From: Polaribacter huanghezhanensis
GTDB lineage: Bacteria; Bacteroidota; Bacteroidia; Flavobacteriales; Flavobacteriaceae
Assembly (NCBI RefSeq): GCF_030444335.1
Contig: NZ_CP128595.1
Coordinates: 930,001 to 994,000, forward strand
Length of the DNA: 64,000 nt
Direction of reading: 5' to 3'
Positions within the stretch are counted from its first letter, which is position 1; each line of letters starts with the position of its first letter. Positions 1-64,000 of the stretch are shown here, in pieces. The position numbers were made by a program, and so were the translations under genes. The notes under the pieces are model-generated. The model was not told the DNA's origin. It did no database searches and was given only the letters and a program-made list of their open reading frames with translations.

Positions 1-170
1 GGCTTGCTCAAGTAAGGGGGTATAGAGGCGAAATTAAAAAAAAATCAGACATCAAAAACAGAATTCGGTTAGATGTTTTTTATATAGAAAATTGGTCCAT
101 CCTTTTAGATGTAAAAATTATCGTACAAACGATATTTAATGTGTATAAAGGGGAAGAAAAAGCTTATTAA
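1..170 (+). CDS. Undecaprenyl-phosphate sugar phosphotransferase, C-terminal end (partial)
   Basis: The open frame enters from the left edge (first full codon at base 3) and ends with TAA at 168-170, giving 55 residues. The visible peptide starts LAQVRGYRGEI, contains RIRLDVFYIENWSILLDVKII and ends in a short charged tail. This is the usual C-terminus of bacterial sugar transferases of the WcaJ/exopolysaccharide priming type, which load the first sugar phosphate onto undecaprenyl phosphate at the inner membrane. The catalytic and membrane parts lie outside the window. The glycosyltransferase that follows starts 3 bp downstream, which fits a polysaccharide operon. The family call rests only on this C-terminal motif. 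Confidence 0.8.
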   Translation, partial: LAQVRGYRGEIKKKSDIKNRIRLDVFYIENWSILLDVKIIVQTIFNVYKGEEKAY

Positions 171-172
171 TT

Positions 173-925
173 TTGAGTGATAACATTGAAATATCAGCAA
201 CAATTGTAGTCTATAATGAAGATGTAGAGACGCTTCAAAAAACAGTTGATTGTTTTCTAAAAACACCCCTTCCTAAAAAATTATACTTGGTTGATAATTC
301 GCCAACAGATGTGTTAAAAGAGCACTTTAAACAAGAAGAGATAGTATATCTTTTTACTAGAAAAAATTTGGGTTTTGGAAAAGCACATAACTTGGTGATT
401 TCAAAATTAAAATCAGAATTTCATTTAATTTTAAATCCAGATGTCACTTTTAGCCCGCAAGTTTTACCCAATTTAATACATGAATTGAATCACCAAGGAA
501 CGGTTGCTATGATTTCTCCTCAAGTTCTATATCCAAACGGAGAATTGCAATATACGTGTAGAAAAAAGCCAACATTTTTAGAACTTATTTGTCGTAGATT
601 AAGAATTAAAAAAGAGTTTACACAACAGCAAGAATATAGAAACTTAGATTTGTCAAAACCCTTTTATCCAGAGTTTATTCATGGTTGTTTTATGGTTTTT
701 AAAACTCAAGATTTTAAAAATATAAATGGATTTGATGAGCGGTATTTTCTGTATCTAGAAGATGCTGATATTTGTAGAAAAGTGATTTTGAATCAAAAGA
801 AAATTTTATATTTTCCTTCAGAAAAAATTACACATCTCCATCAAAAAGCATCAGCAAAAAGGCTAAAATTATTTTATCATCATATAATTTCTGCAATAAA
901 ATATACTAAAAAATGGCAATTTTGA
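173..925 (+). CDS. Family 2 glycosyltransferase (rhamnosyltransferase-like)
   Basis: A 250-residue cytosolic GT-A fold transferase that probably adds a sugar to a lipid-linked surface polysaccharide. Visible motifs are ATIVVYNED at the start of the Rossmann part, LVDNS around residue 40, the DXD-like LNPDV at 87-91 for nucleotide-sugar and metal binding, GCFMVF near 171, and FLYLEDADICRK at 192-203, the ED motif typical of WbbL/RfbN-like rhamnosyltransferases. The only good start is TTG at 173, 3 bp after the preceding sugar transferase, so translational coupling in one operon is likely. Donor and acceptor cannot be read from the sequence. Confidence 0.85.
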   Translation: MSDNIEISATIVVYNEDVETLQKTVDCFLKTPLPKKLYLVDNSPTDVLKEHFKQEEIVYLFTRKNLGFGKAHNLVISKLKSEFHLILNPDVTFSPQVLPNLIHELNHQGTVAMISPQVLYPNGELQYTCRKKPTFLELICRRLRIKKEFTQQQEYRNLDLSKPFYPEFIHGCFMVFKTQDFKNINGFDERYFLYLEDADICRKVILNQKKILYFPSEKITHLHQKASAKRLKLFYHHIISAIKYTKKWQF

Positions 926-938
926 TGTTTTCAGAATG

Positions 939-946
939 TATCTTTG
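939..946 (+). promoter_or_regulatory. Bacteroidota -7 promoter element TATCTTTG for purD
   Basis: TATCTTTG followed by CA matches the Bacteroidota housekeeping -7 consensus TAnnTTTG and lies 24 bp before the purD ATG. It argues against translation starting at the TTG inside the box (944) and for the ATG at 971. Confidence 0.6.
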
Positions 947-970
947 CAGCTTAAAACAACAATACAACGA

Positions 971-2245
971 ATGAATATTTTAATATTAGGTTCTGGAGGT
1001 AGAGAACATGCTTTTGCATTAAAATTAGCAGAAAGCAACAAAGTAAATCAACTTTTTGTTGCTCCTGGAAATGCAGGAACTTCTCAAATTGCAAGTAACA
1101 TTAATATCAATCCAACTGATTTTAAAGCGGTAAAAGAAACTGTATTAAAAAACAAAATTAACATGGTTGTTGTTGGGCCAGAAGCTCCTTTGGTTGATGG
1201 AGTTCATGATTTTTTCTTAGCGGATAATGAATTGAAAAATATTCCTGTTATCGGACCAAAAAAAGACGGAGCTTTGTTAGAAGGATCTAAAGATTTTTCT
1301 AAAATATTTATGGAAAAACACCACATTCCAACTGCACGTTATCAATCATTTACCAAAGAAAATTTATTAGAAGGATTTGCATTTTTAGAAACTTTAAATG
1401 CCCCGTATGTTTTAAAAGCGGACGGATTAGCGGCCGGAAAAGGAGTTTTGATTTTAGATTCTTTAGATGAAGCAAAATTAGAATTAGAAGAAATGGTTTC
1501 TCATCAAAAATTTGGAGAAGCTTCATCCACCGTTGTTATTGAAGAATTTTTAGACGGAATAGAATTGTCGGTTTTTGTGTTAACAGACGGAAAAAGCTAT
1601 AAAATTTTACCATCAGCAAAAGATTATAAGCGTATTGGTGAAGGCGATAAAGGATTAAATACTGGCGGAATGGGGGCAATTTCTCCTGTGCCTTTTGCAT
1701 CCGAAGAATTTTTACAAAAAGTTGAAGAACGCGTTGTAATTCCTACTGTAAAAGGGCTGCAAAAAGATGGAATTGATTATCGTGGATTTGTTTTTATTGG
1801 TTTGATGAACGTTGATGGAAATCCGCAAGTAATTGAATACAATGTGAGAATGGGCGACCCAGAAACGGAAGCTGTTTTACCAAGAATTGAGTCTGATTTA
1901 TTTGATTTATTTGAAGGTGTTGCCAACCAAACATTACACGAAAAAGCGTTTTCTGTAACTTCAAAAGTTGCAACAACCGTAATGTTGGTTTCTGGTGGAT
2001 ATCCAGAAGCATATGAAAAAAACAAAGAAATTTTAGGCGTTGAAAATGTAGAAAATTCTATCGTTTTTCATGCCGGAACAACATCTAAAGATGGAAAAGT
2101 TTTCACAAACGGAGGAAGAGTGATGGCTATTACTTCTTTTGGAGAAACGATTGAAGAAGCATTAAGAAAATCGTACAATTCAATTGATAAAATTTCTTTT
2201 GAAAACATGAATTATAGAAAAGATATTGGTTTTGATTTAATCTAG
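971..2245 (+). CDS. purD: Phosphoribosylamine-glycine ligase (GAR synthetase)
   Basis: Second step of purine synthesis: ATP-dependent joining of glycine to 5-phosphoribosylamine in the cytosol. The protein begins MNILILGSGGREHAFALKL, the PurD N-terminal nucleotide-binding loop. It has VVGPEAPLV, the ATP-grasp core (VLKADGLAAGKGVLI, VVIEEFLDGIELSVF, GDKGLNTGGMGAISP) and VIEYNVRMGDPETEAVLPR. From ATG 971 it is 424 residues, the normal family length. An in-frame TTG at 944 would add nine residues but lies inside the -7 promoter box, so I reject it. It stands alone among polysaccharide genes and has its own promoter. Confidence 0.97.
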   Translation: MNILILGSGGREHAFALKLAESNKVNQLFVAPGNAGTSQIASNININPTDFKAVKETVLKNKINMVVVGPEAPLVDGVHDFFLADNELKNIPVIGPKKDGALLEGSKDFSKIFMEKHHIPTARYQSFTKENLLEGFAFLETLNAPYVLKADGLAAGKGVLILDSLDEAKLELEEMVSHQKFGEASSTVVIEEFLDGIELSVFVLTDGKSYKILPSAKDYKRIGEGDKGLNTGGMGAISPVPFASEEFLQKVEERVVIPTVKGLQKDGIDYRGFVFIGLMNVDGNPQVIEYNVRMGDPETEAVLPRIESDLFDLFEGVANQTLHEKAFSVTSKVATTVMLVSGGYPEAYEKNKEILGVENVENSIVFHAGTTSKDGKVFTNGGRVMAITSFGETIEEALRKSYNSIDKISFENMNYRKDIGFDLI

Positions 2246-2252
2246 AAACAAA

Positions 2253-2310
2253 GCCTCTCGACTCAGCTAGAGAAGTCAAACTTATTGTAAGGTTGAGCGG
2301 AGTCGAAACC
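2253..2310. repeat. Paired palindromic intergenic repeat, CTCGACTC family
   Basis: Left half TCTCGACTCAGCTAGAG and right half TTGAGCGGAGTCGAAACC are imperfect inverted copies of the core CTCGACTCCGCTCGA, about 20 bp apart. The same paired arrangement occurs at 20157-20223. Its place just behind the purD stop suits a REP-like or terminator-like stem. The left copy is partly decayed. Confidence 0.6.
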
Positions 2311-2316
2311 TAAAAT

Positions 2317-2324
2317 TAACTTTG
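2317..2324 (+). promoter_or_regulatory. -7 element TAACTTTG overlapping a start codon
   Basis: TAACTTTG matches TAnnTTTG exactly. Its last base is the first base of the GTG start of the following gene. Either the transcript starts inside the gene, or the true promoter is upstream and this match is fortuitous. Confidence 0.4.
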
Positions 2325-3355
2325 TGAAAAAAATAATTGTAGCACCGCTAAATTGGGGATTAGGACATGCTTCTCGGTGTGTGCCAATTATTCATTTTTT
2401 ATTAGAAAATGACTTTGTTCCGATACTTGCTTCAGACGGAAAAGCATTGACATTTTTACAAAAAGAATTTCCGAATTTAGAAAGTTTAGAATTGCCTTCT
2501 TACAACATTTCTTATACCAAAAATTTAAAATTGGGATTACTTTTTCAGCTTCCAAAATTTGTAAAAACGGTACAAAAAGAAGCCAATGTTATTGCCGATT
2601 TTATTGCTAAAAAAAAGGATGTTATTGGTATCATTTCAGACAATCGGTTTGGAGCTAGAAATGCGAAAATTCCGTCAGTGTATATCACACATCAATTGAC
2701 TGTTTTGTCTGGGATTTTTACTTTTTTTTCAACGAGAATTCATCAGAAAATCATTCAAAAATTTGATGAATGTTGGGTGCCAGATTCTAAAGTAAATTCC
2801 TTATCGGGAAAGCTTTCTAAAGCAACAAAAACAACAACAACTTTAACATATATTGGTGCTTTAAGTCGCTTTAAAAAAGCAGATTTACCAATTAAAAATT
2901 CGATTTTAATTGTGCTATCGGGCATCGAATCGCAAAGAAAATCATTAGAAGAAAAATCATTAGAAGCTTTTAAGAATTATCCTAAAAATATCGTGTTGAT
3001 TCAAGGAAAAATTGAAGAAAATCAAACAAAAAAAGTTGTAGGAAACTTAACAATTTACAACTATCTGCTTTCAAATGAACTAGAAAGAGAAATCAATCAG
3101 TCAGAAATGATTCTTTGTAGATCTGGGTATTCATCCATTATGGATTTGGCTGTTTTAGAAAAGAAAGCTTTTTTTATTCCGACGACAAATCAAACAGAGC
3201 AAGAGTATTTAGCAAACTATTTAGAAGCGAAAAAAGTGGCTCCTTTTTGTAAAGAAAAAGATTTTAAATGGAGTTGTTTGGAAGAAGTAAAAAACTACAA
3301 CGGACTTTCTTATAGTCCAAATAAATTAAACAAAGACTTACTTCGCCTTTTCTAG
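2324..3355 (+). CDS. GT28/MurG-like glycosyltransferase family protein
   Basis: 343 residues with GT-B architecture. The N-terminus (VAPLNWGLGHASRCVPII) carries the Gly-rich GLGH loop of MurG and related GT28 enzymes. IISDNRFGARN and VYITHQL follow in the N-terminal domain. The C-terminal half has the donor-binding segment with ILCRSGYSSIMDLAVLEKKAFFIPT and TNQTEQEYLA. This family is common and conserved in Flavobacteriaceae but its acceptor is not known to me. The GTG start agrees with the conserved MKKI(I/L)VAPLNWGLGH start, although a promoter-like box overlaps it. The last 18 bp overlap the end of the convergent phoR-type gene. Confidence 0.8.
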   Translation: MKKIIVAPLNWGLGHASRCVPIIHFLLENDFVPILASDGKALTFLQKEFPNLESLELPSYNISYTKNLKLGLLFQLPKFVKTVQKEANVIADFIAKKKDVIGIISDNRFGARNAKIPSVYITHQLTVLSGIFTFFSTRIHQKIIQKFDECWVPDSKVNSLSGKLSKATKTTTTLTYIGALSRFKKADLPIKNSILIVLSGIESQRKSLEEKSLEAFKNYPKNIVLIQGKIEENQTKKVVGNLTIYNYLLSNELEREINQSEMILCRSGYSSIMDLAVLEKKAFFIPTTNQTEQEYLANYLEAKKVAPFCKEKDFKWSCLEEVKNYNGLSYSPNKLNKDLLRLF

Positions 3356-4375
3356 GGAAAATGAAAATTCAGAACCTTCTTTAAAGGTACTTTTTAAAAG
3401 AATGGTTTGGTTGTGAGCTTCAATAATATGTTTTACAATTGCCAAACCTAAACCAGAACCACCTTGGTCTCTTGACCTACTTTGATCAACTCTGTAAAAA
3501 CGCTCAAACAATCGAGAAATATGCTCTTGCTTCACTCCTTCTCCGTTATCTGAAACTTTTATAATAAATTTATTTTCGTTATAATCATCAACAGCAACTT
3601 TAGTTAGACCTCCAATTTTTCCGTATTTAATTGAGTTTACAACTAAGTTAATAAGCACTTGTTCAATTTTTTGAACATCGCCAATTACATAAATAGGGAA
3701 TTCATAAACTCTATCAAAAACTAGAGAAATGTTCTTTTTTTTTGCTCTCATTTCAAACAAATCAAATACATTTTGAACGAGTTCTAGAATGTTAAATGGT
3801 TGTAAATCTATTTTTAACCCTTCGGTTTCTAATTTGGCAATCATGTCTAAATCTTTTACAATTGCCGCCAGTCTTTCTACACCTTTATTAGCTCTTTTTA
3901 AGTACTTTTCTAGAATTTCTTTATCTTTTGATGCGCCCTCAATTAAGGTTAATAAATACCCTTGAACAGTAAATAGCGGTGTTTTTAACTCGTGCGCAAC
4001 ATTTCCTAAAAAATCGCGCCTAAAAGAATCTCTTTCTGTTAAATTCTGTATTTCAATACGTTTTCCTTCGGCAAATCTTTGAAGACTTTTAGAAAGTGTT
4101 TCCATATCTGTTGTAACAGATTTTCTTTTTAAATCTTCAATTTCTAATAAGGAAACATCTTCATATATTTTACGAACTCGTCTATAAATAAAATATTCTA
4201 CTCTGTACTGAATGATGAAAAAAGAAATAATTAATAGCGTTATAATAGAAGAAGGTAAAATCCAAAAGCCAAGTTTTTGATATAAAAAATAAGCTAAAAC
4301 ATTGATAACAATCACTAAAATAGCTAAATATACAGCAGTGATAATTGCAAAAGAATATGTTTTTTTTAACTTCAC
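3338..4375 (-). CDS. phoR: Sensor histidine kinase, PhoR type
   Basis: 345 residues, inner-membrane sensor kinase. Two membrane helices (about 8-31 and 36-56) are joined by almost no periplasmic loop. A linker leads to the HisKA helix FLGNVAHELKTPLFTVQGY with the phospho-acceptor His128. The ATPase domain shows the N box (NLVVNSIKYG), DNGEGV and GGSGLGLAIVKH. The lack of a periplasmic domain, and the partner regulator 11 bp upstream in the same operon, match PhoR of the phosphate-limitation system in this phylum. Assignment to phosphate rather than another signal is by family resemblance plus the Pho-box-like repeats upstream. Confidence 0.85.
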   Translation of the reverse strand: MKLKKTYSFAIITAVYLAILVIVINVLAYFLYQKLGFWILPSSIITLLIISFFIIQYRVEYFIYRRVRKIYEDVSLLEIEDLKRKSVTTDMETLSKSLQRFAEGKRIEIQNLTERDSFRRDFLGNVAHELKTPLFTVQGYLLTLIEGASKDKEILEKYLKRANKGVERLAAIVKDLDMIAKLETEGLKIDLQPFNILELVQNVFDLFEMRAKKKNISLVFDRVYEFPIYVIGDVQKIEQVLINLVVNSIKYGKIGGLTKVAVDDYNENKFIIKVSDNGEGVKQEHISRLFERFYRVDQSRSRDQGGSGLGLAIVKHIIEAHNQTILLKSTFKEGSEFSFSLEKAK

Positions 4376-4386
4376 AAGAACGTGTT

Positions 4387-5085
4387 TTAGTTGTTGTTCT
4401 CTTCTAAAACAAATTTATAACCAACACCTTTAATGGTTTTAAAGAAATCGTCGCCAATTTTTTCTCTTAATTTTCTAATGTGTACATCAATGGTTCTTCC
4501 GCCAACAATAACTTCGTTACCCCAAACAGAATCTAAAATAATTTCGCGCTTAAAGACTTTGCCTGGTTTAGAAGTTAATAAAGAAAAAAGCTCAAACTCT
4601 TTCTTGGGTAATATAATTTTTCTGTCGCCTTTAAAAACGACGTATTCTTCTCTGTTGATTACAATATCGCCAATTCTGGTAGTAGTTTCTTGTTCTTCGT
4701 TTTTCTTTAATCGCCTAAGTAAAGATTTAATTTTGCTTACTAAAACTTTGGGCTTAATGGGTTTGGTAATATAATCATCTGCACCCGCATCAAAACCTGC
4801 AACTTGAGAATAATCTTCGCCTCTAGCAGTTAAAAAAGAAACAATTACATGCTCTAATTCTTTAATTTTTCTAATTTTTTCACAAGCTTCAATTCCATCC
4901 ATTTCTGGCATCATAATGTCTAATAAAATTAAATGCGGAATCACTTTTCTTGCAGTTTTTACACCCTCAGCACCGTTTTTTGCGGTAAAAACTTGATATC
5001 CTTCATTTTTTAAATTGTATCCAACAATTTCTAAAATATCTGGCTCATCATCAACTAATAAAATCTTAATATCACTTTTTTTCAT
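4387..5085 (-). CDS. phoB: OmpR-family response regulator, PhoB type
   Basis: 232 residues. The receiver domain has acidic residues D12/D13, phospho-acceptor D56 in LILLDIMMPEMDG and the conserved Lys in ITKPIKPK. The C-terminal winged helix carries FELFSLLTSKPGKVFKREIIL and RTIDVHIRKLREKIGDDF. It is the first gene of the phoB-phoR operon and is read away from the TonB receptor gene. It probably binds the 11-bp repeats at 5144-5191 and so controls itself and the divergent receptor; that link is inferred. Confidence 0.88.
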   Translation of the reverse strand: MKKSDIKILLVDDEPDILEIVGYNLKNEGYQVFTAKNGAEGVKTARKVIPHLILLDIMMPEMDGIEACEKIRKIKELEHVIVSFLTARGEDYSQVAGFDAGADDYITKPIKPKVLVSKIKSLLRRLKKNEEQETTTRIGDIVINREEYVVFKGDRKIILPKKEFELFSLLTSKPGKVFKREIILDSVWGNEVIVGGRTIDVHIRKLREKIGDDFFKTIKGVGYKFVLEENNN

Positions 5086-5108
5086 GATTGTGTATTGTCT
5101 TGTTTATT

Positions 5109-5116
5109 CAAAAGTA
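5109..5116 (-). promoter_or_regulatory. -7 element TACTTTTG for the phoB-phoR operon
   Basis: Read on the minus strand, TACTTTTG matches TAnnTTTG and ends 23 bp before the regulator ATG. The 11-bp direct repeats begin about 28 bp further upstream. Confidence 0.5.
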
Positions 5117-5143
5117 TGGATAAATATTGTAAATCAAAGATTC

Positions 5144-5191
5144 CTTAACAATGATTTAATGACTTAACAATGACTTAACCTTGTGTTAATA
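5144..5191 (+). promoter_or_regulatory. Pho-box-like array of 7-bp direct repeats every 11 bp
   Basis: Five related heptamers lie between phoB and the TonB receptor: CTTAACA (5144), TTTAATG (5155), CTTAACA (5163), CTTAACC (5174) and GTTAATA (5185). Spacers are 4 bp except one of 1 bp. Seven-base direct repeats separated by 4 bp is the architecture of PhoB binding sites. A near-consensus -7 element TAACATTG (5209-5216) follows the last repeat by 17 bp, where an activator would replace the -33 element. Confidence 0.6.
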
Positions 5192-5279
5192 GAAAAGTAA
5201 TTTAGGTATAACATTGTCTTTACAAAAGGACAAGACATTTGCACTTAAGTAACAGATGATATATCTAGAATAAAAAAGA

Positions 5280-8054
5280 ATGAAAAAATTAATTATAGTA
5301 TTTGTATTTTTAAGTCAATTAATTTCTGCTCAGAGCAAAGGAACTGTAAAAGGAATTTTAACTGATGCAGAATCTAATAACGAACCTTTACCATTTGTAA
5401 ATGTATTTATTAAAGGCTCTACTGTTGGGCAAACAACAGATTTTGACGGAAACTATTCATTAAATATTGCTGCAGGAAAATACACACTAGTTTTTAGTTT
5501 TGTTGGATATCAAACGATAGAAAAACAGATTGATGTAAAGGATAAAGAAACCTTGGTAGTCAATCAAAAATTGAGCGCGAAAGCTGGAGTAACTTTAAAT
5601 GAAGTTAAGATTCAAGGAACTATTAATAGAGCAAAAGTTTCTGCAATTTTATTGGACCAAAAGAAAGCCATTGCTATTAAAACAACTATTGGCGCTCAAG
5701 AATTAGAAAGCAAAGGGGTTTCTGATTTGGCAACCGCTGTAACGAAAGCAACCGGAATTTCTAAACAAGAAGGGTCTAATAATATTTTTGTGAGAGGTTT
5801 AGGAGATAGGTACAACTCGACTACATTAAATGGCTTGCCAATTCCATCTAATAATCCATCAAGAAAAAATATTACGTTAGATTTATTTTCTACAGATATT
5901 GTTCAGAAAATAGACATTAATAAAATATATAATGGAACAATTTATGGGGATTTTGGAGGAGCAAATATAAATATTGTTTCTAAAGAACACGTTGGAAAAC
6001 CATCTATGGAAATTGGAATTGGTTCTGGAACAAACTCTAATCTTTCGGGAAATTTTTATTTACAAGATGGACCTGGTTTTTCAGGTTTTTACAAGAATAA
6101 TTATCCAGCAAATGCTTTAACTGGATATAATTTTACAACAAGTTTAGACAATGTTTCTAAAACTCCAATTGCAACACGCATTTCTGTAAAAGGAGGAAAA
6201 AAATATCAAATAGGAGAAGAAGGAAATCTTAATTTATTTGGAACAGCATCTTTTTCTAGCGGATATAAATTTAAAGAAGGAATTCAAAGAGGAAGTGTAA
6301 ACGCACAAGGGTTAGCGTATACGGATTATACTTTTAAAGCATATGATTATAACACCAACACTACAGCGATGCTAAACGCTGCATATAAAGTAAATGCAAA
6401 TAATACGTATAAATTTAGTTCATTGTTTATCAATTCTTCTAGTCAAAGTTTAGATGAATATAGTGGTGTAATTAATGTTTTTGATAACGCAAGTAATGGC
6501 GGAGGCTTTGTAAAAAGAGCAACTTTTGATAAAACAGCATTGTTTGTAAATCAGTTTTTAGGAAATCATAAAATTGGAGATAAAATTACTGTTGATTGGG
6601 GAATCTCATACAATCATATTAACAATGTAATTCCAGACAGAAGACAAAACATGTTGGTTCCTAAAGACAATAATGACCCAACAGGAGTAAAAGTAGTTTC
6701 TGATTTAACTTCTTCTGATAACCATCGTTTTTTCCAAGAATTGTTTGAAGATGAAGTTTCGGCAAATTTTTCAACGTCTTATCTTTTTGCAAAAGACAAA
6801 GAAGAAGTATACAAAGGAAAATTTACAGTAGGTTACAGCGGAAGATTTAAAAAAGTAGATTTTAAAGCAACTCAATTTAATTTTAGAATCAATAGAAACA
6901 CTGTTCAACCAATTGTTGATCCTTCAAATTTAAACGCGTATTTTAATCAAGCTAATTTAACAAACAAATTTTTTAAAATAGAAACATTTAGAGGCGATGC
7001 TTCAACAGCAAACGCTTTAGACCCACAAACCTATTTTGGGAATCAATTTATAAATGGAGGATTTTTAGAAGCACAGTACAAGTTTACACCAAAATTTACA
7101 GCAGTTTTAGGAGTAAGGTTAGAGCATTTATATCAAGATATTAGCTGGAAAACTTCTTTAGATCCAGCAGGAAATAAAAGCACCTTTACAAAGTTTGAGT
7201 TTTTGCCAAACGCAACATTTAAATATGAAGTAAATGACAAAAATAATTTAAAATTAGCGGCAAGTAAATCGTACACATTACCTCAATATAAAGAAAGAGC
7301 TCCATTTCAATTCGAAGAAGTAACTCAAATTAAATTCGGAAATCCAGATTTAAACTTATCTACCAATTATAATGTAGACCTAAGATGGGAGTATTTTCCA
7401 AAAAGAGAAGAAGTTATTTCGATAACAGGTTTTGGGAAAATTATTAAAAACCCAATTAACGAAGTCATTGTTGCTTCTGCAACAAATGATATTTCTTATG
7501 TAAATACAGGAAAACAAGCAACTGTTTTTGGGGCAGAATTTGAAATCAGAAAGAATATTTTTTCTTTAGAAAATGATAAAGAAACAGCAGTGTTGAAAAA
7601 CAAACTATCTGCTGGTTTTAATGCATCATACATGTATTCGAAGCAAGATTTTAACAGATTTAAAGTAATCAACGAAACCAACTTAAATGTAAACTTTACA
7701 AACAAAGAAGGAAGATTAACAGGGGCATCAGATTTAATTTTAAATGCAGATGTAACCTACAAAAAAGACTTTTCTAAAACAGCCAATTTATTAGCAACAA
7801 TAAGCTATAATTATTTTTCAGATAGGGTGTATGCAATTGGTTCTGCAGGAAAAGGAGATCTTATCGATAAAGGAACTGGAAGTTTAGACATCATCTTAAA
7901 ATCAGAACTTTCTAAAAAAATAAAGCTAGGGTTTTCTTTAAAAAACTTATTAAATCCATCAATTAAAAGAGTACAAGAAATTCAAAATGTAGAAGTACTT
8001 TCTTTTAAAAACGGAATAAAAGGAAGTTTATCACTTACTTATAAATTAGATTAA
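5280..8054 (+). CDS. TonB-dependent outer-membrane receptor with carboxypeptidase-like N-domain
   Basis: 924 residues. A signal peptide (MKKLIIVFVFLSQLISAQS) is followed by a carboxypeptidase-regulatory-like beta sandwich (about 22-100: GTVKGILTDAES, PFVNVFIKGSTVGQTTDFDGNYSL, FVGYQT). Then come a plug domain (GISKQEGSNNIFVRGLGDRYNSTTLNG) and a long beta barrel ending in LSLTYKLD. It imports a large ligand across the outer membrane using TonB energy. No SusD partner follows, so it is not a glycan SusCD pair; the next gene encodes a surface-type lipoprotein. Pho-box-like repeats upstream suggest expression under phosphate limitation and hence a phosphorus-containing ligand. This is inferred. 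Confidence 0.9.
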   Translation: MKKLIIVFVFLSQLISAQSKGTVKGILTDAESNNEPLPFVNVFIKGSTVGQTTDFDGNYSLNIAAGKYTLVFSFVGYQTIEKQIDVKDKETLVVNQKLSAKAGVTLNEVKIQGTINRAKVSAILLDQKKAIAIKTTIGAQELESKGVSDLATAVTKATGISKQEGSNNIFVRGLGDRYNSTTLNGLPIPSNNPSRKNITLDLFSTDIVQKIDINKIYNGTIYGDFGGANINIVSKEHVGKPSMEIGIGSGTNSNLSGNFYLQDGPGFSGFYKNNYPANALTGYNFTTSLDNVSKTPIATRISVKGGKKYQIGEEGNLNLFGTASFSSGYKFKEGIQRGSVNAQGLAYTDYTFKAYDYNTNTTAMLNAAYKVNANNTYKFSSLFINSSSQSLDEYSGVINVFDNASNGGGFVKRATFDKTALFVNQFLGNHKIGDKITVDWGISYNHINNVIPDRRQNMLVPKDNNDPTGVKVVSDLTSSDNHRFFQELFEDEVSANFSTSYLFAKDKEEVYKGKFTVGYSGRFKKVDFKATQFNFRINRNTVQPIVDPSNLNAYFNQANLTNKFFKIETFRGDASTANALDPQTYFGNQFINGGFLEAQYKFTPKFTAVLGVRLEHLYQDISWKTSLDPAGNKSTFTKFEFLPNATFKYEVNDKNNLKLAASKSYTLPQYKERAPFQFEEVTQIKFGNPDLNLSTNYNVDLRWEYFPKREEVISITGFGKIIKNPINEVIVASATNDISYVNTGKQATVFGAEFEIRKNIFSLENDKETAVLKNKLSAGFNASYMYSKQDFNRFKVINETNLNVNFTNKEGRLTGASDLILNADVTYKKDFSKTANLLATISYNYFSDRVYAIGSAGKGDLIDKGTGSLDIILKSELSKKIKLGFSLKNLLNPSIKRVQEIQNVEVLSFKNGIKGSLSLTYKLD

Positions 8055-8061
8055 AAAAGCA

Positions 8062-8114
8062 CTTAACATAAGCATAACAACAAAACCCTATGCTTAACAC
8101 ACTTTTAAACTTTA
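8062..8114 (+). promoter_or_regulatory. Second set of CTTAACA-type repeats, with a small hairpin
   Basis: CTTAACA occurs at 8062 and 8093, and TTTAAAC at 8104, exactly 11 bp after the second copy, repeating the heptamer-plus-4 spacing seen at 5144-5191. TAAGCATA (8069-8076) and TATGCTTA (8089-8096) can also pair as a hairpin. The set lies upstream of the lipoprotein gene, so shared PhoB control is plausible. Confidence 0.4.
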
Positions 8115-8174
8115 GATAAAACACACACTAAACAGAAGCCATTTCTTTGTGGTAGAAAATAACTAAAACACAAA

Positions 8175-9287
8175 ATGAAAAAAACTTTTTTATCGATTTT
8201 AGCAATTGCAGCAATTGCTTTTTCAAACTGTACAACTTCTAGTATTGAACCAGTAATGGGTTTTCAAGTAGATGCAACAAACTTTAAAGGGACAATAACA
8301 CAAGGAACTGTTTCTTTAGACGCAAGTGTAGAATATAATTTAACAGGAGCATTGATAATTGAAAACGGCGCTAAATTAATAATTCCAGCGGGAACTGTTA
8401 TTAAAGCTTCTGGAGGAACAAGCGCCTATATTGCAGTAGCACAAGGAGGTAAGATTTACGTTGATGGGACTGCAACAAATCCAGTTGTAATGACTTCTTC
8501 TAAAGCCAACCCAGCTGCTGGTGATTGGGGAGGATTTGTAATCTGTGGAAAAGCGCCAACAAACAAAGGAGCAACAGCAACTGCAGAGGTTTCTGATTTA
8601 ACCTATGGAGGAGCAGAACCAAACGACAGTTCTGGTTCAATAAGATATTTAAGAGTAGAATATACTGGAGCAACTTATAACGCTTCTAAAGAGTTTAACG
8701 GAGTTTCTTTATTTGCTGTTGGTTCTGGAACAACTTTCGAATATGTTCAATCATATAATGGAGGTGATGATGGTCTTGAGTTTTTTGGAGGATCAGTAAA
8801 TGCAAAATATATTGTTTCAGTGAATTCTGGGGATGACTCAGTTGATTTTGCTGATGGGTTTACTGGATCCATAGAAAATGTTTACATAAAAGGTGTAAAT
8901 AAAGCTGGATTTGAAGGGTCAAACAATGGAGATGATGGAAACGCAACCCCAGTTACAACAACTACAATAAAAAATGCTACAATTCTTCTTGGTGGTTTAA
9001 CTGCAGCAGAAGGAGCTATTTATTACAAAGAAGGCGGAGGTAAAATTACGTATCAAAACATATATGTTGACGGGTTAAGCTTAGGAGTTAAAGTAAAAAG
9101 TACAGATACCGCTGCAAATGCAAGAATAAAAGCAGGGGATTTAATTGTAAACCCAATACAGTTTGTGAATAAGCCAGTTGGTTTTGATTATGGGGAAAAA
9201 AGTGTGATTACAGAATTAAATAATACAGGAGCAGGTTCTGGAGCAGCAGTGCCATCTTGGGCAGCTGGTTGGACAGTTGGATTGTAA
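8175..9287 (+). CDS. Surface lipoprotein with beta-helix-like repeats
   Basis: 370 residues. The N-terminus MKKTFLSILAIAAIAFSNC looks like a lipoprotein signal with Cys19, although Asn at -1 is not ideal. The mature part is Gly/Ser/Thr-rich with short repeating strands (LIIENGAKLIIPAGTVIKAS, IYVDGTATNPVVMTS, WGGFVICGKAP) and acidic Gly loops (YNGGDDGLEFFGG, NSGDDSVDFADG) suggesting a right-handed beta helix that may bind metal. It follows the TonB receptor by 120 bp, and similar receptor-lipoprotein pairs are common in Flavobacteriia. Function is unknown; a role in holding or hydrolysing the receptor's ligand at the cell surface is possible. Confidence 0.7.
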   Translation: MKKTFLSILAIAAIAFSNCTTSSIEPVMGFQVDATNFKGTITQGTVSLDASVEYNLTGALIIENGAKLIIPAGTVIKASGGTSAYIAVAQGGKIYVDGTATNPVVMTSSKANPAAGDWGGFVICGKAPTNKGATATAEVSDLTYGGAEPNDSSGSIRYLRVEYTGATYNASKEFNGVSLFAVGSGTTFEYVQSYNGGDDGLEFFGGSVNAKYIVSVNSGDDSVDFADGFTGSIENVYIKGVNKAGFEGSNNGDDGNATPVTTTTIKNATILLGGLTAAEGAIYYKEGGGKITYQNIYVDGLSLGVKVKSTDTAANARIKAGDLIVNPIQFVNKPVGFDYGEKSVITELNNTGAGSGAAVPSWAAGWTVGL

Positions 9288-9310
9288 AATATTTTGAATT
9301 AATTAGAGTA

Positions 9311-9338
9311 AAAAAGCAGGCGAAAGCCTGTTTTTTTA
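9311..9338 (+). terminator. Rho-independent terminator after the lipoprotein gene
   Basis: AGCAGGC, a GAAA tetraloop, and GCCTGTT followed by a T run. The stem has an A run on the other side, so it could work in both directions. Confidence 0.85.
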
Positions 9339-9427
9339 CTTAAAACCAATAGGTTACATTGTAAAAAATTGTATGTAACGAAGAAAATAAATAATTATTT
9401 TATATATTTATAAGATTATTTAAAGAT

Positions 9428-9754
9428 ATGAGAAAACGTTACTTTTTAATCTTTGTTTTTTGTACTTGTTTTGTTTTATTGTCTAGAGGGCAATCTAACA
9501 ACATAAAGACAACTAATATTGTTAAGTTTTCTGCCTTCCCAAACCCAGTAAATCAAGGAGTATTAACTATAAAAACGTTTAATACTAGAGAAAAAGAAGT
9601 AACCATTTATAATGTATTAGGGAAAAAAATATTTACTCAAAAGTTTTCTGGAACGATGAAACAATTAAATGTTTCTGAGATAAGTTCTGGAATTTATATA
9701 ATGAAAGTTGTTGAAGGAGATAAAGTGGCTACTAAAAAACTAGTAATCAAATAA
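9428..9754 (+). CDS. Mini-protein: signal peptide plus type IX secretion sorting domain
   Basis: 108 residues. A signal peptide (MRKRYFLIFVFCTCFVLLSRGQS) is followed after about 12 residues by a complete type A type IX sorting domain: FSAFPNPVNQGVLTI, EVTIYNVLGKKIFTQKF, LNVSEISSGIYIMKVVEGDKVATKKLVIK. The domain normally forms the last 70-80 residues of large secreted proteins, so here it has essentially no passenger. It lies behind the receptor and lipoprotein genes but after a terminator, so it has its own transcription. It may be a remnant of a larger protein or a stand-alone small surface protein. Confidence 0.8.
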   Translation: MRKRYFLIFVFCTCFVLLSRGQSNNIKTTNIVKFSAFPNPVNQGVLTIKTFNTREKEVTIYNVLGKKIFTQKFSGTMKQLNVSEISSGIYIMKVVEGDKVATKKLVIK

Positions 9755-9780
9755 CTTTTACAAGAAAATTACATAAAAAA

Positions 9781-9808
9781 AAGCCTCGAATTTTCGAGGT
9801 TTTTTTAT
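9781..9808 (+). terminator. Terminator after the mini type IX protein
   Basis: CCTCGAA and TTCGAGG form a short stem with AA/TT closing pairs, followed by seven T residues. Confidence 0.8.
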
Positions 9809-9840
9809 TTTTAGTAACTTCACAGTAAAAATTTTCTGCT

Positions 9841-10557
9841 ATGAATTTACATTTAAAACTAGAGAACATCTTATTTATAGACATAGAAACGGTTCCGCAA
9901 GAAGCTTCTTGGAACTCAGTTTCTGAAAACACAAAACAGCTTTTTGATCAAAAAACAAAATACCAACGCAAGGAAGAATTTACCGTTGAGGAATTTTACG
10001 AACGTGCCGGAATTTGGGCAGAATTTGGAAAAATTATTTGCATTTCGGCGGGTTTTTTTGTGAATCAAAAGAATGAAAAACAACTGCGGGTAAAATCATT
10101 TTTTGGTGATGATGAAAAAGAGCTGTTAGTTGACTTTAAAAAGCTGTTAGACACACATTTTAATAAGAATGAGCATGTTTTGTGCGCACATAATGGAAAA
10201 GAATTCGACTTTCCGTACATCGCCAGAAGAATGATTGTGCACAGAATTGAATTGCCAAAAAAACTCAATCTGTTTGGTAAAAAACCATGGGAAATTCCGC
10301 ATTTAGACACCATGGAATTATGGAAGTTTGGAGATTACAAACATTATTCTTCCTTAAAATTATTAACATCTATTTTAGGAATTCCATCACCTAAAGATGA
10401 TATTGACGGTAGCGAAGTTGCAAACGTGTATTACAAAGAGAAAAATGTAGACAGAATTGTAACCTATTGCGAAAAAGATACAGTTGCTGTTGCTCAATTA
10501 GTCTTGCGTTTTAACAATGAAGAATTGCTCGAAGAATATCAAATTGTAAGCGCGTAA
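9841..10557 (+). CDS. 3'-5' exonuclease, DEDD (PolB-exo2-like) family
   Basis: 238 residues with a ribonuclease-H-like fold. Exo I is LFIDIETVP (D14, E16). A middle segment has CAHNGKEFDFPYIARR with the Exo II Asp. Exo III is YCEKDTVAVAQL. This set matches the predicted DNA-polymerase-B-like 3'-5' exonucleases that occur as stand-alone proteins in Bacteroidota, and it probably processes DNA or RNA ends in the cytosol. ATG 9841 follows a terminator by about 30 bp. It ends 1 bp before the end of the convergent ABC-F gene. The natural substrate is not known to me. Confidence 0.85.
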   Translation: MNLHLKLENILFIDIETVPQEASWNSVSENTKQLFDQKTKYQRKEEFTVEEFYERAGIWAEFGKIICISAGFFVNQKNEKQLRVKSFFGDDEKELLVDFKKLLDTHFNKNEHVLCAHNGKEFDFPYIARRMIVHRIELPKKLNLFGKKPWEIPHLDTMELWKFGDYKHYSSLKLLTSILGIPSPKDDIDGSEVANVYYKEKNVDRIVTYCEKDTVAVAQLVLRFNNEELLEEYQIVSA

Positions 10558-10558
10558 G

Positions 10559-12430
10559 TTATCCTTCTAACTTCATAGAAAGCTCTAACCAACGTTCTTC
10601 TTTTTGCCCTAAATCAGCAATAATTTTTTGTAATTCTTGTGATTTTTCATTGATTTCTTCTGATGAAATTTCATTGTTAGCAAACTGATGTTCAATCTGA
10701 GTTTTCTTCTTTTCTAACTTAGCAATATCGGTTTCTAGCAAACCAAATTCTCTATTTTCATTAAAACTTAGTTTTCCTTTAGGGCTAGAAGTAGATTTTG
10801 TGACTTCTTTTTTTGATGAAAGGATATTCGGTTTTTCTTCTCTAGGTTTAGAATCTTCATAGGCTCTAAAATCTGAATAATTTCCAGGAAAATTTTCTAT
10901 AACACCATCTCCTCTAAACACAAAAAGAGAATCCATTATTTTGTCCATAAAATACCTGTCGTGAGAAACTACCAATAAGTTTCCAGGAAAATCTAACAAG
11001 AAATCTTCTAAGACATTTAAGGTTATAACATCTAAATCGTTTGTGGGTTCATCTAAAATTAAAAAGTTTGGATTCTGAATTAAAACCGCACATAAATACA
11101 AGCGTTTTTGTTCCCCTCCACTTAATTTTTCTACAAAATCGTGTTGCTTTTTTCTGTCGAATAAAAAGCGTTCTAATAATTGACCAGCGGTAATTTTTCG
11201 TCCTTTGGTTAACGGAATAAATTCTCCAAATTCTCTAATTACCTCAATTACTTTTTGCCCTTCTTTTATAACGATTCCGCTTTGTGTATAATACCCAAAT
11301 TTTACGGTTTCACCTAACACAACTTTACCGCCATCAACAGGAATTTTTTGTGTAATTAGATTTAAGAAAGTCGATTTTCCTGTTCCGTTTTTACCAATAA
11401 TCCCGATGCGTTCTCCACGCTTAAAAACGTATTCAAATCCATCTAAAATCAAGGTGTCATCAAATGATTTTTTAATTTTATGAAGCTCTAAAATTTTACT
11501 TCCTAAGCGTTCCATATTAATCTCTAACTGAACCTGATGATCTTGTCTTCTCTTGTGTGCTTTTTCTTTGATTTCGTAAAAATCGTCAATTCTAGATTTC
11601 GATTTTGTGGTTCTTGCTTTTGGTTGACGACGCATCCAATCTAGTTCTTTATTGTAAAGGTTTTTTGCCTTTTCTACCGTAGTTTGCTCTAGCGCAATTC
11701 GCTCTTCTTTTTTCTCTAAATAATACGAATAATTCCCTTTATATCTGTATAATTTTCCGTGATCTAATTCTACAATTTCGTTACAAACACGTTCTAAAAA
11801 ATAACGATCGTGCGTTACCATAAAAAGAGTTATTTTTTCTTTAGCAAAGTAACTTTCTAACCATTCAATCATTTCTAAATCTAAATGATTTGTTGGTTCG
11901 TCTAAAATTAATAAATCGGGTTTATTGATTAAAATAGTTGCTAAAGCCAAGCGTTTTTTTTGTCCACCAGAAAGCTCGGAAACCTTTTGCTGTAAATTCT
12001 CGAACTTTAATTTTGATAAAATTTGTTTGTATTGGGTGTCAAAATCCCAGGCGTTGTGTTGTTCCATCAACTCAAAAGCTTTTTGATACGCTTCTGCATT
12101 TTCTGGATCTTCTAAAGCTTTGTTGTATTGCTCAATAACTTGTAAGGTTTTGTTTTCTGAAGAAAAAACAACTTCTTTAATGGTAAGTGTTGGATCTAAC
12201 TCATCATTTTGTGCTAAATACGAAATCTGAATTCCTTTTCTACTAATTACTTGTCCAGTATCTGGAACATCTAAACCAGCAATAATGTTTAAAATGGATG
12301 TTTTTCCACTTCCGTTTTTGGCAACAAAGGCAACTTTTTGATCTTTGTTTATGCCAAACGAAAGTTCTTCAAAAAGAATTCTTTCGCCGTAAGATTTTGA
12401 GATGTTTTCTACTGATAAGTAATTCACCAT
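10559..12430 (-). CDS. ABC-F family ATPase, Uup-like
   Basis: 623 residues, two ABC domains and no membrane segments. First domain: Walker A AKNGSGKTSIL near residues 38-47, signature LSGGQKKRLALA, Walker B LLILDEPTNHLDL. Second domain: GKNGTGKSTFL, LSGGEQKRLYLC, FLILDEPTNDLDV. The linker is rich in Lys/Arg (DWMRRQPKARTTKSKSRIDDF), as in ABC-F proteins that act on the ribosome. The C-terminal 90 residues are a charged coiled coil (EREFGLLETDIAKLEKKK region), as in Uup. It is likely a translation or ribosome-associated factor rather than an exporter; antibiotic resistance cannot be judged. Confidence 0.92.
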   Translation of the reverse strand: MVNYLSVENISKSYGERILFEELSFGINKDQKVAFVAKNGSGKTSILNIIAGLDVPDTGQVISRKGIQISYLAQNDELDPTLTIKEVVFSSENKTLQVIEQYNKALEDPENAEAYQKAFELMEQHNAWDFDTQYKQILSKLKFENLQQKVSELSGGQKKRLALATILINKPDLLILDEPTNHLDLEMIEWLESYFAKEKITLFMVTHDRYFLERVCNEIVELDHGKLYRYKGNYSYYLEKKEERIALEQTTVEKAKNLYNKELDWMRRQPKARTTKSKSRIDDFYEIKEKAHKRRQDHQVQLEINMERLGSKILELHKIKKSFDDTLILDGFEYVFKRGERIGIIGKNGTGKSTFLNLITQKIPVDGGKVVLGETVKFGYYTQSGIVIKEGQKVIEVIREFGEFIPLTKGRKITAGQLLERFLFDRKKQHDFVEKLSGGEQKRLYLCAVLIQNPNFLILDEPTNDLDVITLNVLEDFLLDFPGNLLVVSHDRYFMDKIMDSLFVFRGDGVIENFPGNYSDFRAYEDSKPREEKPNILSSKKEVTKSTSSPKGKLSFNENREFGLLETDIAKLEKKKTQIEHQFANNEISSEEINEKSQELQKIIADLGQKEERWLELSMKLEG

Positions 12431-12544
12431 AAAAAGTTTTCACAAAGAACCTAAAAACAAATCAAACTATAAGAGGTTTTAGGCAATTTATCTTTTAAGA
12501 ATTATTATAAATACTATCTTGCAACGTTATTAGTTATAATTCTA

Positions 12545-13489
12545 ATGAAATTAAGCGTTACTTCTTTTTTTTTACTTCTTTTTTTGTGGAATCCAATTGC
12601 TGGATTTTCACAAAATAGCATTCCGATTTCATCAAATTTAAAAGAAGAAAACTTTTTAAAATTTCAAAATCATTTTTTTAAAGCTTTGGCGCAAAAAGCG
12701 ATTTATAATTATAGAGTTGCCATAGAAAATCTAGAAAAATGTAACGAATTGAAGCCAAATGATGTTTCGGTATTGTTTGAACTTTCTAAAAATTACTTAA
12801 TGATGAAACGCTTTTTAGAAGCAGAACAATACGCTGTTCAAGCTTTAAAAATTGCCTCTGATAATTATTGGGTTTTAGAACACTTAGGAAGAATATATTT
12901 AGCATCGAGCAATATTAATAGCGCGATTGTAATTCAAAAAAAAATTATAGAAATCAACCCAAAAGAAAAGGAAAAATTGGTGTTTTTGTATTTTCAAAAC
13001 AATCAATTAGAACAAGCAAATACCCTTTTGGTTGCTTTAGAAAAAGAAAATCAGTTGACACCAAACTTGGTTCAGTTTAAAAAGCGATTTTTTAAAAAAA
13101 TGATTCAAAAAACAGCAATTAAAAGCGAAAATTTGCAAGATTTAATCGCCAAATTTGAATCTGATAAAAGTTTTGAAACGCTTCGTAAAATAGTAACCTT
13201 GCCAACAATTACGAATAAGCAGTTGCTTTTTTACAGCAACAAAGGTTTAGAATTGTTTCCGGCGCAAGCATTTGTGTATTTAATGAATGCGAAAGCATTA
13301 AATAAAAACAATAATTTTGAAAAAGCCATTGAACAATTAACAAACGGAATTGATTTTGTAATTGACGATAATAATTTAGAAGCCTCTTTTTACGAAGAAT
13401 TAGCCATAAGTTATGGTAAATTAGGCAAGGAAAAAGAAGCAATAAAAAACAAAAATAAAGCGTTAGCATTACGTAAAAAACAAGAATAG
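12545..13489 (+). CDS. Secreted tetratricopeptide-repeat protein
   Basis: 314 residues. The signal peptide MKLSVTSFFLLLFLWNPIAGFSQ is followed by TPR units: AIYNYRVAIENLEKCNELKPNDV, SVLFELSKNYLMMKRFLEAEQYAVQAL and YWVLEHLGRIYLASSNINSAI. A further pair near the C-terminus contains NFEKAIEQLTNGI and GKLGKEKEAIKNKNKAL. It probably acts as a periplasmic scaffold. It is the first gene of a tight operon with a DUF4292 lipoprotein (2 bp gap) and an EnvC-like protein (1 bp overlap), a trio I recognise as conserved in Flavobacteriaceae, which suggests a role in envelope assembly or division. A TATCTTG sequence about 30 bp upstream resembles the -7 element with one base missing. Confidence 0.85.
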   Translation: MKLSVTSFFLLLFLWNPIAGFSQNSIPISSNLKEENFLKFQNHFFKALAQKAIYNYRVAIENLEKCNELKPNDVSVLFELSKNYLMMKRFLEAEQYAVQALKIASDNYWVLEHLGRIYLASSNINSAIVIQKKIIEINPKEKEKLVFLYFQNNQLEQANTLLVALEKENQLTPNLVQFKKRFFKKMIQKTAIKSENLQDLIAKFESDKSFETLRKIVTLPTITNKQLLFYSNKGLELFPAQAFVYLMNAKALNKNNNFEKAIEQLTNGIDFVIDDNNLEASFYEELAISYGKLGKEKEAIKNKNKALALRKKQE

Positions 13490-13491
13490 AA

Positions 13492-14265
13492 ATGAAATTT
13501 TTTAGCGCTTTATTAATATTAATGCTAGCAATTACCTCGTGTAAATCTACCAAAACAGCTCTTGGAACTTCGGCTGAAATAAAATCAATGTCAGTAAGAA
13601 AAGTTTCTAAAAAATATCTTCAAAATACATTTCATAAAAACACCGTTGAAGCGAAACTTAAAGTTGCATATCAAGACAACAACAACAAACAAAAATTAAG
13701 CGTAAAATTACGAATAGAAAAAGACAGCGTTATTTGGCTAAACGCAACGTATATTGGCGTAATTGTGGCAAGAGTTAAGATAACACCCAATTCGGTTAGT
13801 TATTACGAAAAACTAAATAGAACGTATTTTAAAGGCGATTTTAATGCGTTAAAAAACATGTTAGGAACCGATATTAATTTTACACAATTACAAAACTTAT
13901 TATTGGGTCAAACAATTTTTGATTTAAACGCTCAAAAATACAGAGCAGTTGTTGATACGAATGCACATTTATTAATGCCAGTACAACAAAAAGCATTGTT
14001 CGATGTTTTCTTTTGGATCAACCCCGTTCATTTTAAATTAGACAAACAAGAATTGCATAATTCGTTTAAAAATCAAACACTAAAAGTTGCTTATAAAAGA
14101 TATACAAAAATCGATGGAGAAACTTTTCCGAAGAACATCGAAATTAGAGCAACAGGAAATGATACATTTACAAATATTGATATAGAATTTAGATCGGTTA
14201 TTTTTGATAAAGTATTTTCAACTCCATTTAAAGTTCCTAGCGGATATAAACAAGTTGTTTTTTAA
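13492..14265 (+). CDS. DUF4292 outer-membrane lipoprotein
   Basis: 257 residues. The lipoprotein signal MKFFSALLILMLAITSC has Cys17 with a good lipobox. The mature protein is beta-rich (VEAKLKVAYQDNNNKQKLSVKLRI, DSVIWLNATYIGVIVARVKIT, NRTYFKGDF, FDVFFWINPVHFKL) and matches DUF4292, a LolA/LolB-like fold found in Bacteroidota. A role in lipoprotein or lipid handling at the outer membrane is plausible but unproven. It starts 2 bp after the TPR gene, and its stop codon shares a base with the next ATG (TAATG), so translation is probably coupled. Confidence 0.87.
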   Translation: MKFFSALLILMLAITSCKSTKTALGTSAEIKSMSVRKVSKKYLQNTFHKNTVEAKLKVAYQDNNNKQKLSVKLRIEKDSVIWLNATYIGVIVARVKITPNSVSYYEKLNRTYFKGDFNALKNMLGTDINFTQLQNLLLGQTIFDLNAQKYRAVVDTNAHLLMPVQQKALFDVFFWINPVHFKLDKQELHNSFKNQTLKVAYKRYTKIDGETFPKNIEIRATGNDTFTNIDIEFRSVIFDKVFSTPFKVPSGYKQVVF

Positions 14266-15482
14266 TGAAAGCTTTTAAACTTTTTTTCTGTTTTTTTCTG
14301 ATCGCATTATTTTCGAATAATGCTGTTTCTCAGGCGCAAACAAAAAAACAATTAGAAGAAAAAAGACAAAAATTAAAACAAGAAATTTCTAAAGTAAACA
14401 AGTTGTTGTTTACCGTACAAACGAAAGAAAAAAACGCATTAGATGCTTTAGAAGATCTCAATCAAAAAATTGTAACAAGAGCAGCATATATAGAATCTAT
14501 CAATAAAGAAGCGGCATTTTTATCATCAGAAATAAAACAAAACGAAAGAAAAATTACCAAATTAACCAAACAACTTACGGCTTTAAAGAAAGATTATGCC
14601 GATATGATTTTTAAATCCTATAAAAGCAAATCTAAACAAAGTCAGTTGTTGTTTTTAATGTCTTCTCAGAGTTTTCAGCAAGCATATAAACGTGTGCAGT
14701 ATATGAAACAATATACGAAATTTAGAAAAAAACAAGGACAAGAAATTGTTTTGCAAACTGATGTCATCAAAAAACTAAACGACTCACTGTTATTTAAAAA
14801 GCAAGAAAAAGACACGTTGATAAAAGTAGAAACAGAAGAGAAACAAAAGATAGAAATTGATAAAAAAAATAAAACAAAACTTGTTTCTCAAATCAAAAAG
14901 AAAGAAAAGCAGTACATCAAAGAAATAAAAGCGAAGCAAAAAGAAGACCGTAAAATTGCTGCTCAGATAGATAAAATTATTAAAGACGCCATTGCAAAAT
15001 CAAACGCGAATAAAGCAAATAAAAAATCAACCAGTTTTGCATTAACGCCAGCCGCAAAAGCATTGGCAAAAAAGTTTGAAAGCAATAAAGGAAAATTACC
15101 TTGGCCTGTAAAAAGTGGTTTGGTTGTAAGAAAATTCGGAAAACAACCGCATCCAACATTACGTGGAATTACAATTACAAGTTCTGGTTTGCATATAGCT
15201 ACAGAAAAAGGAGCAACAGCTCAAAGTGTTTTTAACGGAAAAGTTTTGGCAATACAAGTTTTATCTGGCGGAAGAAAAGCCGTTTTAATTCAGCATGGAA
15301 ATTACATTACCACGTATAATAATTTAGAAACCTTAGCTGTAAATAAAGGCGATAATGTTGTAACTGGACAAGTTTTAGGGAAAATATTTACCAATAAGGT
15401 TACCGGAAAAACCACGTTAATATTTGTGTTACACAAAGAAACACAACGACAAAACCCAACAAATTGGTTGTTAAAAAGATAG
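14265..15482 (+). CDS. EnvC-like murein hydrolase activator (LytM/M23 fold)
   Basis: 405 residues. A signal peptide ends near VSQAQT, and a long charged coiled coil runs from about residue 27 to 250 (KKQLEEKRQKLKQEISKVNKLL onwards). The C-terminal LytM domain begins at KLPWPVKSGLVVRKFG. HGNYITTYNNLE is kept, but the first metal ligands are not recognisable (GITITSSGLHIATEKG instead of an HxxxD loop) and the last motif reads FVLHKE rather than HFE. The degenerate site and the coiled coil match EnvC, which activates amidases during septum splitting instead of cutting peptidoglycan itself. Third gene of the TPR-DUF4292-envC operon. Confidence 0.85.
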   Translation: MKAFKLFFCFFLIALFSNNAVSQAQTKKQLEEKRQKLKQEISKVNKLLFTVQTKEKNALDALEDLNQKIVTRAAYIESINKEAAFLSSEIKQNERKITKLTKQLTALKKDYADMIFKSYKSKSKQSQLLFLMSSQSFQQAYKRVQYMKQYTKFRKKQGQEIVLQTDVIKKLNDSLLFKKQEKDTLIKVETEEKQKIEIDKKNKTKLVSQIKKKEKQYIKEIKAKQKEDRKIAAQIDKIIKDAIAKSNANKANKKSTSFALTPAAKALAKKFESNKGKLPWPVKSGLVVRKFGKQPHPTLRGITITSSGLHIATEKGATAQSVFNGKVLAIQVLSGGRKAVLIQHGNYITTYNNLETLAVNKGDNVVTGQVLGKIFTNKVTGKTTLIFVLHKETQRQNPTNWLLKR

Positions 15483-15483
15483 T

Positions 15484-15993
15484 TTAGATAAACAAAGCTT
15501 TTAATTCAGTCGCTTTGTTTGGCTCCAGTTTTCCAGATAAAATCAAGCTCAATTGTTTTCTTCTTAATGCGCCATCAAAACGTTCTTTTTCTAGTGCTGT
15601 TTCTGGTGTAATTTGCGGAACAGGAACTGGACTTCCAGTTTCATCAACAGCAACAAAGGTATAAATTCCTTCGTTTACTCTTGCTCTTTCTCCAGATTCT
15701 CTATCTTCAATCCAAACATCTACATAGATTTCCATAGAAGATTTAAAAGCACGAGAAACTTTTGCTTCTACAGTAACCACGCTTCCAACCGGAACTGCCT
15801 TTGTAAACGCAACATGATTTACAGATGCAGTTACAACAATTCTTCTAGAATGACGACGAGCAGCAATGCTACAAGCACGATCCATTCTTGCAAGAATTTC
15901 TCCACCAAATAAATTATTTAAAGGATTTGTTTCGCCGGGTAAAACCATGTCTGTTAAAACAGTTAATGATTCTTTTGGAGTTTTTGAATGCAT
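15484..15993 (-). CDS. Acyl-CoA thioesterase (hot-dog fold)
   Basis: 169 residues, single hot-dog domain. It carries LPGETNPLNNLFGGEILARMD, the N-terminal active-site segment of YciA/ACOT-type thioesterases, then RRHSRRIVVTASVNHVAF, and the strands VTVEAKVSRAFKSSMEIYVDVWIED and YTFVAVDETGSPVPVP. It hydrolyses acyl-CoA to free acid and CoA in the cytosol; chain-length preference cannot be told. It is convergent with the envC-like gene, 1 bp apart. Its own -7 element lies 26 bp before the ATG. Confidence 0.92.
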   Translation of the reverse strand: MHSKTPKESLTVLTDMVLPGETNPLNNLFGGEILARMDRACSIAARRHSRRIVVTASVNHVAFTKAVPVGSVVTVEAKVSRAFKSSMEIYVDVWIEDRESGERARVNEGIYTFVAVDETGSPVPVPQITPETALEKERFDGALRRKQLSLILSGKLEPNKATELKALFI

Positions 15994-16018
15994 CAGAAAT
16001 AGAATTTTAAATTCTCCG

Positions 16019-16026
16019 CAAAGATA
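16019..16026 (-). promoter_or_regulatory. -7 element TATCTTTG for the thioesterase gene
   Basis: On the minus strand TATCTTTGC, a full match to the Bacteroidota -7 consensus, lies about 25 bp upstream of the ATG at 15993. Confidence 0.6.
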
Positions 16027-16078
16027 AGTAATAAGAGATAAATGGTATTGCGGTATTCGTATTAAAAAAAAGTGTTTT

Positions 16079-16987
16079 TTAATGTAATTTCTTTATAAAC
16101 ATCCAAGCGTCTTCAGAATAATTATCTCTAATTTTTGCTAAGTTTTTATACGCTTGTGCTCTGGTTTCGAAACTAGCATACGTTACTTGCGTTAAGCCCC
16201 ATTTATTTTTTCCAATAATTTCTGCGTTAAAACCTTTTGCTTTTAATTGGCGCAATTTTTTTTCTGCATTTTCTGGAAATTCAAAAGCTCCAGCAATAAT
16301 ATGGAAGTTTTTAGGCGATTCTTTTGCAACATTTAATTGAATTGTAGGCAACGGATCTCCAATAACAAAAGTTGCAGACTGAATTTTCTTTTCAACATCT
16401 AATTGCTGTTTTGCGTACTGTTCTTTTAGTTGATTGTTTTGAAAGCCATTCCAACCAATTGTGCCAACAGTTAAAAATATGGCAGCTGCTGCAGCATATT
16501 TTAAAAAGGGTGATGATTTTTTACGAGCAATAACAGGCGTTAATTTTGTTGCTTGTTGTTGATATTCTAAACGTTTTACCGCAGGAGAACTTAAAGCGCT
16601 CATCCCAAAAGTTTCAATCAAATAATTTGATTCAGAATTTGGCTCAAAAATTAGCTGATGCTCTTTATTTAAAGACAAACAACCAACTTTACCAATAACA
16701 ACAGCTTCCGTTTTTAATTGAACATTCCAACTTTTTACAACTGCACTAATTTTTTCTGATGCTTTTTCAAAAGAAATATTTTCTGATGATGCAATATGAT
16801 TTGCTAATAAACCATCATTATTTTTTAAATGCGAATTGAACGTAATTTGTTTTGTTGGCGGATAAAAGGTGTGTGAAAAATGATTCACTTTTGCCGAAAT
16901 GGCGTTGGTTACAAATCCTCCAAAATTTGGTATAATTACGCAATCGTATCTGTATAATAAATCGTTGATGTAGCTAGTTAAAGTCAT
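16079..16987 (-). CDS. HU-CCDC81 and SPOR domain-containing protein
   Basis: 302 residues from the ATG at 16987. The N-terminus (MTLTSYINDLLYRYDCVIIP, then NFGGFVTN) is the HU-CCDC81 domain, about residues 1-130. One membrane helix follows (FLKYAAAAAIFLTVGTIGW). The C-terminal SPOR domain (FHIIAGAFEFPENAEKKLRQL to AWMFIKKL) binds denuded peptidoglycan. The domain order suggests a single-pass division-site protein with its HU-like part in the cytosol. A longer reading from 17029 adds 14 residues but would start upstream of the -7 box at 16993-17000, so I prefer 16987. Confidence 0.88.
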   Translation of the reverse strand: MTLTSYINDLLYRYDCVIIPNFGGFVTNAISAKVNHFSHTFYPPTKQITFNSHLKNNDGLLANHIASSENISFEKASEKISAVVKSWNVQLKTEAVVIGKVGCLSLNKEHQLIFEPNSESNYLIETFGMSALSSPAVKRLEYQQQATKLTPVIARKKSSPFLKYAAAAAIFLTVGTIGWNGFQNNQLKEQYAKQQLDVEKKIQSATFVIGDPLPTIQLNVAKESPKNFHIIAGAFEFPENAEKKLRQLKAKGFNAEIIGKNKWGLTQVTYASFETRAQAYKNLAKIRDNYSEDAWMFIKKLH

Positions 16988-16992
16988 AAAAA

Positions 16993-17000
16993 CAAAGTTA
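16993..17000 (-). promoter_or_regulatory. -7 element TAACTTTG for the SPOR-domain gene
   Basis: On the minus strand TAACTTTG ends 5 bp before the preferred ATG, implying a very short or absent 5' leader. It decides between the two possible starts. Confidence 0.55.
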
Positions 17001-17083
17001 GTATTTTTTTGTAAAAAAAACGAATGCAATTAGAAACTTATCAACAAAAATTTGTTGTATCTTGACTGTCAAATTATTGCGGT

Positions 17084-18190
17084 TTGAAAAAAGAAAAATT
17101 ACTAGCCATTTTGCGTCTGCAAAATACAAAATCTGTGGGCGATATTTCAGCAAAAAAGCTCATTGTCGCCACCGGAGATGTTCGTCAGATTTTTAAAGAA
17201 AAGCCAACTACTTTATTAAAAATCAACGGAATTGGAACACATGTCGTCAATCAATTATTTGATAATCAGCACAAAATTCTTGCCGAAGAAGAACTCGATT
17301 ATATTCAGCAGAATAATATTGTAACTTCGTATTTTTTAGATGATGATTATCCAAAAAACCTACAACAATGTATTGATGCACCCATTTTATTTTTTAAAGA
17401 CGGAAATATCAACCTACAAAACGAGCGAATCATTAGTATTGTTGGCACCAGAAATATGACGCCTTATGGAAGTAGTTTTTGTAAAGAATTGATTAAAGAT
17501 TTAACAACATACAATCCAATTATTGTAAGTGGTTTTGCGTACGGAGTTGATATTTGTGCGCATAAAGAAGCAGTCAAAAACAAACTACAAACCATTGCCG
17601 TTTTAGCACATGGATTTGAACAAATTTACCCAAAAACACATAAAAAGTACATCAATCAAGTGAATGAAAATGGCGGATTTATCACAGAATTTTGGCATGA
17701 TGAAGATCCGTTAAGAAAACATTTTTTACAGCGAAATAGAATTGTAGCGGGAATTTCTCAGGCAACAATTATCATAGAATCTGCAGAAAAAGGCGGCTCT
17801 TTGGTAACTGCGGATATCGCTAATTCATATGATAGAGACGTGTTTGCTGTTCCTGGAAGAACAACAGATTTGTATAGCAAAGGATGTAATCAATTGATAA
17901 AAAACCACAAAGCAGCGCTGTTAACATCCGCGGAAGATGTTGCAAAAATGTTGAATTGGGATCTTGATTCAAAACAGAAAAAAACAAAAACCATTCAAAA
18001 ACAATTGTTTGTTGAGCTGAATACGAACGAACAAAAAGTGTACGATTATTTGCTTAAAAACGGCAAACAATTCTTAGATATTATTGCCATAGAATGCAAT
18101 ATTCCTATTTACAAATTAGCACCTTTATTATTACAATTAGAAATGAAAGGCGTTGTACAACCTTTGCCAGGAAAATTGTTTGAAGTGTAG
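17084..18190 (+). CDS. dprA: DNA-processing protein DprA
   Basis: 368 residues. In natural transformation DprA protects incoming single-stranded DNA and loads RecA. An N-terminal helix-hairpin region (LLKINGIGTHVVNQLF) precedes the Rossmann-like core with ISIVGTRNMTPYGSSFCKEL, IVSGFAYGVDICAHKEAV, GGFITEFWHDEDPLRKHF, QRNRIVAGISQATIIIES and GGSLVTADIANSYDRDVFAVPG. The C-terminal winged helix ends in MKGVVQPLPGKLFEV. The start is TTG at 17084. TATCTTG about 25 bp upstream is a weak -7 candidate. No other competence gene is adjacent. Confidence 0.95.
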   Translation: MKKEKLLAILRLQNTKSVGDISAKKLIVATGDVRQIFKEKPTTLLKINGIGTHVVNQLFDNQHKILAEEELDYIQQNNIVTSYFLDDDYPKNLQQCIDAPILFFKDGNINLQNERIISIVGTRNMTPYGSSFCKELIKDLTTYNPIIVSGFAYGVDICAHKEAVKNKLQTIAVLAHGFEQIYPKTHKKYINQVNENGGFITEFWHDEDPLRKHFLQRNRIVAGISQATIIIESAEKGGSLVTADIANSYDRDVFAVPGRTTDLYSKGCNQLIKNHKAALLTSAEDVAKMLNWDLDSKQKKTKTIQKQLFVELNTNEQKVYDYLLKNGKQFLDIIAIECNIPIYKLAPLLLQLEMKGVVQPLPGKLFEV

Positions 18191-18200
18191 TTTTTATCCC

Positions 18201-18208
18201 TATTTTTG
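18201..18208 (+). promoter_or_regulatory. -7 element TATTTTTG
   Basis: TATTTTTG matches TAnnTTTG and lies 16 bp upstream of the ATG at 18225, just behind the dprA stop. Confidence 0.5.
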
Positions 18209-18224
18209 ATAAAAATCATACGAA

Positions 18225-19283
18225 ATGGCATCCGAAGAAAAATTAATGTCGCAAAAAAAACCTGCTTTTCCAGTCAATCAGTTATTAAATGACTACTTGA
18301 TTGAGAATAGTAGAAATATAAAAATCCCAATTTTTTATGATGACTTACTTCGCTTTCAAGGTTCTGTAGTTGTGTATGATAAAAATGACGAAGACACACT
18401 TTGGGTACGAACGTATTATTCTGAATTTGAACGACAAGAAATTGATTTAAGTTTAAAAAAAGTCTATACAATCTTGCATTCTAACGGAAATGAAGAAACC
18501 ATTAAATACTTAAATATTGATGCTGTTGATTATTGTACGTTTGGAAACTCGAAACCTTTTCGTGTAAAAGTTCGGAATATTTTAAACGATAATTACACGT
18601 ATTTTTATGTAAAAAAAACGGATGCTTCTCGTGTGTATGGATTAGAATTAGAACATATTTTATCGCCTTATAATTTAAATTTTTTGGTGTACAAAGACAC
18701 GCTAATTGAAGAACATATTGCAGGAATTCCTGGAGACGATTTTATTAAAGATTTTTTACCAAAATGTACAGCATCAGAAAAATCACAAATTGCAAAGGAG
18801 TTTGTAAAGTTTAACGAACGCTGTATGATTCGACTTTTAGGAGACATGCGTTCTTATAATTATGTGATTGTGCCCACGCACGATTTTGATCATATTGTGT
18901 ATAAAATTAGAGCCATAGATTTTGATCAGCAAAGCTTTGAAGGAAAGTTTAAAGTCTATTATCCGCAGTTTTTTAAAGAAAACAATAAAATGGTTTCTTT
19001 GGTAAGTGAAAAGTTACAAAATTCTTCTATTGAGCAATATAAAATTGAAGAACGATCTATCGTTGCAAAAAGAATTTTAAGTTCTGAAAATAGAATCAAT
19101 CAGTTGATAAATGCCATGAAACACGACACCATTTCTACAGATAAAAATGTAACGCTGTTAAAAAATCAAATTTTTGATTTTACCTTAGATGTAAACTTTA
19201 AGAAAAGCAATAATATGGGAGAAATTATTGAAACGGCTTTAGAGTTTGTAAAACGGAATTATCAAGACGAAAATCCTAAATAA
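18225..19283 (+). CDS. Conserved hypothetical protein with kinase-like catalytic motifs
   Basis: 352 residues, no signal or membrane segment. I do not recognise a named family, but the middle reads like a small-molecule or protein kinase C-lobe. EEHIAGIPGDDFIKDFL (about 169-185) resembles a hinge. LLGDMRSYNYVIV (204-216) has the D-x4-N spacing of the catalytic loop HGDxxxxN, with the usual His replaced by Leu. RAIDFDQQSF (229-238) resembles the metal-binding DFG/DFD strand. The N-terminal 110 residues are beta-rich (RFQGSVVVYDKNDEDTLWVRTYY). It could be an atypical or inactive aminoglycoside-phosphotransferase-like kinase. It lies between dprA and a convergent permease gene with its own -7 box. 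Confidence 0.6.
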   Translation: MASEEKLMSQKKPAFPVNQLLNDYLIENSRNIKIPIFYDDLLRFQGSVVVYDKNDEDTLWVRTYYSEFERQEIDLSLKKVYTILHSNGNEETIKYLNIDAVDYCTFGNSKPFRVKVRNILNDNYTYFYVKKTDASRVYGLELEHILSPYNLNFLVYKDTLIEEHIAGIPGDDFIKDFLPKCTASEKSQIAKEFVKFNERCMIRLLGDMRSYNYVIVPTHDFDHIVYKIRAIDFDQQSFEGKFKVYYPQFFKENNKMVSLVSEKLQNSSIEQYKIEERSIVAKRILSSENRINQLINAMKHDTISTDKNVTLLKNQIFDFTLDVNFKKSNNMGEIIETALEFVKRNYQDENPK

Positions 19284-19287
19284 AATA

Positions 19288-20145
19288 TTACTTTTTAGAG
19301 CGAATACTTTCAATCACAACGGTAGATAAAATCAACAAACCACCCAAAAAGGTGTTTAAAGTCGGAATTTCATTCAAGAATAAAAACGCTAAAAGAATTC
19401 CGAATATGGGTTGAATGCTGCTAATAATACTTGCAGTAGAAACTGAAAAATAAGAGAATTTTTTCACCATCATTGTATGCCCAATTGCTGTAGTTAATAA
19501 AGCTAATAATATTACATAAGGATATTGTGTTTCTATTACAGAAGTATCAAAAAAGAACAATAATGGTGCTAATAAAATAGTGATAAAAAGCACTTGGTAA
19601 AACATCAACATGGTTCCATTATAAACAGCAACATGTTGTTTTAAAATTAAGATTCTTAACGAATAACACAGGGCTGAAATCACCCCTAAAATAATTCCTT
19701 GTACATGATTGCTTTCTAAATCAAATTCGGGGGCTAAAATGTAAATTCCGAGCAATACAATCAATCCTAAAACAATATGAATTGGATTGAATTTTGTTTT
19801 GATAAACAAGGGTTCTAACAAAGCAGTAATCACCGGAAATGTATATAAAGACAACATTCCTAAAGCAACATTTGAGAGTTTTAAAGCGTAGAAATACGTG
19901 GTCCAATGTGCTGCCATAAAAATGGCTCCAAGTGTAAATGTGAAGAAATCTTTTTTAGAGTAAATTTTAAGATTTATTTTTTTAAATCGACAATACGCAT
20001 ACAAGAAAAGAACCGCTAAAGAAGAACGCCACCAAACCATAATTGAAGGCGGCATTTCTATATATTTTCCTAAAACACCAGAAGTACTTATAAATAAAGT
20101 AGCGAGTAAAAGTTCAGAAATGTGTTTTAGATGTTCGTTTTTCAT
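19288..20145 (-). CDS. EamA/DMT-family permease
   Basis: 285 residues with ten predicted membrane helices, made of two EamA halves (start SELLLATLFISTSGVLGKYIEM, second half GIILGVISALCYSLRILIL). The loop after helix 1 includes PPSIMVWWRSSLAVLF, the usual EamA segment. It is an inner-membrane metabolite exporter or importer of the drug/metabolite transporter superfamily; the substrate cannot be inferred. It is convergent with the kinase-like gene. Upstream lies the CTCGACTCC palindrome pair that separates it from mfd. Confidence 0.88.
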   Translation of the reverse strand: MKNEHLKHISELLLATLFISTSGVLGKYIEMPPSIMVWWRSSLAVLFLYAYCRFKKINLKIYSKKDFFTFTLGAIFMAAHWTTYFYALKLSNVALGMLSLYTFPVITALLEPLFIKTKFNPIHIVLGLIVLLGIYILAPEFDLESNHVQGIILGVISALCYSLRILILKQHVAVYNGTMLMFYQVLFITILLAPLLFFFDTSVIETQYPYVILLALLTTAIGHTMMVKKFSYFSVSTASIISSIQPIFGILLAFLFLNEIPTLNTFLGGLLILSTVVIESIRSKK

Positions 20146-20156
20146 ATTGTTTGTCT

Positions 20157-20223
20157 CCTCGAGCGGAGTCGAGAGGTTAATATTAGTTTTTTAAAATTTA
20201 ATAGTTCTCGACTCCGCTCGAAC
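20157..20223. repeat. Paired palindromic intergenic repeat, CTCGACTCC family
   Basis: CCTCGAGCGGAGTCGAGAGG at the left and GTTCTCGACTCCGCTCGAAC at the right are inverted copies about 25 bp apart. Each copy can also fold on itself (CTCGA/TCGAG around a 6-nt loop). The same core occurs, more decayed, at 2253-2310. Confidence 0.7.
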
Positions 20224-20231
20224 GGACATGT

Positions 20232-23200
20232 TTATTTAATTTTTTCAAGAATAGACAATGCTTTACCTACAGTATCTATATGAATAAAGGTAATTAATAA
20301 ACGCAAACCATTTTTGGTTTCTTTTTCTTTCATCACACAACTTTTAGGGTTTTGCTGAACGTATTTTAACATGTTTGTAAAATCTTCTGTTTGATAAAAA
20401 GGACTTTGTTGATCAGAAACATAATAGCCAATCATGCGTTTTTTCTTCAAGATAATTTTTTCTAATCCCAATTTTTTTGCCAACCATTTGATGCGAACAG
20501 AATCTAATAAATCTACAACTTGAATCGGAACTTCTCCAAACCGATCCGTGATTTCTGTTTCAAAATTCACCAATTCTTCTTCTGTTTTTAAGTCGCCCAA
20601 TTTGTTGTATAAATTCAAACGTTCTGTAATAGAATTTACATAATCATCCGGAAATAAAATTTCGAAATCGGTATCAATCGTTACTTCTTTTACAAACTCT
20701 TTTGGTTTCGATTCATCAGCCGGATACAATGCTGCAAACTCGTTTTCTTTCAATTCTTCAATTGCTTCAGACAATATTTTTTGATAGGTGTCAAAACCAA
20801 TATCATTGATAAATCCACTTTGTTCTCCACCCAATAAATCTCCAGCTCCACGAATTTCCAAATCTTTCATGGCGATATTAATTCCGCTACCCAAATCAGA
20901 AAATAATTCTAATGCTGTAATCCGTTTTCTGGCATCATCTGTCATCATATGATAAGGCGGCGTGATAAAATAACAGAATGCTTTTTTGTTTGATCGACCA
21001 ACTCTTCCACGCATTTGATGTAAATCAGACAGCCCAAAATTATTGGCGTTATTTACAAAAATGGTGTTTGCATTCGGAACATCCAATCCACTTTCTACAA
21101 TGGTTGTAGAAACCAACACATCAAATTCATTATTCATAAATCGGAGCATCAAATCTTCCAACTTTTTTCCTTCCATTTGACCGTGACCAATTCCGATTTT
21201 TGCAGAAGGAATTAAACGCTGTAATAAACCTGCAACTTCTTTAATGTTTTCGATTCTATTATGGATAAAAAACACTTGTCCGCCTCGAGAAATCTCATAC
21301 GAAACAGCATCTCTAATCGTTTCTTCAGAAAAGCGAATGACATTAGTTTCTATTGGATGACGATTTGGCGGCGGTGTATTTATGACCGATAAATCTCTTG
21401 CTGCCATCAAACTAAACTGCAAGGTTCTTGGAATTGGCGTTGCAGTTAATGTTAGCGTGTCAACATTTTCTTTGATGGTTTTTAATTTGTCTTTTACAGC
21501 AACACCAAATTTTTGTTCTTCATCAATAATTAACAATCCTAAATCTTTAAACTGAATACTCTTATTGGTTAATTGATGCGTTCCAATAACAATATCAACA
21601 GAACCATTTCCAATTCCTTCTATGACGCCACGTTTCTGATTTGCGGTTCTAAATCTGTTTAAATAATCTATGGTAACAGGGAAGTTCTTTAGCCGCTCCG
21701 TAAATGTTCTAAAATGTTGATAGGCTAAAATTGTAGTTGGAACTAAAATAGCGACTTGTTTTCCGTTGTCAACGGCTTTAAATGCGGCTCTAATTGCAAT
21801 TTCTGTTTTTCCAAAACCAACATCACCACAAACCAAACGATCCATTGGTTGTTCGTTTTCCATATCGGCTTTTACATCTTGAGTTGCAGATAATTGATCT
21901 GGTGTGTCTTCGTAAATAAAACTCGCCTCCAACTCATGTTGCATAAAGGTATCTGGTCTGTATTGAAATCCTTTTTGCAGCTTTCTTTTTGCGTATAATT
22001 GAATTAAATTGAACGCAATATGTTTAACTCTTGCTTTGGTTTTTTGTTTGATTTTTTTCCAAGCACCAGAACCTAATTTGTAAATTTTTGGAGCTTTTCC
22101 GTCTTTTCCATTAAATTTTGAAATTTTATGCAACGAATGAATGCTGATGTATAAAATATCGCGATCGCCATAAAATAATTTAATTGCTTCTTGCTTGTTT
22201 CCTTCAACATCAATTTTTTGTAAACCACCAAACTTTCCAATTCCATGATCTATATGTGTAACATAATCGCCAATTTCTAAATTATTGATTTCCTTTAACG
22301 TAATGGATTGCTTTTTTGCGTATCCATTTTTTAATCTGAATTTATGATAACGTTCAAAGATTTGATGATCTGTATAACAAACTATTTTTTCATCAATATC
22401 TATAAATCCCTCATGCAGTGGAAAAACGATGGTTTCGTAACTTACATCTTCTTCTACATCGTTAAAAATATCATGAAAACGTTCAGCTTGTTTGTCGTTT
22501 GCACAAAAAATATAATTGGTGTACCCTTGCTTAGAATAGTTGTTTAAATTGGTGATTAACAAGTCGAATTGCTTGTTAAAAGAAGGTTGCGGCAACACAT
22601 TAAACCGAACATTTGTAGTTGTTTGTGCTTTTTCTGGTTGATTGATTGCAACTGTAGAAAATTGATTGATTTGTTCTTTTATATACGCACCATTGCAAAA
22701 CAATTCTTCGGGTTTTGCGTGTTTTATTTCTTTGGATAATTCTTTAAAAGCGTCAGTTGCTTTTGCATAAAAAGTGTCTAATTTTCCCGTTAATAAATCA
22801 ATATTTTGATAAAAAATAATTGTTTTGGGTGAAATGTATTTTAGAAAACTTTCTCGTTTTTCTTGCAGCGTTTTGTTCTCAACATTTGGCATAATGCTGA
22901 TTTTTTTCAGCTTGTCAATAGAGAGCTGCGTTTCAACATCAAAAGTCCGAATACTTTCTACTTCATCTCCAAAAAATTCAATCCTGTAAGGTTCGTCATT
23001 AGAAAAAGAAAAGACATCTATAATTCCGCCACGGACAGAAAATTCGCCGGGTTCGGTAACAAAATCAACTCGCTTAAAATGATATTCAAACAACACTTCG
23101 TTTACAAAATCAAGCGAAAGATTTTCTCCAATACTTAATTTTAAAGTGTTTTTTTCAAGTTCTCTTTTGGTAACAACTTTTTCAAACAATGCATCTGGAT

Positions 23201-23570
23201 AGGTAACAATAACCGCTGGTTTTTTTTGCGAATTAATTCTGTTTAAAACTTCTGATCGCAGTAAAATATTTGCATTGTCTATTTCTTCAATTTGATAAGG
23301 TCTTCGGTAAGAACCAGGATAAAACAACACTTTTTTATCGCCCAATAATTGTTCAAAATCATTTAGATAATATGCCGCTTCTTCTTTATCATTAAAGATG
23401 ATAAGAAAAGGTTTTTCTGTTTTTTTAAAAGTTTCGGAAATAACAAAAGACAACGACGAACCCACCAAATTCGTGATTTGAAAAAGGTTTTTTTCGTGTT
23501 GAAGTTCCGATAAAATCTGTGTTGTTTTTTCAGATTTCTTATATCGATTGATAATAATCTCTCTACTCAA
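20232..23570 (-). CDS. mfd: Transcription-repair coupling factor Mfd
   Basis: About 1112 residues. Mfd releases stalled RNA polymerase and recruits UvrA to lesions. The N-terminal UvrB-like module has PGSYRRPYQIEEIDNANILLR and VTEPGEFSVRGGIIDVF. The RNA-polymerase-interacting CarD-like domain starts at LEIGDYVTHIDHGIGKFGGL. The helicase core has CGDVGFGKTEIAIRAAF, LLIIDEEQKFGV, TLTATPIPRTLQFSL and QMRGRVGRSNKKAFCYF. The C-terminal TRCF domain is complete. A TTG at 23588 would add six residues but sits inside a perfect -7 box (23586-23593), so I favour the TTG at 23570. The exact start remains uncertain. Confidence 0.93.
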   Translation of the reverse strand: MSREIIINRYKKSEKTTQILSELQHEKNLFQITNLVGSSLSFVISETFKKTEKPFLIIFNDKEEAAYYLNDFEQLLGDKKVLFYPGSYRRPYQIEEIDNANILLRSEVLNRINSQKKPAVIVTYPDALFEKVVTKRELEKNTLKLSIGENLSLDFVNEVLFEYHFKRVDFVTEPGEFSVRGGIIDVFSFSNDEPYRIEFFGDEVESIRTFDVETQLSIDKLKKISIMPNVENKTLQEKRESFLKYISPKTIIFYQNIDLLTGKLDTFYAKATDAFKELSKEIKHAKPEELFCNGAYIKEQINQFSTVAINQPEKAQTTTNVRFNVLPQPSFNKQFDLLITNLNNYSKQGYTNYIFCANDKQAERFHDIFNDVEEDVSYETIVFPLHEGFIDIDEKIVCYTDHQIFERYHKFRLKNGYAKKQSITLKEINNLEIGDYVTHIDHGIGKFGGLQKIDVEGNKQEAIKLFYGDRDILYISIHSLHKISKFNGKDGKAPKIYKLGSGAWKKIKQKTKARVKHIAFNLIQLYAKRKLQKGFQYRPDTFMQHELEASFIYEDTPDQLSATQDVKADMENEQPMDRLVCGDVGFGKTEIAIRAAFKAVDNGKQVAILVPTTILAYQHFRTFTERLKNFPVTIDYLNRFRTANQKRGVIEGIGNGSVDIVIGTHQLTNKSIQFKDLGLLIIDEEQKFGVAVKDKLKTIKENVDTLTLTATPIPRTLQFSLMAARDLSVINTPPPNRHPIETNVIRFSEETIRDAVSYEISRGGQVFFIHNRIENIKEVAGLLQRLIPSAKIGIGHGQMEGKKLEDLMLRFMNNEFDVLVSTTIVESGLDVPNANTIFVNNANNFGLSDLHQMRGRVGRSNKKAFCYFITPPYHMMTDDARKRITALELFSDLGSGINIAMKDLEIRGAGDLLGGEQSGFINDIGFDTYQKILSEAIEELKENEFAALYPADESKPKEFVKEVTIDTDFEILFPDDYVNSITERLNLYNKLGDLKTEEELVNFETEITDRFGEVPIQVVDLLDSVRIKWLAKKLGLEKIILKKKRMIGYYVSDQQSPFYQTEDFTNMLKYVQQNPKSCVMKEKETKNGLRLLITFIHIDTVGKALSILEKIK

Positions 23571-23585
23571 TTCAACTATTTTCAG

Positions 23586-23593
23586 CAAATGTA
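23586..23593 (-). promoter_or_regulatory. -7 element TACATTTG for mfd
   Basis: On the minus strand TACATTTG matches TAnnTTTG and overlaps the upstream TTG candidate of mfd, which argues for a start further downstream. Confidence 0.5.
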
Positions 23594-23692
23594 CTATAAC
23601 TATTTGTAATAATTTAATCTGTAAACTCGGTTTAAAAAAAATACAATAACTTTAGAAAAAATTAGTTCTTAAAAAGAAATGCAGAAAAAGAC

Positions 23693-24262
23693 ATGTTCAA
23701 ATCTTTAAAAATATTTTTAGTAGTGCTATTTATTGGTTTTCAAACTGTTGCACAGAATAAAGAAAACAGATGGGTGGTTGGTGCAAGTGTTGGCGTTGCC
23801 AAATTTGCATCAGAAGATGTTAAGGCTGTTGGAGATCAATTTATTTTCCAAGTTCCATCACTAAATGTATCCAGGTATTTTTTTAACGGGCTAACCTTAG
23901 ACGCTGGTCTTTCTTTTAGTGTTATTGATAGAATTCCTGGGTTTTATTCAAATAGCGTTTCGTATGTATCTATTGATGGTGCTGTTAAATACGATTTTGG
24001 GACTTTGAATGATAATTTAGTTCCCTATGTGATTCTTGGAGGAAGTCTTTTAAAAACAACCTATAAAATGACTACAACAACTAATATCGGTGCTGGCGGA
24101 ACATTTTGGTTGAATCCTAACTATGGGATAAACACACAATTACAGTATAAATATTCACCAGAAACAGATGAAAGTATGCGTTCGCACACCTATTTTTCAG
24201 TTGGCGTAGTTTATAGTCTTCAACCACGAATATTAGTTCCTAGATTGTGGAGTAATAATTGA
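23693..24262 (+). CDS. Small outer-membrane beta-barrel protein
   Basis: 189 residues. The signal peptide MFKSLKIFLVVLFIGFQTVAQ is followed by alternating amphipathic strands (RWVVGASVGVAKFAS, GLTLDAGLSFSVIDRIP, NLVPYVILGGSLL, GAGGTFWLNPNYGINTQLQYKY, HTYFSVGVVYSL). It resembles the barrel part of the OmpA/TSP3 protein at 33546 (compare YVYLGGGYTS and AGFNVWLNENIGINLQS) but lacks the calcium-binding repeats and the peptidoglycan-binding domain. It is likely a structural barrel of about eight strands. Its last 30 bp overlap the end of the convergent gene. Confidence 0.75.
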   Translation: MFKSLKIFLVVLFIGFQTVAQNKENRWVVGASVGVAKFASEDVKAVGDQFIFQVPSLNVSRYFFNGLTLDAGLSFSVIDRIPGFYSNSVSYVSIDGAVKYDFGTLNDNLVPYVILGGSLLKTTYKMTTTTNIGAGGTFWLNPNYGINTQLQYKYSPETDESMRSHTYFSVGVVYSLQPRILVPRLWSNN

Positions 24263-25021
24263 CCGTTCTTTATTTTTTTTCTGAGTAGTAATATTCCAAC
24301 TAAAACCAGTAGAAAAATAATTCATCTTATAATTTAAGCCTGTTCCGTAAGAAATATCTAATTGTAGATTGTTTTTTAGCAAATAAGTAAGTCCAATATC
24401 AAAATTAGCTAAATGATTTTCAAACTCTGCAAATTCGCCATAAGGTTCAATATAAACCCCAACTTTATCAGACAACGAAACACTTAATGCCATAGAATAG
24501 GTGAAATTACCAATTCCAGTTCCGAGATAATCATAACCAACATTGTATCCTAAACCAAAATTATTAGAAATAACATGCGAAATTGATAGTTTATTAATTA
24601 TGCCTAACCTATCATTTGTCAGTTCTCTTTTTGCTGTCGGTAAAATGAAATGTGATAAAAAAGCAATTTCAGTATTCACATTTTTCTTTTTGAGTAATTG
24701 AATTTTTGTTCCTATTTGGAGATCGCTAATACCACTTTTTTTTAACGAGTTGCTAATTGTTTTGTTGGTTTCAAATTCTGTTAGTAAACGGAGTTCAAAG
24801 TTTTTTGAAATTCCATATCTCCATAAAACAGAAGGATGTGCATTTGCTTGTGCTCTAGCATCTCTTTGAAAGAACACGCCAGCTTCTATTTGTAAGCTTT
24901 TTAACGGAATTATTGATGAGCTTTCAGTTTGATCAGGTCTGTCTGTAATTATTTCTTGCGCAGAGATTGTTGTAATTGCAAAAAATAACAAAAGGGCGTG
25001 CTTTTTTTTAGATAGATTCAT
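24233..25021 (-). CDS. Outer-membrane channel/transporter-like protein (MetA-deg-like barrel)
   Basis: 262 residues. The signal peptide ends near TTISAQE. The mature start IITDRPDQTESSSIIPLKSLQIEAG is the hallmark of the beta-barrel family annotated as phenol-degradation MetA-like or simply transporter. Later strands include KNFELRLLTEFE, GISDLQIGTKIQLLKKK and IGNFTYSMALSVSLSDKVGVYIEPYGEF. It is read divergently from the DtxR/FeoA/FeoB operon, with a perfect 34-bp palindrome between the two starts, so it is probably regulated by the same metal repressor and may help move metal across the outer membrane. That role is inferred from context only. Confidence 0.75.
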   Translation of the reverse strand: MNLSKKKHALLLFFAITTISAQEIITDRPDQTESSSIIPLKSLQIEAGVFFQRDARAQANAHPSVLWRYGISKNFELRLLTEFETNKTISNSLKKSGISDLQIGTKIQLLKKKNVNTEIAFLSHFILPTAKRELTNDRLGIINKLSISHVISNNFGLGYNVGYDYLGTGIGNFTYSMALSVSLSDKVGVYIEPYGEFAEFENHLANFDIGLTYLLKNNLQLDISYGTGLNYKMNYFSTGFSWNITTQKKNKERSIITPQSRN

Positions 25022-25047
25022 TTTTATTGTGAAGTTTATACAAATAT

Positions 25048-25081
25048 AAAATATTTTTTAGACAAGGCTAAAAAATATTTT
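25048..25081. promoter_or_regulatory. Perfect palindromic operator, probable DtxR/MntR-type site
   Basis: AAAATATTTTTTAG, the centre ACAAGG, then CTAAAAAATATTTT: 14-bp arms without mismatch. The inner part, TTTTTAG-N6-CTAAAAA, resembles DtxR-family operators (TTAGG/CCTAA half sites). It lies 27 bp above the ATG of the divergent barrel gene and 20 bp upstream of the -7 element of the repressor operon, so one site could control both directions and allow autoregulation. Confidence 0.75.
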
Positions 25082-25100
25082 TTTATTTTGTAAATAATCA

Positions 25101-25108
25101 TACCTTTG
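25101..25108 (+). promoter_or_regulatory. -7 element TACCTTTG for the DtxR-Feo operon
   Basis: TACCTTTGCA, a full match to TAnnTTTG, lies 18 bp before the repressor ATG at 25126 and 20 bp after the palindromic operator. Confidence 0.65.
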
Positions 25109-25125
25109 CATTATAAATAGAACCT

Positions 25126-25782
25126 ATGTTTAGTCAGTCAGAAGAAAATTATTTAAAAACAATCTATCATTTAGGAATTACTTCACTCAAAGGAGTAAGT
25201 ACAAATGCTATTGCAAAAAAATTAAGCACAAAAGCTTCTTCTGTAACAGATATGATTAAAAAACTAGCAGATAAAAAGCTGCTGATTTACAAGAAATATC
25301 AAGGAGTTTTATTAACTGAAGAAGGAAAAAAATCAGCAGCATTAATTGTTAGAAATCATCGCTTGTGGGAGGTTTTTTTGGTAGAAAAATTAAATTTTAA
25401 TTGGGATGAAGTGCACGATGTTGCAGAACAATTAGAACATATAAAGTCGACTAAATTGATAAATGAAATTGATGCTTTGCTCGGTTTTCCAAAATACGAT
25501 CCGCATGGAGATCCGATTCCAGATATCAACGGAAATCTTCATCAAATGGAAAAGAATTTGTTATCAACGTTAAAAATAAATGATACAGGAATTTGTGTTG
25601 GTGTAAAAGACTCTTCAGTTGCTTTTTTACAATTTTTAGACAAACAAAAAATTGCATTAGGACAAGAAGTTGAGGTGTTAGAAAAAGAAGATTTTGATGC
25701 TTCTATGACGATAAAAATCAACAATAAAAAGATGACCGTTTCAAATAAAATAGCTACTAATTTATACATTCAGAAGCAATGA
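25126..25782 (+). CDS. DtxR/MntR-family metal-dependent transcriptional repressor
   Basis: 218 residues. The N-terminal winged helix begins SQSEENYLKTIYHLG and has the recognition region STNAIAKKLSTKASSVTDMIKKL, then YKKYQGVLLTEEGKK. The dimerisation and metal domain has RNHRLWEVFLVEKLNFNWDEVHDVAEQLEH with His/Glu ligands, and [15 protein letters not shown]-terminal SH3/FeoA-like part ends the protein. It probably represses this operon and the divergent barrel gene when Fe2+ or Mn2+ is plentiful, through the palindrome at 25048. Its stop overlaps the next start by 4 bp (ATGA). Iron rather than manganese is suggested only by the FeoB genes downstream. Confidence 0.9.
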   Translation: MFSQSEENYLKTIYHLGITSLKGVSTNAIAKKLSTKASSVTDMIKKLADKKLLIYKKYQGVLLTEEGKKSAALIVRNHRLWEVFLVEKLNFNWDEVHDVAEQLEHIKSTKLINEIDALLGFPKYDPHGDPIPDINGNLHQMEKNLLSTLKINDTGICVGVKDSSVAFLQFLDKQKIALGQEVEVLEKEDFDASMTIKINNKKMTVSNKIATNLYIQKQ

Positions 25783-26801
25783 ATTCAATAGATCCAAAAG
25801 TATTGCTACTTGTTTTTTTTGGAACAATCGTTTTGTTGTATTATTTCTTTAGACCCACAAAAGGAATCTATTTTTTATTAAAAAAATCCTATAAATCAAA
25901 TTCAAAAACGGTGGTTGAGGATATTTTAAAACTATTATACCACAATCAAATTTCTAATAAAAATTTAACCACACACGATTTAACCGACAAGTTAAATTAC
26001 AACAATTCACTATTGATAGAAAGCATCAGTAAAATGATTGAAAATGAGTTGATTTACATGGATGGAGATTCATACAAATTGTCTGAATTAGGGAATGAAC
26101 ACGCGCTTCAAATTGTAAGAGCACATAGGTTATGGGAAAAATATTTATCAGAAAAAACAGGTTTTGACAAACAGGAGTGGCACGAAAGAGCAGAAAAAAA
26201 GGAACACGAATTAAGTATTGAAGAAACCAATAAGTTAGCAGAACTTTTGGGAAACCCTAAATACGATCCTCATGGCGATCCAATCCCAACAAAATCAGGG
26301 AAAATAGCTTTAAAGAAAGGAGTTTCATTATCAACTTTACCCGTGAAAAGTGTTGGTAAAATTATTCATATTGAAGACGAACCAGACATTATTTACCGAC
26401 AAATATTAGCAGAAAAAATCCATTTAGATTCTCTAATTCGCGTTGTCGAAAACAACCCAAATCGCGTTGTATTTCATTCAGAAGGAGAAAAATTTATTTT
26501 AGCGCCTGTTGTTGCAGGAAATATTACGGTTCTCGTTTTAGAAAACACTTCAGAATCTGAAGAAAAAACAATGCGTCTTTCTAGTTTAAAACCATTAGAA
26601 AAAGCAATAATTATTGGACTTTCTAAAGAATGTAGAGGAGACAATAGACGTAGATTATTAGATCTGGGTTTTGTAAAAGGAGCTACCGTAGCAATCGATT
26701 TGTTAAATCCTTTAGGCGACCCAAAATCTTTTACAATAAAAGGGACAGCGATTGCTTTAAGAGAAGATCAAGCATCAAAAATTCTAATTAAAAAAGTATA
26801 A
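25779..26801 (+). CDS. Membrane-anchored DtxR-like/FeoA fusion protein
   Basis: 340 residues in an unusual order. One N-terminal membrane helix ([18 protein letters not shown], about 7-24) is followed by a DtxR-like winged helix ([20 protein letters not shown]). Next is a DtxR metal/dimer domain ([30 protein letters not shown] and [13 protein letters not shown], mirroring the preceding repressor). A C-terminal FeoA domain ([40 protein letters not shown]) ends in [14 protein letters not shown] strands. FeoA domains assist FeoB, so this may be a membrane partner that senses metal and gates the split FeoB downstream. It starts inside the stop of the repressor gene and ends 2 bp before the GTPase gene. 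Confidence 0.82.
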
Positions 26802-26803
26802 CC

Positions 26804-27568
26804 ATGGAAAATCATTTAAAAAGTGCCTGTGATTCTTGTGCTCATTTCAATGAAAATGGGTTGAAAAAATTAGGAGTTGATACCCGTGATTTTGATTTTG
26901 TTTTAGCGTTGGCCGGAAATCCAAATACAGGAAAAAGTACCGTTTTTAATGCGCTAACAGGATTAAGACAACACACCGGAAATTGGCCAGGAAAAACCGT
27001 AACAAGAGCAGAAGGAGCTTTTGAATATGATGCTCAAAAATTTAAATTGATAGATTTACCTGGCACGTATTCTTTACTTTCTACATCAGAAGATGAAGAA
27101 GTAGCACGTAATTTTATTCTTTTCGGGAAACCATCTGTAACCGTTATAGTTGCTGATGCTAGCAGATTAGAACGCAACTTAAATTTAGTATTACAAATAT
27201 TAGAAATTACAGATAAAGCTGTTTTGTGTTTGAATCTAATGGATGAAGCAAAAAGAAATCATATAGAAATTGATACAAGAACGCTGTCAAGAGATTTAGG
27301 AATTCCAGTTGTTGCTACAAGCGCCAGATTTAAAGAAGGAATTCCAGATTTAATAAAAACAATTAGTGAAGTGGCAAATGGAAAAATTAAATGCAAGCCG
27401 CATAAAATTAAAAGTATTCCTAAAAACATTGAAAAAGCAGTACAAGAATTAAGTAAGTATATAGAAGAAGTGTACCCGAAAATTGAAAATAGTCGATGGT
27501 TGGCTTTTCGCCTTTTAGAAGGAGATTCGCAAGTGATAAAAGGACTTGAAGAAGGTAAATTTGTGTAA
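26804..27568 (+). CDS. FeoB-type small GTPase (N-terminal half of a split FeoB)
   Basis: 254 residues, soluble. A CDSCAHF motif near the N-terminus may bind metal. The G domain has G1 [17 protein letters not shown]3 DLPGTYSL and G4 NLMDEAK, then a helical GDI-like region ending in [18 protein letters not shown]. In most bacteria this is fused to the permease. Here TAA at 27566-27568 ends it and the permease starts 1 bp later in another frame. Homology to FeoB appears continuous across the break, with both ends clean and a proper ATG, so I read it as a gene split rather than a sequencing error. Confidence 0.88.
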
Positions 27569-27569
27569 A

Positions 27570-28988
27570 ATGAAGAATAAATCAATAGAAAATATAATTG
27601 CATTATCTAAAGAATTAAGATGGCAAATTGGCGATGATTTTCATGATAATTTAGCCGAAAGTATTTATGCAGATGCTTCTAAAATAGTGGAGAGTTCTGT
27701 AAAAAAAGACCAACAAAAGACGAACTTTAGATTAGATTCAAAAATAGATAAAATAGTAACGAGTAAAATTTGGGGGTTTCCAATTATGTTGCTTTTGCTT
27801 GCTTTGATTCTTTGGATTACCATAATTGGTGCTAATTATCCGTCTTCAATGTTGGCAAGTTTATTACTAGACACCGTACATCCATTTTTAAAAAATGGCG
27901 CAACAGAATTACAAATTCCTTGGTGGTTAACCGGTTTTTTAATTGATGGCGTGTATTTATCTGTGGCTTGGGTAATTGCTGTAATGTTGCCTCCAATGGC
28001 AATATTTTTTCCGCTTTTTACACTTTTAGAAGATTTTGGATATTTGCCAAGAGTGGCGTTTAATATGGATTATTTATTTAAAAAATCTGGAGCACACGGC
28101 AAACAAGCATTAACCATGAGCATGGGTTTTGGATGTAATGCAGCTGGAGTTGTAGCAACACGAATTATTGACAGTCCACGAGAACGATTAATTGCCATCA
28201 TTACCAATAATTTTTCGCTTTGTAATGGTCGCTGGCCAACGCAAATTTTATTAGCAACTATTTTTGTTGGAGCAGTTGTGCCAGCATCCTATGCTAGTTT
28301 AGCGTCTTTATCAGCGGTGATTGGCATTGCGGTTTTGGGAATCTTTTTTATGTTTTTCTTTTCTTGGGCGTTGTCAAAAACCGTGTTAAAAGGAGAAGTT
28401 TCTACCTTTAATTTAGAATTACCACCTTACAGACCGCCCGTTTTTTGGAAAACGATTTATACTTCATTAATAGATAGAACGCTTATTGTTTTGTGGAGAG
28501 CAGTTGTATTTGCAGCTCCAGCTGGCGCAGTTATTTGGTTAATTTCTAATATTTTTATTGGTGATGAAAGCATTGCTGTTTGGTTGATACATCATTTAGA
28601 TGGTTTTGGATTTTTATTAGGATTAAATGGCGTGATATTATTGGCATATATTGTTGCTATTCCTGCGAACGAAATTGTAATTCCAACAATATTAATGTTA
28701 ACGGTTTTGGTTACAGGTGTTTCTGGTGGTGCAGGTGTTGGAGTATTGTTTGAATTAGATTCAGTTACCGCAACGGGAGATATTTTAAAAGCGGGCGGTT
28801 GGACGCTTTTAACAGCAACGAATGTGATGTTGTTTAGTTTGCTTCACAATCCCTGTAGTACAACAATTTATACCATTTATAAAGAAACTAAAAGTGTTAA
28901 ATGGACAGTAGTAGCTTCTCTTTTACCAGTTGTTGCTGGTTTTATTGTTACTTTTTTAGTTGCTCAAATCTGGAGAATTGTAGCATAA
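27570..28988 (+). CDS. FeoB-type membrane permease (C-terminal half of a split FeoB)
   Basis: 472 residues from ATG 27570. A TTG at 27546 would overlap the GTPase gene and is less likely. A soluble leader (about 1-70, with [14 protein letters not shown], the counterpart of the RYxxI segment in fused FeoB) precedes about eight to ten membrane helices. Gate motifs are [24 protein letters not shown] with [13 protein letters not shown] (the conserved Cys; the usual PA after it is replaced by AG), and [15 protein letters not shown] in the second half. It should form the Fe2+ channel with the separate GTPase. Last gene of the operon; a terminator follows. Confidence 0.88.
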
Positions 28989-29006
28989 AAAAATGAAATT
29001 AAATAG

Positions 29007-29036
29007 AAAAGCCATTTAAAACTTGAATGGCTTTTT
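29007..29036 (+). terminator. Terminator after the split feoB operon
   Basis: AAAAGCCATT and AATGGCTTTTT pair around a 9-nt loop, followed by a T run. Confidence 0.8.
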
Positions 29037-29059
29037 GTATTTTGCACTAAAATAAAATT

Positions 29060-32000
29060 GTGCAACAACCTTCAAGTTTTCAAGTATATAATGCATCCGC
29101 CGGAAGCGGAAAAACGTTTACGCTTGTAAAAGAATATTTAAAAGTAGTGTTGCAATCTGATGATCGTTTTGTTTTTCAGAAAATCCTTGCCATTACGTTT
29201 ACCAACAAAGCAGCTTCAGAAATGAAAGCACGTGTTTTAGATAATTTACAGTTTTTTTCTGAAGGAAAAGAAAACGATTTATTCTTTAAAATTGTAGAAG
29301 AAACAGCACTCGAAAAAAATACAATTCAGAAGCGAAGTTCTATAGTTTTAGAAGCAATATTGCAAAACTACAGTGCTTTTGCAATTACCACGATTGATAG
29401 TTTTACACACAAAATCATTAAAAGTTTTGCTTTTGATTTAGGACTGAATTTAAACTTTGAAGTAGAATTAGATTCCGACATATTATTGTCTTTAGCGGTT
29501 GATGTTTTGATTTCTAAAATTGGCGTAGAAAACGATATCACAAACACATTGATTGATTATTCTTTAGACAAAGCGAAAGAAGATAAATCTTGGGATATTT
29601 CTAGAGATTTAAATGAGTTTTCAAAGATTTTATTGAAAGATGAAGATGCAAAACATTTTAAAAAATTAAGCTCAAAAACGATTAGCGATTTTACTTCTTT
29701 AAAAAAGAAATTAACGGGTCATCAAAAAGAGCTTGAAAAACGTTTTGTAGAAATTGGTAAAAATTGCCTGCAATTAATTTCTGAAGCAGATTTAGACGCA
29801 AAAGATTTTACGCGTAGTACAGTTCCGAAGTTCTTTAATGATGTAGCAATAAAAAGCTTCTATTTTGATTTTGAAAAACGAAGTAAAACCATTCAAAAAG
29901 CAATTGACAATAATCAATATTATAATAAGTCTGCTAGCGATAATGTTGTTGCTGCAATAGAAAGTATTGTGCCAGAAATAATTACTTTTTTTCAACAACT
30001 AAAAGAAGTTCATCAGCAATTTACATTGAATTCTTTAGCTTTAAAAAGTATCATTCCGCTTGCCGTTTTAGCCAAAATAAATGCAGAATTAACAAGCATC
30101 AAAGAAGAAAATAACATTCGGTTGATTTCTGAATTTAATCAGTTAATTTCTAACAATATCAAAGAAGAACCAGCGCCTTTTATTTACGAAAGAATCGGTC
30201 AAAAATTTATGTATTATTTTATTGATGAAATGCAAGATACATCAACATTACAATGGCAAAATTTGATTCCGTTAATAGAAAATGCCTTAGCACAAGAAAA
30301 GAGTAATTTGATGTTGGTTGGCGACGGAAAACAAGCTATTTATCGTTGGCGTGGCGGAAAAGCAGAACAATTTATAAAATTGGGTTCTGATGTTCAAAAC
30401 GAAAGAAACTCAAATCCATTTCAAGTACATAAAGAGGTAAAAGGGTTAGACACAAATTATAGAAGTTATAGCGAAATAATTGCTTTTAATAATTCTTTTT
30501 TTCAATATGTTTCTGGACATTTTAAAAACCCCATGTATCAACAACTTTTTGTAGATGGCAACAAGCAAAAGATCACTCAAAAACAAGGCGGATTCGTGTC
30601 GATCGATTTTTTAGAAAAATTAGAAGATAAAGAAAAAAACGATTTAAAATACGCCAAAAAAGTACATGAAATTATCATCAATTTAGATGCTGGTTTTTCG
30701 AGAAAAGATGTGTGTGTTTTAGTGAGAAGAAAAAAAGAAGGAGTTGCAGTTGCTAATTATTTGTCGGAAAAAGGAATCGAAATTATTTCTTCTGAAACCT
30801 TGTTGATTCAGAACAGTAAAAAAGTAAATTTTATTGTCGATTTATTACAAGGAATTCAGCAACCAAAAGATCAAGAAACGTGGTTAAATAGTGTTTATTT
30901 TTTATACGATCATCTAAATATCAAAACAGATAAACATCATTTTATTGCTTCTTTTGACATTAAAAATGGTGCCGATTTTTTCAAAACGATTACAGAATAC
31001 AACATTCAGTTTGATCTAGAAAATTTCACAAAACTGCCATTTTATGAGAAAATTGAAGAAATCATCAGGACTTTTTATTTAGCGGAAGAATCTGATGCGT
31101 ACATTCAATTCTTTTTGGATGTGGTCTTTGAACAACAGAAAAAAGGAACAGAAATTCAGCAATTTTTAGATTTCTGGAATTTGAAGAAAGACAAATTAAG
31201 TATTGTTGCACCAGAAGCAGAAAATGCGGTTCAAATAATGACCATTCATAAATCGAAAGGTTTGGAATTTCCTGTAGTGATTTTCCCGTATAATATTGAA
31301 ATTTATCGACAAATTAATCCGAAAACATGGTTGACAGAATTACCATCAGAACAATTTGAAAGTTTTGATGAATTGTTGGTGAACTCTACTTCAAGTATTC
31401 AATATATTGGAGAAAATGGTGTAGAAATTTATGAACATCAACGACAAGAACTAGAGTTGGATAATTTTAATTTGTTGTATGTTGCTTTCACCAGATCTGT
31501 GGAGCAATTGTATATTGTAACAGAGAAAAATATCAGCAAAACAAATGGTGTAAATACAAATTTTACTTCCGGAATTGTAATTAATTTTCTAAAAGAAAAC
31601 GGCTATTGGTCTGATGATAAATTGAATTACACTTTTGGCAATAAAAAGAAAGTAAGCAACTCTGAAAAAACAATTTCTACATCAATTATTCAAAAAGAAT
31701 TTATTAGTAATTCTTGGCGTCAGCACCATATTTATATGGTGGCGAATTCGTCAAAACTTTGGGAAACAGCACAAGGAGAGGCAATTAAGTACGGAAACTT
31801 AGTGCATGAAATGCTTTCGAAAGTGTTGGTTAAAGAAGATGTAGAAAAAGTAATTCAGCACTATTTGCAGCAAGGTTTTTTGAATTCTGAAAACTCTGAA
31901 AAATTAAAGAAATTACTTTTGGAAGTGGTACATCATCCGAAGTTAGAAAACTATTATTCTGAAGAGGTTGTTGTTTTTAACGAGAGAGAAATTGTATCAA

Positions 32001-32206
32001 AAGAGAATCACATTTTTATTCCAGATAGATTGGTTTTTAATTCAGAAAATGAAGTCATCATCATTGATTATAAAACTGGAAAACCAGCGAAAGAATATCA
32101 TCAACAACTAATAAGTTACGAAGATGTACTGTTATCCATGGATTTAAAAGTGACAAAAAAAATACTGATATATATAAACGAAGAAATTACAATCGAAGAA
32201 TTTTAA
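29060..32206 (+). CDS. UvrD/RecB-like helicase-nuclease (AddA/RecB family)
   Basis: 1048 residues, GTG start at 29060 directly before [21 protein letters not shown] (Walker A). UvrD helicase motifs follow: [66 protein letters not shown] and [17 protein letters not shown]. The C-terminal RecB-type nuclease is complete: [31 protein letters not shown] (the Asp and DxK catalytic residues) and the QLISY motif. It probably processes double-strand breaks. An AddB-like partner is not visible next to it. The gene is followed almost at once by the kbl promoter. Confidence 0.9.
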
Positions 32207-32208
32207 TT

Positions 32209-32216
32209 TATCTTTG
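32209..32216 (+). promoter_or_regulatory. -7 element TATCTTTG for kbl
   Basis: TATCTTTG begins 2 bp after the helicase stop codon and lies 20 bp upstream of the kbl ATG. Confidence 0.65.
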
Positions 32217-32235
32217 TAAAACAAAAAAAGGAAAC

Positions 32236-33429
32236 ATGTACGGAAAAATAAAAGAGCAATTACAGCAAGAATTGAAAGAAATAAAAGACGCAGGATTGTA
32301 TAAATCAGAACGCATCATTACATCATCACAAGATGCGGTAATTAAGATTTCAACAGGAGAAGAAGTCATTAATTTTTGCGCAAATAATTATTTAGGATTG
32401 TCTAATCATCCAGAGGTTATTCAGGCAGCAAAAGACACAATGGATACGCATGGATTTGGAATGTCATCCGTTCGTTTTATTTGCGGAACACAAGATATTC
32501 ATAAAGAATTGGAAGCGAAAGTTGCAGAATTTTATCAAACTGAAGACACCATTTTATACGCAGCAGCTTTTGATGCAAACGGTGGAGTTTTTGAGCCTTT
32601 ATTGTCAAAAGAAGATGCCATTATTTCTGATAGTTTAAATCACGCTTCAATTATAGATGGAGTTCGTTTGTGTAAAGCGGCTCGTTATCGTTATGACAAT
32701 AATGACATGAATTCGTTGGAAGAGCAATTGATTGAAGCGAATAAACAAAATCATCGTTTTAAGATTATTGTAACAGATGGCGTTTTCTCCATGGACGGAA
32801 TTGTTGCAAAACTTGATAAAATTTGCGATTTAGCAGACAAATATGATGCAATGGTGATGGTGGATGAATGTCATGCTGCTGGGTTTATTGGTAAAACAGG
32901 AAGAGGAACTGTTGAGTTAAAGAATGTAATGGGTCGAGTTGATATTGTAACTGGAACTTTTGGAAAAGCTTTAGGTGGTGCAATGGGAGGATATACAACA
33001 GGGAAAAAAGAAATTATAGAAATATTACGCCAACGCTCTAGACCTTATCTGTTTTCTAATTCTTTAGCGCCAGCAATTGTTGGAGCATCATTAAAGGTAT
33101 TTGACTTAATTGAAAATGACACTTCCCTTCGTGATAAATTAGAGTGGAACACAACACACTTTAGAACAAAAATGGAAGAAGCTGGTTTTGATTTGGTTGG
33201 TGCAGATGCAGCAATTGTTCCAGTTATGTTGTATGACGCAAAATTATCTCAAACGATGGCAAACAAATTACTGCAAGAAGGGGTGTATGTGATAGGCTTC
33301 TTTTTCCCCGTTGTGCCAAAAGAAAAAGCAAGAATAAGAGTACAGCTTTCAGCCGCACACAGCAAAGAACATTTAGATCATGCAATTAATGCGTTTATTA
33401 AAGTAGGAAAAGCACTCAGTATTGTATAA
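32236..33429 (+). CDS. kbl: Glycine C-acetyltransferase (2-amino-3-ketobutyrate CoA ligase)
   Basis: 397 residues, PLP-dependent alpha-oxoamine synthase. With threonine dehydrogenase it degrades threonine to glycine and acetyl-CoA in the cytosol. Seen are [69 protein letters not shown], and the PLP lysine in [15 protein letters not shown]. The N-terminus [28 protein letters not shown] is that of Kbl rather than BioF or serine palmitoyltransferase. The gene is monocistronic; tdh is not in the window. Confidence 0.94.
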
Positions 33430-33476
33430 ACGGAAGTGTTAAGCGAGGTGAAATTTATAAATTTTTTTAAAAAATC

Positions 33477-33507
33477 TTTGTAAATACGTTTGAACAACTT
33501 ACATTTG
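33477..33507 (+). promoter_or_regulatory. Complete -33/-7 promoter of the OmpA-family gene
   Basis: TTTG at 33477-33480 and TACATTTG at 33500-33507 are separated by 19 bp, matching the Bacteroidota pattern TTTG-N19-TAnnTTTG. The ATG follows at 33546. Confidence 0.7.
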
Positions 33508-33545
33508 TAATATTAATAAAGAACTTTTAATTTAAAAATTTGATA

Positions 33546-34919
33546 ATGAAACATTTAAAAATAGCTATGATAGCTTTATTTACATTTGTGATGGTCGCAA
33601 ATGTAAACGCGCAGGATTCTGACAATCCATGGGCAATTACCTTAGGTTTTAACTCTGTAGATATACGAGGAGGGAAATCAATTTCAACTCTTGCAAAAGA
33701 TTATTTAGGGACTAAAGATTGGAATACGCTTCCATCTGTTTCTAGAATTGCTGCAACGAAGTATTTGCAAGATGGTTTTTCTTTACAATTAGCAGGGTCT
33801 TTAAATAAGATTGATAATGTTAATGGAGTAGCCGCTAACATGATGTATTATGCTTTTGATGCTAATGTATTGTATGATGTAAATAAATTAGTTGAATTAA
33901 CATTTGGTTCTACAACAAAATTATTTGACCCTTATGTTTACTTAGGAGGAGGGTATACTTCAATAGGTGGAAATGGAGAAGGAATGATGAATGCTGGAGC
34001 AGGATTTAATGTTTGGTTGAACGAAAATATTGGAATCAACTTACAATCTGGAGCAAAACGTAATTTTTCTGGAGAAGTTGCAGATCACTTTCAACATACT
34101 TTTGGTATAATCCTTAAGTTTGGTGGAAAAGATACAGATGGAGATGGAGTATATGATAAAAATGATTCTTGTCCAGATGTTGCAGGATTAGCTGCTTTCA
34201 ACGGTTGTCCAGATGCTGATGGTGATGGTATTCAAGACTCAAAAGATTCTTGTCCAGATGTTGCAGGATTAGCTGCTTTAAATGGATGTCCAGATGCTGA
34301 TGGTGATGGTATTGCAGATAAAGATGATATGTGTCCAAACGAAAAAGGATCTGCTGCAAACAGAGGTTGCCCAGACTCAGATGGTGACGGAGTTGTAAAT
34401 AAAGATGATAAATGTCCAAATGTTGCAGGGCCTGCAGCTAACGGAGGTTGTCCTTGGCCAGACACTGATGGTGATGGTGTATTAGACAAAGATGATAACT
34501 GTGTGAATGAAGCAGGACCTGCTTCAAACAATGGGTGTCCAGAGCCGATAATTACTGATGCAGCTGTTCAAACAATTAACATGGGAGCTAAATTTATTTT
34601 GTTTAATACAGGAAAACATAGCTTTAAATCAGGAGTAACTAAAAAATTAGATGATATTATTGCTATCATGAACGAATTCCCTAAAGCTACTTTTGTGGTT
34701 GAAGGTCATACTGATAGTTCAGGAGGAGCAGCACTTAATTTAAGAATTTCTGAAAAAAGAGCAATGGCTGTTAGAGATTACTTTGTTAAGAAGGGGATTT
34801 CTACAGATAGATTAGAAGCCAAAGGATTTGGAGAAGGTTCTCCAATTGCTAATAATAAAACTAGAGCTGGTAGAGCAGAAAACAGAAGAGTAGAAATTAA
34901 AGTTGCTAACAATAACTAA
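33546..34919 (+). CDS. OmpA-family outer-membrane protein with TSP3 calcium-binding repeats
   Basis: 457 residues from ATG 33546; an in-frame TTG six bases earlier is less likely. The signal peptide is MKHLKIAMIALFTFVMVANVNAQ. Residues 25-190 are beta barrel (NPWAITLGFNSVDIRGG to HFQHTFGIILKFG). Five thrombospondin type 3 repeats follow (DTDGDGVYDKNDSCPD and similar, to about 335). The OmpA C-terminal domain (FILFNTGKHSFKSG, FVVEGHTDSSGG, LNLRISEKRAMAVRDYF, NRRVEIKV) binds peptidoglycan. It is likely an abundant structural protein tying the outer membrane to the wall. It has a full consensus promoter upstream and a perfect stem terminator downstream. Confidence 0.94.
   Translation: MKHLKIAMIALFTFVMVANVNAQDSDNPWAITLGFNSVDIRGGKSISTLAKDYLGTKDWNTLPSVSRIAATKYLQDGFSLQLAGSLNKIDNVNGVAANMMYYAFDANVLYDVNKLVELTFGSTTKLFDPYVYLGGGYTSIGGNGEGMMNAGAGFNVWLNENIGINLQSGAKRNFSGEVADHFQHTFGIILKFGGKDTDGDGVYDKNDSCPDVAGLAAFNGCPDADGDGIQDSKDSCPDVAGLAALNGCPDADGDGIADKDDMCPNEKGSAANRGCPDSDGDGVVNKDDKCPNVAGPAANGGCPWPDTDGDGVLDKDDNCVNEAGPASNNGCPEPIITDAAVQTINMGAKFILFNTGKHSFKSGVTKKLDDIIAIMNEFPKATFVVEGHTDSSGGAALNLRISEKRAMAVRDYFVKKGISTDRLEAKGFGEGSPIANNKTRAGRAENRRVEIKVANNN
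34164..34325 (+). repeat. 81-bp tandem DNA repeat within the TSP3 region
   Basis: The block starting GATTCTTGTCCAGATGTTGC at 34164 recurs at 34245 with only a few differences over about 75 bp, a 27-codon period (DSCPDVAGLAA(F/L)NGCPDADGDGI). The other TSP3 units are much less alike in DNA, so this pair is a recent duplication or conversion. Confidence 0.75.
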
Positions 34920-34932
34920 TAATTTCAAACTA

Positions 34933-34977
34933 TACACTAAAAAGGCCTTATACATTGTATAAGGCCTTTTTAGTGTA
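34933..34977. terminator. Strong bidirectional terminator after the OmpA-family gene
   Basis: A 21-bp perfect inverted repeat around the loop ATT (arms contain ACTAAAAAGGCCTTATAC and its complement), with A and T runs inside the stem. Confidence 0.9.
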
Positions 34978-35088
34978 TTAAATAGTTCCCTTTTTTATTA
35001 TTTAACAAGACTTTTACGAAGAAAATATCCCATTTCTTTTTCCTTGGAAAAAAACATAAAAACACTTTTAATTTAACGTTAATTAAAT

Positions 35089-35096
35089 TATCTTTG
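35089..35096 (+). promoter_or_regulatory. -7 element TATCTTTG for atpDC
   Basis: TATCTTTGCACC, a full consensus match, lies 62 bp upstream of the atpD ATG and leaves a leader with a short GAAAAAGAGGGG purine stretch. Confidence 0.65.
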
Positions 35097-35146
35097 CACC
35101 CTGAAAAAGAGGGGTAAAAACCACAAAATAAAATAACTAACATTAA

Positions 35147-36670
<1,524 letters not shown>

Positions 36671-36680
36671 AAATCAGCTT

Positions 36681-36706
36681 GAAGCCAAAAGCTTAAAGCC
36701 AAAAGC
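36681..36706 (+). repeat. Short direct repeat between atpD and atpC
   Basis: GAAGCCAAAAGC is followed after 2 bp by AAAGCCAAAAGC. This resembles the simple AAAGTC/AAAGCC-type sequence near 60093 and 60419 and probably has no more than a spacer role. Confidence 0.5.
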
Positions 36707-36715
36707 AGTAAAATT

Positions 36716-37009
36716 ATGTTTTTAGAAATTGTAACACCAGAAGCCGTTTTATTTTCATCAGATGTAGATTCTATTTCTGTACCTGGTAAAGATGGTAATT
36801 TTCAAATGTTAAATAATCACGCGCCAATTGTTTCTGTTTTAAAAGAAGGAACGGTGCAAATACATGTACATACTCAAGAGCATTTAGAGATGGATATGTT
36901 AAGTGGTCATTTAGAGCCACATATAGATGATGATAAAATTTTAATTTTTAAAATTAACTCTGGAACTATTGAAATGAAAGACAATAAAGTCATTTTATTA
37001 GCCGATTAA
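36716..37009 (+). CDS. atpC: F1 ATP synthase epsilon subunit (short form)
   Basis: 97 residues. It matches the N-terminal beta sandwich of the epsilon subunit (MFLEIVTPEAVLFSSDVDSI, PGKDGNFQMLNNHAPIVSVL, DNKVILLAD). The usual helical hairpin of about 40 residues at the C-terminus, which can inhibit ATP hydrolysis, is absent. Short epsilon subunits occur in Bacteroidota, so this is not a truncation artefact; the stop is followed directly by a good terminator. Co-transcribed with atpD. Confidence 0.93.
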   Translation: MFLEIVTPEAVLFSSDVDSISVPGKDGNFQMLNNHAPIVSVLKEGTVQIHVHTQEHLEMDMLSGHLEPHIDDDKILIFKINSGTIEMKDNKVILLAD

Positions 37010-37033
37010 TTTTAATAAAAAAAAGAATACACT

Positions 37034-37065
37034 AAAAAGTCCTCATTTTAATGAGGACTTTTTTT
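37034..37065 (+). terminator. Terminator after atpDC
   Basis: AAAAAGTCCTCATT and AATGAGGACTTTTTTT form a stem of at least 12 bp with a tiny loop. Confidence 0.9.
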
Positions 37066-37168
37066 ATGCGTTTATGTTAAATATTAAATAAAAAACTATT
37101 TAAAGTTTGATATCTTGTTTGTTTTGAAGAACTTTAGCTTTTATATCTACTAACCAAACAATTAAATT

Positions 37169-39661
37169 ATGAAAAAAAGTGCATTTATATTGCTCTTTGT
37201 ATTTGTTTCTAGCATTTCATTTGCACAAGAAACACCAAAACCAAATTACAGGCAAGCAGCAAAATATTCTCCGAAAAACTTAGCAAAATTAGTACATTCA
37301 ACCTCTGTTAGTCCTCATTGGCTAAAAAAAGGAAATCGTTTTTGGTATCAATACAAAACATCTGATGGAGCAAATTATTACTTGGTTGATGCAGACAGAA
37401 AAACCAGAACCACACTTTTTGACAATGTTAAAATGGCAAAATGGTTGACAGAAATCACAAAAGATCCTTATGATGGACAACATTTACCTCGTTTTAATTT
37501 TAAATTTAATACAGCTGAAACGGCAATTCGTTTTAGAGTAACTTCAACTGAAGAGGTTCCTGTAAAAGAAGAGGATAAAAAATCTGACAAAAAGAAAGAT
37601 AAAAAAGCGAAAAGCAAAAAACCTAAAATGGAAAAGAAAGTGTATCACCTAGAATATAGATTAGGCGGTAACGGATTAACCATTATAGACAATGAAAAAG
37701 AAGAAAAAAAATGGAAAAATTGGGCAAATATTGCTCCTGATAGTTCTATCGTTTTATTCTCAAAAAATTTTAACATCCATTGGATGGATAAAGCCAACTT
37801 TTTAAAAGCAGTTAAAGATGAAAAAGATTCTACAATTGTTGAGCATCAATGGACAAAAGATGGTGTAGAAAATTATGGTTACGGCGGTGGATCTAGAGGT
37901 GAAAATAACGAAACTAAAATTAAAAATAAAGATAATCGTAAAGGGGTTTGGGGAACCTGGTCTTATGATTCTAAAAAATTCGTTTTTCAAAAGTCAGATT
38001 CAAGACACATCAAAGATTTATGGGTTATTAATTCGGTGTCAAGCAAAAGACCAGTTTTAGAAACATATAAATATCATATGCCAGGAGAGCAAGAATACTA
38101 TAAATCTGAATTATTAATTTTTGATATTCCTTCTAAAAGCGTTATCAATGTAGAATTAGATACGATAAAACAACAAAGTTTATCGGTTTTTAGAGCACCA
38201 TCAAAACAATCGAGTAGAGATGATGATTTTAGACCCTCTTTATTATTATCAAAAAAAGGAAAACTCTATTATAGTGTCATCAGTAGAGATCGTAAAAAAT
38301 ACGATGTTTGTGTGGCGGATTTAGAAACTGGAAAATCGAAAGTGCTAATTGAAGAGCGTTTTAATACCTATATAGAATCTAGACCCTTAATTTTATTTAA
38401 CAATGAAACTGAAATGTTGCATTGGGCAGAACGTGATGGTTGGGCACATTTTTATTTATATGATGCGAACGGTAAACTTAAAAAACAGGTTACAAACGGA
38501 GATTATCATGTAGCAAATTTTGCAGGATTGGATGAGAAATCAAGAACCTTATATTTTACAGCAAATGGCGTACACAAAAATCAAGATCCTTATTACGCTC
38601 ACTTATATAAAATAAATTTAAACGGATCAGGAATGCGCACGTTAAACGCCGGAGATTTTACTTCTAGCGCAAGTATGGCAGATTCTAACAAGTATTTTGT
38701 GAGTAATTTTTCTAAAGTAAATACCGTTCCAAAATCAGAATTACGTTCTTCGGATGGAAGAGTAGTAATGAAGCTAGAAGAAGCAGATTTATCTCAATTA
38801 TTTGCCTCTGGTTATAAATTTCCAGAAACATTTAAAGTAAAAGCGGACGATGGAATCACTGATTTATACGGAGTGATGTACAAACCTTTCGATTTTGATT
38901 CTACAAAAGTATATCCATTATTAGAATATGTATATCCAGGACCACAAACAGAAGCGGTAAACAAATCGTTTTCTTATAGAATGGATCGTTTAGATAGAAT
39001 GGCTCAAGTTGGTTTTGTGGTGATAACCTTAGGAAATCGTGGCGGACATCCAGATCGTTCTAAATGGTATCATAATTACGGTTACGGAAACTTAAGAGAT
39101 TATGGTTTGGCGGATAAAAAATATGTAGCTGAACAATTGGCAAACAAACACAAATATATTGATATTACTAAAGTTGGAATTTACGGTCATTCTGGTGGTG
39201 GATTTATGTCAACTGCAGCAATGTTGGTATATCCAGATTTCTTTAAAGCAGCGGTTTCATCTGCAGGAAATCATGATAATAATGTGTATAATAGTTGGTG
39301 GAGCGAAACGCATCACGGAGTAAAAGAAGAAATAGATGAAAAAGGAAAGATTTCGTATAAGTATAAAATTGATACCAATCAATCTATAGCAAAAAACTTA
39401 AAAGGACACTTAATGTTGATTCACGGGGATGTTGATAATAACGTGCATCCAGCAGGAACCATTAGAATGGCAAACGAATTGATAAAAGCTCACAAGCGTT
39501 TTAAATTTATGACAATGCCAGGACAACGTCACGGATTTGGAAGTATGACAGAATATTCTTTTTGGTTACGTGCAGATCATTTTAGCAAATACTTTTTAGG
39601 TGTAGAAGCGACAAGTGTAGATATTACAGAAATGAATAGAGATAATCCTAAGAATAAATAG
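37169..39661 (+). CDS. S9-family serine peptidase (dipeptidyl-peptidase IV-like)
   Basis: 830 residues. A signal peptide (MKKSAFILLFVFVSSISFAQ) precedes a DPP-IV-type beta-propeller with an unusual Lys-rich insert (about 133-152, KKSDKKKDKKAKSKKPKMEK). The C-terminal alpha/beta hydrolase domain has the nucleophile motif GIYGHSGGGFMSTAAM, the acid in IHGDVDNNVHPAG and the His in PGQRHGFGSM. It is probably a periplasmic or surface aminopeptidase releasing dipeptides, with X-Pro preference typical of the family. A single gene with its own terminator; it fits a protein-degrading lifestyle together with the M61 peptidase next door. Confidence 0.93.
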   Translation: MKKSAFILLFVFVSSISFAQETPKPNYRQAAKYSPKNLAKLVHSTSVSPHWLKKGNRFWYQYKTSDGANYYLVDADRKTRTTLFDNVKMAKWLTEITKDPYDGQHLPRFNFKFNTAETAIRFRVTSTEEVPVKEEDKKSDKKKDKKAKSKKPKMEKKVYHLEYRLGGNGLTIIDNEKEEKKWKNWANIAPDSSIVLFSKNFNIHWMDKANFLKAVKDEKDSTIVEHQWTKDGVENYGYGGGSRGENNETKIKNKDNRKGVWGTWSYDSKKFVFQKSDSRHIKDLWVINSVSSKRPVLETYKYHMPGEQEYYKSELLIFDIPSKSVINVELDTIKQQSLSVFRAPSKQSSRDDDFRPSLLLSKKGKLYYSVISRDRKKYDVCVADLETGKSKVLIEERFNTYIESRPLILFNNETEMLHWAERDGWAHFYLYDANGKLKKQVTNGDYHVANFAGLDEKSRTLYFTANGVHKNQDPYYAHLYKINLNGSGMRTLNAGDFTSSASMADSNKYFVSNFSKVNTVPKSELRSSDGRVVMKLEEADLSQLFASGYKFPETFKVKADDGITDLYGVMYKPFDFDSTKVYPLLEYVYPGPQTEAVNKSFSYRMDRLDRMAQVGFVVITLGNRGGHPDRSKWYHNYGYGNLRDYGLADKKYVAEQLANKHKYIDITKVGIYGHSGGGFMSTAAMLVYPDFFKAAVSSAGNHDNNVYNSWWSETHHGVKEEIDEKGKISYKYKIDTNQSIAKNLKGHLMLIHGDVDNNVHPAGTIRMANELIKAHKRFKFMTMPGQRHGFGSMTEYSFWLRADHFSKYFLGVEATSVDITEMNRDNPKNK

Positions 39662-39675
39662 ATTCTTTATAAAGT

Positions 39676-39705
39676 AAAAACGCCGAGCTTAGCTCGGCGT
39701 TTTTT
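39676..39705. terminator. Bidirectional terminator between the S9 and M61 peptidase genes
   Basis: AAAACGCCGAGCT-T-AGCTCGGCGTTTT: perfect 13-bp arms with A and T runs, placed between two convergent genes. Confidence 0.9.
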
Positions 39706-39725
39706 ATGTTATTTAATTAGAGGTT

Positions 39726-41528
39726 TTACTTTTTATCTAACCATTCTTTTCTGTTTTTTAACATTTCTGGCGTTACTTCTAATCCCGATTTTTCATACGT
39801 CATAATTGTATAGCTTGGATCTTTTATCAATTTTACTTTTACACTTCTTAATTGGTCATATCTGCTAAACTGAATCGTTGCGGTATCTCCAATTTTATAA
39901 TTGCTTAAAATTGTATTTACAGAATTTCTATCACCAACAACATGATTGTCAATCGCAATAATTTTATCTCCAGAATTGATTCCTACTTTATATGCTGGAC
40001 TTCCAATTTGAGCATTATTTCTAACAACACCATCAGAAGTTGAAACGCCTAAAAACACTTTTTCACTATTTCGTTTTAAAACAATACCAACTCTTTTAAA
40101 AAGAGGCTTGTAATTTGGCATGGCGCTTTTATATACGAAATGAGAAAAGTAATAATTTCCAAACAATTCACCTGCATATTTGTTTAATGCTTGATTTAAA
40201 TCATCAACCGTGTATGGTTTTTCTTTTTTCCCGTAGGTTTTCCAAACAGATTTCATAAAATCATCTAAATTTAGATTTCCTTTTTCGTTACGTAAAGCCA
40301 AATCTAAAGCCAACCCTAAAGCGCTTCCGTAAGAATAATAAGAAATAAAGGTGTTTCCTCTATTTACAGGATCTACAGAAGTTGCAGCATCAACAAAAGG
40401 CGCTTGATAACTCATCTCTATTGGATTAAAAAATGATCTTCCCGGAGAATTCCATACATAATTAAAAGTTCCGTTTAAGCTATTGATATAGTTTTCTTGA
40501 GACATTAAACCAGCCCTTGTAAGAAACAAATTTGTGTAATAACTTGTAAATCCTTCGGCAAACCATAATTCGCCACTCATATTTGCTTCTTCAAAATTAA
40601 AAGGTTCTAAAGATTGTGGTCTAATTCGTTCTACATTCCAAGAATGAAAAAACTCATGAGAAACTGTTCCAAGGTTTCCTTTCATTCCACCATTTGCCAA
40701 CGTTCTTGTGCTTGTAACAACAGTAGAATTTCTGTGTTCCATTCCGTCTCCGCTTGCATTTGGCACATAACACGCTAAGAAAACATATTCGCCGTAATCA
40801 AACTTTGGCAACTCGCCAAAAACAGCCATTTCTTGTAGTACAATTTTTTTAACGCTTTCAAAATATTCATCCGCTTCTGCTTCGGTTCCGATATTGTGCA
40901 AGGCTAATTTTACGTTTAATTTTTCTCCGTCAGATTCAACTTCAAAAGAACGAACCAAATGATTGCTCAGTTCTGTTGGACTATCCATAAAATACTGCAT
41001 GTTTGGCGCATAATATGTATTGTCGAACATTGGTTTTAATTGGGTTGCAATTTTCCAATCTTTTCTTGGATTAAAAGTAACTTGAATCGGCGTTTCTTTT
41101 AAAGATGGCGCAAACATAAATGTTGCAGGAATATTTAAATGCGCATGCGTTTCATCAATTTGAGCATAGGTTCCTCCTCCTCTATTTGCAAATAATGTAT
41201 AGGTAACAATTACGGTTCCGTCATGATTATCAACATCCCATTGATATGGATTTTGGCGTGTAATCTCTAAAGGTTCTCCTTTGCTATTTGTAGCTTTTAC
41301 ATTGTACACATTTTTAGCAAACTCATGTATAGCATATCTTCCTGGCGAAGATCTACTCATTCTAAAAGAAAATGCTCCTTTTTTAATTTTTGTAAATGAT
41401 ACTTTGATTTCTGCTTCGTGCTGTGCTGCATTATCAAAAGAAATATCATAATTAATATAACTTTGAGCGTAACTTATTGAGGTAAAACAAAGAGTTAATA
41501 ATAAAATTTTGAATTTGTGTAAACGCAT
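39726..41528 (-). CDS. M61-family metallopeptidase with PDZ domain
   Basis: 600 residues. The signal peptide ends near TSISYAQS. An N-terminal beta domain (SFRMSRSSPGRYAIHEFAKNVY) precedes the catalytic domain with GTVSHEFFHSWNVERIRP (HExxH zinc site) and ELWFAEGFTSYYTNLFL, holding the third zinc ligand Glu. A C-terminal PDZ domain (NNAQIGSPAYKVGINSGDKIIAID) follows. The family contains glycyl-type aminopeptidases; here it is probably periplasmic. The minus-strand -7 box at 41554 gives it its own promoter. Confidence 0.92.
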   Translation of the reverse strand: MRLHKFKILLLTLCFTSISYAQSYINYDISFDNAAQHEAEIKVSFTKIKKGAFSFRMSRSSPGRYAIHEFAKNVYNVKATNSKGEPLEITRQNPYQWDVDNHDGTVIVTYTLFANRGGGTYAQIDETHAHLNIPATFMFAPSLKETPIQVTFNPRKDWKIATQLKPMFDNTYYAPNMQYFMDSPTELSNHLVRSFEVESDGEKLNVKLALHNIGTEAEADEYFESVKKIVLQEMAVFGELPKFDYGEYVFLACYVPNASGDGMEHRNSTVVTSTRTLANGGMKGNLGTVSHEFFHSWNVERIRPQSLEPFNFEEANMSGELWFAEGFTSYYTNLFLTRAGLMSQENYINSLNGTFNYVWNSPGRSFFNPIEMSYQAPFVDAATSVDPVNRGNTFISYYSYGSALGLALDLALRNEKGNLNLDDFMKSVWKTYGKKEKPYTVDDLNQALNKYAGELFGNYYFSHFVYKSAMPNYKPLFKRVGIVLKRNSEKVFLGVSTSDGVVRNNAQIGSPAYKVGINSGDKIIAIDNHVVGDRNSVNTILSNYKIGDTATIQFSRYDQLRSVKVKLIKDPSYTIMTYEKSGLEVTPEMLKNRKEWLDKK

Positions 41529-41553
41529 TGTTGTAAGATTTATAATAGTTTTT

Positions 41554-41561
41554 CAAAATTA
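41554..41561 (-). promoter_or_regulatory. -7 element TAATTTTG for the M61 peptidase gene
   Basis: On the minus strand TAATTTTG, matching TAnnTTTG, lies 25 bp upstream of the ATG at 41528. Confidence 0.5.
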
Positions 41562-41732
41562 CACAAAATCTATCAATCATTTACATATTCTAAAATATCT
41601 GAAGGTTGGTATTTTAGGGATTTATAAATAGCTAGAAATTTTTGCAAGCTCAGTTTAAAATAAGTACAATCAACCAAAGAACTTTTATTTATAAATAGTA
41701 CATTATTTAGAGCATACTTTCAGCTATTTTTA

Positions 41733-41740
41733 TATTTTTG
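41733..41740 (+). promoter_or_regulatory. -7 element TATTTTTG for the BtuB-like receptor gene
   Basis: TATTTTTGC matches TAnnTTTG and ends 19 bp before the ATG at 41760. Confidence 0.5.
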
Positions 41741-41759
41741 CTGGTGAAAAACCATAGGC

Positions 41760-43574
41760 ATGAACATTAAAAAACACATTATAGTAGCGGTAGCTTTGTT
41801 GTTAACAAGTTATATTTTTTCTCAAGGAAAAACAGTTCAATTAGATACTGTCGTAATTTCTTCAAGTAGAATTGATTTACCATTTAAAGAAAATTCTAGA
41901 ACAATAAGAATAATTACTTCTCAGCAAATAAAACAAAGTGCTGTTACAAATATTACAGATTTGTTACAACAAGTTGCCGGTGTAGATATGCGTAGAAGAG
42001 GTGTTAACGGAATGCAAGCAGATTTATATATTCGTGGTGGAAGTTTTGATCAAACCTTATTGTTAATAGACGGAATTAAAGTGGAAGATCCACAAACAGG
42101 ACATCATACCATGAACATGGCCTTGCCGCTTGATGTGATTGAAAGAGTAGAAATTATTAAAGGAGCAGCAGCGCGTATTTTTGGTCAGAATGCATTTACT
42201 GGAGCGATTAATATTGTTACTAAAAAGGATGCAAGCAGTGTGAATTCTGCAGCAATTCAGGCAGGTTCTTTTGGTCAAAGAAACGCAGCAATTACAGTTG
42301 GAAAAAACCTTAAAAATAGTTCTATTATTGCGCATGCATCTTTAAATTCATCGGATGGTTACAGGTACAATACCGATTTTAAAAATCAGAATTATTTTAT
42401 AAAAAACACGTTTAATAAAAATACTACGCCAATTGATTTTATAGGATATTTTACACAAAGAGATTTTGGTGCTAATGGGTTTTACGCTTCGCCATCAGCA
42501 ATAAATCAATACGAGGAAACACAAGCTAGTTTGGTGGGTTTATCAACAACAATTACAAGCAATAAACTAACGTTAAAACCACGTTTGTATTGGAAAAGGA
42601 ATCAAGATATGTATTTGTATACGCGTAGCAATCCGTCAGGGTATAGAAACCTGCATATTTCGAATAAAGTTGGAGCAGAATTAAATGCATCGTACAATTA
42701 TTCTGCAGGGATTACAGGGTTCGGTATTGATATTGCAAAAGTGTTTTTAACGAGTAATAATTTAGGCTCTAGAGATCGATTTATGGTAAATTTATTTTTA
42801 GAACATCGCTTTAAATTATTTAATGATAAAATGGATATTACGCCAGGAATTGCCATTAATTATTTTTCAGATTTTAAGTTTCACGCATTTCCAGGAGTTG
42901 ATGTTGGTTATACAATAAGCGATCATTTTAAAGTGTATGCAAATGCAGGATATACCTACAGAATTCCGACATACACAGATTTGTTTTATAGCGACCCAAC
43001 AACTTTAGGAAACCCTAATTTAAATCCAGAAGAAGCAATTTCTGAAGAAGTAGGAATTAAATATACATCGTCAAAATTCGATTTTTCTGCGGCTGTTTTT
43101 AACAGAGATTCTAATAATTTAATAGATTATGTCAAAGCAAATGCGAACGATAAATGGCAAGCAACAAATATCCAAAATCTAAACTCATTTGGAGTTGAAT
43201 TTAACGGATCGTTTCGTTATAAAGTAAAAGATTTCACTCAAAATATTCGTTTTGGGTACTCGTATTTAAATGAAAACTTAGCATCGGTAAACGCTGCATT
43301 TTCTAGATATTCTATCAATTCTTTAAAACATCATTTTACAACAACAGTTAGATCTCAATTTTTTAAAAATATAAGTCAGAGTGTTATTTATAAATTTGCA
43401 GAAAGATCAACCGGAGAAAGTTATAGCATTGTTGATCTTATGCTAACATTAAACTTAAATCGTTTTGATGTATCGCTTATTGGAAATAATATTTTTGATA
43501 CTGTGTATACAGAAACTAATTTAGTGCCGATGCCAAAATCAAACTTTTTAATTGCGGTAAATTATAAATTTTAA
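41760..43574 (+). CDS. TonB-dependent receptor, BtuB/vitamin-type
   Basis: 604 residues, with a signal peptide ending near SYIFSQG. The plug domain has VQLDTVVISSSRIDLPF, TDLLQQVAGVDMRRRGVNGMQ, DLYIRGGSFDQTLLLIDGI and RVEIIKGAAARIFGQNAFTGAINIVT. A compact barrel of about 450 residues ends in FLIAVNYKF. It lacks the carboxypeptidase-like N-domain of the larger receptor at 5280 and has the size of cobalamin or siderophore receptors. The ligand is unknown. No cobalamin riboswitch is recognisable in the 231 bp upstream. Confidence 0.9.
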   Translation: MNIKKHIIVAVALLLTSYIFSQGKTVQLDTVVISSSRIDLPFKENSRTIRIITSQQIKQSAVTNITDLLQQVAGVDMRRRGVNGMQADLYIRGGSFDQTLLLIDGIKVEDPQTGHHTMNMALPLDVIERVEIIKGAAARIFGQNAFTGAINIVTKKDASSVNSAAIQAGSFGQRNAAITVGKNLKNSSIIAHASLNSSDGYRYNTDFKNQNYFIKNTFNKNTTPIDFIGYFTQRDFGANGFYASPSAINQYEETQASLVGLSTTITSNKLTLKPRLYWKRNQDMYLYTRSNPSGYRNLHISNKVGAELNASYNYSAGITGFGIDIAKVFLTSNNLGSRDRFMVNLFLEHRFKLFNDKMDITPGIAINYFSDFKFHAFPGVDVGYTISDHFKVYANAGYTYRIPTYTDLFYSDPTTLGNPNLNPEEAISEEVGIKYTSSKFDFSAAVFNRDSNNLIDYVKANANDKWQATNIQNLNSFGVEFNGSFRYKVKDFTQNIRFGYSYLNENLASVNAAFSRYSINSLKHHFTTTVRSQFFKNISQSVIYKFAERSTGESYSIVDLMLTLNLNRFDVSLIGNNIFDTVYTETNLVPMPKSNFLIAVNYKF

Positions 43575-43686
43575 TTTTCTATTTAGACAGTTGGTTTTTT
43601 ATTAATTGATACTAAAATGCGTATTACCTCGTATTTATATTAAAACAAATATTTGTAATTTTACTTAAAATAGTTGTTTCTCGATT

Positions 43687-43860
43687 ATGAAATTTTGCCC
43701 AAACTGTAAGTCTTTTTCAAGACATAGATTAAAACGCTATGGTGTTTATAAATATTTGCCTAATGTAAAATGTTATGAGTGCGATAAATGTGGTCAATAT
43801 TATATATGGCATTCACTTTTTAACAGACCTTTAAAGGTAAAAGCAAAAAAACGCTCTTGA
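43687..43860 (+). CDS. 57-residue zinc-ribbon-like protein
   Basis: ATG 43687 to TGA 43860. The protein starts MKFCPNCKSFSRHRLKRYGV and continues with KYLPNVKCYECDKCGQYYIW before a basic tail (VKAKKRS). Two CxxC pairs (C4/C7 and C32/C35), plus C29, form a plausible zinc ribbon, and the protein is very basic, so nucleic-acid binding is possible. It is not a known ribosomal protein to me. The gene is monocistronic: it sits in the gap between the BtuB-like receptor and convergent rseP, and its stop codon lies inside the terminator stem. Confidence 0.6.
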   Translation: MKFCPNCKSFSRHRLKRYGVYKYLPNVKCYECDKCGQYYIWHSLFNRPLKVKAKKRS

Positions 43861-43884
43861 GTTTTATATTAAGAGCGTTTTTTT
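43846..43884. terminator. Terminator overlapping the zinc-ribbon gene stop
   Basis: AAAAACGCTCTT and AAGAGCGTTTTTTT pair around a 13-nt loop. The left arm includes the last codons of the small gene. A and T runs on both sides suit termination of rseP from the other strand too. Confidence 0.85.
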
Positions 43885-43903
43885 GTTTATAATGAATAGG
43901 TTT

Positions 43904-45253
43904 CTATTTAAAAAGCCATCTATAAACATCGTTTCCGTTTGCAAATAATAGCAGTGTAATTAATAATACAAATCCTATAATTTGTGCGTATTCTAAAAAC
44001 TTATCTCCAGGTTTTTTACCGGTAATCATTTCCCAAAGCGTAAATACCACATGACCACCATCTAAAGCCGGAATAGGCAATAAGTTCATAAATCCTAACA
44101 TAATAGATAAGAACGCTGTAATGTTCCAAAATGTTTGCCAGCTAAATTCTGATGGAAAAATACTTCCAATAGAAATAAAACCTCCTAAACCTTTATACGC
44201 ACCCGTATTTGGATTAAATATTTTCTTTAATTGTTTAATATAACCTGTTAAAGTACTCCAAGATTTATTTAACCCGGCAGGAATTGCTTCTGTAAAAGAA
44301 TACTGAATGTTTTCTAAATTGTAATATCCTAATTTAGAAATATCTGAAACAGATAAATTAGCAAGTTGCACACCTAAAGCTCCTGATGCTGTTGTTTTTA
44401 CAGAGAGGTTTTTTGTTTCGTTTCCTCTTTTTACTGATACCGTAATTTCTTGATTTTTATAATTTTTAAGAATAGCTTCAGCTTCATCATAATACGTAAT
44501 TGGTGTTCCGTTTATGCCAACAACAATGTCTTTTACTTTTAATTTTCCGTTCACATTTGGAGAGTCTTTAGAGATTTTCCCAATCATAAAAGGGTACCTT
44601 GGTAATAAAAAAGAACCTTCGTTTTTTCCTCTTTCTATTAATTTAGAAATAAAATCAATCGGAATTTCTTTCTTAATAACCTCACCATCTCTTTCGATAG
44701 TGTAGTTGTTTCCGTTGATAAATTCTATGGGTAAATTGGTGAATTTTCTAATTTCATTTCCATCAATAGTCAATACTTTGTCACCTGTTTTTAATCCTAA
44801 AGAAGTTCCTAAAGAATCTTGTACCCAAACACCGCCTTTTACATTTTTATTTGGTAAAAAGTTTTCGCCGTACGAATACATTAACATGATGTAAATAAAA
44901 ATACCTAAGATAAAGTTTACAATAACACCACCCAGCATAATTATTAAACGTTGCCAAGCTGGTTTAGATCTAAACTCCCACGGTTGTGGAGGTAAAGCCA
45001 TTTGTTCAGTATCCATGCTTTCATCAATCATTCCAGATATTTTTACATATCCACCAAGTGGAATCCAACCAATTCCGTAAACAGTTTCTCCAATTTTCTT
45101 TTTAACAATTGAAAACTTATAATCAAAAAACAAGTAAAATTTTTCTACTCTTGTTTTAAATATTTTTGCGGGGATAAAGTGACCTAATTCGTGTAAAACT
45201 ATTAATAACGATAAACTAAGTATAAATTGAGAGGCTTTAATTACTATTTCCAT
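43904..45253 (-). CDS. rseP: Site-2 protease RseP
   Basis: 449 residues, inner-membrane zinc protease. The first helix carries LHELGHFIPAKIF (HExxH, H21/E22/H25). Next come GIGWIPLGGYVKISGM, a membrane helix (IIMLGGVIVNFILGIFIY), two PDZ-like regions (GLKTGDKVLTIDGNEI and NGKLKVKDIVVGINGTPI) and the third zinc-ligand motif NLLPIPALDGGHVVF near the C-terminus. It cleaves membrane-bound anti-sigma factors or signal-peptide remnants. A substrate cannot be assigned, though an ECF sigma gene lies about 4 kb away. It has its own -7 element. Confidence 0.95.
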   Translation of the reverse strand: MEIVIKASQFILSLSLLIVLHELGHFIPAKIFKTRVEKFYLFFDYKFSIVKKKIGETVYGIGWIPLGGYVKISGMIDESMDTEQMALPPQPWEFRSKPAWQRLIIMLGGVIVNFILGIFIYIMLMYSYGENFLPNKNVKGGVWVQDSLGTSLGLKTGDKVLTIDGNEIRKFTNLPIEFINGNNYTIERDGEVIKKEIPIDFISKLIERGKNEGSFLLPRYPFMIGKISKDSPNVNGKLKVKDIVVGINGTPITYYDEAEAILKNYKNQEITVSVKRGNETKNLSVKTTASGALGVQLANLSVSDISKLGYYNLENIQYSFTEAIPAGLNKSWSTLTGYIKQLKKIFNPNTGAYKGLGGFISIGSIFPSEFSWQTFWNITAFLSIMLGFMNLLPIPALDGGHVVFTLWEMITGKKPGDKFLEYAQIIGFVLLITLLLFANGNDVYRWLFK

Positions 45254-45280
45254 GTAGTATTTTTTCTTTTTTAATCGGAC

Positions 45281-45288
45281 AAATGTAC
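45281..45288 (-). promoter_or_regulatory. -7 element TACATTTG for rseP
   Basis: On the minus strand TACATTTG matches TAnnTTTG and ends 27 bp before the ATG. Confidence 0.5.
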
Positions 45289-45393
45289 GTTTTTAATAAG
45301 AGTTGTAAAATAACAAAAGAGCTCAAATTATTTTTTTAACAAAGATTTAGTTCAAATACTTCTATTTTAAGCTGTTTTAAAAAGATTATCTCG

Positions 45394-45401
45394 TAATTTT
45401 G
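45394..45401 (+). promoter_or_regulatory. -7 element TAATTTTG for the SCO gene
   Basis: TAATTTTG matches TAnnTTTG and ends 21 bp before the ATG at 45423. Confidence 0.5.
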
Positions 45402-45422
45402 TTTCTTTAAATATTTCTTAGA

Positions 45423-46103
45423 ATGAGTTTTTTTTCAACTAAAAAGTCGCTTTCATTTATAATTATTGCTTCCGTTTTTTGTGTTATTTCACTAACCGTT
45501 TTTTACAATTTATTATCCGTAGAAAAAAAATTGCCAATTTACAATCCGGCAGATGTAAATCCTAGATTGGTTGATGCTTCTATAAAACACATCAAAAAAA
45601 ATCATAAAATTGCCGATTTTAGTTTGATAAATCAAAACGGAGACACCATTACAAACAACAACTATAAAGACAAAATTTATATTGCCGATTTCTTTTTTAC
45701 GCGATGCAAAACAATCTGTATTGCCATGGCATATAATATGAGCGAATTGCAAGAGTATTATAAAAATGATGATGATATTATGTTTTTATCTCATTCTGTA
45801 ACTCCTGTAATTGATAGCGTTTCTGTGTTAAAAGCCTATGCAATACAAAAAGGGGTTATCGACGGGAAATGGAATGTCACAACGGGTTCTAAAAAACATA
45901 TTTATGAATTGGCTCGAAAAAGTTACTTTGCTGTGCTAGATGAAGGAAATGGAGACGAAGATGATTTTATTCATACAGAACAATTTGTGTTGGTTGATAA
46001 AGACAGAAGAATCCGTGGATATTACGACGGAACAGAGAAAAAAGACATGCAAAAAATTATTGCAGATATCGCTTTGTTAAAAGAAGAATATAATCATAAA
46101 TAA
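45423..46103 (+). CDS. SCO1/SenC-family copper chaperone or thiol protein
   Basis: 226 residues. One N-terminal membrane anchor (SLSFIIIASVFCVISLTVFY) precedes a thioredoxin-like periplasmic domain with IADFSLINQNGDTITN, FFTRCKTICIAMAYNMSELQ (CxxxC, C95/C99) and DDFIHTEQFVLVDKDRRIRGYYDGT with the conserved His. SCO proteins deliver copper to cytochrome oxidase CuA or act as thiol reductases. The oxidase genes are not nearby. It precedes feoA by 65 bp but has its own promoter, and feoA has a separate promoter with an operator, so they are probably separate units. Confidence 0.92.
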   Translation: MSFFSTKKSLSFIIIASVFCVISLTVFYNLLSVEKKLPIYNPADVNPRLVDASIKHIKKNHKIADFSLINQNGDTITNNNYKDKIYIADFFFTRCKTICIAMAYNMSELQEYYKNDDDIMFLSHSVTPVIDSVSVLKAYAIQKGVIDGKWNVTTGSKKHIYELARKSYFAVLDEGNGDEDDFIHTEQFVLVDKDRRIRGYYDGTEKKDMQKIIADIALLKEEYNHK

Positions 46104-46118
46104 TAAACAAGTTTCTTC

Positions 46119-46135
46119 TTTAGAATGATTCTAAA
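46119..46135. promoter_or_regulatory. Palindromic Fur-type operator upstream of feoAB
   Basis: TTTAGAATGATTCTAAA is a perfect 8-1-8 inverted repeat resembling the 7-1-7 boxes of Fur/PerR-family repressors. It ends 4 bp before the -7 element of feoA, where a bound repressor would block polymerase. Confidence 0.65.
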
Positions 46136-46139
46136 CTCC

Positions 46140-46147
46140 TATCTTTG
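46140..46147 (+). promoter_or_regulatory. -7 element TATCTTTG for feoAB
   Basis: TATCTTTG is a full consensus match 21 bp upstream of the TTG start of feoA, immediately behind the palindrome. Confidence 0.65.
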
Positions 46148-46168
46148 TCGTCTTAAAAACAAGGATTC

Positions 46169-46393
46169 TTGAACACAATTGCAACTTTAGTTAAGGGCGA
46201 AAAAGGGATTATTTCTGAGGAATCATTAGATGTTATTCCTCTTAAATTATTGGAAATGGGTTGTTTACCTGGAGTTGAGGTGCAATTATTACAAGTTGCT
46301 CCCTTAAAAGATCCATTATATATCTGCGTAAACGGAAGTCATTTAGCAATCAGAAAAGAAATGGCTGCACAAATAAAAATCATTAAAAGTTAA
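46169..46393 (+). CDS. feoA: FeoA family protein
   Basis: 74 residues, single FeoA (SH3-like) domain: IPLKLLEMGCLPGVEVQLLQVAPLKDPLYI, then GSHLAIRKEMAAQIKI. TTG start at 46169. It is a soluble partner that assists FeoB in Fe2+ uptake. feoB starts 4 bp after its stop. The Fur-type operator upstream suggests iron repression. Confidence 0.93.
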   Translation: MNTIATLVKGEKGIISEESLDVIPLKLLEMGCLPGVEVQLLQVAPLKDPLYICVNGSHLAIRKEMAAQIKIIKS

Positions 46394-46397
46394 CTTA

Positions 46398-48512
46398 ATG
46401 GAAAAAATAAAACCCATCAAAGTAGCTTTAATTGGTAATCCAAATACAGGAAAAACTTCGTTGTTCAATCAACTTACAGGATTAACACAAAAAGTAGGAA
46501 ATTATCCAGGTGTTACCGTCGATAAAAAACTAGGAACCTGTAAATTATCAAACAATAGAACCGCAATAATTACAGATTTACCAGGAACGTATAGTATCAA
46601 TCCGACTTCAGTCGACGAAAGTATTGTGCTTACTTCACTGTTAAATACAACAGATAAAGATTTTCCAGACATTATTGTTGTGGTTGCTGATATCGAAAAT
46701 TTAAAGAGAAACCTCTTCTTATTCTCTCAAGTAAAAGACTTAGAAATTCCGATTATTTTGGCAATTAACATGTCAGATCAAATGGATAGAAAAGGGATTT
46801 CATTGGATGTTGAAACCTTAAAAAAAGAGCTTCAAACCGAAGTTGTTTTAATTAGTGCAAGAAAAAATATTGGAATTGATACCGTAAAGAAAGCAATTGA
46901 AAATTGCGTAAAAGTTTCTACTACACATCCTTTATGTTCTATCAATCACGAGATTGATGAGGATTACTTTATGAAATTAAAAGAGGTGAGTCCAAACCAT
47001 ACTTTGTACGAATTATGGTTGATGATTACTCAAAATAACTTTCCAGATTCAATTACAGACAAAGAAAAAACGACGCTTTTAGGATTTAAACAAGATGTTT
47101 CTAGAGTAAAAAGGTATCAACACAAGGAAACCATTCATAGATATAAACAAATCAATGAAATCTTAAAAAGAACGTACCTATTAGATCGTACAAAAGGCAA
47201 AGATTTAAGAGGAAGATTAGACAAGGTTTTTACACATAAAATATTTGGTTACGTCATTTTCTTCGGAATTTTATTGCTGATTTTTCAATCTATTTTTGAT
47301 TGGTCTACCGTTCCGATGGATTTTATTGATGCGCAATTTGCAAACTTAAGCGAGTTTGTTTCTATTCAAATGAATGCGGGTGTTTTAAGAGATTTGATTA
47401 CAGACGGAATTATCCCTGGAATTGGCGGAGTCATCATTTTTATTCCACAAATTGCTATTTTATTTTTATTTGTCGCCATTTTAGAAGAAACGGGCTATAT
47501 GAGTCGTGTTGTTTTTCTAATGGATAAAATTATGCGTCGTTACGGAATGAGCGGTAAAAGTGTTATTCCGTTAATTTCAGGAACAGCATGTGCAATTCCG
47601 GCAGTTATGGCAACAAGAACAATTTCGGGTTGGAAAGAACGCTTAATTACAATTTTAGTAACACCATTTACAACCTGTTCTGCAAGATTACCTGTGTATG
47701 CAATATTAATTTCGTTGGTAATTCCAGATAAAAAACTCTTTGGGTATTTTAGTTTGCAAGGGTTTACTCTGTTGTGTATGTATATTTTAGGGTTTGCAAT
47801 TGCAATTATTTCTGCCTTTTTGTTAAACAAATTACTAAAAGTAAAAAGCACTTCATTTTTTGTTGCAGAAATGCCGAATTATAAATTACCATCTATAAAA
47901 AATGTTGCTTTTGATGTGATTGAAAAAACAAAAGCATTTGTATTTGGAGCCGGAAAAATAATTTTAGCAATTTCTATTGTATTGTGGTTTTTGGCATCAA
48001 ATGGGCCAGCTTCTTTTAACAATGTAGAAAAAGAAATTACCAATAATATTGAAAACAGCCATTTATCGCAAGTAGAAATCCAGCATAAAATTTCTGCAGA
48101 AAAATTAAAAATTTCTTATATCGGAATTATGGGTAAAGCCATAGAACCAGCAATTAAACCTTTAGGGTACGATTGGAAAATAGGAATTGCTTTGATAAGC
48201 TCATTTGCAGCAAGAGAAGTGTTTGTAGGAACCTTAGCAACTATTTATAGTGTAGAAAATGACGACGGAAACAACTCGACAATTAAACAGCGAATGCGTG
48301 CAGAAATAAACCCTGAAACAGGAGAAAAAAGATTCAATTTAGCGGTTGGTATGTCGTTGTTAATTTTCTATGCATTTGCCATGCAATGTATGGGAACTTT
48401 AGCCGTTGTAAAAAGAGAAACAAAATCTTGGAAATGGCCAATGGCACAATTAATTGGCATGGGAATTTTAGCGTATATAGCCTCATTTATAACATTTACA
48501 ATCTTTAGTTAA
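46398..48512 (+). CDS. feoB: Ferrous iron transport protein B (fused form)
   Basis: 704 residues. The N-terminal GTPase has G1 GNPNTGKTSLFNQLTG, G3 DLPGTYSINPTS and G4 NMSDQMDRKG, followed by a helical region with RTKGKDLRGRLDKVFTHKIFG before the membrane part. Gate motifs are IPQIAILFLFVAILEETGYMSRVVF with SGTACAIPAVMATRTI (the conserved Cys in the pore), and AAREVFVGTLATIYS in the second half. It imports Fe2+ across the inner membrane. Unlike the split system at 26.8-29 kb, this is a conventional fused FeoB. Its stop shares a base with the ATG of the Cys-rich mini-protein (TAATG). Confidence 0.96.
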   Translation: MEKIKPIKVALIGNPNTGKTSLFNQLTGLTQKVGNYPGVTVDKKLGTCKLSNNRTAIITDLPGTYSINPTSVDESIVLTSLLNTTDKDFPDIIVVVADIENLKRNLFLFSQVKDLEIPIILAINMSDQMDRKGISLDVETLKKELQTEVVLISARKNIGIDTVKKAIENCVKVSTTHPLCSINHEIDEDYFMKLKEVSPNHTLYELWLMITQNNFPDSITDKEKTTLLGFKQDVSRVKRYQHKETIHRYKQINEILKRTYLLDRTKGKDLRGRLDKVFTHKIFGYVIFFGILLLIFQSIFDWSTVPMDFIDAQFANLSEFVSIQMNAGVLRDLITDGIIPGIGGVIIFIPQIAILFLFVAILEETGYMSRVVFLMDKIMRRYGMSGKSVIPLISGTACAIPAVMATRTISGWKERLITILVTPFTTCSARLPVYAILISLVIPDKKLFGYFSLQGFTLLCMYILGFAIAIISAFLLNKLLKVKSTSFFVAEMPNYKLPSIKNVAFDVIEKTKAFVFGAGKIILAISIVLWFLASNGPASFNNVEKEITNNIENSHLSQVEIQHKISAEKLKISYIGIMGKAIEPAIKPLGYDWKIGIALISSFAAREVFVGTLATIYSVENDDGNNSTIKQRMRAEINPETGEKRFNLAVGMSLLIFYAFAMQCMGTLAVVKRETKSWKWPMAQLIGMGILAYIASFITFTIFS

Positions 48513-48634
48513 TGCAACAAATCATCGTATATATCATTCTTGCAGCAGCCATTTATTTTTTAGCTAAAAAATTTATTTTTAAGTCTAAGAAGAATGGTTC
48601 TTCTTGTGGTTCTGGTTGTGGAAAATGCTCTTAA
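48512..48634 (+). CDS. FeoB-associated Cys-rich membrane mini-protein
   Basis: 40 residues. The N-terminal membrane helix (IIVYIILAAAIYFLAKKF) is followed by a cysteine tail, GSSCGSGCGKCS with C32, C36 and C39. It begins within the feoB stop (TAATG), so it is translationally coupled. This is the known small protein of feo operons in Bacteroidota and Firmicutes, thought to help FeoB, perhaps by handling Fe2+ at the membrane. Short, but the position and Cys pattern make the call firm. Confidence 0.88.
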   Translation: MQQIIVYIILAAAIYFLAKKFIFKSKKNGSSCGSGCGKCS

Positions 48635-48742
48635 AGAAGTAAACTTCATAAAAAAAGAATCTTTTTTTGTATTTAAAACGCCTTTTTTAAAATAAAGGGT
48701 GTAATATTCTTAACTTTAAACCACTAACCAATCAAAGAGAAG

Positions 48743-49234
48743 TTGAGTAACGATTTTTACACAAATTCAATTTTACCACATTCAGGAATAATTATTAAAA
48801 TCTGTCGTGCTTATACAGACACGCAAGAAGATTTTGAAGATTATTACCAAGAAGTTTGTTTGCAAATTTGGAAAAGTAAAGATCGTTTTAGAGGAGAATC
48901 TAAGTGGTCTACTTGGGTGTATAGATTGGCATTGAATTGTTGTTTAACATTGATTAAAAAGAAGAAAAACAACAGACAAAATATAGCTTCAGATTTTGAA
49001 CCAATAGAAATTGGGGAAGAAAATAAAGTGTTTGAAAATGAATCGTTAAATCTATTATATGCAGCAATTAGAAAGCTTTCAGAAATTGACAGAGCTATTA
49101 TTTTACTGTATTTAGAAGAAAAACCGTACGAAATAATCGCAGACATTATTGGTACAAGCCACAACAATATTGCAGTGCGCATTATTCGAATTAAAGAACG
49201 ATTAAAAAAACTATTGGATGGAAAAATCAATTGA
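48743..49234 (+). CDS. ECF-type RNA polymerase sigma factor
   Basis: 163 residues, TTG start at 48743. Region 2 reads DFEDYYQEVCLQIWKSKDRFRGESKWSTWVYRLALNCC, the core-binding and -10 recognition helices. Region 4 reads EKPYEIIADIIGTSHNNIAVRIIRIKERLKKLL, a helix-turn-helix. There is no typical zinc-binding anti-sigma gene next to it; instead a four-helix membrane protein gene overlaps its end by 17 bp and may supply membrane control. The target promoter is unknown. Confidence 0.92.
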   Translation: MSNDFYTNSILPHSGIIIKICRAYTDTQEDFEDYYQEVCLQIWKSKDRFRGESKWSTWVYRLALNCCLTLIKKKKNNRQNIASDFEPIEIGEENKVFENESLNLLYAAIRKLSEIDRAIILLYLEEKPYEIIADIIGTSHNNIAVRIIRIKERLKKLLDGKIN

Positions 49235-49874
49235 ATCAATCTGGAAAGAGGGTTTTTTAAAAAAAGACGAATTGGTTGCGCCAAAACTCAACGATTTGTA
49301 CAATCAAAAATCCATAGACATTGTTGGTAAATTTAAAAGAATGTACAAAATCAATGTAATTGGTATTGTGCTGTTTTCGTTGATACTTTTGCCAATTTCA
49401 TTTGCCGTAAAAATTCCATATATGGGAATTATGTTGTTTTTTTTATTCAATCTTGTGATAATTGTAAACAGGAAAGTCCGAAAAGCTTTAGATAAAATTG
49501 ACAATAGTTTAAACAGTTATGAGTATTTAATCTCGTTTGATAAATGGACCAAAGACTTAATTGCTGTTAATATTAAGTTTTCTAGATTTTTATATCCCTA
49601 TGTTTTTTTAGCAATGTTTGCAGGATTTTGGTTTGGTTCAATTGGCGGAGACGTTCCAGGAGATGCGCTTGTAAACCTCTTTGTTTCAGCATATCCAGAA
49701 ACAATTTTAGTGTATGGTTTTCCTTTGATATTTATCTTGTTTATACTGATAATACTGCTGTTCTTAGTTTTGGTTGGAGCTAAAATTGGAAAATTGGATT
49801 TCAATTTAGGATATGGTCGAATTATGAAAAGATTGGCGACTTTAATTAAAGATATGGAAGAGCTAAAGCATTAA
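49218..49874 (+). CDS. Membrane protein coupled to an ECF sigma factor
   Basis: 218 residues with four predicted membrane helices: INVIGIVLFSLILLPISFAV, IPYMGIMLFFLFNLVIIV, FLYPYVFLAMFAGFWFG and YGFPLIFILFILIILLFLVLVGA. The charged N-terminal segment (MEKSIESIWKEGFLKKDELVAPKL) lies in the cytosol. It overlaps the sigma gene by 17 bp, so the two are made together, and it is the best candidate for a membrane-bound regulator of that sigma factor. No canonical anti-sigma domain is recognisable. Confidence 0.75.
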   Translation: MEKSIESIWKEGFLKKDELVAPKLNDLYNQKSIDIVGKFKRMYKINVIGIVLFSLILLPISFAVKIPYMGIMLFFLFNLVIIVNRKVRKALDKIDNSLNSYEYLISFDKWTKDLIAVNIKFSRFLYPYVFLAMFAGFWFGSIGGDVPGDALVNLFVSAYPETILVYGFPLIFILFILIILLFLVLVGAKIGKLDFNLGYGRIMKRLATLIKDMEELKH

Positions 49875-50039
49875 TTTTCTGATGTTTTAGCGTTTGGATT
49901 TAATATTTTTAGAAACAAGAAACATCTAATTGATTCTTTTTGACTTTGAGATAAGAACAATTAACCTGTTTTCGATATTTTTTCTAAAAAGTGTAATATT
50001 TAAAAAGTTGAGCCACTAATTTAGAAAAGAACATTAAAA

Positions 50040-50492
50040 ATGAAAATTACAGAAACCATTGCTTTTATTACACAAGCTGAAAAGAAAGCAGAAAAAAAGT
50101 CTCAAAAAAAACACTACACTACTTTTATTGCAATTTTGTCAGATTTGCAAACGAAGGATTTAGAGGAAACTCAATTTTTTTCTATAGAAAAAGAACTAGA
50201 CAATTTTAAGTTGAACTCTAAGACCACATTTAAAGAGTTAAACCGTAGTTTTTCTAAATTCAAACAGTTTTTAAAAGTGAAATTTTCATTCACTACCGAA
50301 GGATATTATACCAGTTTAGGAATTGGTCTGGGTTTGTGTTTTGGAATTGCTTTTGGGAGTTTGATAGATCGGTTTATTGGCTCATCAATTGGAATGACAT
50401 TTGGAATGCTACTAGGAATTGTTGTCGGGAAAAAATTAGATTCTGATGCCGAAATTCATGGAAGAGCATTAAAAACAAAACTTCAAAACTAG
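50040..50492 (+). CDS. Hypothetical protein with glycine-zipper membrane tail
   Basis: 150 residues, unrecognised. The N-terminal 90 residues are Lys/Glu-rich helix (ITQAEKKAEKKSQKKHYTTF). The C-terminal part holds two Gly-rich membrane segments, GIGLGLCFGIAFGSLIDRF and GSSIGMTFGMLLGIVVGKKL, then DSDAEIHGRALK. Glycine-zipper hairpins of this kind occur in small membrane-associated stress proteins. It follows the sigma-factor pair by 165 bp in the same direction and could belong to that regulon; this is only a positional hint. Confidence 0.6.
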   Translation: MKITETIAFITQAEKKAEKKSQKKHYTTFIAILSDLQTKDLEETQFFSIEKELDNFKLNSKTTFKELNRSFSKFKQFLKVKFSFTTEGYYTSLGIGLGLCFGIAFGSLIDRFIGSSIGMTFGMLLGIVVGKKLDSDAEIHGRALKTKLQN

Positions 50493-50762
50493 TCGATACC
50501 AAAAGGTAAAACAGCAATTATTTTTTATCATATTTCAACTGGCGAAAATATTTCGGCAAGGAAAATAACAACCTAAAATCAACAAAAAAATGAAAATAAT
50601 TATTACCGTTATTTTAATAATATCAATTTTAATTACAAGGGTATTTTGTAAATATTTTGGATAGAGTAAAATAAAAACCCTTTAACAAAAAAATAATAGG
50701 TAACTTTTGAAAGTAATTGTATTTTTGGAGACATAGGTACTAACGAATCAATATAAAAGATT
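50493..50762 (+). other. Intergenic region with one possible 24-codon ORF
   Basis: A short frame at 50590-50664 encodes a single hydrophobic helix (MKIIITVILIISILITRVFC plus four residues). It is too short to call a gene without homologues. No other structure seen except the promoter element near 50720. Confidence 0.3.
50720..50727 (+). promoter_or_regulatory. -7 element TATTTTTG for the DUF2911 pair
   Basis: TATTTTTGG matches TAnnTTTG and ends 35 bp before the first DUF2911 ATG. Confidence 0.5.
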
Positions 50763-51293
50763 ATGAAGAAAAACGTTTTAGTAACTGCATTATTTGCAGT
50801 AGCAGTATTATTTTCAAACGAAACCAATGCACAGAGATTTGCACCGTTAGATAAAAGTCCAATGGACGTAGCTTCTTTTCCAACAAGTTATAAAATTTCA
50901 GACAAAATTGTAAAAGTTACTTATAGCAGACCACAATTAAAAGATAGAAACATCACCAAATTAGCAATTCCAGAACAAATTTGGAGAACAGGAGCGAATG
51001 AAGCAACAGAAATTACTTTTTATAAAGATGTAAAATTTGGAGGAAAATCTGTTGACGCAGGAACCTATTCTTTATTTACAATTCCAGGAGAAAAAGAATG
51101 GATCATTATTTTAAGCACCGCAAAAAATGTTTGGGGTTCTTATTTTTATAAAGAAACCGAAGATGTTGTTAGAGTAAAAGCAAAGGTATCTTCAAGCATA
51201 GCACCAATCGAAGCTTTTTCTATGACATTTGATGACGATATGAACTTATATATGGGTTGGGGATATACCGTTGTTAAAGTAACTATTAAATAA
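50763..51293 (+). CDS. DUF2911 periplasmic protein, copy 1
   Basis: 176 residues. The signal peptide MKKNVLVTALFAVAVLFSNETNAQ is followed by one DUF2911 domain: PLDKSPMDVASFP, KIVKVTYSRPQLKDRNI, WRTGANEATEITFYKDVKFGGKSVDAGTYSLFTIPG, NVWGSYFYKETEDVVRVKAKV and MGWGYTVVKVTIK. The family is frequent in Bacteroidota and its function is not established. It is followed after 7 bp by a close paralogue, so the two genes arose by tandem duplication and are co-transcribed. Confidence 0.88.
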   Translation: MKKNVLVTALFAVAVLFSNETNAQRFAPLDKSPMDVASFPTSYKISDKIVKVTYSRPQLKDRNITKLAIPEQIWRTGANEATEITFYKDVKFGGKSVDAGTYSLFTIPGEKEWIIILSTAKNVWGSYFYKETEDVVRVKAKVSSSIAPIEAFSMTFDDDMNLYMGWGYTVVKVTIK

Positions 51294-51300
51294 TAAAAAG

Positions 51301-51825
51301 ATGAAAAAAAATATCGTAGTAATTGCATTTTTAGCAATCGCAGTATTGTTTTCTAACGAAACAACTGCACAAAAATTTAATGGATTAGACAAAAGTCCTG
51401 CGGATATTGCTTTGTACAAAACAAAAGCTGACGGAGTAATTGCAAAAGTGGTGTATAGCAGACCACAATTAAAAGGAAGAAGTCTTTCAAAATTAGCTCC
51501 ACAAGGAAAAGTTTGGAGATTAGGCGCTAATGAGGCAACCGAGATTAGATTTTATAAAGATGTCACTTTTGGTGGACAATCTGTAAAAGCGGGAACCTAT
51601 TCTATGTTTGCCATTCCTGGAGCATCAGCATGGACACTCATTTTAAACAAAGACACAAATGTTTGGGGTGCTTTTTCGTATAAAGAAAGTCAAGATGTTG
51701 TAAGAGTAACTGCACAGGTTTCAAAAAATAAAAATTCTGTTGAAGCGTTAGCGATTATGTTTTCTAAATCAGGAGACATGTATATTGGATGGGGAAATAC
51801 AGTGGTAACTGTTCCTGTAAAATAA
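51301..51825 (+). CDS. DUF2911 periplasmic protein, copy 2
   Basis: 174 residues, clearly a paralogue of the gene before it. The signal peptide (MKKNIVVIAFLAIAVLFSNE) is nearly the same, and the blocks GLDKSPADIALY, VVYSRPQLKGRSLSKLAPQ, WRLGANEATEIRFYKDVTFGGQSVKAGTYSMFAIPG and NVWGAFSYKESQDVVRVTAQV are conserved. Differences are spread along the whole length, so the duplication is not recent. Second gene of a two-gene operon, with a terminator right after it. Confidence 0.88.
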   Translation: MKKNIVVIAFLAIAVLFSNETTAQKFNGLDKSPADIALYKTKADGVIAKVVYSRPQLKGRSLSKLAPQGKVWRLGANEATEIRFYKDVTFGGQSVKAGTYSMFAIPGASAWTLILNKDTNVWGAFSYKESQDVVRVTAQVSKNKNSVEALAIMFSKSGDMYIGWGNTVVTVPVK

Positions 51826-51846
51826 GTTATATCACATAAATTTAAG

Positions 51847-51877
51847 AATCCGTAAATTCCATTTTACGGATTTTTTT
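51847..51877. terminator. Terminator between the DUF2911 pair and the convergent permease
   Basis: AATCCGTAAA and TTTACGGATTTTTTT pair around a 6-nt loop. The end touches the stop codon of the minus-strand permease gene. Confidence 0.85.
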
Positions 51878-52805
51878 ATGCTTTTTTATTTGGTTTTTTA
51901 CTAATTAAATACACGCCAAAAATTACCAAAAAGCAACTTGCAATTTTTACAGAATTTATATCTTGTGCGTATTCTGTTTGTCCAAAAGCATACGCATACA
52001 CACTTACCATTATAAAACTGATGGCAGGCTGTAAATACACATAGCTTCCGGTTACAGAAGGCGACACAGATTTTAAGGCGTAAATATTAAAAAGATAGGC
52101 TAAAAATGTAGTTCCGATAACTACAAATGCAATTGTTGCATAGGTTTCTACTGTAAATGCAGCAAAATTTGTTTGTAGAATATCTGGAATTCCAAACGGA
52201 AACATAAAAACAAACCCAAAAAGAAATACCCAACTAATAACGGTAATCGAATTGTACTTTTTCATTAAGGGCTTTACCAAAACCAGGTATAAACCATAAG
52301 AACACGCATTTAAAAAAATCAAAACATTACCCAATAATGAACTTGTTCCTGCAGCTTTGTTTCCGTACCAGACCAATAAGATCGCTCCAGTTGCGCCAAT
52401 TGCAATTCCAATAATTTTATTTGGGGTTATTTTTTCTTTTAAAAGAAGTGCGCTAAAAACCAATACAACAATCGGAATTGCGGTAATAATAATAGAAGCA
52501 TCAATAGGCGAAGTTAAATTGAGTCCATGAAAAAACAACAATTGATTGGTTGCAACACCCAACAATCCGCATAAAATTAAAAGCGGAAAATCTTTTTTTT
52601 CTACTTTTTCTTTGAGAAAAGATTTGATGATCCAAAATAAAATTCCTGCGCCAACAACTCGTAAAAAAATAAAAGCAGACGGCCCAATTTTATTAGGCAT
52701 GATGCCTTTAGCAATAATATAATTTACTCCGTAGATAAGATTCGCTCCTAATAAAGCCAGATGGGCTTTTGCAATGTTGTTTTTCAAAATAGTAAAAATT
52801 TGCAC
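51876..52805 (-). CDS. EamA/DMT-family permease
   Basis: 309 residues, ten predicted membrane helices, two EamA halves. It begins NNIAKAHLALLGANLIYGVNYIIAKGIMP, contains GPSAFIFLRVVGAGILFWIIKSFL, and has SPSVTGSYVYLQPAISFIMVSVYAYAFGQ in the last third. It is an inner-membrane exporter or importer of small metabolites with unknown substrate, only distantly related to the permease at 19288. It is divergent from leuS; about 100 bp lie between the two starts. Confidence 0.88.
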   Translation of the reverse strand: MQIFTILKNNIAKAHLALLGANLIYGVNYIIAKGIMPNKIGPSAFIFLRVVGAGILFWIIKSFLKEKVEKKDFPLLILCGLLGVATNQLLFFHGLNLTSPIDASIIITAIPIVVLVFSALLLKEKITPNKIIGIAIGATGAILLVWYGNKAAGTSSLLGNVLIFLNACSYGLYLVLVKPLMKKYNSITVISWVFLFGFVFMFPFGIPDILQTNFAAFTVETYATIAFVVIGTTFLAYLFNIYALKSVSPSVTGSYVYLQPAISFIMVSVYAYAFGQTEYAQDINSVKIASCFLVIFGVYLISKKPNKKA

Positions 52806-52875
52806 TACAAATAACGAACATTTTAATCGATTTTATTTCACAAGTATTTTACTTTAATCTTTTAGTAATAAGCTG

Positions 52876-52883
52876 TAACTTTG
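52876..52883 (+). promoter_or_regulatory. -7 element TAACTTTG for leuS
   Basis: TAACTTTGGC is a full TAnnTTTG match ending 25 bp before the leuS ATG. Confidence 0.6.
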
Positions 52884-52908
52884 GCGCTTCTAAAAAGCAG
52901 AAAATCAC

Positions 52909-55900
52909 ATGCAATACAATCATATTGAGATAGAAAAGAAATGGCAAGAATATTGGGATAAAAACCAAACTTTTAAAGCCAGTAATGAGTCGGAGAAACC
53001 TAAATATTATGTATTGGATATGTTTCCTTATCCAAGCGGAGCAGGTTTGCATGTTGGGCATCCGCTAGGATATATTGCAAGTGATATCTATGCACGTTAC
53101 AAACGTCATAAAGGGTTTAATGTATTACATCCACAAGGATATGATTCTTTTGGTTTGCCAGCAGAACAATATGCAATTCAGACAGGTCAACATCCTGCAA
53201 AAACGACAGAGGAAAATATTAAAACATACAGAAGACAGCTAGATAGAATCGGTTTTTCTTTTGATTGGAGCAGAGAAGTAAGAACTTCAAATCCTGAATA
53301 TTACAAATGGACACAATGGATTTTTATTCAATTGTTCAATTCCTGGTACAATAAAAGTTCAGACAAAGCAGAAGACGTTTCTACGCTGATTAAAATCTTT
53401 AAAAAAGATGGAAATGCAACTGTAAACGCAGTTTGTGATGAGGATATCAACATTTTTTCTGCGGATGAATGGAAAGCATTTACAAAAGCCGAACAAGAAG
53501 AAATCTTATTACAATATCGATTGACATTTTTGTCGGATACAGAAGTAAATTGGTGTCCAGCTTTGGGAACCGTTTTAGCAAATGATGAAATTGTAAACGG
53601 AGTTTCAGAACGTGGAGGTCATCCTGTTGTTAGAAAAAAAATGACGCAATGGTCGATGCGAATTTCTGCATACGCACAACGTTTGTTAGATGGATTAGAA
53701 ACAATTGATTGGCCACAACCTTTAAAAGATTCTCAAACCAATTGGATTGGAAAATCTGTTGGAGCATTAGTCAACTTTGAAATCCTATCCCCAGCCCTTT
53801 CCGAAGGAAAGGGAGCAAAGGCTGACTCTAAAAAAGTACCTGGTTATATGACTGGTGGGAATAATTCTTATTTATTGCTTGAAAAAGCGAAAGAAATGAG
53901 AGCAAATCCAACGCCCGCAGAAGCAATTTTATGGAAATCTTTAAAAGGGAAAAAATTAAAATCTAAATTTAGACAGCAACATTTAATTAATGATTTTATT
54001 GTTGATTTTGTGTGCTTGTCAAAGAAATTAATTATTGAAGTTGATGGTAAAATCCATGAGTATCAACTAGAAAAAGATGAAGCTAGAACTTTAGAATTAG
54101 AACAAAAATCTGGTTTTAAAGTGATCAGATTTAAAAATGAAGAAGTAATTGGTGATATTGATGCAGTTTTATCTAAAATAGATTCAGAATTAAGTAATCA
54201 AGCATTTCTGCTTTCAAAACTTGAGCAAGATAATTCGAAAGAAACGGAATCAACTTCTCTTTCCTCTGGAAAGGGACAGAGGGATAGGATTAGTGTTTTT
54301 ACAACACGTCCTGATACTATTTTCGGTGTTTCATTTATGACATTAGCTCCAGAACACGAGTTGGTGTCACGAATCGTGACAGATGAACAAAAAGAAGAAG
54401 TAAATGCTTACATTAAAGCCACAGCAAAACGGTCTGAACGCGATAGAATGGCAGATGTAAAAAGCATTTCTGGTGCGTTTACTGGCGCGTATGCTTTGCA
54501 TCCGTTTACGGGAAAACAAATTCCGATTTGGATTGGAGATTACGTCTTAGCAAACTACGGAACAGGAGCAGTTATGGCGGTTCCTTGTGGAGATCAACGT
54601 GATTATGATTTTGCAAAACATTTTAATATTGCCATTCCGAATATTTTTGAAAACGTAGCTGTTTCTGAAGGGGCGCATACAGATAAAGACGGAACAAAAA
54701 TTGCAAATTCTGATTTTTTAAATGGTTTATCGTACAAAAAAGCGATGAAATTAGCCATTTACGAACTAGAAAAACAAGGTTTTGGAGAAGGAAAAATAAA
54801 TTACCGTTTGCGTGATGCTGTGTTTAGCAGACAACGGTATTGGGGAGAACCTTTTCCAGTATATTATAAAGACGGAATGCCGCAAATGATTGATACAAAA
54901 CACTTGCCAATTGTTTTGCCAGAAGTAGAAAAATACTTGCCAACTGAAGACGGAAAACCGCCTTTAGGAAACGCAACTGAATGGGCTTGGGATTCTCGTG
55001 CTAAGAAAGTTGTAAGCAATGATAAGTTAAAAAATAAAACGGTGTATCCGTTAGAATTAAACACCATGCCGGGTTGGGCAGGAAGTTCTTGGTACTTTAA
55101 CCGGTATATGGATTCGCAAAATTCTGAGGAATTTGCAAGCAAAGAATCGTTGGAGTATTGGAAAGAAGTTGATTTATATATTGGTGGTTCTGAACACGCA
55201 ACCGGACATTTATTGTACGCGCGTTTTTGGCAAAAATTCTTGTTTGATAAAGGAATTGTTCCGGTAGATGAATTTGCAAAAAAACTAATCAACCAAGGAA
55301 TGATTTTGGGAACTTCTGCTTTTGCATATAGAATAGATGGGAGGCCAAATGTTTTTGTTTCTAAAGATGTTTATGATATTCTAACGGAACCAATTCCTAA
55401 ATCATCTAAAGGTAAAGGAGAAAAAATTATTAGAGATTTTTTAGGTTTAAAAGATGAAATATTTGGAATAGATAGAGGAATTCATGTAGATGTTTCTTTT
55501 GTTGATTCATCTGATGAATTAGATATAAAACGATTTAAAGAGTGGAGGCCAGAGTTTAAAAACGCAGAATTTATTACAAAAGAAAAAGGTGTTTTTAAAG
55601 TAAGAAGAGAGGTCGAAAAAATGTCAAAATCAAAATACAATGTTGTAAATCCTGATGCAATTTGTGAAGAATACGGAGCAGACAGTTTACGTTTGTTCGA
55701 AATGTTTTTAGGCCCTTTAGAACAAGCAAAACCTTGGAAAACTTCTGGTATTTCTGGAGTTTCATCGTTCTTAAAGAAATTATGGAGGTTGTATTTTAAC
55801 GGAGAAACATTTGAAGTTTCTGACGCAGCACCAACAAAAGACGAATTAAAAGTTTTACATAAAACCATTAAAAAAGTAGAAGAAGATATTGAGAATTTCT

Positions 55901-56298
55901 CTTTCAACACATCAGTTTCTACATTTATGATTGCAGTAAACGAGTTAACAGCATTAAAATGTAACAAGCGTGCAATTTTAGAACCATTGGCAATTTTAGT
56001 GTCGCCTTATGCGCCACATATTGCAGAAGAATTGTGGAGTTTATTAGGAAATAAAGAAAGTATTTCTACGGCAGAATTTCCTGTTTTTGATGAAAAACAT
56101 TTGGTAGAAAGTGCTAAAACATATCCGGTTTCATTCAATGGAAAAATGCGTTTTACTTTAGAGCTTTCTTTAGATTTATCAAAAGAAGAAATTGAAAAAA
56201 TAGTAATGGCACACGAAAAAACAATCGCACAACTCGCAGGGCGAGAGCCAAAAAAGGTAATTATTGTTCCAGGTAAAATTATAAATATTGTTGGCTAG
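52909..56298 (+). CDS. leuS: Leucyl-tRNA synthetase carrying an in-frame DUF559 nuclease insertion
   Basis: 1129 residues, far above the roughly 930-960 expected. Catalytic parts are intact: [22 protein letters not shown] (HIGH motif), [18 protein letters not shown], the CP1 editing domain with [23 protein letters not shown] and [38 protein letters not shown], and [17 protein letters not shown] (KMSKS). Between VGALVNFEI and [10 protein letters not shown], at the entry to CP1, about 168 residues (293-460) are foreign: a DUF559 domain flanked by peptides translated from inverted repeats. No stop or frameshift interrupts the gene, so a larger LeuRS is probably made. A second segment (about 808-845, before [16 protein letters not shown]) also looks longer than I expect for the family. 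Confidence 0.95.
   Translation: [1129 protein letters not shown]
53781..53813 (+). repeat. Left hairpin-arm repeat of the DUF559 element
   Basis: Arm AATCCTATCC followed by the perfect stem CCCTTTCC/GGAAAGGG with a 3-nt loop. In the LeuRS frame it encodes [10 protein letters not shown]. Confidence 0.8.
54259..54291 (-). repeat. Right hairpin-arm repeat of the DUF559 element
   Basis: Stem CTTTCC/GGAAAG with loop TCT, then GG, ACAGA and the arm GGGATAGGATT. Reversed, it starts AATCCTATCCC like the left end. In frame it encodes [11 protein letters not shown]. Confidence 0.8.
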
Positions 56299-56344
56299 CA
56301 CACGCAGTGTGCTTTTGGTATTTTACTTGTTTGTGGTTAAATAG

Positions 56345-56412
56345 TTGTCATTCCTGCGCAGGCAGAAATCCAAATTAACGTATTATAGATTCCTGTTTTA
56401 CAGGAATGACAA
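56345..56412. repeat. Paired palindromic repeat, GTCATTCCTG family
   Basis: The left half TTGTCATTCCTGCGCAGGCA (then GAAATCC) and the inverted right half, ending CAGGAATGACAA, are about 20 bp apart. Each half can fold on itself (ATTCCTG with CAGGAAT). It lies behind leuS. A second pair of the same family is at 58762-58874. Confidence 0.7.
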
Positions 56413-56419
56413 ATCTAAT

Positions 56420-56452
56420 TAAAGGCATTATACAATTTGTAACGCCTTTTTA
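56420..56452 (+). terminator. Probable terminator after leuS
   Basis: AAAGGCATTA and TAACGCCTTTTT form a stem with one mismatch around a loop of about 8 nt, followed by T residues. Confidence 0.6.
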
Positions 56453-56496
56453 TTTATCTATTTTGTACCTTTAAATCGTCTTATAAAAAAGCATTG

Positions 56497-57954
56497 ATGT
56501 TTAAAAACTTATCATTACGGATTCGTATTTTCTTAGCCATGATTTTATTGGTGTTGTTGGCATCCGTTTTAATTTTAGGCGTTACCATTTATCAATATGA
56601 CAAGCAAACGGAAGATTACAATATTGCGCGTTTTGAAAGAAAAGAAGAATCGGTTTTATCGAGTATAGAATTCGAGCTTAAAAGAGAAACAAGAGAGCCG
56701 CTTACCACAGAAAATTTAGCTAGAATATTTCAAAAAAGAATCTACGAAATTTCGAGCACGCATAAATTAAACATTTCTATTTTTGATTTAGAAGGAAATC
56801 TATTAATTACATCAAACACCATTAATTCTTTTGATATTACAAAAGAAGAACAAGCGTTATCAGGTCAAATTTTAGAAGATTTAGAATCGTTACCGTCTCA
56901 GAGAGTTTTTAGCAATGTGGTTATCAACAGTATCAGTAACGAAACTTCTTACACGTATATTACTGATTTAAAATTCAGACGAATTGGCGTCTTAGAATTA
57001 AAGTTTTCTCAAGACAATTCTGAAGAAGAAAAAGAGTTAAGAGAATTTATGATTCGGTTGGCATACGTGTATTTATTTATGTTGATAATAGCTGTTTCTT
57101 TGGCTTATTTTATATCGAGTTATATTACAAGATCTATCAAAACTATTTCTGATAAAATCCACGAAACACGGTTGAATAAACGCAACGAAAAAATTGAATT
57201 TAATTCTGGAAGCACAGAAATTAGCACTTTGGTAAATGCGTATAACCGAATGATTGATGAATTGCAAGAAAGTGCTGTAAAATTAGCACAAAGCGAACGA
57301 GAACAAGCATGGAGAGAAATGGCAAAACAAGTAGCGCACGAAATTAAAAACCCGTTAACTCCAATGCGATTATCGGTACAAAGTTTTGAGCGAAAATTTG
57401 ATCCAACAGACCCAAATATTAAAGAAAAATTAAAAGAATTTAGCCAAACCTTAATTCAGCAAATCGATGTAATGACTTCTATTGCATCGGCCTTTTCTGA
57501 TTTTGCTAAAATGCCAACTCAAAAAAGAGAAAAGATAGATGTAATTTCGGTTGTAAAACTAGCTTTAGACATTTTTAATGAAGAGTATATTTCGTATTCT
57601 TTCACAGAAAATTCTTTGATAGCAAATCTTGATAAATCGCAGTTAATTAGAGTGGTTACCAACTTAATTACAAATGCCACTCAAGCAGTTAATCAAACAG
57701 AAAACCCAAAAATTGAGGTTCATGTTTCATCAGAAAAAGACAACATTAAAATTGCTGTAACCGATAACGGAAAAGGAATAGATGAATCGGTAAAAGATTT
57801 GATATTTGAACCTAAATTTACAACCAAATCAAGCGGAATGGGATTGGGTTTAGCAATTATAAAAAAGATTATTGAAGCAAATAACGGAACTATAAATTTT
57901 GTTTCTTTTAAAGGAAAAGGAACAACATTTACCGTAACATTTCCAAAAAATTAA
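56497..57954 (+). CDS. Orphan sensor histidine kinase (NtrY-like)
   Basis: 485 residues from ATG 56497; the TTG one codon earlier is less likely. Two membrane helices (about 9-29 and 185-208) bracket a periplasmic sensor domain of about 155 residues. A HAMP-like linker (RSIKTISDKIHETRL) is followed by a HisKA box WREMAKQVAHEIKNPLTPMRLSVQSF, whose HEIKNPLTP form is typical of the NtrY/NtrB group. The ATPase domain has NLITNATQAV, DNGKGID and SSGMGLGLAIIKKI. No response regulator gene is adjacent; an enoyl-CoA hydratase gene follows after 4 bp. The signal is unknown. Confidence 0.9.
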   Translation: MFKNLSLRIRIFLAMILLVLLASVLILGVTIYQYDKQTEDYNIARFERKEESVLSSIEFELKRETREPLTTENLARIFQKRIYEISSTHKLNISIFDLEGNLLITSNTINSFDITKEEQALSGQILEDLESLPSQRVFSNVVINSISNETSYTYITDLKFRRIGVLELKFSQDNSEEEKELREFMIRLAYVYLFMLIIAVSLAYFISSYITRSIKTISDKIHETRLNKRNEKIEFNSGSTEISTLVNAYNRMIDELQESAVKLAQSEREQAWREMAKQVAHEIKNPLTPMRLSVQSFERKFDPTDPNIKEKLKEFSQTLIQQIDVMTSIASAFSDFAKMPTQKREKIDVISVVKLALDIFNEEYISYSFTENSLIANLDKSQLIRVVTNLITNATQAVNQTENPKIEVHVSSEKDNIKIAVTDNGKGIDESVKDLIFEPKFTTKSSGMGLGLAIIKKIIEANNGTINFVSFKGKGTTFTVTFPKN

Positions 57955-57958
57955 AAAG

Positions 57959-58741
57959 ATGAATTTCGAAAACTTACAAATTACTATTGAAAACGGATGT
58001 GGAATTATCACCATCAATAGACCAAAAAAATTAAATGCGTTAAACATCGAAACGATAGAAGAATTGCACGATGCTTTTGAAACGTTGGATGCAAATAATG
58101 CTGTAAAAACAATTATTATTACCGGTAGCGGAGAAAAAGCTTTTGTTGCTGGCGCAGATATTTCTGAATTTGCTCATTTTTCTGTTGATGAAGGCGAAGA
58201 TTTAGCTAGAAACGGACAAGAAATTTTGTTTGATTTTGTGGAAAATTTATCCACTCCAGTTATTGCCGCAGTAAATGGTTTTGCGCTTGGCGGCGGATTA
58301 GAATTAGCAATGGCAAGTCATTTTAGAATTGCTTCTGACAACGCAAAAATGGGATTGCCAGAAGTTTCTTTAGGTGTAATTCCTGGTTATGGAGGCACAC
58401 AACGGTTGGCGCAATTAGTCGGAAAAGGAAGAGCGATGGAAATGGTGATGACTGCTGGAATGATTTCTGCTGAAGAAGCAAACAATTTTGGGTTGGTAAA
58501 TCATGTAACAACTCAAGAAGAATTGTTGCCTTTGGCGCTAAAAATAGCGAGTAAAATTTCTAGAAATTCTACGGTTGCAATTAGTTCAGCAATTAAGGCA
58601 ATTAACGCTAATTATAAAGATGGCGTAAACGGATTTGAAACAGAAATTTCTGAATTCGGAAACTGTTTTGGAACCGAAGACTTTAAAGAAGGAACTACCG
58701 CTTTTTTAGAAAAAAGAAGAGCAGATTTTCCTGGAAAATAG
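57959..58741 (+). CDS. Enoyl-CoA hydratase/isomerase family protein
   Basis: 260 residues, crotonase fold, hydrating trans-2-enoyl-CoA in fatty-acid oxidation. It has INRPKKLNALNIETI, the oxyanion-hole segment KAFVAGADISEF, and NGFALGGGLELAMASHFRIA and MGLPEVSLGVIPGYGGTQRLAQL, which hold the two catalytic glutamates (in GGGLELA and LPEVSLG). With both present, true hydratase activity is likely. It begins 4 bp after the histidine kinase gene, so the two are probably co-transcribed, an odd pairing that may be only convenience. Confidence 0.92.
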   Translation: MNFENLQITIENGCGIITINRPKKLNALNIETIEELHDAFETLDANNAVKTIIITGSGEKAFVAGADISEFAHFSVDEGEDLARNGQEILFDFVENLSTPVIAAVNGFALGGGLELAMASHFRIASDNAKMGLPEVSLGVIPGYGGTQRLAQLVGKGRAMEMVMTAGMISAEEANNFGLVNHVTTQEELLPLALKIASKISRNSTVAISSAIKAINANYKDGVNGFETEISEFGNCFGTEDFKEGTTAFLEKRRADFPGK

Positions 58742-58761
58742 ATTTTTAAAAAATTGAATTG

Positions 58762-58874
58762 GTGTCATTCCTTCGAAGGCAGGAACCTGTTTTTTTAGAC
58801 AGAGAATGTTAAGTCGATTATTTTAAGAATAACAAATTACTTTCTATGGATTCCTGCCTTCGCAGGAATGACAA
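58762..58874. repeat. Paired palindromic repeat, GTCATTCCTG family (second locus)
   Basis: Left GTGTCATTCCTTCGAAGGCA(GGAACC) and right GGATTCCTGCCTTCGCAGGA(ATGACAAAG) are inverted copies about 60 bp apart. Each contains its own stem (CCTTCGAAGG; CCTGCCTTCGCAGG). It fills the gap between the convergent hydratase and HD-domain genes. Confidence 0.75.
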
Positions 58875-58882
58875 AGAATAAT

Positions 58883-59539
58883 TTATTTTTCTCCATTCCA
58901 TTCAGCATAAAATTGTTGAAGAAATGTTTCCATAAATAGATGACGTTCTTCAGCAATTTTTTTTGCAGTAGAAGTATTCATTTTATCTTTTAATAGCAAT
59001 AATTTTTCATAAAAGTGATTGATTGTTGGCGAGTTAGAATTTTTATATTCCTCTTTGGTCATGTTTACATTTGGGGCAATTTCTGGATTGTATAAGGCCC
59101 TGTTTTTAAATCCACCATAATTAAAACAACGTGCAATTCCGACTGCTCCAATTGCATCTAATCTGTCTGCATCTTGAACGACATCCAGCTCTGGAGATGT
59201 AAATTTTTCGCCAGAAGACAATGAAGTTTTAAAAGAAATATAATTAATTATGTTTTCTACATGAACAATCACAATTTCATTTACCTTTTGATTTTCTAAA
59301 AACTCTCTTGCCATTTTTGGACCAATAGTTTCATCGCCATTATAAAATTTAGCATCGGCAATATCGTGTAACAAAGCGCCAAGCGCAATTATAAACTCAT
59401 CAACATTTTCGTCTTTTCCAATCAACAAAGCATTTTTATACACACGTTCTATATGAAACCAATCGTGTCCGCCTTCAGCACCTTTCAAAGTTTCTTTTAC
59501 AAAAGCAAAGGTGTTTTCTATAATTTGTGGTTTGTTCAT
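58883..59539 (-). CDS. HD-domain phosphohydrolase
   Basis: 218 residues. Metal-binding HD motifs are visible: GGHDWFHIERVYKNAL (H25/D26) and ALLHDIADAKFYNGDE, then VENIINYISF and DVVQDADRLDAIGAVGIARCF with the last Asp. This is the YedJ/PF01966-like HD family, metal-dependent phosphohydrolases often acting on nucleotides; the substrate is unknown. It is on the same strand as the bacilliredoxin gene upstream but separated by a terminator and a repeat. Confidence 0.88.
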   Translation of the reverse strand: MNKPQIIENTFAFVKETLKGAEGGHDWFHIERVYKNALLIGKDENVDEFIIALGALLHDIADAKFYNGDETIGPKMAREFLENQKVNEIVIVHVENIINYISFKTSLSSGEKFTSPELDVVQDADRLDAIGAVGIARCFNYGGFKNRALYNPEIAPNVNMTKEEYKNSNSPTINHFYEKLLLLKDKMNTSTAKKIAEERHLFMETFLQQFYAEWNGEK

Positions 59540-59552
59540 CGGATAAAAATAA

Positions 59553-59580
59553 AAAAACCACGTTAATCAACGTGGTTTTT
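59553..59580. terminator. Terminator between the bacilliredoxin and HD-domain genes
   Basis: AAAAACCACGTT-AATC-AACGTGGTTTTT: perfect 12-bp arms. For the minus strand it ends the bacilliredoxin transcript. Confidence 0.85.
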
Positions 59581-59603
59581 AGAAAACTTTTTATTTTAAA
59601 AAG

Positions 59604-59636
59604 TCCTTTCCTTTGGAAAGGATTTAGGATAGGAGT
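59604..59636. repeat. Solitary hairpin-arm repeat related to the DUF559 element ends
   Basis: Stem TCCTTTCC-TTT-GGAAAGGA, then TTTA, then GGATAGGAGT: the same hairpin-plus-arm design as the right end of the element in leuS, without any nuclease gene. It directly abuts the stop codon of the bacilliredoxin gene. Confidence 0.7.
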
Positions 59637-60047
59637 TTAACAAAACTCTTCGTACGCTTGTGCTAAATTTTGTGCAATCATTTGTGCAGATCTTCCTTCA
59701 ATATGATGACGCTCTAACATGTGTACTAAATTACCATCTTTAAACAATGCAATTGCTGGAGAAGACGGAGGAAAAGGAATCATATATTCTCTTGCTTTTT
59801 GAGTAGATTCTTTTTCTACACCTGCAAAAACAGTTGTTAAGTTTGTAGGAACTTTATCTGCTCCTAAAGAAGCAATCGCTCCAGGTCTTGCTGTTCCAGC
59901 AGCACAACCACAAACTGAGTTTACCATTACTAAAGTGGTTCCTTCTTTTGCCAAAGCATTATCAACATCTTCAGCGGTATATAAAGCGTTAAAACCAGCG
60001 TTTACTAATTCATCGCGCATTGGTTTTACTAATTCTTCTGGGTACAT
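59637..60047 (-). CDS. BrxA/BrxB-family bacilliredoxin
   Basis: 136 residues, thioredoxin-like fold. It begins MYPEELVKPMRDELVNAGF and has the CGC active site in LVMVNSVCGCAAGTARPGA (C46/C48) typical of YphP/YqiW bacilliredoxins, which remove bacillithiol from proteins after oxidative stress. Later come TVFAGVEKESTQKAREYMIPFPPSSPAIALF and HMLERHHIEG. Bacillithiol use is known in some Bacteroidota; the biosynthesis genes are not in the window. It has its own -7 box. Confidence 0.93.
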   Translation of the reverse strand: MYPEELVKPMRDELVNAGFNALYTAEDVDNALAKEGTTLVMVNSVCGCAAGTARPGAIASLGADKVPTNLTTVFAGVEKESTQKAREYMIPFPPSSPAIALFKDGNLVHMLERHHIEGRSAQMIAQNLAQAYEEFC

Positions 60048-60067
60048 ATTCTATAAATTTTAAGGTA

Positions 60068-60075
60068 CAAAGATA
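60068..60075 (-). promoter_or_regulatory. -7 element TATCTTTG for the bacilliredoxin gene
   Basis: On the minus strand TATCTTTG is a full match to TAnnTTTG, about 20 bp before the ATG at 60047. Confidence 0.6.
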
Positions 60076-60092
60076 CAGATATTTTGGAGAAA

Positions 60093-60448
60093 AGGAAAGG
60101 ATAAAGCCGAAAGTCACAAGTCTAAAGTAAGAACAAACTCATACTTTTATTTTTAGCCACGAATTCACGGGTTTTTAGTTTTATTTGATTAATGAAAAAC
60201 CGTTGGTTTTTCTATATCCGTAAAATATTTTACAAATAATTAACACAAAATTTGTGAATTCGTGGCTGAAGTTACTGACTGCTAGCTTTTAATAATTGCT
60301 ACTTCTTGTCAATTGTGAGAAACAACTTGATGAAGCAACTTATTAAGAATAAAAAAATTGGCTATTCCTAAGTCTAATTTTATTATTTGTTCCTAATTCC
60401 AAGTAACGGTCTTTCTTTCCCCTTTCGACTTGTGGCTTTTGACTTTAA
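60093..60448. repeat. Gene-free region with nested inverted repeats
   Basis: No gene is seen between 60048 and 60483. An outer inverted pair is formed by the GAAAGTCACAAGTCTAAAGT region near 60110 and the CGACTTGTGGCTTTTGACTT region near 60425. An inner perfect pair, AGCCACGAATTCAC (60155-60168) and GTGAATTCGTGGCT (60254-60267), encloses about 85 bp. The inner core could be a small cassette of the REP-like type. The outer arms resemble simple sequence seen elsewhere in the window. Confidence 0.55.
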
Positions 60449-60483
60449 ACTTTGTAAATTAGCAACTTTAAAAAAAGAATTAA

Positions 60484-61233
60484 ATGGGAAATTTTACTAA
60501 ATGGTTAGGAGCGGGATTAGGGTTTACGTTGGGCGGACCGATTGGAAGTATTATTGGGTTTGCAGTTGGAAGTTTTGTAGATGGATTTTCTAAAGACGAT
60601 ATTTTAAAAGAACTTAAAGAAAGTCAATCTGGAAAAACTTCTGGAAATACACAATCTGGAGATTTTGAAATTAGTTTATTGATTTTAGCTTCTGTGGTTA
60701 TAAAAGCAGACGGAAAAGTTGATCAACGCGAATTGGATTTTGTAAGAACTCAATTTGTAGGAATGTACGGAAAAGAGCGGGCAAATGGTGCGTTTAAATT
60801 ATTTAGCGGAATTATAAAAAAGGAAGTTTCTTCGCATCAAGTTTGTGTGCAAATTCGTCAGCATATGCCGCACGCTTCTAGATTACAATTGATTCATTTT
60901 TTATTCGGAATTGCAAAAGCTGATCAGTTTGTAACAGGTTCTGAAGTAGAGGAAATTAAAAAAATAGCTGGGTATTTAAACATCAATCAATATGATTATG
61001 AATCTATCAAAGCCATGTTTTATGACGAATCTGATAGCGCATATAAAATCTTAAATATGACAAAAGAATCTTCGGATGATGAGGTGAAAAAAGCCTATCG
61101 AATAATGGCGAAAAAGTATCACCCAGATAAATTACAAGATTTAGGTCCGGAACACATCAAAGGAGCAGAAGAAAAGTTTTTACAAATTCAGAATGCTTAC
61201 GAAAAGATTAAAAAAGAACGTGGAATTAAATAA
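60484..61233 (+). CDS. TerB and DnaJ domain protein (DjlA-like)
   Basis: 249 residues. A Gly-rich N-terminal stretch (LGAGLGFTLGGPIGSIIGFAVGSFVDGF) may dip into the membrane. A TerB-like helical domain follows (DFEISLLILASVVIKADGKVDQRELDFVRTQF and later helices, about 58-175). The C-terminal J domain has AYKILNMTKESSDDEVKKAYR and the HPD motif in KKYHPDKLQDLG. This order is that of DjlA-type co-chaperones that stimulate DnaK at the membrane. The gene is preceded by the gene-free repeat region; TAAACTTTG about 45 bp upstream is a near-match to the -7 element. Confidence 0.9.
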   Translation: MGNFTKWLGAGLGFTLGGPIGSIIGFAVGSFVDGFSKDDILKELKESQSGKTSGNTQSGDFEISLLILASVVIKADGKVDQRELDFVRTQFVGMYGKERANGAFKLFSGIIKKEVSSHQVCVQIRQHMPHASRLQLIHFLFGIAKADQFVTGSEVEEIKKIAGYLNINQYDYESIKAMFYDESDSAYKILNMTKESSDDEVKKAYRIMAKKYHPDKLQDLGPEHIKGAEEKFLQIQNAYEKIKKERGIK

Positions 61234-61239
61234 GTAACC

Positions 61240-61291
61240 ATTTTCAGTTTTCAGTTATCAGTAACAGTTTTCAGTAGCAGTTTGCAGTTAG
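61240..61291 (+). repeat. Degenerate CAGTTTTCAGT direct repeats
   Basis: Several copies of CAGTTTTCAGT/CAGTTATCAGT/CAGTTTGCAGT lie in tandem behind the TerB-DnaJ gene. This is simple sequence of the kind common in flavobacterial intergenic gaps; I see no coding potential or hairpin in it. The rest of the gap to 61493 is unremarkable. Confidence 0.5.
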
Positions 61292-61493
61292 GATGCTTTT
61301 ATTATTGGCTCAATCATTTTGTAACTTTTGAACCTTTGTAACTCTGCAGCTTTATCTCTTTGAGCCTTTGAAGCAATACAATTTTCAAACTTTCAGACAA
61401 TCAAACCTATAACAAGTAACTTTTAGTCTTTTCAACTATTAAAAATTAGAGGAAAATCCTTAATTTCGCACTTCGATTAAAGAGCACGAAACA

Positions 61494-64000
61494 ATGAGCG
61501 CAAAATTTGCTGAATATAAAGGACTTGACTTACCAAAAGTTGCAGACGAAATTTTAGAATCTTGGGAAAAGAATAACATCTTCGAAAAGAGTATTACATC
61601 ACGTGAAGGAAACGAACCATTTGTGTTTTTTGAAGGACCACCTTCTGCAAACGGTTTACCAGGAGTTCATCACGTTTTAGCACGTGCTATTAAAGATATT
61701 TTTCCGCGTTACAAAACCATGAAAGGTTTTCAAGTAAAGCGTAAAGCTGGTTGGGATACGCACGGTTTACCGGTAGAATTAGGCGTAGAAAAAGAATTGG
61801 GAATTACCAAAGAAGATATTGGAACCAAAATTACCGTTGAAGAATACAACGAAGCGTGTAAAAAAGCTGTAATGCGATATACGGATATTTGGAATGATAT
61901 GACTCGTAAAGTTGGTTATTGGGTAGATATGGAAGATCCATATATTACCTATAAATCAAAATACATGGAATCTGTTTGGTGGTTGTTAAAGGAAATTTAC
62001 AGCAAGAAATTGATGTACAAAGGCTATACAATTCAGCCCTATTCTCCAAAAGCAGGAACCGGATTAAGTTCTCACGAATTAAATCAACCAGGGACCTATC
62101 AAGATGTTACAGATACAACCGTTGTTGCGCAATTTAAAACGATAAAAAACACGTTACCAGCATTTTTACAAGTTGATGGCGATGTACATTTTTTAGCATG
62201 GACAACAACTCCTTGGACGTTGCCAAGTAATACAGCACTAACTGTTGGGCCAAAAATTGAGTATGTGTTAGTTGATACTTTTAATCAATATACATTTGAG
62301 CCTACAAAAGTGGTGTTGGCTAAAAATTTAGTCGGAAAACAATTTGCAGGGAAAAAGTTTAATCAAGTTAAAGATGCAGCAGCATTAGCAAGTTATTCAA
62401 AAGAAGACAAACAAATTCCATATTTAGTTTTAAACGAATTCAAAGGAAAAGATTTAGTCGGAATTAAATACGAGCAATTATTAAAATATGCGTTGCCATA
62501 CGAAAATCCAGAAAATGCTTTTAGAGTAATTTCAGGAGATTTTGTGACCACAGAAGACGGAACAGGAATTGTACATACAGCACCAACTTTTGGAGCAGAT
62601 GATGCAATGGTTGCCAAACAAGCAACACCAGAAATTCCGCCTTTATTAGTGTTAGATGACAACGGGAATCCAGTTCCGTTAGTAGATTTACAAGGAAAAT
62701 TTAGACCAGAGTTGGGTGAGTTTGCTGGTAAATATGTAAAAAACGAATATTACAATGATGGCGAAGCACCAGAGAAGTCTGTTGATGTAGAATTAGCCAT
62801 CAAATTAAAAACAGAAAACAAAGCCTTTAAGGTTGAAAAATATGTGCACAGTTATCCAAATTGTTGGAGAACAGACAAACCTATTTTATATTATCCGTTA
62901 GATTCTTGGTTTATCAAGGTAACAGATGTAAAAGATAGAATGCACGAATTAAATGAAACGATCAACTGGAAACCAGAATCAACAGGAACTGGTCGTTTTG
63001 GAAATTGGTTGAAAAATGCGAATGATTGGAATTTATCTCGTTCTCGTTTTTGGGGAATTCCATTGCCAATCTGGAGAACAGAAGATGGTAAAGAAGAAAT
63101 TATTATTGGTTCTGTAGAAGAATTGAAATCAGAGATGAAACGTGCCGTTGATGCAGGTGTGATGTCTGAGGATATTTTTGCTGAGTTTGAAGTTGGAAAT
63201 ATGTCTGAAGAAAACTATGATAAAATCGATTTGCATAAAAATGTAGTTGATAAAATTACCTTAGTTTCTGCATCAGGAAAACCAATGAACCGCGAAAGTG
63301 ATCTGATTGATGTTTGGTTCGATTCAGGTTCTATGCCTTATGCACAATGGCATTATCCGTTTGAGAATAAAGAATTAATAGACAATAAAGAGTTTTATCC
63401 AGCAGATTTTATTGCAGAAGGAGTAGATCAAACAAGAGGTTGGTTTTACACATTGCATGCCATTGGAACAATGGTTTTTGATTCCGTTGCCTATAAAAAT
63501 GTAGTTTCTAACGGTTTGGTTTTAGATAAAAACGGACAGAAAATGTCGAAGCGTTTAGGAAATGCAACGGATCCTTTTGAAACCTTGAAAACCTACGGCG
63601 CAGATGCAACGCGTTGGTACATGATTAGCAATGCAAATCCGTGGGATAATTTAAAATTTGACTTAGAAGGAATTGCAGAGGTGCGTCGTAAATTCTTCGG
63701 AACGCTGTACAACACATATTCGTTTTTTACTTTGTATGCAAATATTGATAAATTCACGTATGCAGAAGCAGATGTTCCGTTAAACGAACGACCAGAAATA
63801 GATCGTTGGATTTTATCAGAATTACATTCACTTATAAAAAGAGTTGATGCCTTTTATGCAGATTACGAGCCAACAAAAGCAACACGAGCAATTTCTGATT
63901 TTGTGCAAGAATATTTAAGTAATTGGTATGTAAGATTGTGTAGAAGACGTTTTTGGAAAGGCGACTATGAGCAAGATAAAATTTCTGCATATCAAACATT
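61494..64000 (+). CDS. ileS: Isoleucyl-tRNA synthetase (3' end outside window)
   Basis: 835 complete codons are visible from ATG 61494 ([20 protein letters not shown]) to the window edge. The HIGH-type motif is in [24 protein letters not shown]. Then follow [23 protein letters not shown], the CP1 editing region ([41 protein letters not shown]), [54 protein letters not shown], and [20 protein letters not shown] with the KMSKS loop. It charges tRNA-Ile. The expected family length in this phylum is about 1,130 residues. No insertion like the one in leuS is seen in the visible part. TAATTTCG about 30 bp upstream resembles a -7 element. Confidence 0.96.

Follow-up and report, generated by a model that had tools for sequence, protein, structure and literature searches.

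A DUF559 domain in the leuS reading frame

The window, a stretch of 64,000 nucleotides from the single contig of Polaribacter huanghezhanensis (NZ_CP128595.1, positions 930,001 to 994,000), contains leuS, the gene for leucyl-tRNA synthetase (LeuRS), as a single open frame of 1129 codons without an internal stop (Table 1). The whole protein is recognized as leuS_bact in NCBIfam (885.9 bits against a cut-off of 548.4). Pfam places a DUF559 domain (PF04480; E 2.4e-30, 105.0 bits against a gathering score of 20.6) between the catalytic matches of LeuRS and its editing domain (PF13603, residues 456-617). The stretch that carries this domain lies between the LeuRS motifs VGALVNFEI and ISVFTTRPDT, and the domain match is the only one for DUF559 in the genome.

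Table 1. Positions of leuS, its insert and the associated repeats in the window
Feature	Positions	Strand	Basis
leuS, leucyl-tRNA synthetase with insert, 1129 aa	52909..56298	+	ORF, Pfam, NCBIfam; the genome's only leuS match
In-frame insert, LeuRS residues 293-460	53785..54288	+	Comparison with empty LeuRS of genus and family
Left outer inverted repeat CCTATCCC	53784..53791	+	Sequence reading
Left hairpin CCCTTTCC-GAA-GGAAAGGG, translated within SEGKG	53795..53813	+	Pattern searches; ssDNA fold z -2.3
DUF559 domain (predicted nuclease), residues 325-428	53881..54192	+	Pfam; model mean pLDDT 83.7
Predicted active-site stretch with D366, E377, D379, H383	54004..54057	+	Invariant in 28/28 aligned inserts
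Right hairpin CTCTTTCC-TCT-GGAAAGGG, one mismatch, translated within SSGKG	54257..54275	+	ssDNA fold z -0.9
Right outer inverted repeat GGGATAGG	54281..54288	+	Sequence reading
Bare hairpin copy TCCTTTCC-TTT-GGAAAGGA, then TTTAGGATAGGA, without DUF559 gene	59604..59622		Pattern searches

The preliminary description of this locus had reported an intact DUF559 domain within LeuRS, placed in frame, free of stops and framed by recognizable LeuRS motifs, with inverted repeats at its ends that are themselves translated (SEGKG and SSGKG). Pfam and direct reading of the sequence bear out all of these points. The same description gave about 168 extra residues. This is the span of the insert; the net gain over the nearest empty sites is 162 residues, because the empty LeuRS of relatives hold six residues at the same place (for example DGHDAK), where a hairpin turn is expected in LeuRS. 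The alignment to relatives proposed earlier did reveal empty sites, which differ from the filled one by six replaced codons, so that a target-site duplication is unreadable; among the pairs compared, no clean empty/filled pair with such a duplication was found. The element is 505 bp long and carries the DUF559 domain intact. A structural model of the whole LeuRS was poor (mean pLDDT 60.7, 21 sequences); in it, the insert folds between low-confidence linkers.

That the arrangement is an artefact, either an assembly error or a pseudogene, is hardly conceivable. The genome is a single contig of 2.59 Mb rated 100% complete with one leuS match, and the same arrangement occurs in many other genera and in other Polaribacter records, among which are the insert's nearest relatives (98% identical).

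The insert is a predicted nuclease

A profile built from 28 inserts matched two PDB chains at E below 0.001. The first, 3hrl (E 4.5e-30), is an endonuclease-like protein with an uncharacterised role, and the second is 3r3p, a “Mobile intron protein” (E 9.8e-8). A search with the model of the insert (Table 1) likewise returned 3hrl first, then 3r3p and, more weakly, Vsr; the match to 3r3p, there described as “Homing Endonuclease I-Bth0305I Catalytic Domain”, had an E of 1.1e-4 and a TM score of 0.79 by target. Five putative active-site residues (E338, which lies upstream of the rest, D366, E377, D379, and H383) are invariant in all 28 inserts. In the alignments, 3hrl shares the last four of these, and 3r3p shares only E377 out of the four. 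The modelled fold relation to I-Bth0305I is thus clear, and the catalytic motif, as aligned, is not the same. The insert is related in sequence and fold to this member of the EDxHD homing endonuclease family, but assignment of the insert to the family was dropped, as only one of four checked active-site positions agrees.

Several other candidate roles and origins were considered. Separate expression of a free nuclease from an internal start was rejected, since the candidate Met in “GYMTGG” is not conserved. A role in a defence system found no PADLOC match. A phage origin was likewise abandoned: the three phage records that match the insert are all below 60% identity, and the two PHROG matches are weak and of unknown function.

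The relation to a nuclease known from a mobile intron raises the question of whether the insert is an intein or a self-splicing intron with a homing nuclease, which would be removed before the protein matures. No splicing (Hint) domain was found in LeuRS by Pfam or NCBIfam, and no Rfam intron was found over positions 52500-56500, where the best of four matches had an E of 4.4, far below gathering scores. The insert consists of the nuclease domain and short linkers, and the frame is open throughout. Together, these observations make a spliced element very improbable.

Hairpin repeats accompany DUF559

The exact pattern CCTTTCC-nnn-GGAAAGG occurs at five places in the 2.59-Mb genome, the left end of the insert among them, while the reversed control pattern does not occur at all; the hairpin ends are thus not due to chance. 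When single-stranded DNA is folded, the left hairpin has an advantage over shuffled sequences, and the right one has no clear advantage (Table 1). Two bare copies of the hairpin in the genome lie just before likely gene start codons. RAYT-driven repeats were considered and rejected, since the Y1/HUH transposase PF01797 has no match in this genome (of the 31 genomes tested, 8 lack it); by eye, no GTAG tag stands beside the two hairpins of the insert.

The association of hairpins with DUF559 was quantified in a collection of 123 different DUF559 copies, drawn mainly from the best-scoring of the matches listed; 55 of the 123 copies lie in frames of at least 225 aa. A hairpin was counted if it had a perfect pyrimidine-rich stem of at least 7, and the window's own copy was left out of these counts. 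Hairpin density reached 3.7 per kb within 150 bp of DUF559, for solitary and in-gene copies alike, and ranged from 0 to 0.21 per kb at distances above 600 bp. Flanks were scored for 121 of the 123 copies, two degenerate ones (L032 and L033) having been dropped beforehand. Hairpins were present on both sides within 250 bp in 35 of 68 solitary copies and 20 of 53 in-gene copies, compared with none of 281 control anchors placed elsewhere in the same loci; at least one side carried a hairpin in 57/68, 39/53, and 21/281 cases, respectively. A clean control was provided by 42 leuS loci without DUF559, in which seven hairpins were counted in 186.7 kb (0.04 per kb). A second control of 54 loci gave 0.10 per kb; some of these loci contain the hairpins of the window itself or had been picked on account of hairpins. 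The mobile-element reading put forward in the preliminary description had been said to fail if the repeats never occurred at other DUF559 genes; they are present at both solitary and in-gene copies.

Hairpin stems vary by lineage. Among 17 genomes searched, the exact CCTTTCC stem is found in 13 copies in one (G181), five in P. huanghezhanensis itself, one to three in five others and none in ten. The CTTCCCC stem is confined to seven genomes with a leuS element ending in it, at one copy each (two in G125), and the CCCCTCC stem is present in one to seven copies in four genomes with such an element and also in three others; the reversed control pattern gave zero throughout. Since the CTTCCCC hairpin is found almost solely at the element itself, bare repeats do not always accompany it. 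In the Polaribacter loci that were read plus six named Polaribacter loci, the hairpin is kept in 9/9 intact leuS inserts and in 0/21 degenerate ones.

Empty, intact, and degenerate leuS sites

A survey of 149 genomes of the family yielded 147 leuS matches, 13 of them with frames of at least 1090 aa. A DUF559 domain is present in 12 of these 13, intact in ten and degenerate in two. From the 134 shorter leuS frames 41 were sampled; 40 were readable at the site and none of the 40 had the domain, the remaining one (L091) having a broken frame. Frame length thus mostly tracks the insert, but its use as a proxy is broken by G080, whose frame of 1181 aa holds no insert. The possibility that most Flavobacteriaceae share the domain at this site through vertical inheritance, which would have spoken against mobility, is not what the survey shows: carriers are a minority, and the trees described below conflict.

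Within the genus Polaribacter, a leuS match was found in 74 of 78 genomes. Classed by E-value, seven of the 74 inserts are intact and 37 degenerate, and 30 genes have no DUF559 match, a group to which frames truncated at the end of a contig may belong. The sequence itself was read for 30 of the 74 (3 intact, 21 degenerate, and 6 empty); the assignment of the others relies on E-value, where a clear gap separates matches at 3e-43 or below from those at 2e-23 and weaker. The aspartate of the E-x-D-G stretch is replaced in all 21 degenerate inserts, by S in 20 and by V in one. Such sporadic occurrence, in which a single site may be filled, empty or decayed, is a property of homing elements.

Other host genes and multiple copies in one protein

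The preliminary description had proposed a search for other in-frame insertions across Bacteroidota genomes. In the frames around the same 123 copies and at 39 further loci, the domain is also found between translated hairpin-type repeats in other host genes. Hosts identified above curated HMM cut-offs are MetH, RecG, IleRS, HsdR, and HisD (the HisD copy being C-terminal), and below the cut-off are HsdM and a PurL/PurQ-type protein with a C-terminal copy (L177); a PurL with internal copies (P0031) was identified by its Pfam listing. Other hosts are N-terminal fusions to what we take, from its motifs, to be a HemD-like protein, in which DUF559 is the sole NCBIfam match, and a group of five (L212, L214, L216, L217, and L219) that is presumably UvrD/AddA-like, again judging by motifs. 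Polaribacter has 72 matches to the insert, 69 of them within frames of at least 598 aa and three within frames shorter than 200 aa.

On the tree of the 123 copies, which excludes the window's own, host-gene clades are evident for metH (9/9, support 96), recG (8/8, support 81), and hsdR (4/4, support 99). A set of 37 copies from leuS, metH, recG, ileS, and hisD is set apart from solitary, hemD-like, and hsdR copies with a support of 89, over few alignment columns; this grouping suggests that moves from intergenic to in-gene life are rare. The best tree requires three changes for leuS, while its strongly supported branches force only one. A single origin of the leuS inserts thus remains compatible with these branches, and a reading with at least two leuS insert clades was rejected.

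All of the best 120 of 1472 proteins contain DUF559, and nine of these 120 hold two or three copies at different in-frame places: four LeuRS, two IleRS, two MetH (one of which has three copies), and one PurL. Copies within one protein are 45% to 86% identical in this best-scoring set, the closest pairs being those of PurL (86% over 151 aa), IleRS (70%), and MetH (69%). Two copies from a single MetH of G215 group together as sisters (support 92). Relatives differ at a second site in LeuRS and at one in MetH (site B): the position is empty, carries a hairpin of this style by itself or contains the complete element. This suggests, without proving it, that a hairpin standing alone is a landing pad or a remnant. 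To account for two or three copies per protein, copying to new sites would be needed besides homing, perhaps through the hairpins.

These data bear on the proposal that the element is a REP-type transposition unit. In such a unit, DUF559 would treat the hairpin ends in the way that RAYT transposases treat REPs, mobilizing both the element and bare hairpins, and the in-frame copies would be just the survivors among those that inserted into genes. Hairpins beside solitary as well as in-gene DUF559, similar bare hairpins elsewhere in a genome that lacks a Y1 transposase, and new-site copies within one protein would all be expected of it. However, host-gene-specific clades and the use of one leuS site over many genera indicate that certain sites are preferred. 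Bare copies are scarce (in 17 genomes, 0 to 13 exact ones for each of three stems), and among solved relatives to which a role has been given, the nearest is a homing endonuclease. We regard the transposition unit as unlikely, though as the most serious of the alternatives.

Phylogeny and selection

Seventeen intact leuS inserts from 17 genomes were compared with the LeuRS sequences that surround them. Each data set rejects the topology of the other: delta lnL is 172.4 (p-AU 4.3e-4) for the insert data on the LeuRS tree and 393.4 (p-AU 3.3e-5) in the converse test. A cluster of four genera is common to both trees, which shows that some vertical passage is present. Within Polaribacter, insert and LeuRS topologies also reject each other (28 rows); on the insert tree the degenerate inserts are united in a single clade, which is not true of their hosts (p-AU 4.4e-4, 28 rows), and on the LeuRS tree of the genus intact, degenerate, and empty states interleave, with seven changes over 38 rows and many weak forks. 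Discordance between insert and host-gene phylogenies, another property of homing elements, is thus found by AU tests. The observed conflict is what one would expect from homing or from leuS alleles being exchanged in some other way, and exchange of whole leuS alleles could account for part of it.

The median dN/dS was 0.21 in the seven intact Polaribacter inserts, compared with 0.13 in the LeuRS flanks; two near-duplicates (L190 and L193) were dropped from this analysis and from the genus topology tests. By this sequence measure, intact inserts are under purifying selection. Degenerate inserts remain constrained as well (dN/dS 0.24), which would fit an acquired structural role. Median dS of the intact Polaribacter copies was similar in the insert (0.70) and in the LeuRS flanks (0.74), which gives no indication of recent transfer among these copies. 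When nine relatives were compared, the insert core was clearly more similar than the adjoining LeuRS only in L190 (92.9% against 88.1 and 82.8%); in L192 it was slightly more similar.

Constraint on both intact and degenerate inserts, the agreement between insert and flank dS, the four-genus cluster shared by host and insert trees, and a leuS history whose strongly supported branches are compatible with one origin would all suit one or a few ancient insertions inherited vertically with many losses and kept for some service to LeuRS, for example DNA or RNA binding. The conflict of host and insert trees in family and genus, the existence of close relatives without the insert, and the recurrence of the same kind of element in many unrelated proteins, two or three times in one of them, argue against this scenario and render it improbable.

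A model for the insert

The leuS insert belongs to a family of hairpin-ended DUF559 inserts, recurrent in Bacteroidota genes, that probably spread as selfish elements of homing type and are predicted to stay in the unspliced host protein. The best reading of the sequence is a tolerated protein insert with REP-like ends that would behave as a homing-type selfish element, and a homing-type element without a splicing device is the most economical account of the data. The mobile-element reading of the preliminary description is supported by the conflicting trees, by the repeats at other DUF559 genes, by the other hosts and by several copies in one protein; cleavage, movement, and retention in the protein are inferred. 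The homing mechanism is our addition to that reading, and one we infer for a domain distantly related to a homing endonuclease.

According to this model, the DUF559 domain, made as a part of LeuRS, would cut or nick a leuS allele without the insert, and repair from the filled allele would copy the insert into the empty one. Gene-resident hairpin repeats would occasionally act as landing pads, through which copies would reach new sites. In an essential gene, survival would be limited to copies inserted into a surface loop without loss of frame; readable from end to end, they would allow the host protein to go on working. After fixation, the nuclease would decay but the frame would stay open, which would produce degenerate inserts.

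Selfish nuclease genes that reside in essential genes are usually rendered harmless by splicing, as introns or inteins. If our model is true, there is another route to harmlessness, which is to be short, to be readable end to end and to land in loops. DUF559, a domain of unknown function, would gain a concrete role tied to the adjoining hairpin repeats, and the family would explain in-frame insertions in LeuRS, IleRS, MetH, RecG, and PurL. The degenerate copies in Polaribacter would document the passage from a selfish nuclease to an ordinary protein insertion.

More tentatively, and as something that may well prove too bold, we propose a new class of element, a “protein-resident homing transposon”: a nuclease with readable hairpin ends, free of intron and intein, that would be a permanent extra domain of essential proteins, spread by homing to empty alleles, use REP-like hairpins within genes as landing pads on the way to new in-frame sites, as many as three per protein, and leave inert domains behind. 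If this were true, the element would also keep supplying Bacteroidota with protein insertions.

Comparison with known systems

The authors of the preliminary description knew of no formal account of such a system. In the open-licence literature, we found no account of an in-frame element whose own nuclease is read in the same frame as the host gene, nothing that connects DUF559 with leucyl-tRNA synthetase, and, by titles and the openings of abstracts, nothing on such inserts in work on DUF559. That part of the statement stands; partial precedents do exist.

Rickettsia palindromic elements are selfish palindromic sequences that sit in frame in unrelated protein genes and are translated; they are about 150 bp long and, in the account reviewed there, encode only a conserved peptide (PMC10969869). 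In-frame palindromic inserts in unrelated genes are common to both systems. The elements differ in that the Rickettsia ones, as there described, bring no enzyme, while the 505-bp DUF559 element encodes a predicted nuclease and has Bacteroidota hosts. A second precedent is an insert in the DNA methylase of phage ShiLan, a homing-type insertion that has no splicing domain, leaves the frame open and is predicted by its authors to be retained (PMC11855218). It resembles the LeuRS insert as a splicing-free, homing-type insert open in the frame of the host gene. Its nuclease is of the HNH type and is encoded in another frame, whereas here a Vsr-like domain lies in LeuRS's own frame; the DUF559 insert also has hairpin ends, occurs in a large number of bacterial genes and is in some proteins present more than once.

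Three further systems share single features with the insert. I-Bth0305I (PDB 3r3p) is an EDxHD homing endonuclease, a mobile-intron protein with long DNA-binding extensions (PMC3943268). Its catalytic domain is related in sequence and fold; in contrast to it, the LeuRS insert has no intron and no further domain match, and a single one of the four compared positions, E377, is shared. REPtrons combine RAYT transposases of the HUH tyrosine type with REP repeats (PMC3733652). Like them, the DUF559 element is a small gene flanked by hairpin repeats that are also found elsewhere in the genome, but the HUH tyrosine transposase of a REPtron has no match in the P. huanghezhanensis genome. Caulobacter VsrA, which has the same Pfam domain as the insert, is needed for a DNA-damage response in methyltransferase-lacking cells (PMC12907096); it is a stand-alone gene with a proposed repair role and not an in-frame insert. 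The LeuRS element is thus close to known precedents, and there is a fair chance that it deserves a class of its own.

Segments of LeuRS and Its Surroundings

Two features of leuS and its 3' side are located in the table. The LeuRS segment between GTSAF and VEKMSKS, just before KMSKS, varied strongly in both length and sequence between genera (comparison loci L032–L090 from other genomes), a pattern that could possibly reflect diversifying selection acting on an enzyme that is essential. Among the best 120 of 1472 proteins matching the insert, those named Cellulophaga baltica had total lengths ranging from 1073 to 1149 aa. The sequence directly downstream of leuS was taken by us to resemble a dispersed repeat of another kind.

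Coordinates of the LeuRS segment and the downstream sequence in the window
Feature	Position
LeuRS segment between GTSAF and VEKMSKS	55309–55611
GTCATTCCTGCGCAGGCAGAAATCC, directly 3' of leuS	56347–56371

Because other repeat-like sequences, for example VIPSEAKESAKSENDGHAELVEAPQ, RHSELDSESH, and NVISSGVEKSFK, are translated in frame in the same CP1 loop in leuS of five further loci (L058, L079, L086, L089, and L247), this loop of LeuRS could serve as a hot spot for repeats in general. The sequences at these five loci appear to represent other repeat families.

A short leuS frame was observed in the one-contig genome G061 (locus L091), where the match lies within a 250-aa frame and a TGA is present inside the match. 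It could stem from an error in sequencing, from recoding, or from the presence of a second gene.

DUF559 Copies in Other Host Proteins

In nine loci (L006, L016, L018, L024, and L097–L101), DUF559 forms an in-frame N-terminal fusion with a protein that we presumptively name HemD-like, and several of these fusions contain translated hairpin-type repeats. In the tree of 123 DUF559 copies, all nine formed one group with L131, an apparently solitary copy. A record titled as a Rhizobium metagenome-assembled genome (L216), likely a mis-binned contig, carries the insert in the same helicase-like host as Flavobacterium records.

The element was also observed in four HsdR-type restriction proteins (L170, L174, L183, and L168) from three families; HsdR identity was assigned by HMM for L170. 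In three of the four, the element is positioned just before the GVIWHTQGSGKS motif. Such hosts would each be a restriction enzyme with a predicted nuclease element inside.
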